From Oceaniovalibus sp. ACAM 378 (lineage in GTDB: Bacteria; Pseudomonadota; Alphaproteobacteria; Rhodobacterales; Rhodobacteraceae): 37,844 nucleotides of DNA. The notes under the pieces are model-generated. The model saw only the letters and a list, made by a program, of their open reading frames with translations. It had not been told where the DNA came from and did no database searches. The stretch is taken from positions 1 through 37,844 of the forward strand of contig NZ_VSJK01000028.1 of NCBI RefSeq assembly GCF_008085915.1, written 5' to 3'. Below are positions 1 through 37,844 of this stretch, piece after piece. Position numbers and translations under genes: made by a program. Positions within the stretch are counted from its first letter, which is position 1. Each line of letters starts with the position of its first letter.

Positions 1-37
1 TTGCCAAGTCGACACCGATAATAGTAACTTCGGACAT
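1..37 (-). CDS. IS110-family transposase, N-terminal end only (runs off the window)
   Basis: On the minus strand an ATG at 37-35 opens MSEVTIIGVDLA, which matches the first strand of the DEDD catalytic domain of IS110/IS1111 transposases (the first Asp follows Ile-Gly-Val). A good ribosome site, GGAAGGAGC, lies just upstream of the ATG. Only twelve codons are visible, so the family call rests on this short motif. The element appears to abut, and probably helped to break, the glutathione S-transferase remnant to its right. Confidence 0.55.
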   Translation of the reverse strand, partial: MSEVTIIGVDLA

Positions 38-129
38 GGATGCTCCTTCCTTTTGTGATGGCTTTAACACTCACCACAATGGCACATTGCGATGCCGTCG
101 GGAGGGGCATCCACGCCATCAACAGAGCC

Positions 130-572
130 GACGGCTCCCACATTTCGCAGTGTAATGCGATTACAGAATATATTGATGGCCACTTTGAGGGACCGTCGCT
201 TACTGGCACGACACCAAAACAACGCGCACAAATTTCAATGATGAATCTGCGTGCCGAAAACGGCCTTTTCAACGCAGTTGGAATCTACTTTCACCATGCC
301 ACGCCAGGGCTTGGGCCGGATATTGAGACCTACCAATGCGCTGAGGGGGGGGCAATAAGCAAAAAGAAGTTGCTGGACAAACCATGGCCTATCTTGGTGA
401 AGTTTTGGCTGACAACGACTTTCTTGCTGGTTCTGAATTTTCCGTAGCAGACATCACGGCGTTCGCAGGCCTCTGATTTGCGGACTTTGCCAAGGTCGAA
501 ATCCCAGAAAACCGTTCTAATCTGACCGCATGGCGTGCAAAAGTTGCAGCACGGCCCAGCATCGCGGGCTAA
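130..572 (+). pseudogene. Glutathione S-transferase, degenerate
   Basis: The first segment reads DGSHISQCNAITEYIDG and then GLFNAVGIYFHHATPG, the end of the thioredoxin-like domain and the start of the helical domain of bacterial GSTs. The N-terminal half of the thioredoxin domain is absent. After a run of eight G (345-352) homology continues in another frame with YLGEVLADNDFLAGSEFSV and ADITAFAGL. This is followed by an in-frame TGA at 474-476, then FADFAKVEIPENR up to a TAA at 570-572. A missing N-terminus, a homopolymer frameshift and a nonsense codon make this a dead gene. A GST would conjugate glutathione to electrophiles. Certain as a GST remnant; exact edges are approximate. Confidence 0.8.
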
Positions 573-605
573 ACGGCCCTCCACTCAAGTCGAAAGGACA
601 ACACT

Positions 606-1070
606 ATGGAACTGAACGCAGACTTTAAGAAACGCGTCGTGGTTCACTCTGAACAACTTGATTGGAACGCTTCGCCGATGCCTGAATCCGGCCCGCCAAA
701 GGTCGTGATCCACAATACGGCAGAGCTGGTCATCGCGCCTTTTGCAGAAACCAGACTGCACGATTACCGCCGCACATGGGGCTCCATGGTGCAAAGTGCA
801 AAATTCTCGGCTTTTGCCAGCGCAAAATTTGCCTTGCGCGGACTTACGCAGTCTCTTGCTCGCGAATTCCATCCAGCGGGCGTGCATGTGTGCCACACAA
901 TTTTGGATGGCATCATAGATACGGCGCGATCAAGGGATCTGCACAACCTCGATCCGACAAAGATGATGAAACCTGATGATATTGCCCAGATCTATTGGGA
1001 ACTTGCCCATCAAACCAGATCAACTTGGACGCATGAACTAGACCTGCGCCCGGCTTCTGAAGGGTTCTAA
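606..1070 (+). pseudogene. Chimeric remnant: cupin (ChrR-like) start fused to an internally deleted SDR
   Basis: The reading frame is open for 154 codons but joins unrelated pieces. Residues 1-26 (MELNADFKKRVVVHSEQLDW...) look like the start of a ChrR-type cupin protein. Residues from about 33 (VVIHNTAEL...FAETRLHDYRRTW) match the middle of a short-chain dehydrogenase. After about residue 62 the text jumps to KFSAFASAKFALRGL, the substrate loop and YxxxK-like region, and runs to a normal SDR C-terminus (STWTHELDLRPASEGF). The Rossmann glycine motif and the catalytic Ser region are missing, so enzyme activity is not expected. The stop is three bases before the amine oxidase start. It may still be translated and couple to that gene. 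Confidence 0.7.
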
Positions 1071-1073
1071 GCG

Positions 1074-2132
1074 ATGAAAACGCTGATTGTAGGCGGCGGC
1101 CTGTCTGGACTTGCGCTTGCCGAAGCTTTGGAAAGCCAAGGTCACGACTACCTGCTGCTCGAAGCCCGTCCGCGCTTTGGCGGACGGATTTTGACCCAAC
1201 ATCATGGTGGCGGTTATTTTGATATGGGCCCAGCGTGGTTTTGGGCGGGGCAGCCGCGTATCGCCGCGCTGATTGCGCGTATGAACTTGCAAAAATTCAA
1301 CCAGTTCGCCGATGGCGTGCTGACCTTTGAAGATGAACAAGGTCACGTGCAGCGCGGCCAAGGGTTTTCATCAATGGAAGGGTCTTGGCGTCTGAAGGGC
1401 GGTTTGGGAATGCTTACCACAGCCCTTGAAAACCGACTGCCAGATCATCGAAAGCGTCTTGATGCGCCTGTGATGAAGCTACAGATGTCAGAAAATCGTA
1501 GCACCGCCACGCTTTCGGACGGCGAAGAAATAGGCGCAGATCAGGTCGTGCTTGCCTTGCCCCCACGGGTTGCGGAACAGATCGCCTTTTCTCCGGCCTT
1601 GCCCGACAAAGCAGTGCTTGCCATGCAAGGCATTGCGACATGGATGGCCGGACAGGCCAAGGCCGTTGCCGTTTACGATACTCCATTTTGGCGCAACGAA
1701 GGGCTGTCTGGCGACGCGATGAGCCGCAAAGGTCCAATGGTGGAAATACATGACGCCTCACCTGCTGCAGGAGGGCCATACGCCTTGTTTGGCTTTATCG
1801 GCGTCCCGCCACAGGGTCGCGCGGACGAACATTTGTTTCGCGTTCACCTACATGCGCAGCTTTCACGGCTTTTCGGACCACAAGCCGCCGAGCCAAAACA
1901 GCTCTATATAAAGGACTGGGCCTTTGACCGATACACCTCTACCGAGGCCGACAAAGCCCCGCTATACGCCCATCCGACCTATGGACTGCCGCATGTGATG
2001 ACAAACCTTTGGAACAACAGACTGCATTTTGCCGGAACAGAAGTTGCTCCAACTTTCGGCGGCTATATCGAAGGCGCTTTGGAAGCAGCAGAAAACGTTC
2101 TGAACACCCTTGACTTACAAAGACTGACCTAA
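1074..2132 (+). CDS. Flavin-containing amine oxidase family protein
   Basis: A 352-residue FAD-dependent oxidoreductase. The N-terminus has the dinucleotide-binding fold (TLIVGGGLSGLALAEAL), then an acidic residue ending strand 2 (LLLEARPRFGGRI) with the GG-motif typical of the monoamine oxidase/phytoene desaturase superfamily. The C-terminus has the second FAD motif (LHFAGTEVAPTFGGYIEGALEAAENVL). The family oxidises amines or acts as a desaturase; the substrate cannot be told from sequence. It is the only intact gene in a decayed neighbourhood (SDR/cupin chimera upstream, TetR stump four bases downstream). In some Rhodobacteraceae similar SDR-amine oxidase-TetR sets sit together and are linked to oxidative stress; that link is inference. 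Confidence 0.85.
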   Translation: MKTLIVGGGLSGLALAEALESQGHDYLLLEARPRFGGRILTQHHGGGYFDMGPAWFWAGQPRIAALIARMNLQKFNQFADGVLTFEDEQGHVQRGQGFSSMEGSWRLKGGLGMLTTALENRLPDHRKRLDAPVMKLQMSENRSTATLSDGEEIGADQVVLALPPRVAEQIAFSPALPDKAVLAMQGIATWMAGQAKAVAVYDTPFWRNEGLSGDAMSRKGPMVEIHDASPAAGGPYALFGFIGVPPQGRADEHLFRVHLHAQLSRLFGPQAAEPKQLYIKDWAFDRYTSTEADKAPLYAHPTYGLPHVMTNLWNNRLHFAGTEVAPTFGGYIEGALEAAENVLNTLDLQRLT

Positions 2133-2135
2133 GGC

Positions 2136-2213
2136 ATGACCACAGATACCAAGACAATCCTTCTAGACTCCGCTGAGCGGGTTGCGCGTGCGCGTGGATT
2201 TGACGGCTTCAGC
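2136..2213 (+). pseudogene. TetR-family regulator, N-terminal stump
   Basis: An ATG at 2136 opens MTTDTKTILLDSAERVARAR followed by GFDGFS, the first helix of the TetR DNA-binding domain (pattern: LLDAAERLxxERGFDGFS). Homology then ends abruptly, before the helix-turn-helix, where the oppositely oriented PRC-barrel gene ends. It starts three bases after the amine oxidase stop and would have been co-transcribed as its regulator. The break at about 2214 marks a deletion or rearrangement junction. No function is expected. Confidence 0.65.
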
Positions 2214-2220
2214 TGTCCTC

Positions 2221-2997
2221 TTAACTTGCGGCGCCATGCGTGGCGTCGGGGATGTAATAACGCGCCATCCGCGCCTCGAACGCCGCATCCACCGTAACGG
2301 AAGGGTCATAGATTGGGCTGTCCATGACAGTTTTCCCATCGACATCCAGATTGACCGAATTTTCTGCCCACTCAACGTTCTTTGCAGAGCGTGGCTAAAT
2401 CAGGACATGTTTGCCGGGCCACCAGTTCTTTATATCCACAGTCAGGAAATGGATCGTCCAGTCGGTATCATCGATCAGAAAACCTTCGACATGACCGATG
2501 GAGCCATCGGTGGCATGCCGATTGTAGCCGGTCGCGGCATCGATGCTGCGCAGATGGAGATCATCGTCCTGATGCCGCCGGGCGTACAGCTCGTCCTGAC
2601 GCCGTCTTGAATCGGCGTAATGCGCCTCTGACATGCCCGCGCTCCAGCCGCCATAGCCGCCCATATAGAAGCCGTTTCCCCAATAGGGACTCATGTTGTA
2701 GTAGCCGTACATACGTTCTTCGCGCTGCCGCGATACGGGCTCATGCGTGTCGATGGCCGGGCCGTCCTTGACCTTGGCCATCGTCAAGCGGACTGGAAAG
2801 CTGCGGGCGCACGTATCCGGGTGACCTAGAACCGAAACCGGCAGCAGAACCTTGCGCACGGACAGCCAAGTGCCGGTGTCGACGACGATCCAGCGAAGCG
2901 TCCAGCTTTCGTCATCGAAGAGGAAGTCAGTCACGGTGCCGATGCTGCCATCCGTCGCGGCAATCTTGAAACCCTTGAGATTCGAGACATAAATCAA
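2221..2997 (-). pseudogene. PRC-barrel domain protein, two repeats, with in-frame amber codon
   Basis: The frame encodes two PRC-barrel units: residues 1-60 (KIAATDGSIGTVTDFLFDD...WIVVDTGTWLS) and about 145-200 (ATDGSIGHVEGFLIDD...FLTVDIKNWWPGKHVLI). At 2397-2395 the codon is TAG, yet the same frame goes on with PRSAKNVEWAENSVNLDVDG to a TAA at 2221. That is the usual continuation of this family (KHVLISPRSV...W). A single S-to-stop change therefore removes the last ~57 residues. The 5' end is also damaged: the first possible start is a TTG three bases from the end of the IS6 element, so the native start is lost or lies at the junction. PRC-barrels of this type are small soluble proteins of uncertain role. 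A truncated product or readthrough is possible. Confidence 0.75.
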
Positions 2998-3000
2998 AAT

Positions 3001-3813
3001 GGTGGTGTCAGACTAATTCGAACCCCTCTCAGTTAGCTGCTAAACTCCTGAATCTATGCTGAACAAGGCTGACGCCACTCGGCAAGAGCAGCGGTCCGAT
3101 TGGTCTTGAAATTGTCTGGCGGGTTGAGGTGGCGTTCCTGGTTGAAATGGTTGCAGACCGAGCCGTGCAGCGGCGAATTTCTGCAAGCTTCGCATGCGTC
3201 TGAACCGTGTAGCATCGCCCGTTCTCTTCGTCTGAATGGCAGTTGCGAATTCTCCGCCCTGTTGTTTTCCCAACGACCTGTTTGCTGGCGGCTGGATGCG
3301 CCGATCTCCTTGAGCGCCGCGCAGTAGGAACGCAGCCGATCGGTCACTATCACCTCGGGTCGACCGTGCTTGCGCATTGCTTTCCTTAGGAATTTCAAAG
3401 CAGCCCTCTTGTCACGACGCTTCATGACAAAGCTCTCGAGCACCTCACCTTCATGATCGACGGCTCGCCAAAGGTAATGCATCTCGCCGTTGATCGTCAC
3501 GAACATTTCGTCGAGATGCCACCGCCAGCGGCTCGATTTCATCCCCTCGATCCGTCGTTTCCGAATCTCGGCGGCAAACCTTGGCCCGAACCTATGCCGC
3601 CAAAACCGGACAGTTTCGTGGCTAATATCGAGGCCACGTTCGTGCAGCAAATCCTCGACGTTTCTGAGTGACAATGGGAATCGGTTGTAAAGCATCACCG
3701 CCAGGCGAATGACCTCGGGACTGGTTTTGAAGAATTTGATGGCCTGCGTTTTGCCATGCGGCGAAGCTATGAGGGTGCCCTGCCCACCTCAACCGAGTTC
3801 TTCTGACAGTGCC
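3001..3813 (-). mobile_element. IS6-family insertion sequence (about 813 bp), degenerate
   Basis: Imperfect terminal inverted repeats bound the element: GGTGGTGTCAGA at 3001-3012, and on the other strand GGCACTGTCAGA ending at 3813. Length and content (one IS6 transposase) fit the family. The 8 bp on either side (ATCAAAAT and GCGCGGGA) are not repeats of each other, so no target duplication is visible. That is expected when two IS6 copies have recombined and deleted the DNA between them. The left end falls at the start of the PRC-barrel gene and the right end lies 15 bp from the stop of the LysR gene. Confidence 0.75.
3054..3755 (-). pseudogene. IS6-family DDE transposase, damaged
   Basis: Homology runs from AIKFFKTSPEVIRLAVMLYN through the DDE core: WHLDEMF (first Asp), VTDRLRSY (second Asp), NNRAENSQ (Glu). 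The likely native start (ATG GCA AAA near 3755) is out of frame by one base, as if one A of a run was lost, so translation could only begin internally near 3698-3695. In the C-terminal domain two compensating indels replace the family text (LRFRRMRSLQKFAA) with HGSDACEACRNSPL; the native frame is still readable beside it. Catalytic residues remain, but start loss and a scrambled stretch argue against activity. Confidence 0.75.
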
Positions 3814-3827
3814 GCGCGGGATGCCCC

Positions 3828-4802
3828 CTATCCCAGCACCAGCTCCATTTCTTCGACGGGGCGGTGGGTACATCCATAAGCGGCCAGAATCGCCTGCGCC
3901 TGCTCCTCGTGTTCGCGGGCTTCTTCCCGCACCCACTCGGAAAACAGCCGCACGATGCGCCGGTTGGTGTGCCGTGGGGGGCAGACGATCCAGTATGCGG
4001 GGAATTGCACGGCGGGAAAGACAGGCGAAAACGGCACCAGCGTGCCGCGCTTCAGATCGTCGAGGGCAAGGGTCATGCTTTCCAGAATAACACCGGCCCC
4101 CTGACGTGCCAGATCGATCACCATGGAGGATCGGTCAAACCGCAGCTTGGGAAGTTTTTCGACATGTTCAACCCCGTGCCGAACCATCCAGATTTCCCAC
4201 TGATACAGCGCCTTCATACAGCGGATGATCCGCGCGCGGCCCAACTGTTCAGCCGTAGTGCCCCCACCCGCCTGAAGCTGGGCCAGATAGTCGGGCGAAC
4301 AGAGGGGCATAACCAGATCATGGATGATGCATTCGGAATATAGGTCATTCCACGCGCCGGTGCCGTATCTAAGATCAAGATCCACAACTTCGGTTTCGAA
4401 ATTGGTGAAATCGGGCGTGGCATCAACGCGCAGGCCCCAATCGGGGTGGGTGTCGATAAAACGCTTCAATCGGTTGGACAGCCAATGAACCCCGAACGTA
4501 GGGCTGACCCGCAACTTCAAATTGTAGGTGTCGTGTTGTTCGCGAATGGTGGCCTGCGCACCGCGGATCAGTTGCAGCGCACTGGTGGTGGCCTGAAACA
4601 GCATCTCGCCATTCAGGGTCAGCGTCAGGCGGCGGTTCACACGGCGGAACAACATGACGCCATATTGCCCCTCAAGCGCCTTGATTTGCTGACTGATCGC
4701 CGCCGATGACACCCCCAGTTCCGTGGCCGCAAGAGTGACGCGACCAAGCCGCGCCACTGCTTCGAAATAAGCCAGAGAATTCAGGTTGGGATTCAGCGCC
4801 AT
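3828..4802 (-). CDS. LysR-family transcriptional regulator (GcvA-like)
   Basis: A 324-residue LysR regulator. Residues 5-65 form the winged HTH (LAYFEAVARLGRVTLAATEL and AAISQQIKALEGQYGVMLFRR), followed by a linker helix and a two-lobed effector-binding domain containing the GcvA-type segment LRVSPTFGVHWLSNRLKRF. The ATG at 4802 is preferred over the GTG six bases upstream. It lies 41 bp downstream of the aldehyde dehydrogenase stop on the same strand, so it may be the last gene of the catabolic operon and control it; the ligand is unknown. Its stop is 15 bp from the IS6 end, but the protein appears complete. Confidence 0.88.
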   Translation of the reverse strand: MALNPNLNSLAYFEAVARLGRVTLAATELGVSSAAISQQIKALEGQYGVMLFRRVNRRLTLTLNGEMLFQATTSALQLIRGAQATIREQHDTYNLKLRVSPTFGVHWLSNRLKRFIDTHPDWGLRVDATPDFTNFETEVVDLDLRYGTGAWNDLYSECIIHDLVMPLCSPDYLAQLQAGGGTTAEQLGRARIIRCMKALYQWEIWMVRHGVEHVEKLPKLRFDRSSMVIDLARQGAGVILESMTLALDDLKRGTLVPFSPVFPAVQFPAYWIVCPPRHTNRRIVRLFSEWVREEAREHEEQAQAILAAYGCTHRPVEEMELVLG

Positions 4803-4843
4803 GCGCACAGTCTAAGGCTTCGTGCGCAGGCTCTCAAGCGGGC

Positions 4844-6328
4844 TTATCGCTGGATAAAGGGGTTGGAAGGAGGTGCATCCGAGGTCGAGATCCAGACAGC
4901 CTTGGTTTCCAGAAACTCTTCGATGGCGCGAATGCCGCTTTCGCGCCCGATGCCCGATTGTTTGACCCCGCCAAACGGCATCATATAGCTGATCACGCGA
5001 TAGGTGTTCACCCAAACGATACCGGCCTTCAAGGCTTTGCTCATCCGCATCGCGCGGGCAATGTCCTTGGTCCAGACGCCTGCGGCAAGGCCATAGATTA
5101 CGTCATTGCCCAGCGAAACCGCCTCTGCTTCGTCCTCAAACCCGATGATTGACAGGACTGGCCCAAAGACTTCTTCCTGCGCGATGCGCATGTCGTTGGT
5201 GACATCGGTAAAGATGGTCGGCTCGACGAACATGCCGCCTTCCATATCCGTGCCCTGTGCCCGATTGCCACCAAAGACGCAGCGCGCGCCCTCGGCTTTT
5301 GCGATGTCGATATAGGACAGGATTTTCTCGAACTGCGGTTGCGTGGTGACAGGTCCGATATGGGTGTCAGGCAACATCGGATCACCCAGCTTGGCATCAC
5401 GGGCGATGGCCAACAGTTTTTCGGTGAATGCCTCTTTCACCGAGTTCTGCACCAGCAGACGGGAACCGGCGATGCAGGTCTGGCCCGTGGCAGCAAAGAT
5501 ACCCGATACGGCACCTGCAACGGCAGCATCAAGATCGGCATCGGCAAAGACGATATTGGGCGATTTTCCACCCAGCTCAAGCGACACTTTTTTAAGCCCC
5601 CGCGCCGCGGATTCATAGATTTTGCGCCCTGTGGTATCGGAGCCGGTAAAGGTGATCTTGGCCACATCCGGATGCTCGACGAGTTGCGCGCCCACCTCGG
5701 GGCCAAATCCGGTCACGACATTCCACACGCCATCGGGAAATCCTGCCTGTTTCGTCAACTCCATGAACGCCAAGGTCGACGCCGAGGTGAATTCTGATGG
5801 CTTGATCACCACCGAACAACCGGCTGCCAGCGCGGGGGCACATTTCCATGCGATGAACAGCAGCGGTGAGTTCCAAGCGGTCAGGGCGGCGACAACGCCT
5901 ACCGGTTCATGGGTGGTAAAGGTGAATAAATCCGGCTTGTCTATGGGCACCACCGTGCCTTCGATCTTATCGGCCAGCCCGCCGTAATAGTACCACCACT
6001 CGGGATGATAGTTCAGCTGACCGGCCATTTCCGCCAAAAGCTTGCCGTTGTCACGCACCTCAAGCGCGGCAAGCCGGTCAGCATTCTGTGCAACAAGATC
6101 GCCCAGCTTACGCATGATCTTGCCACGGTTGCTGGCTGTCATGGTGGCCCATGGACCTTCGGTCATGGCGGTGCGGGCGGCGTCAACAGCGCGGTTCACA
6201 TCGTCCTGTCCGCCGCGCGGGATGCGTGCCCAGACCTTACCGGTATAGGGGTTGATGGTATCGAACCATTCGCCGGTTGCGGGATCACAGTATTCACCAT
6301 CGATGAAAAGCTGAAAGGTTTCGGTCAT
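4844..6328 (-). CDS. NAD(P)-dependent aldehyde dehydrogenase
   Basis: 494 residues, the usual ALDH superfamily length. Visible landmarks are the Rossmann-type cofactor region (FTGSDTTGRKIYESAARGLK), the general-base motif (SLELGGKSPNIVFADADLD), the catalytic cysteine (FAATGQTCIAGSRLL), the EEVFGPVLS motif and the C-terminal PFGGVKQSGIGRESG. It oxidises an aldehyde to its acid. The start overlaps the lyase stop by four bases (ATGA), so the two are translationally coupled. In context it would oxidise the aldehyde made by the iron alcohol dehydrogenase, for example mevaldate to 3-hydroxy-3-methylglutarate; that substrate is inferred from neighbours only. Confidence 0.92.
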   Translation of the reverse strand: MTETFQLFIDGEYCDPATGEWFDTINPYTGKVWARIPRGGQDDVNRAVDAARTAMTEGPWATMTASNRGKIMRKLGDLVAQNADRLAALEVRDNGKLLAEMAGQLNYHPEWWYYYGGLADKIEGTVVPIDKPDLFTFTTHEPVGVVAALTAWNSPLLFIAWKCAPALAAGCSVVIKPSEFTSASTLAFMELTKQAGFPDGVWNVVTGFGPEVGAQLVEHPDVAKITFTGSDTTGRKIYESAARGLKKVSLELGGKSPNIVFADADLDAAVAGAVSGIFAATGQTCIAGSRLLVQNSVKEAFTEKLLAIARDAKLGDPMLPDTHIGPVTTQPQFEKILSYIDIAKAEGARCVFGGNRAQGTDMEGGMFVEPTIFTDVTNDMRIAQEEVFGPVLSIIGFEDEAEAVSLGNDVIYGLAAGVWTKDIARAMRMSKALKAGIVWVNTYRVISYMMPFGGVKQSGIGRESGIRAIEEFLETKAVWISTSDAPPSNPFIQR

Positions 6329-7260
6329 GCTATTTTATCCGTATTTTTATTGGTCTCGTTTGCAATGGCAACACGCCATGCCGCGCTTTCAAGCGGGCTG
6401 CTGCGCCATGCGGCCAGCAGCGATGCGGCATGCATCAGCTTGGCCTGATCAATTCCGGTTTCGATGTGCATTCCGGTGAGCAGCGCGTTCAGATCTTCGC
6501 TGGCGCAGTTGCCGGTCGCGCCGGGGGCATAGGGGCAACCGCCCAGCCCACCGATTGCGGCGTCAAAGCTGGAAATTCCGGCCTGAAGTCCGGCGACAGT
6601 ATTGGCAAGAGCCATGCCGCGCGTATCGTGCAAATGCAGCTCGAAACAGATGTCGGGGTGGCGCGCGACAAGTGCTGCGGACAGATCGTAAACCTGATCG
6701 GGCAGCGCGATACCGATGGTGTCACACATGCCGATCCGTTTTGCACCGGCTTGAGCAAAACGATCGACGATCCGGTGTACTTTCTCGGGGCCAACTATAC
6801 CCGCGAAAGGGCATCCGAACACGACCGACAGTGACACCCGCACCTGCAGACCGGCCTCAATTGCCTCGGCGTGCAGATTCAACAACTCGCTCAGGCTTTC
6901 GTCGGAAGGACGGTTCAGGTTCGCCTGATTGTGTTCATCGGTCACGGACATTACCAGCGTCACGCCGTTGGTACCCGCCGCAATGGCGCGTTCAAGGCCG
7001 CGCCGGTTGGGCACCAAAGCCCAAGAGGTGAAATCCAGATGCGCCGTTGCGCGCACGACGTCTTCGGCATCGGCAAGATTGGGGATCCAGCGGGGATGGG
7101 TAAAAGACGTAACCTCGATTTCCCGCGCACCGGCGGCGACAAGCCGTTCGATCAACTGGATCTTCTGGTCGGTCGGCAACATCTGCGGTTCGTTTTGCAA
7201 GCCATCGCGCGGGCCAACTTCGATGATACTGGCCGCCTTGGGAAAGTTCAGGCCGCTCAT
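6325..7260 (-). CDS. Hydroxymethylglutaryl-CoA lyase family protein
   Basis: 311 residues forming a TIM-barrel HMGL-like lyase. It has the N-terminal signature IEVGPRDGLQNEP with the catalytic Arg-Asp pair, the metal-binding ELHLHDTRGMALAN with two His, and the active-site cysteine loop GGLGGCPYAPGATGNCASEDL. These are the residues that define true HMG-CoA lyases (HMG-CoA to acetyl-CoA plus acetoacetate). Both ends overlap neighbours by four bases (ATGA with the alcohol dehydrogenase and with ALDH). No methylcrotonyl-CoA carboxylase genes are nearby, so leucine breakdown is not the obvious role. The local CoA-transferase could supply its thioester substrate. A related acyl-CoA such as citramalyl-CoA is an alternative. 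Confidence 0.9.
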   Translation of the reverse strand: MSGLNFPKAASIIEVGPRDGLQNEPQMLPTDQKIQLIERLVAAGAREIEVTSFTHPRWIPNLADAEDVVRATAHLDFTSWALVPNRRGLERAIAAGTNGVTLVMSVTDEHNQANLNRPSDESLSELLNLHAEAIEAGLQVRVSLSVVFGCPFAGIVGPEKVHRIVDRFAQAGAKRIGMCDTIGIALPDQVYDLSAALVARHPDICFELHLHDTRGMALANTVAGLQAGISSFDAAIGGLGGCPYAPGATGNCASEDLNALLTGMHIETGIDQAKLMHAASLLAAWRSSPLESAAWRVAIANETNKNTDKIA

Positions 7261-8420
7261 GGACGAAATGCCTTGTTCATGATGTCCATCAGCCCTTCGC
7301 GGGTCACGTCGCGGGGGTTTGGCAAAATCTGGCGCATGTTGGTCAGCCCGTCATCGACCAGCGCATCAATCGCGGATCGCGGGATTCCCAGATCGTCGAG
7401 CCAGCGCGGGATCCCCACATCGGCCGAAAGTTCCTCGACAGTGGTGATGGCCAGCAGCGCGGCCTCGCGGGGCGAAAGCCCGTCCACCGGTTGGCCCATA
7501 GCCTTGGCGATATCAGCAAAGCGTGCCACGGCGGCAGGCATGTTCCAGCGCATCACATGGGGCAACAGAACCGCGTTTGCGATGCCATGGGGAATATTGA
7601 ACAGACCGCCCAGCGGCATCGCCAATCCATGCACCATGCCAGTGGCGGCACTGCCAAAGGCAAGACCACCAAACAGGCTGGCCGTCATCACCTCGTGTCG
7701 GGCGTGGATATTGGCGCCGTGATGCACGGCGGTCCGCAGATGCGACGATAGTTTTGTGATCGCCTGCAGTGCGAAATAATCGGTCAGGGGCTGCGCAAAA
7801 CGCGACAGATATGCCTCGATTGCGTGGGTCAGGGCGTCCATCCCTGTGGCGGCGGTGATCGCGGCCGGAAGGCCAAGGGTCAGTTCGGGGTCGAGGATCG
7901 CGCAATCGGCCAGCAGGTGGCGTGAAACAATGCCCTTCTTTGTCTTTTCGGCCTTAAGGCTGAGCACGGCGACATTTGTCACCTCGCTGCCGGTACCGGC
8001 GGTGGTCGGGATCATGATCTTGGACACCGCCGGATTTTTCAGTTGGTCAATTCCAAGATAGTCACGCACGTCACCGGGGTTGTTCACGAAAGCAGCAGCA
8101 CATTTTGCCACATCGATCACGCTGCCGCCGCCCAGCCCGATCACCAGATCGGCATGACAGGTGCGGGCCACTTCAGCGCAGCGTGCCACGGTTTCAAGGC
8201 TGGGGTCGGGCTCCACGTCGGTGAAAACCTCGACGTCAAATGCATCAAGCAGTGCCTGAACCGGTCCCAACACCCCCGCGCGCTCCAGTCCGGTATCGCT
8301 GACCAGCAGGATCCGGGTTGCACCCAGCCTTTTTGCTTCTTCGGGCAGTGTGGAAATGGTGCCCGTGCCATGGACGATACGCGCGATCGCCCCGAATGCC
8401 TGTGGTGAAGCGAAACTCAT
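7257..8420 (-). CDS. Iron-containing alcohol dehydrogenase
   Basis: 387 residues, group III (Fe-type) alcohol dehydrogenase. The NAD-binding region has LVIGLGGGSVIDVAKCAA, then PTTAGTGSEVT. Metal ligands are recognisable as Asp and His in GMDALTHAIEAY and the two His in MVHGLAMPLGG...NIPHGIANAVLLPHV. The start is supported by AAGGAGAACAGG directly upstream. It interconverts a primary or secondary alcohol and its carbonyl. It sits between the CoA-transferase (52 bp upstream) and the lyase (four-base overlap downstream), so it is part of the same operon and probably oxidises the imported hydroxy compound. Confidence 0.9.
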   Translation of the reverse strand: MSFASPQAFGAIARIVHGTGTISTLPEEAKRLGATRILLVSDTGLERAGVLGPVQALLDAFDVEVFTDVEPDPSLETVARCAEVARTCHADLVIGLGGGSVIDVAKCAAAFVNNPGDVRDYLGIDQLKNPAVSKIMIPTTAGTGSEVTNVAVLSLKAEKTKKGIVSRHLLADCAILDPELTLGLPAAITAATGMDALTHAIEAYLSRFAQPLTDYFALQAITKLSSHLRTAVHHGANIHARHEVMTASLFGGLAFGSAATGMVHGLAMPLGGLFNIPHGIANAVLLPHVMRWNMPAAVARFADIAKAMGQPVDGLSPREAALLAITTVEELSADVGIPRWLDDLGIPRSAIDALVDDGLTNMRQILPNPRDVTREGLMDIMNKAFRP

Positions 8421-8472
8421 CCTGTTCTCCTTAGTTACGCGCCTTTACGGGTGCGATTGTCTGCTGTGTGGT

Positions 8473-9693
8473 TCAGATCGTGCCCTTGGCCTGCAAGGTC
8501 TCGATCTCCTTTTGTCCGTATCCCAGACTTGTCAGGATCTCGGTGCTGTGCTGGCCCAGACTGGGACCTTCCCAGCGGATCGCACCGGGGGTCCGGGACA
8601 AGCGGGGCACCACACCCTGCATGGTCAGATCGCCGAAATCGCGTGTCGGCACATCCACCACCGCACCACGGGCGCGGAAATGCGGGTTTTTATGGATGTC
8701 TGCGGCGTTGCAGATCGGACCGGCGGGAATGCCAAGCTCCTCCATCAAAGCGAGCAGCTCCGTTTCGGTCTGGCCGACGGTCCAAGCGGAGATGATCTCG
8801 TCGATCTCGGCTTGATGTTCGCCCCGTGCGCGGTGGCTTGAAAACCGGGGATCGTCACACAGGTCCGGACGGCCCATGGCCGTGGCCAAACGCTGAAAGA
8901 TGGCATCGCCATTGGCGGCAATCAGGATCCAGCCGTCATTGGCAACGGGATAGATGTTCGAGGGGGCAATGCGTGGAAGGCTGGTGCCGGTCCTCTCACG
9001 GATTACACCCGTCGCGCTGTATTCGGCCAGAACGCTCTCGCTGATGGCAAGGATAGCGTCGGTGATGCCGACATCTACAATTTGGCCTTTTCCGGTGTGG
9101 CGTCGTTCATGCAAGGCGGCCAGCAGGCCGATGCAGGTAAACATACCGGCCAGACTGTCGCCCACCGACAGACCGGCGCGAACCGGCGGACGGTCGGGAA
9201 ACCCACCCAGATGGCGCAGTCCGGCCATCGCTTCGGCAATCGCTCCAAAGCCGGTGCGATTGGACCAAGGGCCGGTCTGTCCAAACCCCGAAACGCGGGC
9301 AATGATCAGGCCGGGGTTGGCCTCCTGTAAGGTGGCCGGTGAAAGTCCCCAGCGTTCAAGCGTACCGGGGCGGAAATTTTCGACCATCATGTCAGCTTGG
9401 GACAGCAGTTCCTTGACCACTGCCTGACCTTCAGGTTGCCGCAGATCCAGGGTGAGAGACCGCTTGTTGCGCGCGATCACATGCCACCACAGTGTCTTGC
9501 CGTCCTTTTGGGCTGCACCCCATTGGCGCATGGCATCGCCCCGGCCCGGCGGTTCGATCTTGATCACATCGGCGCCCAAATCGGCCAACAGCTGACCGCA
9601 GAACGGTCCGGCAATGAAACTGCCCATCTCGATCACCCGCACCCCGGCGAGCGGCCCGGTGGCCTGCTGGGTTTCGGCGTTATGGCTGGTCAT
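8473..9693 (-). CDS. CaiB/BaiF (class III) CoA-transferase
   Basis: 406 residues, the family's usual length. The N-terminus shows GPLAGVRVIEMGSFIAGPFC and LADLGADVIKIEPPGRGDAMR, then the family-typical WWHVIARNKRSLTLDL and MVENFRPGTLERWGL. The nucleophilic Asp should follow in the VGDSLAG segment (LSVGDSLAGMFTC). Class III enzymes move CoA from a donor thioester to a carboxylic acid. The family includes succinyl-CoA:glutarate/HMG CoA-transferases, which fits the adjacent HMG-CoA lyase. Its ribosome site (GGAGGAAG) and its start lie inside the end of the GntR gene. Confidence 0.9.
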   Translation of the reverse strand: MTSHNAETQQATGPLAGVRVIEMGSFIAGPFCGQLLADLGADVIKIEPPGRGDAMRQWGAAQKDGKTLWWHVIARNKRSLTLDLRQPEGQAVVKELLSQADMMVENFRPGTLERWGLSPATLQEANPGLIIARVSGFGQTGPWSNRTGFGAIAEAMAGLRHLGGFPDRPPVRAGLSVGDSLAGMFTCIGLLAALHERRHTGKGQIVDVGITDAILAISESVLAEYSATGVIRERTGTSLPRIAPSNIYPVANDGWILIAANGDAIFQRLATAMGRPDLCDDPRFSSHRARGEHQAEIDEIISAWTVGQTETELLALMEELGIPAGPICNAADIHKNPHFRARGAVVDVPTRDFGDLTMQGVVPRLSRTPGAIRWEGPSLGQHSTEILTSLGYGQKEIETLQAKGTI

Positions 9694-10360
9694 AGTTACT
9701 TCCTCCGATCACCAGGCTGCCTGTGCGCATGACGGATTTGGCAAGCGTGTCCTGATGGCGTTGTTGTGTTTCAAGGGCATGGCGGGTCACAGCATCGCGG
9801 GCGGCTGCTGCATCGCCGGCGCGCAGGTGGCGCAGAATTTCGCGGTGCTCGATGATGGTGCGGGCGCGACCTGCCTCGTTGACCACCTCAAGCCAGCGAA
9901 TGCGGGCAAGCCGTTGCATGACGTCCTGCATCGCCTCGACATACAGTTCGTTCCCCGAAAGACGCATCAGTTCGACATGGAATTCACATCCGCTATGGAG
10001 CCAGTCTTTGCGGCTTGCATCTGTGTCTGACGGCACCAGTTCGGCTTCGATCTGCTCCAGTTTCCGGGGCTGTGCCCGCTCGCAGGCCAGCGTCACGCCT
10101 TCGCGTTCAATGCCGATACGGAACTCGCAGGCCTGCATGATATGGGTGAGGGAAAGCGGGGTCACGGACCAAACCCGATCAACCTTTTGCACCAGCCGGT
10201 TCGCCTCAAGCCGCAGCATGGCGGCCCGTATCGGCGTGCGCGATGGCCCGCGATAGCGTGCTTCGATCATCCGCTCGGACAGTCGCAAACCCGGACTAAG
10301 CACCAGATTCAGGATGTCCGCACGCAGGCTTTCATAGAGTTTATCAAGTTGTGTCGTCAT
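9680..10360 (-). CDS. GntR-family (FCD subfamily) transcriptional regulator
   Basis: 226 residues. The N-terminal winged HTH (residues 1-70) contains LYESLRADILNLVLSPGLRL and YRGPSRTPIRAAMLRLEANR, the classic GntR pattern. The C-terminal helical FCD domain carries the expected metal/ligand residues (FHVELMRLSGN, EHREILRHLRAGDAAAARDA). It lies between the LtnD-like gene and the CoA-transferase. Its last 14 bases overlap the CoA-transferase start, so expression of regulator and enzyme is linked. It is the best candidate to bind the repeated dyads at 14355-14375 and 17284-17305, as FCD regulators of TRAP/catabolic loci often do. The effector is unknown. Confidence 0.9.
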   Translation of the reverse strand: MTTQLDKLYESLRADILNLVLSPGLRLSERMIEARYRGPSRTPIRAAMLRLEANRLVQKVDRVWSVTPLSLTHIMQACEFRIGIEREGVTLACERAQPRKLEQIEAELVPSDTDASRKDWLHSGCEFHVELMRLSGNELYVEAMQDVMQRLARIRWLEVVNEAGRARTIIEHREILRHLRAGDAAAARDAVTRHALETQQRHQDTLAKSVMRTGSLVIGGSNYDQP

Positions 10361-10408
10361 GGGAGTAACCGGTATTCCGCTTGGGATGCCACTTTAGACA
10401 GCATAAAC

Positions 10409-11287
10409 TCAAAACCCGTTGAGACGGCGATAGGCGCGGATGACCTGACTGTCATCCTCTTGGCCGTTGCCTGCGCCGCTTTCGGCAGCGAAAATTTGCA
10501 TGGCAACGGACGCCAGGGGCAGACCCATATGCGCGTCACGACCGGCCTCAAGTGCGATGGTCATATCCTTGACGAAGATATCAACGGTCGAGGTGACTTC
10601 GGGATCCTCGGACAACATCCTCGGGCCGCGATCATTCAACATCCAACTGTTGGCAGCAGAGCCGCGCAGGATTTCAAGAAGAACCCCGGTATCAAGTCCC
10701 GCCCGTTCGCCAAGGGCCATCGCCTCGGCTGCAGCGACAATATGCACCCCGCACAGCAGTTGGTTGATGGCCTTGACGTTCGCCCCCTGCCCTGCCCGCA
10801 TCCCGACATGAAAGACCCGCGAGCCGAGCGTTGACAGGATGGGCTGTACCTTTTCAAGCGCCCCCTCGTCAGCACCGACCATGATCGTCAAGCTGGCCGC
10901 GCGGGCCCCGACGACGCCACCCGACACGGGGCAGTCAACAAAGAGACGCCCCGACGACTGCACCTCAGCGGCAAGCTTCTCTACCGATGCAGGTGGGCAG
11001 GTGGCCATCAGGCAAACCGCCGCGCCTTCCGGCAGGGCGTCAAGTGCGCCCAGATCGAACAAAACCGATCTGGCTTGATCGATATTGACCACCATCAGGA
11101 TAAGCGCTTCGACGTCTTTTGCCGCCTCTTGGGCTGTAGCGGCGGCAATGCCACCCTGCTCGGCCAAAGCCGCCCGCGCAGTTTCGCGAAGGTCGAAGCC
11201 TGCGACGCTATACCCAGCGTCGATCAGGTTTTTGGCCATCGCGCTGCCCATGGCACCCAGACCCACAAATCCAATTCTTTTGACCAT
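10409..11287 (-). CDS. NAD(P)-dependent beta-hydroxyacid dehydrogenase (LtnD / 3-hydroxyisobutyrate dehydrogenase family)
   Basis: 292 residues from an ATG with a strong GAGGAGG site. The N-terminal Rossmann domain starts IGFVGLGAMGSAMAKNL. The substrate loop is DCPVSGGVVGA, and the catalytic lysine lies in KAINQLLCGVHIVAAAEAMA. The C-terminus (NSWMLNDRGPRML, VDIFVKDM, EDDSQVI) resembles L-threonate 2-dehydrogenase (LtnD/YgbJ) more than true 3-hydroxyisobutyrate dehydrogenases, from memory. It would oxidise a 2- or 3-hydroxy acid or reduce a semialdehyde. It sits ten bases downstream of the TRAP large permease gene, suggesting the transported compound or a product is its substrate. Confidence 0.85.
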   Translation of the reverse strand: MVKRIGFVGLGAMGSAMAKNLIDAGYSVAGFDLRETARAALAEQGGIAAATAQEAAKDVEALILMVVNIDQARSVLFDLGALDALPEGAAVCLMATCPPASVEKLAAEVQSSGRLFVDCPVSGGVVGARAASLTIMVGADEGALEKVQPILSTLGSRVFHVGMRAGQGANVKAINQLLCGVHIVAAAEAMALGERAGLDTGVLLEILRGSAANSWMLNDRGPRMLSEDPEVTSTVDIFVKDMTIALEAGRDAHMGLPLASVAMQIFAAESGAGNGQEDDSQVIRAYRRLNGF

Positions 11288-11297
11288 TTTGGCCTCC

Positions 11298-12557
11298 TCA
11301 GTAAATTGTGAGCGCGGGAACATACATCATCAGCAAAAGAACCGTGAAACTGACCAAATAGAACGGCCACAGCTCTTTGATGACAGAACCTATCGACACC
11401 TTGGCGATCGCCGCACCGATGAATAGCGTGGTGCCGACAGGGGGTGTGAACAGGCCAATCGACAGGTTGATGCAGACAACCAGACCCAGTTGCACCAGAT
11501 CGATTCCAATCGTGGTGCCGATGGCAACAAAGATCGGCCCCAGCAGGAGAACAGCCGCGGGCAGGTCAAGAAACATCCCGACCGTCAGCATGATCATCGT
11601 CATCATCATCATGATCAGCCAAGGCGCGCCCAGAACCTCGGTCGCCCAAGTGGCGATAAGTGTCGGAATACGCTCAGTCACCAGAACATGGCCCACAAGG
11701 CTTGAGGCGGTGATCACCAGCATCACGATACCTGTTGTGATGACGGTATTGATCAGCGCGGCGTAGATCGACGCAAATGTGAGGTCACGGTAGATCGTCG
11801 CGCTGACCACCAAGGCATAGGCCACAGCAATCACGCTGACCTCGGTCGGCGTTGCAATGCCAGCCCTGAGCAGCACGATGATAAAGATCGGCATCAACAG
11901 TGCGGGCATCGCATGCAACAGCACATAGCCCAGCTTTTGCCGCACAGCCGGTTCGCTGAGGCGGGGGAAATTACGCAACCGGCCGCTGAAATAACACGCC
12001 AGCATCATCCCTCCGGCCAGCATCAGCCCCGGCAGAATGGCTGCGGTGAACAGCGCCGCAATCGAAACGTTCGACACCGTCGAGAACAGGATCAGCGGAA
12101 TGGACGGCGGAAGCAGCCCCGCGATCACCGAGGATGACGCCGTAACAGCCGCAGCAAAGGCGGGCGGATAGCCTTCGCGCTTTTGCCAGGGGATAAGCAT
12201 TGCGCCCAGTGCAGAGGCCTCGGCCACAGCAGATCCGGAAACGCCGCCGAAAATGGTCGAGCCGACAACCGACACCTGCCCCATTCCGCCATGGAAACGC
12301 CCCACCATCCGCGCAGCGAACTGCACAAGATGCTCACCCAGCTTGCCCGACATCATCAATGAGCCGGAGAGGATGAAAAAAGGAATCGCCAGCAGAGGAA
12401 AGCTTTGCGAAGGCTGGAACAGTTTTACGACCACCAGAACCAGCGGAATTGTGCCCTGCCATAGAATGGCCGATCCGGCACTGATGACCAAGGCGTAGCC
12501 CACGGGCATCGACAGCGCGAGAAGCGCGAAAAATGCGATCAGCATTACAAGTGTCAT
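11298..12557 (-). CDS. dctM: TRAP transporter large permease subunit (DctM)
   Basis: 419 residues, almost entirely hydrophobic, with about a dozen membrane segments. It has the DctM-family features: LSMPVGYALVISAG near the start, FPLLAIPFFILSGSLM, FGGVSGSAVAEASALGAMLI, and the C-terminal NLSIGLFTPPVGTTLFIGAAI. It is the sodium-coupled inner-membrane transport channel of a tripartite TRAP system. The start overlaps the DctQ stop by four bases and the stop is ten bases before the dehydrogenase. Confidence 0.95.
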   Translation of the reverse strand: MTLVMLIAFFALLALSMPVGYALVISAGSAILWQGTIPLVLVVVKLFQPSQSFPLLAIPFFILSGSLMMSGKLGEHLVQFAARMVGRFHGGMGQVSVVGSTIFGGVSGSAVAEASALGAMLIPWQKREGYPPAFAAAVTASSSVIAGLLPPSIPLILFSTVSNVSIAALFTAAILPGLMLAGGMMLACYFSGRLRNFPRLSEPAVRQKLGYVLLHAMPALLMPIFIIVLLRAGIATPTEVSVIAVAYALVVSATIYRDLTFASIYAALINTVITTGIVMLVITASSLVGHVLVTERIPTLIATWATEVLGAPWLIMMMMTMIMLTVGMFLDLPAAVLLLGPIFVAIGTTIGIDLVQLGLVVCINLSIGLFTPPVGTTLFIGAAIAKVSIGSVIKELWPFYLVSFTVLLLMMYVPALTIY

Positions 12558-13117
12558 AGCTGATGCTCCACAGATGTTTTGCTAAGGGGAAAGCGTGGGT
12601 CATCGGCATAGAAAACGCGCACCAGATTCACGAGTGCAGAGAGGGCAATTCCGAAACAACCGAAAGTGACAGCCGCGTAAGCCCAAAATTGCGGGATGCC
12701 CGTCAGCGGGAAAACCTGATGTCCGGTAACAGCGATAACTTTGAGCGATATCCAGGCCAGTGCGATAAAGACACCGCACACCATAACCTGAAGCGCCATG
12801 CCCAGAATGCGCGCGTTGGCGACGGACAGATAATCGATCAGGGCTGTCGCGGCAATATGTGCGCCGCGATGGGCGCCGATGACGATTCCGCCCATGATAA
12901 GCCACGGGAAAAGAAGATTAGGCACCTCAGTCGGCCACCCAAGCCCGCGTGTTGTCATGTAGCGCACGATCACATCGGCCATGAGCGCGAGGAACATGAA
13001 TACCAGCGATGACAATGCAATCACGACGGCGATGGTATCCAGCGTCCAGCCGACGGCATTGGCAAGGCGCAAGGCGGGAAATCCCGCCTTGCTTTTGTCC
13101 TGGGTGGAACTGGACAT
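12554..13117 (-). CDS. dctQ: TRAP transporter small permease subunit (DctQ)
   Basis: 187 residues with four hydrophobic segments (around LDTIAVVIALSSLVFMFLAL, LLFPWLIMGGIVIGA, LGMALQVMVCGVFIALAW and FWAYAAVTFGCFGIAL), the DctQ topology. It contains the family pattern of an early aromatic/Arg pair in DVIVRYM and the W-P-x-E element GWPTEVPN. The ATG at 13117 follows the DctP stop by two bases; a GTG at 13123 is an alternative. It stabilises the DctM channel and links it to the binding protein. Confidence 0.93.
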   Translation of the reverse strand: MSSSTQDKSKAGFPALRLANAVGWTLDTIAVVIALSSLVFMFLALMADVIVRYMTTRGLGWPTEVPNLLFPWLIMGGIVIGAHRGAHIAATALIDYLSVANARILGMALQVMVCGVFIALAWISLKVIAVTGHQVFPLTGIPQFWAYAAVTFGCFGIALSALVNLVRVFYADDPRFPLSKTSVEHQL

Positions 13118-13119
13118 TG

Positions 13120-14106
13120 TCACTTGCCCTGTGCCGCTGCCGCTGCTGCGGATGCAGCTACGATATCGTCAACAAGCCCGGGGAACTTTTCGCTCCACTG
13201 ATCATAGACGGTCTTGGTCGCAGCTTGGAAGGTCGCGGAATCGACTTCGTTAAAGATGATCCCGGCTTCTTCCAGTGTAGCGCGCAGTGCCTTTTCGTCG
13301 TTCAGCGAACGTTCGCGGTTATACTGACCAGACTCCGTGGCGGCAGCGCGGATGATCTCCTGATCTTCGGGGCTGAACGTGTCCCAAATGATCTTGGAGG
13401 CCAAAAGGACCGTCGACTCATACTTGTGGCCCGTCAGCGAAATGTACTTTTGCACTTCGTACAGTTTTGACGAGTAGATATTGATCAGAGGGTTTTCCTG
13501 CCCGTCGACAACGCCCTGCTGCAGCGCGATGTAAAGCTCGGAAAATGCAAGCGGCAGAGGGTTGGCGCCCAGTGCATTAAAGATATCGATGGTGATCGGA
13601 TCCGGAGGCGTGCGGATCTTCAGACCGGCCAGATCTTCGGGTGTTTTGATCGGGCGAACGTTGTTCGAAGTCTGGCGAATGCCATTGTCCCAGAAGGCCA
13701 GAATCACAAGACCCTGAGCTTCGGCAGCTTCGGCCAGACGGTCGCCGATAGGACCGTCCATCACTTCCCAAGCCTGAGGAAGATTGCCGAACAGGAACGG
13801 CAGACCCAACACTGCAAGCTCAGGAACCACAGCCGAGCTGGTACCTTGGGAATTGGCGCTGAAGGCCATCGTGCCGAGACGCATGTTGGTCAATGCTTCG
13901 GCATCTTCACCGAACTGGGCCGAGCCACCGACGTCGATCATTACGCGCCCTTCGGTGCGTTCCTTGACCAGATCGGCAAACATGATCGAAGCATCAGATT
14001 TGGGATTGCCGGGTGCAGCATTGTGCGAAAGTTGGAATTGCTGAGCCGTGGCGGGCATAGCTGCCAGACCCAGACATACTGCTACGGCGATATGTGCAAG
14101 CTTCAT
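13120..14106 (-). CDS. dctP: TRAP transporter periplasmic substrate-binding protein (DctP)
   Basis: The ATG at 14106 has a fine ribosome site (GGGAGGAAACA) and opens a signal peptide (MKLAHIAVAVCLGLAAMPATAQ, shown here as hydrophobic core plus an Ala-x-Ala cleavage site near residue 21). The mature protein has the DctP fold landmarks: LSHNAAPGNPKSDASIMFAD, GSAQFGEDAEALTNMRLG, the middle strand LAGLKIRTPPDPITIDIF with the carboxylate-binding Arg, and PLAFSELYIALQQGVVDGQ followed by EN. The binding Arg implies an organic acid ligand. It is the first gene of the TRAP operon, with a 420-bp upstream space. Confidence 0.94.
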   Translation of the reverse strand: MKLAHIAVAVCLGLAAMPATAQQFQLSHNAAPGNPKSDASIMFADLVKERTEGRVMIDVGGSAQFGEDAEALTNMRLGTMAFSANSQGTSSAVVPELAVLGLPFLFGNLPQAWEVMDGPIGDRLAEAAEAQGLVILAFWDNGIRQTSNNVRPIKTPEDLAGLKIRTPPDPITIDIFNALGANPLPLAFSELYIALQQGVVDGQENPLINIYSSKLYEVQKYISLTGHKYESTVLLASKIIWDTFSPEDQEIIRAAATESGQYNRERSLNDEKALRATLEEAGIIFNEVDSATFQAATKTVYDQWSEKFPGLVDDIVAASAAAAAAQGK

Positions 14107-14526
14107 TGTTTCCTCCCAGAAACTGCGACTTGAAGTGGGCCGCATTCGATTGACGGTCATCGGATCAGTGGCTTGTCTCCTGGCATACCAACCTGACCCT
14201 CCCGACCGGTTTGTTTTGCTGAATATCCGCAACCTCTTTTGTAGATAATCAAGTGTATTCAGCTTCTAATCACGGTTCTTTCGATGTTCAGGCCGCGATT
14301 GACTAGATTGATCTCTGAACTCAGGCCATAAGTCACTCAATAATATCTAATACATTGGTAAGTTTTACTTACCAACTTTACCAGCCATCGCTCTTCCCCG
14401 GCCATCGGTCACGAAACTATTGCCCGAAATGGCGCTACCGCGCACAAGCATCACAGCGCATGCCGCCCCGGAGATCAGACCGGAAACGGCTTTCGCAAAC
14501 CCCATCAGCCTCCATGAAGAGGTCGA
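14107..14526. other. Intergenic region upstream of the TRAP operon
   Basis: 420 bp between the SDR stop and dctP. It should hold the TRAP promoter; a TA-rich stretch lies around 14335-14355 and the perfect dyad at 14355-14375. On the minus strand a 46-codon frame (14505-14365) starts MGFAKAVSGLISGAACAVML and ends at a TAA inside the dyad. It might be a small membrane-type peptide or the tail of a lost gene, but the ribosome site is too close to the ATG for confidence. Nothing else is recognised. Confidence 0.4.
14355..14375. promoter_or_regulatory. Perfect dyad, probable operator (site 1)
   Basis: TTGGTAAG, a five-base spacer, then CTTACCAA: an 8-bp perfect inverted repeat about 250 bp upstream of dctP. 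A closely similar dyad (GTAAG, five bases, CTTA-A-CAA) is found at 17284-17305 in the divergent promoter of the transketolase and aminotransferase genes. The symmetry and spacing suit a dimeric GntR-type repressor. No T-run follows on either strand, so it is unlikely to be a terminator. Confidence 0.5.
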
Positions 14527-15282
14527 TCAGTGAATAAGCGAGCCGCCGTTCACATCAAGCTCGGTTCCCGTGCAATAACCTGACAGGCCAGAGGCCAGAA
14601 ACAGCGCGCAGCCCGCAACATCCTTTGCTTCACCTGCGCGGCCCATTGGAATGCCGTCCAGAACCTGCTTGAGCATGTCATCGGTCAGTTTTCCGGCGGT
14701 GATGTCAGTGGCGATAAAGCCGGGGCAGATCGCATTGGCGCGCACATTGTCGGGGGCAAGTTCGCGCGCCATTGCTTTGGTCAGGCCCAACACACCGGCT
14801 TTGGCTGCTGAATAATGCGGTCCGCCGAATATTCCGCCGCCGCGTTGTGCCGAAACCGAAGACATGTTCACGATGCTGCCGGATTTCTGCGCCCGCATGG
14901 CGGGAATCACGGCCTGCGACATATAAAGCGTTCCACGCAGGCTGACATCCGTCACAGCGTCGTAATGGCAGGCTTCGATATCGAGGATTTTCAGAGGCTG
15001 GGTAATGCCTGCGTTGTTGACCAACACATCAATCTTGCCAAAGGCGTCCAATGTGGCCTGCGCCACGCGGATACAATCGTCTTTGTTGGTGACATTGCCG
15101 TTGATGCCAAAATGGCCTGTGCCCGGCAGATCAGCGGCGCTGGCCTCGGCGTCGGCTTTGTTGAGATCCATGATCACCACTGTGGCACCGTGTTCCGCAA
15201 ACATTTGTGCCGTTGCCTTGCCCAACCCACGCGGGCTTGCCGCGCCGGTGATGATGGCAATCTGCCCTTCCAATAGCTTCAT
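14527..15282 (-). CDS. Short-chain dehydrogenase/reductase (SDR)
   Basis: 251 residues, classical SDR. The cofactor motif is TGAASPRGLGKATA (TGxxxGxG type); an Asp after strand 2 (VVIMDLNKAD) indicates NAD preference. The structural NAG is in LVNNAGITQ. The catalytic Ser lies in VNMSSVSAQ and the YxxxK is HYSAAKAGVLG. The end (GCALFLASGLSGYCTGTELDVNGGSL) is complete. A GGGAGA site precedes the ATG. It is 30 bp downstream of the transketolase C-subunit, the third gene of that operon. It probably oxidises or reduces a polyol, ketose or hydroxy acid that the transketolase uses or makes. Confidence 0.92.
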   Translation of the reverse strand: MKLLEGQIAIITGAASPRGLGKATAQMFAEHGATVVIMDLNKADAEASAADLPGTGHFGINGNVTNKDDCIRVAQATLDAFGKIDVLVNNAGITQPLKILDIEACHYDAVTDVSLRGTLYMSQAVIPAMRAQKSGSIVNMSSVSAQRGGGIFGGPHYSAAKAGVLGLTKAMARELAPDNVRANAICPGFIATDITAGKLTDDMLKQVLDGIPMGRAGEAKDVAGCALFLASGLSGYCTGTELDVNGGSLIH

Positions 15283-15312
15283 CGTGTCAATCTCCCTGTT
15301 ACGTATGGCTGC

Positions 15313-16344
15313 TTAAAGCCAGCTCTTGATCTGATCAGCCACCCGCGCGACCGAAAGACCGTACATGTCATGCAATGTGGGCAAGGCACCTGCCTCAAGA
15401 AACTCGTCAGGCAAACCGATCATGCGGAAAGGCACGTGGACACCGGCCAGCATCAGTTCCCGTGCAACCGCTTCGCCAAGGCCGCCATTAACCGTGTGAT
15501 TCTCGGCCGTCACAACAAGACGCCCGCCCTCCCGCGCGGCGGCCACGATTGTGGACACATCCAATGGCTTGATCGTCGGCACATGCAGCACCGCCACATC
15601 GACATTGTCCGCAGCCAGACGTTCGGCCGCATCCAGCGCGCGCATGGTCATGATGCCCGATGAGACGACAAGAACGTCGCGCCCCTCGCGGATCATCTGC
15701 GCACGGCCCAGCTGAAACTTGTAGTCGGGCTTGTGCCGGGTCAGAACCGTGGGAACCTTGCCCCGCAGCAGACGGGCATAGACCGGACCGTCATGGGCCA
15801 GCATCTCGGGCACCATTCCCGCGACATCGCAGGCATCGCAGGGGTCGATCAGCACCATGTTGGGCAACCCGCGAAAAATCGCCAGATCTTCGGTCGCCTG
15901 ATGGCTGGGACCATATCCGGTGGTCAGGCCCGGCAGCGCACAGACGATCTTGACCGGCAAATTCTCTTCGGCAATCGCCATCGCAATGAAATCATAGGCA
16001 CGGCGACTGGCAAACACCGCATAAGTGGTGGCGATTGGAATGAACCCTTCACGCGCCATGCCAGCGGCTGCAGACATCAGCAATTGTTCGGCCATGCCCA
16101 TTTGATAGAACCGGTCCGGCATCGCCTGCGCAAAGATATGCAGGTCGGTATATTTCGACAGGTCTGCCGACAGCCCAACGATGCGGTCATCCTTGCGGGC
16201 CGCTTGGACCAAGGCTTCGCCAAAGGGGGCTGAAACGGTGTCATAACCTTCGGCGGCAAGGGATGCGATCATCGCGCTTGTCGCGATCTTTTTGGCGGGC
16301 ACTTGGCGGGGTTCGTATTTGCGGGCCATGGATGCGCGGGTCAT
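15313..16344 (-). CDS. Transketolase C-terminal subunit (split transketolase)
   Basis: 343 residues: the pyrimidine-binding domain (VSAPFGEALVQAARKDDRIV, GLSADLSKYTDL, MGMAEQLLMSAAAGMAREGF with the ThDP-activating Glu) and the C-terminal domain (VLVVSSGIMTMRALDAAERL; VTAENHTVNGGLGEAVAREL). The start chosen (16344) overlaps the N-subunit stop by ATGA. Where classical enzymes have the donor-binding Asp and His (E. coli 469 and 461), this one reads GLTTGYGPSHQ, with Tyr and no upstream His. That suggests a substrate other than ordinary sugar phosphates. It works as a heteromer with the next upstream gene. Confidence 0.9.
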   Translation of the reverse strand: MTRASMARKYEPRQVPAKKIATSAMIASLAAEGYDTVSAPFGEALVQAARKDDRIVGLSADLSKYTDLHIFAQAMPDRFYQMGMAEQLLMSAAAGMAREGFIPIATTYAVFASRRAYDFIAMAIAEENLPVKIVCALPGLTTGYGPSHQATEDLAIFRGLPNMVLIDPCDACDVAGMVPEMLAHDGPVYARLLRGKVPTVLTRHKPDYKFQLGRAQMIREGRDVLVVSSGIMTMRALDAAERLAADNVDVAVLHVPTIKPLDVSTIVAAAREGGRLVVTAENHTVNGGLGEAVARELMLAGVHVPFRMIGLPDEFLEAGALPTLHDMYGLSVARVADQIKSWL

Positions 16345-17195
16345 TCGGGTTTTCCTTCTTCCAGCACGGTGAGGGCCTTTGTCCATTCATCGGCTTCGAC
16401 ACGAATGAAATGGCTCATCTCGCGCTGCTCAAGGAAATCGATGCCCTTACACATGGTGGAATTGCAGATAATCACCCGCGGGCGCGGGTCTTTCAGGGCG
16501 CGCGCAGCGTCAAAGGCCGCGACCAGCGCTTCGATATCGTTGCCGTCTACCTCTTGGGCATACCACCCGAAAGCGGCCCATTTCGGTGCCTCGGCCCCGA
16601 CGGCCAATGCGTTGCGGGACGGGCCATCGGCCTGCTGATTGTTGAAGTCGACAATACAGATCAGATTGTCGAGCTGCCATTGGACGCCAGACATCACCGC
16701 TTCCCAAGTCGAGCCTTCGCCCAACTCACCATCGGACATCAGGTTATAGACAAAAGCAGGGCTTTTCTTACGCTTCAAACCCAGCGCAGCACCAACGGCG
16801 ATGCCCAGACCTTGTCCCAGACTTCCGCCAGTGATTTCCATGCCCGGCGTATAAGAGGCCATGCCAGACATCGGCATGCGCGAGTCGTCCATCCCGTAGG
16901 TTTCAAGCTCTTCTTCCGGCAGAATTCCGGCTTCCATCAGAACGGCATACAGCGCGATCGCATAGTGGCCGATAGAAAGATAGAACCGGTCGCGGCCTTC
17001 CCATTCGGGATCATCGGCGCGGTAGTCCAAGGCGTGAAAATACGAAACAGCCAGCATATCGGCAACGCCAAGGGCCTGTCCGATGTAACCTTGTCCCTGT
17101 ACTTCGCCCATCAGCAGCGCCTTGCGCCGGATGTTCCAGGCACGCATGGCCAAAGACATGTTCTGCAATGGCCCGGGATGGGCTTCTACACTCAT
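16341..17195 (-). CDS. Transketolase N-terminal subunit (split transketolase)
   Basis: 284 residues starting at an ATG with GGGAGGAAAG upstream. It carries the pyrophosphate-binding half of the ThDP site: LMSDGELGEGSTWEAVMSGV and then IVDFNNQQADG (GDG-type motif to NN), plus EITGGSLGQGLGIAVGAALG. Two histidines that contact ThDP and substrate in canonical enzymes are not conserved: GHPG is replaced by GYIG (QGQGYIGQALGVADM), and the GHPE segment by PMSGMAS. The His of LSIGHYAIALY is kept. First gene of a minus-strand operon (N subunit, C subunit, SDR), divergent from the aminotransferase. Confidence 0.9.
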   Translation of the reverse strand: MSVEAHPGPLQNMSLAMRAWNIRRKALLMGEVQGQGYIGQALGVADMLAVSYFHALDYRADDPEWEGRDRFYLSIGHYAIALYAVLMEAGILPEEELETYGMDDSRMPMSGMASYTPGMEITGGSLGQGLGIAVGAALGLKRKKSPAFVYNLMSDGELGEGSTWEAVMSGVQWQLDNLICIVDFNNQQADGPSRNALAVGAEAPKWAAFGWYAQEVDGNDIEALVAAFDAARALKDPRPRVIICNSTMCKGIDFLEQREMSHFIRVEADEWTKALTVLEEGKPE

Positions 17196-17283
17196 GCTTT
17201 CCTCCCTTAATCGCCGAAATGCGGCGGTAGGCTTAAGGGGTAGCAGCAAAATCCCGCAATAGAAGCAATGAATAGTTCAGAAA

Positions 17284-17305
17284 CTTGTAAGCATAACTTA
17301 ACAAG
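17284..17305. promoter_or_regulatory. Imperfect dyad in divergent promoter, probable operator (site 2)
   Basis: CTTGTAAG, five bases, CTTAACAAG. The core GTAAG-N5-CTTA-n-CAA is shared with the perfect dyad at 14355-14375. It lies between the split-transketolase operon (start 17195, minus) and the aminotransferase (start 17358, plus), so it could control both directions. Confidence 0.45.
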
Positions 17306-17357
17306 CATTCGCGCGGTTCTTGTGTATCACAGGGTCGATGATTTGAGGGAGGACACA

Positions 17358-18527
17358 GTGTCAGATCTGATTTTTGCCGATAGCCTGTCGCGGCTTGGAA
17401 CCGAATCCGCGTTCAGCGTACTGGCCCGGGCGCAGGGGCTGGCAGCCAAGGGACATGACATCATAAATCTGGGGATCGGTCAGCCGGATTTCCCGACGCC
17501 GCCCCATATTGTAGAAGCAGGAATCAAGGCGCTGCGCGATGGCCATCATGGCTACACCCCTGCCAATGGCCTGCCTGCCCTGCGCGAGGCGGTGGCCGAT
17601 GATCTGCACAAACGTCACGGGACCAAGGTTGATCCCGATCATGTGGTTGTGGTGCCGGGCGGCAAACCTACGATGTTTTTCGCGGTGTTGATGTTCGGAC
17701 AGCCGGGGGTGGAAATCATGTTCCCCGATCCGGGATTTCCGATCTATGAAAGCGTGATCCGTTACAGTGGTGCAACCGCCGTGCCCATCCGCCTGCACGA
17801 ATCCGACGGATTTGCCTTTCGCGCTGACACTGTGCTTGAGCAGATCACACCGCGCACGCGGCTGATCATCCTGAACAGTCCTGCAAACCCCACCGGCGGT
17901 GTCACACCCAAAGCAGAGTTCGACAAACTGGTGGCGGGGCTGGAACACCACCCCCATGTTACGATCCTGTCGGACGAGATCTATTCACAGATGCTCTATG
18001 ACGGGCAGACCCATGTTTCGCTTTTGCAGTATCCCGAAATCCGTGACCGGCTGATTGTGCTGGACGGCTGGTCCAAGACCTATGCGATGACGGGCTGGCG
18101 GCTGGGGTTTGCGGTCTGGCCCGAAGCGGCAGTGGAACACGCCACGCGGCTGGCGATCAATTGCCATTCCTGTGTCAACGCCAGCGCGCAATATGCCGGC
18201 ATAGCAGCCCTCACCGGCCCGCAAGACGCAGTTCACTCCATGGTCGCTCAGTTCGATACGCGGCGCAAAATCATTGTCGACGGGTTGAATGCGCTGCCTG
18301 GCGTCAGCTGCACCAACCCCGGCGGCGCATTCTATGCCTTTGCCAATATCGCCGATACCGGACTGACCTCGGCACAGGCGCAGGATTTGTTTTTGGACAA
18401 GGCCGGTGTCGCAACAATCGCAGGCACATCCTTTGGCGCTATGGGCGAAGGGTATCTGCGGTTTTCCTATGCCAATTCTGCCGAAAACATCCAAACCGCG
18501 CTTGGTCGTATCGCGGCTCTGCTTTGA
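17358..18527 (+). CDS. PLP-dependent aminotransferase, class I/II
   Basis: 389 residues if started at the GTG at 17358, which has GAGGGAGG just upstream; an ATG 90 bases earlier is open but has no site and would add a non-conserved tail. Landmarks are INLGIGQPDFPTPPHI, the cofactor Asn-Pro region LNSPANPTGGV, the Asp-Tyr pair SDEIYSQMLY, the Schiff-base lysine DGWSKTYAMTGWRLGF and the C-terminal Arg in YLRFSYANS. It transfers an amino group between an amino acid and a keto acid; substrate not predictable. The transketolase follows after 15 bases, so the two are an operon. Confidence 0.92.
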   Translation: MSDLIFADSLSRLGTESAFSVLARAQGLAAKGHDIINLGIGQPDFPTPPHIVEAGIKALRDGHHGYTPANGLPALREAVADDLHKRHGTKVDPDHVVVVPGGKPTMFFAVLMFGQPGVEIMFPDPGFPIYESVIRYSGATAVPIRLHESDGFAFRADTVLEQITPRTRLIILNSPANPTGGVTPKAEFDKLVAGLEHHPHVTILSDEIYSQMLYDGQTHVSLLQYPEIRDRLIVLDGWSKTYAMTGWRLGFAVWPEAAVEHATRLAINCHSCVNASAQYAGIAALTGPQDAVHSMVAQFDTRRKIIVDGLNALPGVSCTNPGGAFYAFANIADTGLTSAQAQDLFLDKAGVATIAGTSFGAMGEGYLRFSYANSAENIQTALGRIAALL

Positions 18528-18542
18528 TCTGAGAGAACTGAA

Positions 18543-20507
18543 ATGACCGACATACAATCCATGGCCAATGCCATCCGGTTTCTGGCGCTTGATTCCATTC
18601 TGAACGCGGGCGAAGGCCATCAGGGCGTGCCGCTGGGCATGGCGGAGATCGCGGCGACCCTGTACGCGCGCCATCTAAAGGCCAACCCCGATGATCCGCA
18701 GTGGCATGACCGCGACCGTGTTGTGCTGTCAAACGGGCATGGCTCACTGTTGCTTTATTCACTGCTGAACCTGTCGGGGTACAAGCCCGTGACGGTTGAG
18801 GCACTAAAGACCTTCCGGCGGCTCGGGTCGGTCTGTGCCGGCCACCCCGAGATTGAACAACATGCCGGAATAGAGATCACCACAGGCATGTTGGGACAGG
18901 GCATTGCCTGTGCCGTGGGCATGGCCGTGGCCGAGTCGCGGCTGGCGGGAGAGTTTGGCGACGATCTGGTGGATCACCGCACTTGGGCCTTTGTCGGCGA
19001 TGGCTGTCTGCAAGAAGGCGTCGGACAAGAGGCCATCTCGCTGGCGGGTCATTTGCGCTTGGGCAAGCTGACGTTCCTGTGGGATGACAACCAGATCACC
19101 GACGACGGCAGCACCGATCTTGCCCTGAGCGAGGACGTACCAGCACGGTTTCGCGCGGCGGGCTGGCAGGTGCAGTCGGTTGACGGTCACGACATCGAAG
19201 CTATCTCAAAGGCGCTTGATGCCGCAAAGGCCGACCCGCGCCCCTCACTTTTGGCCTGTCACACAACCATTGCGCGGGGAATCCCCCGCCTGCAAGGACA
19301 GCGCGGCGGTCACAGCGCGCCTCTGGTGCCGCAGGACCGCGTTGAGGCCTGCAAAATGCTTGGCTGGAACCATGGCGCGTTCGACATTCCCGACAGCATT
19401 CGCGCCGATTGGCACACGGCGATGGATCGGGGTCGCGTTGCACAGGCAGACTGGCAACAACGCCTTTCAACGGCCCCCACTGCGGTGGAATTCCAGCGCT
19501 GGCAGGCAGGGGATTTGCCCCAATTCCACGCCACGACCATGGCCGCGCTGAAGGCGGACAGCGTTGCACATGACGCGCCGCGCCCGACCATTCTGTCGTC
19601 AGGTGATGTCTGCGATGGCCTAAACACTGACCTGCCGGAATTGCAGGTGCTGTGCGCGGACCTTGAGGCCCCGACAAATCACAAACGCAGCCGCCGCGCC
19701 TTTTCCGCGACGGTGCAAAACGGCAGCTATGTGCATTGCGGTGTGCGTGAACATCTGATGGGTGCCATGGCCTGTGGAATTGCGGCCCATGGTGGCCTGC
19801 GCCCGGTGAATGTGACCTATCTTGCATTTGCAGATTATGAACGCCCCGCCATGCGGATGGCGGCATTGATGGGGCTGCCTGCGCTGTTTGCGTTCAGCCA
19901 TGACTCCATCGGGGTCGGCAGCAACGGACCGACCCATCAACCGGTGGAAATTCTGGCCTCGTTCCGGTCCATGCCGAACTTCCACGTGTTCCGCCCCGCC
20001 GATGCCCTTGAGACTGTCGAGGCATGGGAGCTGGCGATGGCGAGGCGCGACGGGCCGTGCTTGTTTGCTCTTTCGCGCCAACCTGCCGCACCGCTGCCCG
20101 TGCGAAGCGGTGAGAACCTGACGGCAAAAGGCGCATATCTTGTGTCCCCCCCTGACGAGCAGCGCGACATCACCCTGATCGCTACTGGCACCGAAGTGGG
20201 GGTGGCACTTGATGCGCGCACCAAACTGAAGGCCTCGGGCATCTGCGCCGCCGTGGTCTCGATGCCCTCGTGGGAGCTGTTCGCGGCGCAGCCTGACGCC
20301 TACCGCGCCGACGTTCTGGGCACCGTGCCTCGCATCGGTATCGAGGCGGCGCTGCGGTTCGGTTGGGACAGGTGGCTGCGGCCTGACGATCCATTCGTCG
20401 GGATGACAGGCTTTGGTGCGTCGGACAAATCCGAAACCTTGTACGCCCATTTCGGGATCACCGCAGACAATGTCGCGCAAGTTGCGCGCGACAGACTTAG
20501 CGTCTGA
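18543..20507 (+). CDS. Transketolase, full length
   Basis: 654 residues, the length of TktA-type enzymes, with both ThDP halves: VVLSNGHGSLLLYSLL, TTGMLGQGIACAVGMAVAES, FVGDGCLQEGVGQEAISLAG, WDDNQITDDG, then HCGVREHLMGAMACGIAAHG and the THQPVE and SRQ motifs. It transfers a two-carbon ketol unit. His26 (EGHQG) and His100 (AGHPE) are present. The donor-binding Asp469 of E. coli is Asn here (GVGSNGPTHQP), and the phosphate-gripping Arg358 region (SRKAS) reads LSSGDVCD, with no Arg. These changes suggest a non-standard substrate, so it is not safely named tktA. It is co-transcribed with the aminotransferase. Confidence 0.92.
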   Translation: MTDIQSMANAIRFLALDSILNAGEGHQGVPLGMAEIAATLYARHLKANPDDPQWHDRDRVVLSNGHGSLLLYSLLNLSGYKPVTVEALKTFRRLGSVCAGHPEIEQHAGIEITTGMLGQGIACAVGMAVAESRLAGEFGDDLVDHRTWAFVGDGCLQEGVGQEAISLAGHLRLGKLTFLWDDNQITDDGSTDLALSEDVPARFRAAGWQVQSVDGHDIEAISKALDAAKADPRPSLLACHTTIARGIPRLQGQRGGHSAPLVPQDRVEACKMLGWNHGAFDIPDSIRADWHTAMDRGRVAQADWQQRLSTAPTAVEFQRWQAGDLPQFHATTMAALKADSVAHDAPRPTILSSGDVCDGLNTDLPELQVLCADLEAPTNHKRSRRAFSATVQNGSYVHCGVREHLMGAMACGIAAHGGLRPVNVTYLAFADYERPAMRMAALMGLPALFAFSHDSIGVGSNGPTHQPVEILASFRSMPNFHVFRPADALETVEAWELAMARRDGPCLFALSRQPAAPLPVRSGENLTAKGAYLVSPPDEQRDITLIATGTEVGVALDARTKLKASGICAAVVSMPSWELFAAQPDAYRADVLGTVPRIGIEAALRFGWDRWLRPDDPFVGMTGFGASDKSETLYAHFGITADNVAQVARDRLSV

Positions 20508-20882
20508 CGTGCGGCTTGTGATTTCCCCAAAGCACGGGTGACGGGATTCGCCTTGCCAAGCAAATGTCAGCAGCTTTTGGAAACGAGCCGTTGCTGTTAC
20601 AAGCCGTTGGGAAGTCGAGAAGATAATCAAGGCCCGGAAAGGCCCCCGATGCCGAAGACCTCAGCGACCTTGATGCACTGAGCGCGCCGTTCGTATTTTG
20701 CCGCGGCTCGGCGCGCGAAATTGCGCGGTGATTTCCGCAATGGCGGGTCTGGGCTTGGATCAAACCGAAATCCGGCTGATCGCAGACCGGGGTCGAGTCC
20801 GGTAGGGGGCAGAATGACACCCTAGGTGTTCCATCACATGGTTTGATGGTGCGATCCTTTCTCAGGAATGGAAGGAAGCACT
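20508..20882. other. Intergenic region, nothing recognised
   Basis: 375 bp between the transketolase and an IS481 remnant. Short open frames exist on both strands but none has a ribosome site or recognisable residues. No clear terminator follows the transketolase. The stretch may be debris left by the insertion sequence. Confidence 0.4.
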
Positions 20883-21170
20883 ATGGGTCAAGTTCGTCAC
20901 GGCAGCGCCACGATCCCTTTGACCGGCAGGGCATCAGCATGATGCCCGAGAGGGGCGCACGCTGTCCGAGCAGCAATACAGCGATCCATTGCCCGGCAGT
21001 CGCTGCTTGCAGCGATGAGAGGCGGGTTCTTTCATGTCCATTGCCCGGCATTGCATGTTTACATGCACGAGAGGGGACATTCCCAAGGTGCAGACCGCCG
21101 AGGGCAAGCTCCATCTTTTCGTGGGCATTGACCGTACCATCAAGTTCGCAGTGCGTTTGCTCAAGTCTTC
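20883..21170 (+). pseudogene. IS481-type transposase remnant
   Basis: An ATG at 20883 opens MGQVRHGSAT, the hallmark start of a common IS481-type transposase. After a short stretch the frame stops. Later (from about 21083) a second piece reads KVQTAEGKLHLFVGIDRT and KFAV, matching the first catalytic Asp region of the same transposase (VQTAEGKLYLFVAIDRTSKF). The HTH and the rest of the DDE core are missing. The remnant abuts the end of the GNAT gene. Confidence 0.7.
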
Positions 21171-21673
21171 AAATCCAGTTCCATGAAAATCAGCCAGGAT
21201 CGCATATCCTGATCCAATGGGTAGTAGGGCTTGGTTCGGCGAAACCCGAGCCGCTCATAAAGGCCCTGCGCTTCGTTCTGGAGCGGCCCGGTATCCAAAC
21301 GCATCAGGCTGTACCCAATCTGGCGGGCTTCCTTGATGATGCGCGCCCCAAGTGCCTGGCCGATGCCCTGGCCTTGGTGCGCAGAGGTGACGAACATGCG
21401 CTTCATTTCGCAAATACCGTCGCCCAGATTGTGCAGCGCGACACATCCGACGACATTTTGGCCATCTTTCGCGACCAGAAGACGCCCGCGTGGCGGCGCA
21501 AAATGTCCAGGAAGATTGGTCAGTTCGGCCTCGAATGCCGCCGCATCAAAGTATTTGTCGATAAGGTTGCGGTACTGCGCATGACGGGTTTGATGCCAAG
21601 CCACGAAAGATCGCATGAGACCGCGGACAGCGTCCATCTCGTCGGTCGTCTTTGCCTGAGAGATAGTAAGCAT
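21161..21673 (-). CDS. GNAT-family N-acetyltransferase
   Basis: 170 residues from the ATG at 21673 (a GTG nine bases upstream is possible). The acetyl-CoA site is plain: EMKRMFVTSAHQGQGIGQAL (Q-x-x-G-x-G/A type) followed by IIKEARQIGYSLMRLDTG and the C-terminal NEAQGLYERLGFRRTKPYY. It transfers acetyl from acetyl-CoA to an amine; the acceptor is unknown. It is a single gene, and its 3' end lies against the IS481 remnant without apparent loss. Confidence 0.88.
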   Translation of the reverse strand: MLTISQAKTTDEMDAVRGLMRSFVAWHQTRHAQYRNLIDKYFDAAAFEAELTNLPGHFAPPRGRLLVAKDGQNVVGCVALHNLGDGICEMKRMFVTSAHQGQGIGQALGARIIKEARQIGYSLMRLDTGPLQNEAQGLYERLGFRRTKPYYPLDQDMRSWLIFMELDLKT

Positions 21674-21775
21674 GATGATCACTCGATTTCGATGTCACGT
21701 CGGCAGTTTGCTGACGGATCGTCATGATTGGTGCATCAAGGGGACAGATCTGATCTGCCCCCTCTGTTGATAGCT

Positions 21776-22057
21776 TCAGGTCGCGGCGTTGGCCGTTTCC
21801 GGTCCGAAGGTGCTTTTGATCTCGGCCACAAGATCAGCCGGAAAGCCACCCTCCTTGGCGTGACGGTAAATTGCGTCGGCGCTGTCGGCCTCGTGAACGC
21901 AGTAAAGCTTGTCGCCCGCCGCATAGGTGTGGTGCCAGACGTAAGGGACGCCGAGACCATCAACGACAGCATTCGATTTTTTTGAAATCCCGCAAAGCTC
22001 TTCCCCCGTCAGCTTTTCGGCGCCGGGAATGTTTCTTTCAACGATGAACTTGGGCAT
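21776..22057 (-). CDS. DUF4242 family protein (SCO4226-like, putative nickel-binding)
   Basis: 93 residues starting MPKFIVERNIPGAEKL, with AAGGAGTAGCAGC before the ATG. The ferredoxin-like DUF4242 fold is recognised by that N-terminus, the VVDGLGVPYVWHHTYAAGDK core and the LYCVHEADSADAIYRHAKEGGFPAD segment. Some family members bind nickel; the physiological role is not established. It is transcribed divergently from the LuxR-type ATPase regulator, which is a likely controller. Confidence 0.85.
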   Translation of the reverse strand: MPKFIVERNIPGAEKLTGEELCGISKKSNAVVDGLGVPYVWHHTYAAGDKLYCVHEADSADAIYRHAKEGGFPADLVAEIKSTFGPETANAAT

Positions 22058-22212
22058 GCTGCTACTCCTTGTCGGTTGCATGGAGCCAGTCTGTCGCTTC
22101 GTTGCAGCGGCCGCATCGGGAGGACTACCTATTTTTTGCCATCGTACGCCCTATTTTCCGGCCAATGCGGTGGCAGCATACAGGTTTGCCAAGTGCTGCT
22201 ATCATGGTCGTC

Positions 22213-24783
22213 ATGAAACTTTATGAGCGCGAAACACTGATCGACATCTTGAATGAGCGGCTTGGTAACGCGCGTCGTGGTCTGGGGCACGTGGTTTGTC
22301 TGTCGGGCGATGCGGGGGCAGGCAAGACAGCGCTCTTGCGGCACTTCGTCGAGGCGGCTCAGACCCGTGTTCTCTGGGGGGCCTGCGAAGACCTGTCAAC
22401 GCCAGAGGCGCTGGGTCCGTTGAGCGATTGGGCACGCGAATCCCAGCTGCCGGTTTTTGCCGCGACACCTCAGCCGGGCCACAGGATCGAACTATTTTCC
22501 GATGTTCTGCAGGCTCTGTCCGAAGATCAGATAATTGCGATCATCGAGGATCTTCACTGGGCCGATGGCGCAACGCTTGATCTTGTGCGTTTTCTTGGCC
22601 GTCGCATAGCGAACAAGCCGGTGCTGCTGATCGTGACGGCCCGCAATGAGGACAGCTCTGCCCGTGCCCGTCTGCGAACGGCGTTGGGACAAATCCCAAC
22701 CGAGCAGAAAACCTATATCGACCTGCCCAACCTGAGCGCCGCGGCCGTCGAGACGCTTGCCAAGAATGCCGGAATGGACGGCAACAAGGTCTACCAGCTC
22801 AGCAGTGGCAATGCGTTTTTCGTCACCGAGCTCTTGCGGGGCGGTGATGCGCTGCCAGCCACAGTGCGCGAAGCCGTCCTGGCGCGGTTTGATCGCTTTC
22901 CAGTGCCCTGTCAGCGTGTAGTTCAAACAATTGCAGTCTTCCCACGTCGCGCGGAGATTTGGGCTATCCGACAGATCTGCCCCGAGGATTTCGATGGGAT
23001 TGGTCGCGCCGTGATGGCTGGCCTCATCGTTGCAGGAGACGGGGACTACGCCTTTCGCCACGAAATAGCCCGCCGGGCCGTGGAAAGCACACTTCCTGCC
23101 GATACGCGCCGCGAGATCAACCGCAAGGCTCTTTCGGTCCTGCGGAAAGAGCCAAGGGTTTCAATTTCGCATCTCGTCCATCACGCCAAGGCTGCAGGCG
23201 ACGTTGCATATGTCGGTGAGTTGGCTCCGCTCGCTGCCGCCGCCGCTTCGCTTGCGGGGGCACATCGCGAAGCGGCTCAACACTATGGTACGGCATTGTC
23301 GGTTGCGGGCGATCTGGATGCACAACAGCGGGCACGGCTGCTCGAAAAACATGCATTCGAGCTGCATCTGATTGGCAAGTTGGAAGAAGCAATTGCTGCC
23401 TATGAAACTGCGCTAGAACTCAACAGGATAGACGGCGATCGTCTGACAGAAGGGGATAATCTGCGGTGGATTTCCCGAATACACTATCTGTCCGGAAATC
23501 GTGTTTTGGCCGACCAGTATGGGCAGGACGCATTGGCAATTCTTGAGGCGGACGAGCCAGGGGCCGAGTTGGCAATGGCTTATTCGAACCTCGGTCAGCT
23601 GTCGATGTTGGAAGATGATGCAACGGCAACACTGCGCTGGAGCCAAAAGACGATCGCCATCGCCAAACGACTCGGTCGCAACGACATCATCTCACACGCA
23701 TTGAATAATTCAGGAGCTGCGCAGCGCTGGACTGACAAGACCGCCGCACGGCACAATCTTGACCGCAGCCTGCAGATCGCGCTGGAAAACGATTTGCCTG
23801 ATCATGTCGCGCGGAACTACACCAACCGCGCCTATGTCGAGATCCAGTGGCTGGAACATGCAAATGCCCATCGGTTTCTAGAGGCCGGTTTGACGTATTG
23901 CACCGAACGAGATCTGGAAACTTGGCGAACTTACATCCACGGGTGTCAGGCGCAGTTGCTTTTGAGGGAAGGGAGGTGGGACGAGGCCGCCGCGATCGCG
24001 CAGGAGGAGATTCTGGCTATTGAGGCGTCGCCCATGCTGCGTTTTCCTGCGGTGTCGGCGTTGGCCCGTATCCGGTTGCGCCGGGGCGATCCAGACGTTG
24101 CAGATCTTATTGCTATGCTTGCCTCATACATGGACACAGGAAACGAGCCGCCCCGCTTCCTCTTGTATGTCTCGATTTGTGCCGAGCACGCCTGGATCTC
24201 CGGATCAGTGGATGGAAAGCTCGCTGATTTGATCAATCAAGCCGCGCGTCTGGCAAGCAAGACAGGCGATATCTGGACGGCAGGTGAATTGTGTTTTTGG
24301 GCGCAAAAGCTGGGCATCAAGGATCTGCCTGAACTTCCTATCGCAATGCCCTACCAATTGATCGCGGCCGGGCATTGGGCAAAGGCCGCTGCGGCCTGGT
24401 CGGAACTTCATTGTCCCTACGACCGCGCTTTGGTGCTGATGTCAGGCGATGAGGCGGCGCAGCATCAGGGTCTGGCTTGTCTGAATGATCTGGGCGCAAA
24501 GGCTGTTGCAGACAGGTTTCGGCGGTCTTTGCGCCTGCAAGGGTCACGCTCAATTCCGCGAGGGCCGCATTCTGCCACCAGATCTAATCCGTCCGGACTA
24601 ACCCGGCGACAGATGACGGTACTTGGGCTATTGGCCGAAGGTCTGTCAAACTCGGATATTGGTCAGCGCCTGTTCGTCTCGACAATAACGGTGGATCACC
24701 ACGTATCGGCCATCCTTGCAAAGTTGGAGGTTCGAACTCGAGGGCAAGCTGTCGCCTTGGCGCAAACGAAGGATTTGATCTGA
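22213..24783 (+). CDS. Large ATPase LuxR-family (LAL-type) transcriptional regulator
   Basis: 856 residues from the ATG at 22213 (22204 is also possible). N-terminal AAA-type ATPase: Walker A GDAGAGKTALL at 32-42 and Walker B with adjacent residues IIAIIEDLHWADGATLDL near 105. The middle holds TPR-like helical repeats (for instance LEKHAFELHLIGKLEEAIAA and YGQDALAILEA). The C-terminal LuxR HTH is LTRRQMTVLGLLAEGLSNSD and IGQRLFVSTITVDHHVSAIL. Such regulators sense a ligand through the repeat region and use ATP to switch DNA binding. The 146-bp divergent spacer to the DUF4242 gene is the natural target. Confidence 0.9.
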   Translation: MKLYERETLIDILNERLGNARRGLGHVVCLSGDAGAGKTALLRHFVEAAQTRVLWGACEDLSTPEALGPLSDWARESQLPVFAATPQPGHRIELFSDVLQALSEDQIIAIIEDLHWADGATLDLVRFLGRRIANKPVLLIVTARNEDSSARARLRTALGQIPTEQKTYIDLPNLSAAAVETLAKNAGMDGNKVYQLSSGNAFFVTELLRGGDALPATVREAVLARFDRFPVPCQRVVQTIAVFPRRAEIWAIRQICPEDFDGIGRAVMAGLIVAGDGDYAFRHEIARRAVESTLPADTRREINRKALSVLRKEPRVSISHLVHHAKAAGDVAYVGELAPLAAAAASLAGAHREAAQHYGTALSVAGDLDAQQRARLLEKHAFELHLIGKLEEAIAAYETALELNRIDGDRLTEGDNLRWISRIHYLSGNRVLADQYGQDALAILEADEPGAELAMAYSNLGQLSMLEDDATATLRWSQKTIAIAKRLGRNDIISHALNNSGAAQRWTDKTAARHNLDRSLQIALENDLPDHVARNYTNRAYVEIQWLEHANAHRFLEAGLTYCTERDLETWRTYIHGCQAQLLLREGRWDEAAAIAQEEILAIEASPMLRFPAVSALARIRLRRGDPDVADLIAMLASYMDTGNEPPRFLLYVSICAEHAWISGSVDGKLADLINQAARLASKTGDIWTAGELCFWAQKLGIKDLPELPIAMPYQLIAAGHWAKAAAAWSELHCPYDRALVLMSGDEAAQHQGLACLNDLGAKAVADRFRRSLRLQGSRSIPRGPHSATRSNPSGLTRRQMTVLGLLAEGLSNSDIGQRLFVSTITVDHHVSAILAKLEVRTRGQAVALAQTKDLI

Positions 24784-25045
24784 TCGGTATGGCAGCAAAA
24801 AGTATATTAACCGAAATTGTCGACATTGGCATGGCGCAAGATATCCGGGTTCTTGGCGCACACCGCTAACGCTCATCTCACGGTCGTCGCAGGTGCCGCG
24901 TGCTGCCGATCCCACTTTTCTCGATTGAGCGCGGGCTTGGTCCGTTTTGACGCGGTTGAGTACGGGTTTGACTACTAAGGCACTGGATTCGCACGCAGTT
25001 TGGGTTGTTTTGTTGACCTAGTGTTGACCTGGAATGCGGACATGC
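24784..25045. other. Intergenic region left of the att site
   Basis: 262 bp downstream of the LuxR-type gene with no convincing gene. Near its right end is a direct repeat of GTTGACCT with an 11-bp period (25012-25030), listed separately. Confidence 0.4.
25012..25030. repeat. Direct repeat pair, 11-bp period (left of att)
   Basis: GTTGACCT at 25012-25019 and again at 25023-25030. A similar pair (GTTGATGT twice, 11-bp period) is on the other side of the tRNA fragment at 25283-25301. Short direct repeats one helical turn apart beside an att core are typical arm-type integrase binding sites; that role is inferred. Confidence 0.4.
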
Positions 25046-25068
25046 AAAAGCCGCCCCGGAGGGCGGCT
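25046..25068 (-). terminator. Rho-independent terminator of the original tRNA gene
   Basis: On the minus strand AGCCGCCC, loop TCCG, GGGCGGCT, then TTTTGC. The 8-bp perfect GC stem followed by T residues lies 28 bp beyond the CCA end of the tRNA fragment and would have ended transcription of the native tRNA gene. This marks the left side as chromosomal. Confidence 0.8.
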
Positions 25069-25096
25069 GTTAGCATATTGATACTGATTGGTTTTT

Positions 25097-25143
25097 TGGT
25101 TGCGGGAGTAGGATTTGAACCTACGACCTTCAGGTTATGAGCC
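25097..25143 (-). other. attachment site: 3' fragment of initiator-type tRNA-Met(CAT)
   Basis: Read on the minus strand, the fragment runs from the last two bases of the 5' anticodon stem through loop CTCATAA (anticodon CAT), stem CCTGA, variable loop, a perfect T arm (GTAGG TTCAAAT CCTAC), acceptor strand TCCCGCA, discriminator A and CCA. The A at position 72 is the initiator feature (C1:A72 mismatch). The 5' part of the tRNA is replaced by unrelated DNA beyond 25143. This is the residue expected when an element integrates into the 3' half of a tRNA gene and rebuilds the gene at its other end. It is not a functional tRNA. Confidence 0.8.
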
Positions 25144-25282
25144 AAAGTTCTAGTAAATCCAATAACTTATAAATATCAATCGCTTGCGGGATAACCCTTT
25201 GATCAAGCGCGATTCCCCCCCTGCGCACACCAGCATTCGCCCGGATTAACCGGCAAAACCAGCGTGAAACATACAGTCGCAG

Positions 25283-25301
25283 GTTGATGTGGCGTTGATG
25301 T
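25283..25301. repeat. Direct repeat pair, 11-bp period (right of att)
   Basis: GTTGATGT at 25283-25290 and 25294-25301, on the island side of the tRNA fragment. It mirrors the GTTGACCT pair on the left side. Candidate arm-type integrase sites. Confidence 0.4.
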
Positions 25302-25471
25302 AGCCCGTTTGCCAACCCACCGTATAATGATCAGCAACTGTGGATATTTCTGTCAGTTCCGATTTTCCAACAGCCGAAATTCAACCCACGTCCTGCTGAA
25401 ATTATACTCGGAGACGAGCCTATATGGGTCCTTATTCAAACGTTTTCCCGGCCAATCGGCCATCCGAAAAC

Positions 25472-27256
25472 CTATTCATCCGTTTGTTGGCTTCGAGCAT
25501 AAAGTTCTGCTACCCACGGCGAGTGGTTTCCATCTTGATAAACAATGGACAGTTCTTTCCTGGGGCGAGTTACACCGACATAGAAGAGGCGACGGGCCTC
25601 TCGCAAGCCAGCTGAACTCTTCTTATCACGCGCGCTCGGGATATCTCCGTCGTTCATTCCAAACAAAATAACCGCATCGAATTCACGACCCTTCGCACTG
25701 TGTAGCGTGCTCATGTTGACGCGGCCGCTTCCCAAGATCCTTCCTGCAAAAACATTTAATGGCATGTCCTTTCCGCCAGCAGGATCGGTTTTTTGGATCA
25801 GATCGGCGCACACCTCCCACTCTGCATGCGGGTTCCGCGTCACCTTCTTCCAGCTCCCGATCAAGTCGAGTTCAAATTGCTTCAGCCACGAATGCGTACT
25901 TCCGATAGGTTCTTTCTTTCTTCGGAGGAATGAAATTAGCTGCTGTGACAACAAAGTCTCTTCTGCATCATTCGTCCGACGGTTGAAAACAAGCGATTGG
26001 GCTTGATTAAGAAGGCGTTCGTAAGGCGGATCCGCCTCCCGCCAACCGCCGGTCACCCAGCAAGCGCAAGCTTCAATAAATCGCGCCAATCTTGAGCTGC
26101 GTTTTATCAGAGCGTTTCCGTCGGTGCGAGCATATGGGATCCCCTCGCCATCAAGCGACAGTGCGATTTTGTCGCCAAGCCATGCTGCACGATATAGAAT
26201 GGCGACTTGTTCTCTAGGATGTCGCTCTAGAAGCGCAGGAAGCACCGTCGAAGCAATGGCTTCGGCCTGCCTATCGATCCCTCCTTGCACCTTCCAGAAT
26301 GTTAGTTCCCCCTCCGGCGCGGATTCCGGGCTTCGATAATCACGCTCTTCGCCCAGAGCGCCCATCGACGCACGAATAATCTTTGAACCGGATCGATAGT
26401 TGAATCTCAGCCGAACCACCCTAACATCAGGCCGCGCGGTCAGACTCTGCAGCAGATCAGGATTGGCGCCTGCAAAGCCATAGATCGACTGGTCAGCATC
26501 ACCCACGGCAAAGAGCCTAATCTCAGCTTTGAAGCAAAGCAGAAGCACCAGTTCGTGCAGTGCATGCCCTAGGTCTTGATATTCATCGACGAACAGGACT
26601 GGGAATCGGGCCCTAAGAGCGGAGCGTATCCACACAAAATCCTTGATCAGTCGGAAGGCGATCAGTGGCATGTCTTCAAAGTCAATTAGCCCGCGGCGTC
26701 GAAGCTCTGCCTCGTAGGCTTCAACGAAGTCTGCCAACTCTGGGTTGCGCCCTCGCCAATCCGGCGAACTACGATCAACATCACGACGACGTTTTTCCGA
26801 AGCAAAGCTCCAGCGTTTGTGCGGATCGGCCGCGTCGCTGGATATTGTCGCGTAAGCAGTTTCTACGGCTGCCCGGCACTCTGCAACAGTAGCAACTCGG
26901 AATTCCGTTGGAAGCAAACCTGGAATGCATCTTGCGTAGGGCATTATCACTTGCGTAAGGGCAAAGCTGTGAACCGTGCCTATAAAGCAACGGCCACCGC
27001 CCACTACCCCCAGTGTCGCTAAGCGGCCTTCCAGCTCAATGGCACATTCGTTGTTGTAGGTGATGCAAGCAACACCACGCGGATCCACAACATCTTCGAC
27101 CAGTGCACGCGCCATCGCAGTGGTTAGCGTCTTTGTTTTGCCACTGCCAGGACCCGCTAGGACGATGCAGTGGCCCCTCTCGCGGACAGCTTCGTTTTGC
27201 TCCGGATTTTTTGCGAGTTCGCCCAACGCCCGCGAAATTTCTTGGAAATTAGACAC
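25472..27256 (-). CDS. gajB: UvrD/PcrA-like helicase, Gabija GajB-type
   Basis: 594 residues, SF1 helicase. Motif I is VLAGPGSGKTKTLTTAMARA (residues 31-50), motif II FVDEYQDLGHAL, motif III VGDADQSIYGFAGAN, motif IV region LRFNYRSGSKIIRAS, motif V STLHSAKGREFDAVILFGMN and motif VI RRLFYVGVTRPRKEL. It lies directly after the OLD-type nuclease gene with an 8-base overlap, the GajA-GajB order of the Gabija phage-defence system. In that system GajB is thought to sense or process DNA ends and activate the GajA nuclease. It is cargo next to the island's att site. A generic repair helicase is less likely given the partner. Confidence 0.85.
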   Translation of the reverse strand: MSNFQEISRALGELAKNPEQNEAVRERGHCIVLAGPGSGKTKTLTTAMARALVEDVVDPRGVACITYNNECAIELEGRLATLGVVGGGRCFIGTVHSFALTQVIMPYARCIPGLLPTEFRVATVAECRAAVETAYATISSDAADPHKRWSFASEKRRRDVDRSSPDWRGRNPELADFVEAYEAELRRRGLIDFEDMPLIAFRLIKDFVWIRSALRARFPVLFVDEYQDLGHALHELVLLLCFKAEIRLFAVGDADQSIYGFAGANPDLLQSLTARPDVRVVRLRFNYRSGSKIIRASMGALGEERDYRSPESAPEGELTFWKVQGGIDRQAEAIASTVLPALLERHPREQVAILYRAAWLGDKIALSLDGEGIPYARTDGNALIKRSSRLARFIEACACWVTGGWREADPPYERLLNQAQSLVFNRRTNDAEETLLSQQLISFLRRKKEPIGSTHSWLKQFELDLIGSWKKVTRNPHAEWEVCADLIQKTDPAGGKDMPLNVFAGRILGSGRVNMSTLHSAKGREFDAVILFGMNDGDIPSARDKKSSAGLREARRLFYVGVTRPRKELSIVYQDGNHSPWVAELYARSQQTDE

Positions 27257-29030
27257 GGTCTACAACGAACTGCACTGCAGCAGAGATGTATGCCGGTGGA
27301 GCCAAACCGTCTGGTAATTTCTTCGCAAGTTTAGCGCTGAGGCGACCTTTGCCTATGTCAGCCACCATTGCGAGGAGGTGTGCAGAGTCGACCTGAGTTC
27401 CTGATCGCCAATTGGCGATCCGGGCGCTGCGCGTCGGCCCAAATCCCTGTTCGCCCAGAATATCGAGTAGAGTTGTCTGAAGGCCCGCGGTGTTGGCTAC
27501 TGAGATTTCAAAGGTTAAGTCATTGAGGAAGTATCCTGCCTTTGACGCAGCGGCACTAAACTTCGCGTGGTCACTGGACTCCCATTTTGCCCGTTCCTCC
27601 TGTGTGAACTTCGGACGACCTGTAAGCAATCGCTTGTCGTCAATTAGATCGAGAACGCGGGTCAAACCCAAAGGAAGCTTGCTTCCATCAAGGGGATCCC
27701 AATCGGTGATCACAGAGAATGGAAGGCCGAGGCACGCCGCAAGTTTGACGTAAGGCCGAAAATTGGTCCCAGCAACATTGCAGACTGCGATGCCCAGGCG
27801 GTCAAGATTGCTACCCATTGAGTCGGCGAAGACAGGAACCAGCGCCTCCTCGGCATCACCTTCTACAAAAAGTACCCCACGAGAGAACAATATCTCGGAA
27901 CGGGTCGCTGTGAGATAGCGTTCTATATCTTCTAATTCTTCAGCGGTGACCGGTAGATTTGCCAAAGAGTACGCCTTCGTCGCACCGTCCACAGCCCGCA
28001 GCTGCACAATCGAACGGACTGGGGCAACTGCCGCGAGTGTTGGTGAGTGGCTGGTCACAATAAGTGCTTGGGCTGTATCTCCGTCATTAAACAGTTTGTC
28101 GAACACAGCCCTCTGCAGTTGGGGATGGAGATGTGCTTCTGGCTCCTCGATGCACAGAAGTGAATAATTCCGTTCATTTTTTGCTCGACGCCAAGCGAAC
28201 TCAGCAAGCTTGAGCGCGATAAGGGCAACGTTCGCTGAACCAAGACTGGCTTCGGCGATACCGCGCTTACCGTTGTCGATGAACATCGCAATTGACCGAA
28301 AAAGGCGAAGAGGGTCTGTCGGAGCAAATCGCAAGCGTGCATCAATATCTTGAGAGGTGCCTGCAAGGTCGAGTATCCCAGAACGAAGCGAGGTTTCGAG
28401 ATCCTGTATCGACTGAAAACCCTCAAGCTTTTTTGTTGCGCCTTCCAAGTCTGAGGCGACGGCGTCAAGATCAGCACGGCTGACCGAAGCAATTGCGTCT
28501 TCTAACAAGGGTCTCAGCGGAGAACTCCGCCACGAACCTAACTGTGCTTCCGCGTCGCGAAGTGCATCTAGCATGTCGATAGCAATACGACGGCGCACAC
28601 GATTTGGTATTGATCGCGCCTCATCTCCTCCGCCATAGACGATGAACTCGAAATCCTCCCCAGATTGTGGGGTGCCTAAAACTTCCGGCTTCTTTCGGAA
28701 TACATAACTTAAGCGTGCTATTTCGGGATCTGCTGCTATTCGGAAATCGGTCAGCAGCGCAAGTAGAGCATCATCCGTGTCAAATTCAGCGAAATCTAGA
28801 TGAACCTCAATCTGTGGAGCCGTCGTTAAGTCGCAGCCATCCCAGAAGTCTGAAAGCTTAAGCTGTCGTGTAGAATCTGAGAGCATTGGGTCTAGAACCA
28901 GACGGATTGCAAATAGCAGGTTGCTTTTCCCGACTCGGTTCTCCCCTAAAAGAACAACGTTGCGCGAGAGCGGTACATCTACCGCTTGAAAATTTCGGAA
29001 GTTACGAACGCTAAGATTTGAAAGTCGCAC
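27249..29030 (-). CDS. gajA: OLD-family ATPase/TOPRIM nuclease, Gabija GajA-type
   Basis: About 593 residues from the GTG at 29030 (a TTG at 29093 would add 21 poorly conserved residues). N-terminal ABC-type ATPase: LSVRNFRNF, Walker A GENRVGKSNLL at 29-39, signature region LGSANVALIALKLAEF, Walker B LLCIEEPEAHLHPQLQ and H-loop TSHSP. The C-terminal TOPRIM nuclease has LFVEGDAEEALVPVFAD (catalytic Glu) and the acidic VITDWDP. Class 2 OLD proteins paired with a UvrD-like helicase are GajA of Gabija, a site-specific DNA-nicking nuclease held back by nucleotides and released when phage infection depletes them. First gene of the pair. Confidence 0.85.
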   Translation of the reverse strand: MRLSNLSVRNFRNFQAVDVPLSRNVVLLGENRVGKSNLLFAIRLVLDPMLSDSTRQLKLSDFWDGCDLTTAPQIEVHLDFAEFDTDDALLALLTDFRIAADPEIARLSYVFRKKPEVLGTPQSGEDFEFIVYGGGDEARSIPNRVRRRIAIDMLDALRDAEAQLGSWRSSPLRPLLEDAIASVSRADLDAVASDLEGATKKLEGFQSIQDLETSLRSGILDLAGTSQDIDARLRFAPTDPLRLFRSIAMFIDNGKRGIAEASLGSANVALIALKLAEFAWRRAKNERNYSLLCIEEPEAHLHPQLQRAVFDKLFNDGDTAQALIVTSHSPTLAAVAPVRSIVQLRAVDGATKAYSLANLPVTAEELEDIERYLTATRSEILFSRGVLFVEGDAEEALVPVFADSMGSNLDRLGIAVCNVAGTNFRPYVKLAACLGLPFSVITDWDPLDGSKLPLGLTRVLDLIDDKRLLTGRPKFTQEERAKWESSDHAKFSAAASKAGYFLNDLTFEISVANTAGLQTTLLDILGEQGFGPTRSARIANWRSGTQVDSAHLLAMVADIGKGRLSAKLAKKLPDGLAPPAYISAAVQFVVDRV

Positions 29031-29253
29031 TAAAGTTTCCGATTCATTTTGTATTGTCCGCTCAGCTTGGGCTTCGCCTAATGAGAGAGTCAACGTGCCG
29101 ATGAAGCCCGTAGACCAGCATGATGGAAAAGCTTAGACAAATGGTCCCCCACCAGACCCACAAACAGGTTTTAAACTTAATCGCAGCCACTCCACACCTG
29201 CCTGAATTTTATCCACAACTTCATTTCTTCCCCCTCTTGCTCCGAATCGAAGC
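29031..29253. other. Spacer upstream of the Gabija operon
   Basis: AT-richer stretch with no gene. It should carry the promoter for the Gabija operon on the minus strand. The TTG alternative start of GajA lies inside it at 29093. No clear -35/-10 pair was assigned. Confidence 0.35.
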
Positions 29254-29376
29254 CTACTTCAACTTGCGCGTGTGGGGAGAGCAGTCCTCAACCAAAAGCA
29301 TAACAGGTCTATCGGAATGGCACTTTGGACAAGGTCGCGGCGCTCTGGCGCTCTGAACGGCGTTGTCTCCGATCAT
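29254..29376 (-). CDS. Small zinc-ribbon-like protein, C-terminally truncated
   Basis: Forty residues starting at an ATG with GGAGTAAGT upstream. The text RPCPKCHSDRPVMLLVEDCS contains one CxxC knuckle like that of short zinc-ribbon proteins of this bacterial group, which carry a second CxxC about 20 residues later. Here the frame ends (RKLK, stop) before the second knuckle, so the protein may be truncated or may bind metal only as a dimer. It is divergent from the gene at 29458. It could also be a chance frame. Confidence 0.35.
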   Translation of the reverse strand: MIGDNAVQSARAPRPCPKCHSDRPVMLLVEDCSPHTRKLK

Positions 29377-29457
29377 ACTTACTCCGCGCTTTCCCGGCGC
29401 GGGTAGCAGGCGGTTTGAGTACGGCTCGTCCTCTGTCCAGATGAGGAGGTATCGATC

Positions 29458-30057
29458 ATGGCCCTGCCGCCGCGCGTGTTTTTCACCCTTCACGAGGCCT
29501 CCGCGCGCTGGGGTTGTAACATCGCAGATATCGCGGCCTGGGCCGATACGGACAGATTTCAGATCCTGACCGGGATCGCAGCTGTCCGCTGTGGCGAGGA
29601 CATCGTTGCAGGCAAGGTCGTCCTGTCCCCGATGGAATTGCTCCCGCTGTTCCGTCGGTGTGGCACAGGCCCATCTGAAGGTATGATGCGGCGCATCCAA
29701 CCTTTGGGTCGCCAGGATTGGCTGCTGATCACGGAACCCGCTGGCGGCATTCCTGTTGGTTTGGCCGACATGATGATCCTGGCTGAAGACGTCCACACGT
29801 TTGAAGAGGAAAACGATATGGTTCGGCGTGTGGCGACAGGGCCCGGTGCCGCAACATCCTATGACTGGGAGGGGATGATGGTTGCCCTGATCCTGCGTAT
29901 TCACGACCACGGGTTTCCCCCGACCCAAGCCGAGTTGGTCGCCGAGATGCAGGAATGGTTCGCGGATCAGACGAATGGCAAGAAGATGCCCGACAGCCGC
30001 AGCATTCGGCGGCGGATCACGCCAATATGGAAAGCCGTGCGGCGGGAGGATGCGTGA
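29458..30057 (+). CDS. Island protein of unknown function (HTH-like N-terminus)
   Basis: 199 residues with an ideal site (GATGAGGAGGTATCG) before the ATG. The N-terminus FFTLHEASARWGCNIADIAA resembles the DNA-binding helices of MerR/AlpA-type or phage HTH proteins. The rest has no motif known to me; its C-terminal third is helical and basic (DSRSIRRRITPIWKAVRRED). It ends 26 bp before the convergent integrase stop. I believe related proteins occur beside integrases in Rhodobacteraceae islands, so a regulator of the element is plausible but unproven. Confidence 0.75.
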   Translation: MALPPRVFFTLHEASARWGCNIADIAAWADTDRFQILTGIAAVRCGEDIVAGKVVLSPMELLPLFRRCGTGPSEGMMRRIQPLGRQDWLLITEPAGGIPVGLADMMILAEDVHTFEEENDMVRRVATGPGAATSYDWEGMMVALILRIHDHGFPPTQAELVAEMQEWFADQTNGKKMPDSRSIRRRITPIWKAVRREDA

Positions 30058-30082
30058 TGATCCGGGTCCGCGCCGGGCCGCG

Positions 30083-31348
30083 TCAGGCCGACTTGGCGTC
30101 GCCGTGATCGCCCGCGTCATGGACCAGCCGGGGTTTCGACCGAAACGCAATGGCGACGGCATCGACCCCGGCGCGCAGGGGCGAGTCCATCAGGTGCGCA
30201 TAGCGCAGGGTCGTCTGCATCTGGCTGTGGCCCAGCAGCTTGCCGATAATTTCCAGTGACGCACCGCCACTCACCAGCAGCGAGGCGAAGGTGTGGCGCA
30301 GGTCGTGGATGTGCACATCAGACAACCCGCATGTCTTCTGGATCTGCGCCCAGAATCGGCGCACCTCCTGCACCGGCTGGCCAGGCACATCTCCGGGGAA
30401 CAGCCACGGGTTGCCGCGCGGAACCAAAAGCTGACGCTGGCGCACGATGGCTGCCGTTTCGTCCGAGATTGGCACGCGGTGCGCGCGGCGTTGTTTCGTC
30501 ATGGCGGGCGGCTTTGACCAGCTCATGTGTTCGAGGTTGAACTGTTCGAACTGCGCCTGTCGCACCTCGCCCAACCGGGCACCGGTCAGCATGCACATCC
30601 GGATGATGTCAGCAGCGCGGCGATCTTCCGCAGCATCCAGAGCTGCCGCGAGGCTGGCGATTTCTTCCTGCGATAGAAACCGTTCGCGCGGGGTTTCGAT
30701 GCGCCGATGGAAGCGCTGGGCAGGGTTGTCCTCGCACCATCCCCATTGGACGGCCAGTGTGAACATCTTGCGTAGGACTTCGCCGATGCGGTTGGCGCGC
30801 ACCGGCGTAGGCTTCGCGGGCTGCAATTTGCGCGCCCGGTTGTTGGGCTTGTCCTTGTGCGGGCGAGCCCGGCCCGCGGCAATTTTGGTCAGCAGCTTAT
30901 CGACGTCGGTTTGCGTGATTTCCGTCACCAGTTTGCGGCCCCAGACAGGTGCCACCAGCTTTGCCAGTGCAGATCGCTGGTCGGCGGCACTGCGTTCTGA
31001 CAGCTTCGGCAGATGCTCGGCGCAGTAGCGGTCGATCAGGTCCGTGACGCGAGGAGCCTCACGTTTGGTTTCGCGCTGGGCAAGCGGATCGCCCCCGGCG
31101 TCGATGTCCCGGCGCAGTTCTTTAGCCCGCTCCCGCGCCGCTGATACGGACCAGTCCGGCCAGCGTGCGAAGGTCATCCGGCGCTGTCGCCCGGCGTTGC
31201 GGTAATCGAGCGTGAAGGCCCGACCGCCGCCGCGATAGATGCAGGCGGCAAAGCCGCGCACCTCCGTGTCGAAGATCTGGTAGTCGCGCCCAGCAGCAGG
31301 TTCGGCCTCGCGGAGCACTTTTTCGGTCAGTTTGATGCGTTCGGGCAT
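30083..31348 (-). CDS. int: Tyrosine-type site-specific integrase
   Basis: 421 residues from the ATG at 31348 (MPERIKLTEK; an earlier ATG adds nine residues). It has an N-terminal arm-binding domain of the DUF4102 type (YQIFDTEVRGFAACIYRGG and FTLDYRNAGRQRRMTFARWP), a core-binding SAM-like domain and a catalytic domain with TGARLGEVR (first Arg), VHIHDLRHTFASLL (His-x-x-Arg), LLGHSQMQTTLRYAHL (His and the Tyr nucleophile in RYAH). It integrates and excises the island, presumably at the tRNA fragment 5 kb away; the intervening DNA is the Gabija cargo. The promoter lies in the repeat-rich 31349-31931 spacer. Confidence 0.92.
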   Translation of the reverse strand: MPERIKLTEKVLREAEPAAGRDYQIFDTEVRGFAACIYRGGGRAFTLDYRNAGRQRRMTFARWPDWSVSAARERAKELRRDIDAGGDPLAQRETKREAPRVTDLIDRYCAEHLPKLSERSAADQRSALAKLVAPVWGRKLVTEITQTDVDKLLTKIAAGRARPHKDKPNNRARKLQPAKPTPVRANRIGEVLRKMFTLAVQWGWCEDNPAQRFHRRIETPRERFLSQEEIASLAAALDAAEDRRAADIIRMCMLTGARLGEVRQAQFEQFNLEHMSWSKPPAMTKQRRAHRVPISDETAAIVRQRQLLVPRGNPWLFPGDVPGQPVQEVRRFWAQIQKTCGLSDVHIHDLRHTFASLLVSGGASLEIIGKLLGHSQMQTTLRYAHLMDSPLRAGVDAVAIAFRSKPRLVHDAGDHGDAKSA

Positions 31349-31417
31349 GCGTTGGATCCTTCTTGCATCCGACATGAGGCGTGGTTTCGCCGCACTATCA
31401 AGTCAAGCATGCGGACC

Positions 31418-31471
31418 CGGGTGGCAGGGAGGCAGAGGGTGGCGGAAAGGTCGCCATCATTGCGCCACCCC
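31418..31471 (-). repeat. 54-bp inverted repeat, left copy
   Basis: Read on the minus strand it begins GGGGTGGCGCAA, includes CCTTTCCGCCACCCT and ends TGCCACCCG. It matches the copy at 31800-31853 at most positions. Within each copy GGTGGCG and CGCCACC can pair as a hairpin. Confidence 0.7.
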
Positions 31472-31621
31472 ATGTTTTTATGGCGTTCCGGCTCTGGGCA
31501 GATCGGCGGACAGGGCCGCCCATCCCGATCCGAAACATGAATCGTGGCCAAGGATGGCTCCCTCCAGGAGAAAATCCCCAACAAGACCGGCGCGAATTTG
31601 CGAATATCCAATGAAATCAAT

Positions 31622-31653
31622 GGGTGGCAGGGGTGCCATGCCGGATGCCACCC
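31622..31653. repeat. Partial third copy of the GGGTGGC/GCCACCC element
   Basis: GGGTGGCAGGGGTGCCATG and then ATGCCACCCC: a hairpin-forming dyad that shares the ends of the 54-bp repeats but is shorter, midway between them. Confidence 0.45.
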
Positions 31654-31799
31654 CCTCTTTGCCCACCAACGCCCGTCAAAGCCTGTCAATCCGGCTGTTC
31701 GCAGGTGTTTGCAGCTTAGGTGTCCATTTCGGCCCCGGGCCGCGAAGTCTCGCACAGCGCCACTCCACGCTCATCAACGCCGAGAACCCAATAAAATAA

Positions 31800-31853
31800 G
31801 GGGTGGCGCAAGAGCGGCTTCCTTTCCGCCACCCTGCGCCTTCCCGCCACCCC
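31800..31853 (+). repeat. 54-bp inverted repeat, right copy
   Basis: GGGGTGGCGCAAG, then CCTTTCCGCCACCCT, ending CCGCCACCCC. It is the inverted partner of 31418-31471, 329 bp away, just upstream of the AlpA-like gene. Confidence 0.7.
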
Positions 31854-31931
31854 TTCGGCCCTGCGCTCACTGCTCTGAGCAAACGCCCCCCGACGCACAC
31901 CGTCACCGGGCTCAGAAACAGGGAGACCCCG

Positions 31932-32189
31932 ATGCCGCATCTCGGATCGATGCCAGACCCAAAGGACAAACGACGCACGCTGCTGGTTGGCTGGATCAGC
32001 CGTCTTGATCTCGCGCTGGAGCTCGGCCTGTCGGTCGACACACTGCGCCGCTGGGAGGCCCAGCGCTTTGGACCGCCCTGCGTGCGCGCCGGTCGGAAGG
32101 TTTATTACCGCCGCGCCGCCGTCGAAGAATGGCTGGAAGAGCAGGAGCAAGCCGCCCCGCGGCGCCGCCGTTCAGGAGGGCGTCGGTGA
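31932..32189 (+). CDS. AlpA/MerR-like helix-turn-helix protein (putative excisionase/regulator)
   Basis: 85 residues from the ATG at 31932 (CAGGGAGA upstream). The winged HTH is clear: RLDLALELGLSVDTLRRWEA, then FGPPCVRAGRKVYYRRAAVE and EWLEEQ, the layout of excisionase/AlpA-type DNA-binding proteins, followed by a basic tail (PRRRRSGGRR). An earlier ATG at 31803 lies in the repeat region and is unlikely. First gene of the plus-strand island operon. It probably binds DNA in the int/alpA spacer and favours excision or represses int. Confidence 0.82.
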   Translation: MPHLGSMPDPKDKRRTLLVGWISRLDLALELGLSVDTLRRWEAQRFGPPCVRAGRKVYYRRAAVEEWLEEQEQAAPRRRRSGGRR

Positions 32190-32428
32190 TGGTCAGTCAA
32201 AACCGCAAATCCGACTGGCCCGCTGATCGGCTGGCAGAGGCACGTGCCGTCATCGCCAATGTCGCGCATCATTCCGACCACCTGATCCGGCTCGCCTGCA
32301 ATGTCCTGGCCGCCCATGGCGACACCCCGGCCGAGCGTGAAGGCGCACAGCGGCTGTTGGTGGTGATCGACGCAAGGCGGCCGGTGCGGCGTGCCCAGCG
32401 CGAAGAGAACGGGAGGACCGCTCGATGA
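32189..32428 (+). CDS. Small island protein of unknown function
   Basis: 79 residues starting at the ATG that overlaps the previous stop by one base (TGATG), with AGGAGG upstream. It is largely helical (LAEARAVIANVAHHSDHLIR) with a basic C-terminus. Its stop overlaps the next ATG (ATGA). Position and tight coupling support a real gene; function not recognised. Confidence 0.65.
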   Translation: MVSQNRKSDWPADRLAEARAVIANVAHHSDHLIRLACNVLAAHGDTPAEREGAQRLLVVIDARRPVRRAQREENGRTAR

Positions 32429-32820
32429 CGCGCCGCGGCACACCCGAAGCTGATCTGCAGCGTGCCGTCGTGCAGGCCCTGCGCCTCGCGCTGCCCCGCA
32501 CGGCAATCATCCATCACTGCGCCAACGAGGTGACCGAGGCTGGCCCCCGCGGCGCAAAGCGCCAGGCGATCCTCGTCGGCATGGGCGTCCATGCGGGTTT
32601 TGCCGATCTGATGGTCCTCTGCGACGGCCGCGTGCTGTTCCTCGAGCTGAAAGCGCCGAAAGGGCGGTTGCGTCAGCCGCAGGAGACCTTCCGCGATACG
32701 GTGCTGGCGCAGGGCTTTGGCTGGGCGCTGGTGCGCAGCCTCGACGATGCGCTGGGCGCGCTGGTCGATCACGGTTTTACGACGCGCATTGCGCCCCCTG
32801 TGCGGAGGCCCGCGCCATGA
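32425..32820 (+). CDS. VRR-NUC domain nuclease
   Basis: 131 residues, a stand-alone VRR-NUC (PD-(D/E)xK superfamily) protein as found in phages. It starts PEADLQRAVVQALRLALP; the nuclease core is AILVGMGVHAGFADLMVLCD with the catalytic Asp, VLFLELKAPKGRLRQPQETF with the E-x-K pair and Gln, and GFGWALVRSLDDALGAL. Such enzymes cut branched DNA such as Holliday junctions, useful for element replication or recombination. Both ends overlap neighbours by four bases. Confidence 0.88.
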   Translation: MTRRGTPEADLQRAVVQALRLALPRTAIIHHCANEVTEAGPRGAKRQAILVGMGVHAGFADLMVLCDGRVLFLELKAPKGRLRQPQETFRDTVLAQGFGWALVRSLDDALGALVDHGFTTRIAPPVRRPAP

Positions 32821-33242
32821 GCCATGACGCCACCAACTGGGCCATCAAGCAGCGCGGTCTGAAGCCCACCACCAAAATCGTGCTCTGGCACCTTTGCGAC
32901 CGGTTCAACGCGGACTTTGGCTGCTTCCCCTCGCAGGTTCGGCTTGCCCATGATTGCGAGATCAGTCGGGCAACGCTGAACCGCCACCTCGACGAGCTGG
33001 AAGCACGCGGACTCATTCGTCGGATCAGGGTCATAGATCCCAAGACTGGGCAGCAGCGCCCCACCCGCTATCTGCTGGGCTGCGAGCCAGGGTTCGCGCC
33101 GCGCGGGCCGGGCCAAGTCGAGGGTGATTCAACCAATCCCTTTGAGGCAGGAGAGGCTGAAACCCCGTGTCTCAATTTGACGCAAACCCGTGTCTCAAAA
33201 ATGACCAATCCCGTGTCTCAAATTGCGACACTAACCTTGTAA
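32817..33242 (+). CDS. HTH replication-type protein, N-terminal part (split by frameshift)
   Basis: 141 residues. The winged HTH of a phage/plasmid initiator-type protein is clear (GLKPTTKIVLWHLCDRFNAD, CFPSQVRLAHDCEISRATLN, LDELEARGLIRR). After about residue 115 the sequence enters a 23-bp tandem repeat (PCLNLTQTRVSKM) and stops. The frame at 33167-33763 continues the protein in -1 register: NCDTNLVREPLSKPVKEEED then a conserved C-terminal domain. A single lost base, in the C4 run at 33163-33166 or the A5 run at 33197-33201, explains the split. The intact protein would be about 315 residues. Its role in replication or control of the element is inferred. Confidence 0.75.
   Translation: MSHDATNWAIKQRGLKPTTKIVLWHLCDRFNADFGCFPSQVRLAHDCEISRATLNRHLDELEARGLIRRIRVIDPKTGQQRPTRYLLGCEPGFAPRGPGQVEGDSTNPFEAGEAETPCLNLTQTRVSKMTNPVSQIATLTL
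33164..33232 (+). repeat. Three tandem 23-bp imperfect repeats inside the split gene
   Basis: CCCGTGTCTCAA recurs at 33164, 33187 and 33210, each followed by a variable 11-base tail. Because 23 is not a multiple of three, each unit is read in a different frame, which makes the tract a natural place for frame changes. Confidence 0.7.
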
Positions 33243-33763
33243 GAGAACCTTTAAGTAAACCAGTAAAGGAGGAGGAGGACGCGGCTGCGCGCGATGCCGA
33301 TTTTGATCGGTTCTTTGCAGAGCTGCTCTTGGCGCTGGGCTTCGCCGCAAATGCCAGCCTGCCCGCCTGGTGGCAGGGCGCGCCAGCCCGGGCGCAAGTT
33401 CGCCGCTGGACCGATGATCTCGGGCTTTCCGAGGACCGAATCATCGAGGTCGCCACCGAGACCCGGGGCTATCACCCGAACCCGCCTGATGGGCCCAAAG
33501 CGCTCGACCGGTTCATGGAACGCACAGCCCAGCGCGATGCGCAGGACGCTGTCGCAAGTTGCCGGGTCCGGAAATCCAAGCGCAGCCGCAAGGCCCAGGG
33601 CACGCCACCGCCCTGCCCGGATGAGCTGGCGGCGTTCTATGCGGCCAAGGTGAACTCCGACGAATACCTGCCCCCCAGCATGATCAGCAAAGCGATGTGC
33701 GGGGCGATGCTGGCACGCGGACTGGTGACACCCGAACGCCTCCGGATGCGAGGTGTGCAATGA
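33167..33763 (+). CDS. C-terminal part of the split HTH protein
   Basis: 198 codons from a GTG at 33167 (GGAGAG lies about 11 bases upstream, so independent translation is conceivable). The text from DADFDRFFAELLLALGFAAN through PAWWQGAPARAQVRRWTDDL to PDELAAFYAAKVNSDEYLPP, MISKAMCGAMLARGLVTPER is a conserved helical domain normally joined to the HTH half. The overlap with the previous frame is 76 bases. Either one frameshifted gene, a programmed or slippage-based fusion, or two separate genes; the first is most likely. Confidence 0.75.
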   Translation: MSQFDANPCLKNDQSRVSNCDTNLVREPLSKPVKEEEDAAARDADFDRFFAELLLALGFAANASLPAWWQGAPARAQVRRWTDDLGLSEDRIIEVATETRGYHPNPPDGPKALDRFMERTAQRDAQDAVASCRVRKSKRSRKAQGTPPPCPDELAAFYAAKVNSDEYLPPSMISKAMCGAMLARGLVTPERLRMRGVQ

Positions 33764-34413
33764 CCTTTCAAAGACCCAACCTCATTCGCAGCGGACGCAT
33801 AAAACGTGCGCTGGGCGTGCAGGCGGCACTGGAATGGGCGTTCCGGATCGAGAAGGCTCAGCTGGAACTGCCCATGCCGAAGGATGTGACCGAGGAAAGC
33901 TTCGGCTTTGGCCTGGAATACGTCCTGCTGCAACGCGCGGCGCTGGGCTGCAAGGTCGACGGCGGACAGCACAAGATGGGCAGTTACACCCATCCCGATG
34001 CCGAGGTGATCGCTGCCACTGTCGCCGGAATGCCAGACCACCTTGGCGGCATCCGCATGGCGATCCGCGTTGCGGAACTGGCTCGCGCTGGGCTGACGCC
34101 CGACTGGATGCCCGGCGTCGTGCCGCGCTGCGTCCCGGTGGAAACGCGGAAAAACCAGCATGGTGTTCGGGCGACCACGGTGGTGGTCGGCACTGAGCGC
34201 GTGCTGACCCGCGGGAAGTGGCGAACGGTGGAGGTCTTGGCCTGTCCTGTTACATGGCGGCCTCACCCGGAGCAGATTGCGTCCGCTCGTCGCGGATATG
34301 ACGATTGGTGGCAGGCGCTAGCCTGGGTGCGGGACGGTCTCGTGGCGGGGAGCATGTTGCGGGATGTCGAAGTGATGGCAGCACTGCCAAAGGTGCGGCC
34401 TTGGAATTCTTAG
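33760..34413 (+). CDS. Island protein of unknown function
   Basis: 217 residues from the ATG at 33760, which overlaps the previous stop (ATGA); an earlier GTG-type start upstream is possible but not needed. The N-terminus is basic and helical (LIRSGRIKRALGVQAALEWA). The middle contains KVDGGQHKMGSYTHPDAEVI. The C-terminus has a Trp-rich helix (YDDWWQALAWVRDGLV). No family is recognised. It ends the island's replication/recombination operon; a small hairpin (CCCTTC/GAAGGG at 34415-34428) follows but lacks a T-run. Confidence 0.8.
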   Translation: MTFQRPNLIRSGRIKRALGVQAALEWAFRIEKAQLELPMPKDVTEESFGFGLEYVLLQRAALGCKVDGGQHKMGSYTHPDAEVIAATVAGMPDHLGGIRMAIRVAELARAGLTPDWMPGVVPRCVPVETRKNQHGVRATTVVVGTERVLTRGKWRTVEVLACPVTWRPHPEQIASARRGYDDWWQALAWVRDGLVAGSMLRDVEVMAALPKVRPWNS

Positions 34414-34767
34414 GCCCTTCACGAAGGGTGGGAAACGGACTTTAGCCGCAGGTGCGAGCCAGTCAGGCCGCGAAGTCGGACGGCGAAATTCAGTCGACCC
34501 CTTAGCCGCGCGTTGCGTTGCTTCGCCGCAAGGCGGCTTCGAGCGCTTCTTGTTGGTTCGTTGGGCTGCGGCGAACGTCAGCTTCCGCGACCGTGCAGAA
34601 ACGTGCCGAAACGCGATAGGTTTTGCCTCGGGGTTCTGACCAAGCTAAACTGTTGATGTGCGGTCGTACCGGCTGGGCGGACGGAAACCGCCGATATTGA
34701 CACTACCCTTGCGGTCGGAGTCTGTGCGTTGCTCAAGACCTCGCCAATACCATGCGGTCCAGGCCCC
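34414..34767. other. Intergenic region between convergent operons
   Basis: 354 bp. It begins with the hairpin at 34415-34428 and has no recognisable gene, only shadow frames. Base composition shifts here from GC-rich island DNA to the AT-richer PLD/pentapeptide operon. Confidence 0.4.
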
Positions 34768-36192
34768 TCAACCCGGCGACCAAAGCGCGATCTTCGACCT
34801 ATCGACGGAACGGTTCTCAAGGTCGTTTGTGAATTCGGCATGCCTTTTTGCGAAGTCTCCTTCTAGGATAAACATTTGCTCAGTGTTCTGAAAAAAAGCG
34901 CCATCCTTAAAATGTGCCGAGCCAACAATATAGGCAACTGCTCCATCTTCATCGTAGAACGCTATTGATCTTGCGTGCACAGTGTTTGAGTAGTTATCGT
35001 GCTCTTTGTAATTGTGATTAGTTTGCAAAAAACGAACCGAAATATTCGCGTTGTCGTCCACATACTTAAGAAATTCCCTAGCCTCACGGGGCTCAATAAA
35101 GTTTCTCTCCTGATTAAGCTCAGAGGCGATTACGAAAGCATCGTCCACTAAAAAAAGAAAATCAACATCAGGGTTATCACGGATAATTGCCTCGAAAATA
35201 CTCGACCTAAATGTAGGAGCAACGATTGTTACTCGGCCGGACTTTCCTACCAATTCACGAATAGTGTCGAAATATTTATTCGATTCCTCGGGAGCAAGAA
35301 AATATCTAAAATGTAAGCTTTCGGATACCTCAAACACAGTCGGCCCTACAGCGCGGCATGTCATGTAATTTTCGGCTGCAAACCAATGTGGCCTTTCTGA
35401 GACGGATTTCAAGAAACTATATATACACTCCCACCAAGGCCGTATTGACCCGTGTGTAGTCTCAGAAATAACGATCCAATCTTCAATATTGGTCCGTAGC
35501 GACTCAGTAAAAAAGTTACCACTGCCAAAAGCTGAAATGTTTTCGCCCACTCCGTTCTCGCTTTTTTCAAACTCCACCATCAACCCTTTTACATGGTGGC
35601 TCACAGGATCGTTTCGGTCGATTTTGTAAGGATAGGTGGCGTCAAAGCACCGTGAACTCACGGAAATTTTTTCATCTGGTAGATAAGGATCACAGCCAAT
35701 TAAATAGACTTTAATTGACCTCACACATTTTGACATCTCCAAAAGAACGTCATCATCCAAGTGCTCGCGACCCACAAATTCGTTTTGTGAAAATATCTCG
35801 ACTTCGGTCACACTCTCGTCACCAATCTTGCAAACGAAATTTTTTATATCTGGACCTTTAAAGTAAGTCGCTGAGAAGATGACCTTTTTGGCGAAGCCGC
35901 GGCCATCTGAGAATTTATAGAATGTTTGAAACAGTTTTGGTGTAACAAATGGCATTCCGTCGCCGCGACGGCAATAAAGGCTCCCATGTGGTGCTGCGAC
36001 AGCGGTACCGTCAAGTGTTTCCTCCTCGCCGGGGTAATTAAAATTACATGTCGGGATGACGCCATTACCCTCCCAAGTCATAATGCTCAGCGGGTCAGCC
36101 GATCCTTGAGAGACAAATGTCATCCAAAAATGCACGCTCAAAAATATCGCGGCATAGGTTGTAAAGTTTACACATTTTTGGATTGACTGCAT
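34768..36192 (-). CDS. Secreted phospholipase D-like protein with two HKD-type motifs
   Basis: 474 residues from the ATG at 36192 (GGGG upstream); an ATG at 36213 adds seven residues. An N-terminal hydrophobic stretch (TTYAAIFLSVHFWMTFVSQG then SADP) looks like a signal peptide. Motif 1, near residue 205, is SHHVKGLMVEFEKS ... GSGNFF: His-x-Lys followed by Gly-Ser-x-Asn, the PLD catalytic pattern. Motif 2, near residue 415, is VHARSIAFYDEDGAVAYIVG then SAH, followed by QNTEQMFIL; the lysine is Arg and the Asn is His, so it is degenerate. PLD-fold enzymes cut phosphodiesters of lipids or DNA. It is co-transcribed with the pentapeptide gene and is AT-rich, suggesting recent acquisition. A cysteine-containing mature domain fits export. 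Confidence 0.75.
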   Translation of the reverse strand: MQSIQKCVNFTTYAAIFLSVHFWMTFVSQGSADPLSIMTWEGNGVIPTCNFNYPGEEETLDGTAVAAPHGSLYCRRGDGMPFVTPKLFQTFYKFSDGRGFAKKVIFSATYFKGPDIKNFVCKIGDESVTEVEIFSQNEFVGREHLDDDVLLEMSKCVRSIKVYLIGCDPYLPDEKISVSSRCFDATYPYKIDRNDPVSHHVKGLMVEFEKSENGVGENISAFGSGNFFTESLRTNIEDWIVISETTHGSIRPWWECIYSFLKSVSERPHWFAAENYMTCRAVGPTVFEVSESLHFRYFLAPEESNKYFDTIRELVGKSGRVTIVAPTFRSSIFEAIIRDNPDVDFLFLVDDAFVIASELNQERNFIEPREAREFLKYVDDNANISVRFLQTNHNYKEHDNYSNTVHARSIAFYDEDGAVAYIVGSAHFKDGAFFQNTEQMFILEGDFAKRHAEFTNDLENRSVDRSKIALWSPG

Positions 36193-36219
36193 CGAAGAAC
36201 CCCATTTTTGCATCGCAAT

Positions 36220-36456
36220 TTATTTGCGCTTACCAATACGGCCACTGCTAAGGCGTTCCCATGCTTCCCAATTGATCTCGTCCCACTCTACACTCTCCCA
36301 GTCCACATCGTCCTGGTTCACGCTATCCCAATCTACGGATTTCCAGTCTATTTGATCGTAGTCAATTTGGTCCCAGTTGACTGCCGCCCAATCTATATTA
36401 TGCCAATCTATACTGTCATAATCTACGTCATCCCAATCTACGTTATCGAAAGACAT
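36220..36456 (-). CDS. Acidic Trp-rich pentapeptide-repeat protein (V/I-D/N-W/Y-x-x)
   Basis: 78 residues from the ATG at 36456 with GAGGAGAGGG upstream. After MSF the protein is twelve five-residue units: DNVDW, DDVDY, DSIDW, HNIDW, AAVNW, DQIDY, DQIDW, KSVDW, DSVNQ, DDVDW, ESVEW, DEINW. A degenerate EAWER and a basic tail (SGRIGKRK) follow. Val/Ile, Asp/Asn/Glu and an aromatic recur every fifth position, which is the register of pentapeptide-repeat proteins (i-2, i-1, i), but with Trp/Tyr instead of Leu/Phe at i. Three coils of a quadrilateral beta-helix would account for the twelve units. It is strongly acidic. The stop is six bases before the longer PLD start, so they form an operon. Function unknown; an immunity or DNA-mimic role is speculation. 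Confidence 0.75.
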   Translation of the reverse strand: MSFDNVDWDDVDYDSIDWHNIDWAAVNWDQIDYDQIDWKSVDWDSVNQDDVDWESVEWDEINWEAWERLSSGRIGKRK

Positions 36457-36784
36457 CACACCCTCTCCTCTCAGTAAATCGTTTCGTCGTGTTGATGGAC
36501 TCTCCGTGTATCCACACATAATCTACAAGGGACTCGCGGTTGTTCGACGTTCATTGGGGATCAATGTGCGGCAGCCCTCGCAGATGCTTATGTACCATGG
36601 TTTACTGAAAATGTCATGTGCGGATACAGTGATTGCATGAAGTCCCTATTGTTATTGGCTGAATGTGTACGACCGAACAATTTTTACTCCCCAGCCAGAT
36701 TTTCCGCGGAGACGAAATCGGTCCCTGCCCAAACATTGCAGGCCGCGTGGTTACCGACAGCACAATCGCACCCATATCTTCGAC

Positions 36785-37321
36785 ATTCAGAGCCTGTCAC
36801 ACAGGCCCCAACAATTCTCCGAGCGCACCAAGTTCGACCACTGGGAGTGCGATTTGATGATGTTTCGGAAGAACATGGCAAGATCAACATCACCTCGCTG
36901 GTCGAGTGGGTGATCCGCTACGCGGTGGTGATGCGCAACGAAGACCGTCTGTCCAAATCGATCACGGAAGCGTTGATCCGGGGGTCTCGCCCTCTGCCCG
37001 CGGGGGCGCGTCAGTCGATTACCTTCAATCTTCGTCCGGGTACCGAGTTCTCGACCTCGCGCCGTCTGAAGGACGGGATCGGAGCGGACCGCTGGTTCTG
37101 TGATCCGCAGGGGCGCTGGCAAAAGGGGGCGGTCGAGAATACCAACAACCAGCTACGAAAGTACCTACCCCGCTCGACCGAGCCGACGGCGCTGATAAAT
37201 CGATATTTTGGGGCGATTCGGCACCGCCTCAACTCCACGCCGCGCAAATCCGTTGGATTTAGAACGTCCGCAGAGGTCTTTGAAAGCGAGCTGCTGGCCA
37301 TTCGAAACGATATAGAACATA
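36785..37321 (+). pseudogene. IS30-family transposase remnant, frameshifted
   Basis: The first part, in one frame, reads HRPQQFSERTKFDHWECDLM and MFRK (first catalytic Asp). One base is missing near 36870, after which the match continues in another frame as EEHGKINITSLVEWVIRYAV, MRNEDRLSKSITEALI, then PGTEFSTSRRLKDGIGADRW (second Asp lost or shifted: family DRGTEF, here NLRPGTEF), KGAVENTNNQLRKYLP (catalytic Glu) and RHRLNSTPRKSVGFRTSAEV. The N-terminal HTH domain is not recognisable. A dead IS30 copy. The open frame from 36616 only partly follows it. Confidence 0.8.
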
Positions 37322-37497
37322 AACAGAATCATATAGTTGCCCCTCTCCGTGACTTAAGTATGCGGTGCAGACAGCGCCCCTTTTGCTCGATCTCCACATG
37401 GCCGTCACGATATCTACGCCACGGCTCTCGTTGACTGAAGAGCGTGTTCGAGTGATCATCTGAAACAAGTGTTGGATCAATCAACAGAGGTGGCGCG

Positions 37498-37749
37498 ATG
37501 TCTTTCATAATGAGATATTTGTGTGCAGTCGCAATCGGTTTTGCTCTTCCCGGTTTTGCAAACGTTGCTTTTGCACAGGAGCTGCCAGAAATTGTGGTAA
37601 TCAGAAGCGCTTCGAACTCCGAATGCCCCAAGCTAGAGTTCGTAGTGAATGGTACATTGCATGGCAACGGAATAGAATTTCGAAATGGTTCCCTTTCAGG
37701 AGTTCCAAGTGGCGCATCAGGGGAATCGCGTTTGGAACTGAAGGCGTGA
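37498..37749 (+). CDS. Small putative secreted protein
   Basis: 83 residues. The N-terminus (MRYLCAVAIGFALPGFANVA then FAQELPE, after an optional MSFI) is a convincing signal peptide with cleavage after AFA or AQ. The mature part is about 57 residues (IVVIRSASNSECPKLEFVVN and GTLHGNGIEFRNGSLSGVPS) with one Cys and no recognised domain. An AGAGGTGG site precedes the ATG at 37498. It could be complete or shortened by a frameshift near the end. The remaining 95 bases to the window end show nothing clear. Confidence 0.45.
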   Translation: MSFIMRYLCAVAIGFALPGFANVAFAQELPEIVVIRSASNSECPKLEFVVNGTLHGNGIEFRNGSLSGVPSGASGESRLELKA

Positions 37750-37844
37750 ACGGTCGCTCTTGCCTGTGAGGGCGAGATGGATTCTGAATTGGGGATTGCG
37801 TTCACGGAGTCCTCATCCTCATGCAGATTTTTCTATCCGCCTTC

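What the first reader, a model, noticed from the sequence alone, without database searches (positions are those of the whole stretch)
36220..36456. Tandem V/I-D/N-W/Y pentapeptide protein: possible new aromatic, acidic pentapeptide-repeat class
Twelve near-perfect five-residue units with Trp or Tyr at every fifth position, Asp/Asn before it and Val/Ile before that. Known pentapeptide-repeat proteins (A-D/N-L/F-x-x) form a quadrilateral beta-helix, and acidic members such as MfpA and Qnr mimic DNA. Here the core position is aromatic, which would make an unusually wide or differently packed coil, or a surface ladder of Trp. The gene has a good ribosome site and lies in an operon in a mobile island. 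Family logic is known; the aromatic variant and its role are inference.
Basis: partly seen in the sequence, partly recalled or inferred. Interest (0 to 1): 0.8.

Follow-up and report, generated by a model that had tools for sequence, protein, structure and literature searches.

The report
Orphan acidic tryptophan five-residue repeat protein
A small bacterial gene encodes twelve copies of a five-residue acidic, mostly tryptophan-bearing unit; it looks like a real gene with no relative found in the collections searched, and its units are predicted to form tiny helical turns, not the beta-helix of known pentapeptide-repeat proteins.

Summary
Window 36220-36456 (minus) encodes 78 aa with twelve tandem pentads [VI]-[DN]-[WY]-x-x; ten are perfect, unit 9 has Gln for the aromatic, unit 11 Glu for Asp/Asn. 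Units differ at 43% of bases, yet pN/pS is lowest in the sense frame of six, so protein-level constraint is likely. A Shine-Dalgarno precedes it; a PLD-like gene, probably exported, follows 6 nt later in frame.

The reading as an aromatic pentapeptide-repeat protein is partly supported: the Pfam match is in register but far below cut-off (16.5 against 38 bits). The best AlphaFold2 model has helical turns at the aromatics and no strands (four of five models were poor). An unrelated marine family with three such pentads, modelled with 40 sequences, shows the same turns at pLDDT 87-89.

No homologue survived reading in plasmids, phages, viral contigs or sampled genomes; pattern scans found only look-alikes. 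Function is inference: perhaps an acidic partner of the PLD-like protein. Structure rests on prediction.

The parts
36220..36456 (-). Orphan 78-aa gene: twelve [VI][DN][WY]xx pentads (residues 5-64), then AWERLSSGRIGKRK; predicted helix 63-73 and a basic tail
36457..36472 (-). Shine-Dalgarno region GAGAGGAGAGGGTGTG directly before the ATG
   Evidence: read from the sequence
34768..36213 (-). Next gene, same frame, ATG 6 nt after the TAA: 481-aa PLD-like protein with a hydrophobic stretch at residues 21-35 (possible Sec signal; no signal-peptide predictor was run). First half HxK (H207, K209) with GSGN; second half H413-A-R and GSAH, i.e. R for K and H for N
36616..37434 (+). ORF with an IS30-family transposase match to profile positions 139-267 of 267 only (residues 81-211), so apparently lacking its N-terminal part
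30083..31375 (-). Tyrosine integrase in the same region (context)
25472..29093 (-). Gabija defence genes gajB (25472-27256) and gajA (27249-29093) (context)

Best explanation
A real, translated, narrowly distributed gene for a small acidic solenoid-like protein. Each pentad is [VI]-[DN]-[WY]-(mostly D/E)-x: the Asp/Asn caps a three-residue helical turn that begins at the aromatic residue, and V/I and W/Y side chains pack against each other, leaving an acidic outer surface (turns: predicted; capping, packing and surface: inferred from the sequence, no coordinates were inspected). It has no hydrophobic segment and is encoded just ahead of a PLD-like protein that is probably exported. The most likely role is an acidic cytosolic partner (inhibitor, immunity or pre-export holdase) that occupies the phosphate-binding site or a basic surface of that protein (function: inference). 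My estimates: real gene about 0.85; helical-turn fold rather than PRP beta-helix about 0.6; partner of the PLD-like protein about 0.25 (lowered from 0.3 on re-checking, because export of the PLD-like protein rests on hydropathy only).
For: Gene reality: Shine-Dalgarno, uninterrupted frame, lowest pN/pS in the sense frame. Fold: AlphaFold2 without alignment gives HHH from the third core position in 10 of 12 units; unit 12 starts the C-terminal helix and unit 5 has no turn; block pLDDT 77-80 over residues 21-60. Independent family: in 40 aligned sequences with three pentads the Trp at 103, 108 and 113 are invariant; a model with that alignment gives HHH--HHH--helix starting at those Trp, block pLDDT 89 and 87 for residues 101-120. 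Foldseek finds no PDB chain for the array model at E up to 10. Partner: 6-nt same-frame spacing; a hydrophobic stretch near the PLD N terminus and none in the array protein; 21 acidic to 1 basic residue in the array. The one distant PLD relative (27%, E 8e-11) also has a signal-like start by eye and lies divergently beside a protein with a below-cut-off Exo_endo_phos match.
Against: Only one of five AlphaFold2 models reached pLDDT 69.5; the others were 57.4, 51.9, 50.5 and 50.0. No control with a known PRP in single-sequence mode was run. The order-dependent Pfam match favours the PRP reading. The FecR-like family is unrelated, so its fold is only an analogy. The single PLD relative has no pentad array in the 12 kb fetched around it, so the pairing is not conserved in the one case available. 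The N-terminal hydrophobic stretch of the PLD-like protein (mean hydropathy 1.61) is not its strongest; an internal one at 350-366 scores 1.67-1.69. Its second half departs from the PLD motif, so activity is uncertain. Binding was not tested.
Confidence: 0.35

Rival explanations
1. A true pentapeptide-repeat protein (right-handed quadrilateral beta-helix) with Trp/Tyr in place of the central Leu/Phe, perhaps acting on gyrase or another DNA-binding protein by DNA mimicry.
For: Order-dependent weak match to Pentapeptide_4 and to a Qnr chain in the same register (E 0.33); V/I and D/N/E fit the amended consensus; twelve units would make three four-sided coils, and the aromatic order W-Y-W-W recurs in units 1-4 and 5-8.
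Against: 16.5 bits against a 38-bit cut-off; no strands in the best model; no PDB fold match. By recalled side-chain volumes, W plus V/I per face is about 45-55% bulkier than L plus A, which would overfill the usual coil (inference, no call).
Confidence: 0.25
2. A disordered, multivalent acidic-aromatic linear motif array that binds a repeated partner or phase-separates.
For: Acidic low-complexity composition; four of five models have pLDDT 50.0-57.4; a similar short array sits in the tail of an LCP cell-wall protein (L138).
Against: Strict period and protein-level constraint; the same pentad is modelled with good confidence in the FecR-like family.
Confidence: 0.25
3. A by-product of repeated DNA, translated or not, without function.
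For: No homologue found; repeated DNA elsewhere gives similar peptides in chance frames.
Against: Units are 43% diverged at DNA level while the V/I-D/N-W/Y core holds, and pN/pS is lowest in this frame; the margin over the next frame (0.42 against 0.52) is moderate.
Confidence: 0.12

Closest known systems
Pentapeptide-repeat proteins (Pfam PF13599 and kin; MfpA, Qnr, Alr5209)
   Same: Five-residue period; order [V/I]-[D/N]-[bulky hydrophobic]-x-x is the PRP register; small acidic protein
   Different: Centre is W/Y, not L/F; below the Pfam cut-off; best model shows helical turns and no strands; no PDB fold match
Marine FecR-like family in IMG/VR contigs (L038 and relatives, alignment A1)
   Same: Three tandem W-[DE]-x-[VI]-[DN] pentads with invariant Trp, modelled as the same HHH-- turns running into a helix
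   Different: About 710 aa with a signal-like start; three pentads only; named after a below-cut-off FecR match of one member, L038 (19.1 bits, cut-off 24); nothing links it to the window protein outside the repeat; likely convergent (inference)
LCP (LytR-CpsA-Psr) protein of an uncultured Oscillospiraceae (L138)
   Same: C-terminal tail with in-frame DIDWEKVDWDSVDWSNIDYDTVDW
   Different: Part of a 555-aa LytR_cpsA_psr protein (123 bits); likely convergent (inference)
PLD superfamily (PF13091 PLDc_2), for the neighbour gene
   Same: Neighbour 34768-36213 has two PLD-like stretches and a hydrophobic N-terminal stretch
   Different: It is the neighbour, not the array; second half has R for K and H for N; 24.6 bits against a cut-off of 27

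Membership tests
Pentapeptide-repeat proteins | A Pfam pentapeptide model at its gathering score | tested here: not met
   PF13599 16.5 bits, cut-off 38; the only family listed at E up to 10
Pentapeptide-repeat proteins | Five-residue tandem period with residue order small/aliphatic - D/N - hydrophobic - x - x | tested here: met
   register check with scrambled controls
Pentapeptide-repeat proteins | Central residue L or F (consensus in PMC7337050, passages read) | tested here: not met
   0 of 12 units have L/F: 9 W, 2 Y, 1 Q
Pentapeptide-repeat proteins | Right-handed quadrilateral beta-helix | tested here: inconclusive
   Best model has no strands and no PDB match, but it is a single-sequence prediction with one good model of five and no PRP control
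Pentapeptide-repeat proteins (MfpA/Qnr type) | DNA gyrase binding or protection | not testable with these tools
   Needs protein
PLD superfamily (neighbour gene) | Two HxK...GSxN halves | tested here: inconclusive
   First half has HVK and GSGN, second has H-A-R and GSAH; the relative L173 has HLK and GSAN in its second half
Enzyme with cognate inhibitor or immunity protein | Small gene kept next to the enzyme gene across genomes | tested here: inconclusive
   Only one PLD relative was found (1 other of 378 genomes); no run of two or more pentads in the 12 kb around it. One case against, too few to decide

The most novel reading that the evidence does not exclude
The array is a new minimal solenoid class in which every five residues make one Asp-capped helical turn led by a buried Trp/Tyr. 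The same solution arose separately in at least three unrelated contexts (this gene, the marine FecR-like family, perhaps the LCP tail, whose fold was not modelled), and here a whole protein consists of it and acts as an acidic surface mimic.
Probability: 0.3. Interest if true: 0.65.

Novelty: new variant of a known kind. Interest (0 to 1): 0.4.

Why it matters
If the helical-turn model is right, this is a solenoid with a very short repeat and a different folding logic from the pentapeptide beta-helix, although the sequence pattern looks alike; profile searches could then confuse two folds. It would also offer a simple Trp-bearing scaffold for folding studies. If instead it is a beta-helix with an aromatic core, it would break the rule, as given in PMC7337050, that the centre is Leu or Phe. 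A CD spectrum should help to separate the two.

Tried and rejected
Homologue hunts for the array that led nowhere: tblastn in plasmids and phages (no match, but BLAST's low-complexity filter may hide matches); viral contigs by peptide patterns (13 stretches, none confirmed); whole genomes: relatives (1 other of 61 genomes), family (4 others of 394), phylum (2 others of 378); these samples overlap. The matches of these 7 genomes were read: repeated or low-complexity sequence, several in frames with no sign of being a gene. Own genome: one further match, E 0.77, 17 residues, read; rejected.

In 77 of 120 the match lies in a frame of at least 350 aa, and the contexts look like one family; one member (L038) was run against Pfam (FecR, below cut-off). 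The other 43 lie in shorter frames and were judged only by eye. Trp-Tyr-Trp in genome contigs gave 6 stretches, 1 of 6 in a long gene; in viral contigs 1, a 21-residue frame. A four-unit degenerate pattern in viral contigs gave 31 stretches, none that I judged a credible gene. The scans need exact unit patterns, so diverged arrays can be missed; the record of the window's own genome may be left out of those collections.

Weak family matches set aside: PD-Lambda-5_A E 0.025, phrog_1626 E 0.12; for the PLD-like neighbour RE_NgoFVII E 0.22 and a nanobody chain E 0.22. PEX5 'aromatic pentapeptide repeats' (search listing only) are a different motif (WxxxF/Y; PEX5 itself partly recalled). Ribosomally made modified-peptide precursor: considered because of the repeated aromatic core; no modifying enzyme showed in the genes scanned, but not every gene of the window was scanned. 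One gene made of array plus PLD: set aside, because the PLD-like protein has its own hydrophobic N-terminal stretch and its relative has a signal-like start. The bounds of the mobile region were not mapped; ARAGORN found no tRNA in the window.

Not in print: searches of the open-licence library listed nothing that looked like an aromatic pentapeptide solenoid of this kind; I saw listings only (10 of 12 papers), except passages of PMC7337050. Subscription journals are mostly not held.

Full report
The observation. Window 36220-36456 on the minus strand encodes 78 residues, MSFDNVDWDDVDYDSIDWHNIDW..., with twelve in-register pentads. V/I holds in 12 of 12 units, D/N in 11 of 12, W/Y in 11 of 12; ten units are perfect, and units 1-8 are consecutive. 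Shuffling the same residues 200,000 times gave a longest run of 3 (3 times) against 8 observed.

Is it a gene? The units differ at 43% of bases on average and Tandem Repeats Finder lists no array there, so it is not a recent minisatellite. Among the six frames pN/pS between units is lowest in the sense frame (0.42 over all pairs; next 0.52), the open antisense frame has 0.83, and third codon positions are on average the most variable (permutation p = 0.012). These tests use twelve related units and are modest in power. A clear Shine-Dalgarno precedes the ATG. Six bases after the TAA, in the same frame, starts the 481-aa neighbour. The promoter scan of 34400-37500 found 3 sites against 3.4 in shuffles, so no promoter is claimed.

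Surroundings. The neighbour has two PLD-like stretches (PF13091, 24.6 bits, cut-off 27), a hydrophobic stretch at residues 21-35, HVK/GSGN in the first half and HAR/GSAH in the second. No signal predictor was run, so export is inferred. Besides the own genome, one relative was found in 378 phylum-wide genomes (E 8e-11), none in 385 class (E up to 1e-5) or 394 family genomes, and none in plasmids, phages or viral contigs. The genome samples overlap. The relative, 443 aa, begins with a signal-like stretch by eye, scores 55 bits for PLDc_2, and lies divergently beside a protein with a below-cut-off Exo_endo_phos match; the 12 kb around it hold no run of two or more pentads. Elsewhere in the window lie a tyrosine integrase, Gabija gajA and gajB and a partial IS30 transposase match, in line with a mobile region. 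Plasmid matches, all to small parts of the window, point to Rhodobacteraceae relatives (inference).

Relatives of the array. None survived reading (with 12, 22, 26, 68). The exact Trp-Tyr-Trp pattern gave 6 stretches in genome contigs, 1 of 6 in a long gene, the tail of an LCP protein. The exact Trp-Trp-Trp pattern in viral contigs, capped at 120 stretches, mainly finds a FecR-like family (77 of 120 in frames of 350 aa or more); the name rests on one below-cut-off Pfam match.

Fold. The single-sequence AlphaFold2 model (mean pLDDT 69.5 for the best of five; the others 50.0-57.4) shows three-residue helical turns from the third core position in 10 of 12 units, a helix from the last Trp, no turn in unit 5, and no strand. 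Foldseek gives no PDB match at E up to 10 and one viral match at E 8. To test the local rule independently I aligned 40 of the 63 distinct FecR-like regions and modelled one: the pentads form the same HHH--HHH-- turns at block pLDDT 89 and 87, three Trp are invariant, and the last turn again runs into a helix. Foldseek found no PDB match for that model better than E 3.1. This supports, but does not prove, an Asp/Asn-capped helical turn as the meaning of the pentad; I did not see coordinates. The PRP reading keeps some support from the order-dependent, sub-threshold Pfam match and a Qnr match at E 0.33. An idealised repeat found no PDB sequence at E up to 10.

How it most likely works. Shown: an acidic-aromatic pentad gene that looks constrained, without a hydrophobic segment, directly before a PLD-like gene in the same frame. 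Predicted: helical turns at the aromatics. Inferred: a compact solenoid with an acidic surface that binds the basic or phosphate-binding surface of the PLD-like protein in the cytosol. The last step has no direct evidence, and the pairing is not seen in the one relative.

Verdict. A genuine oddity, small and orphan. The PRP label should not be applied: two defining features were tested and not met, while the register is PRP-like. Its novelty lies in the repeat and its predicted fold; function is open.

Noticed in passing
25472-29093: Gabija anti-phage system (gajA, gajB) near a tyrosine integrase at 30083-31375.
   Followed up: partly
34768-36213: PLD-like protein whose second half has R for the catalytic Lys and H for the Asn of the PLD motif (motif recalled), unlike its relative in L173; possibly one working half.
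   Followed up: partly
36448-36467 and 37487-37506: 20-nt inverted repeat, 80% complementary: both arms hold the ribosome-site and ATGTCTTTC start, one of the array gene, the other of a small ORF at 37498-37749 (+) with a signal-like start; the IS30-like ORF lies between.
   Followed up: no
L038 and 76 other viral-contig loci: Marine FecR-like family with three Trp pentads, rich in Trp, Asp and Tyr; held in IMG/VR but looks like a cellular secreted protein.
   Followed up: partly
L138 2310-3974: LCP protein of an uncultured Oscillospiraceae with a five-unit [VI]-D-[WY] array in its C-terminal tail.
   Followed up: partly
L173 2704-3690: Exo_endo_phos-like protein (below cut-off) with a signal-like start, divergent from the PLD relative: possible pair of exported phosphodiesterases.
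   Followed up: no
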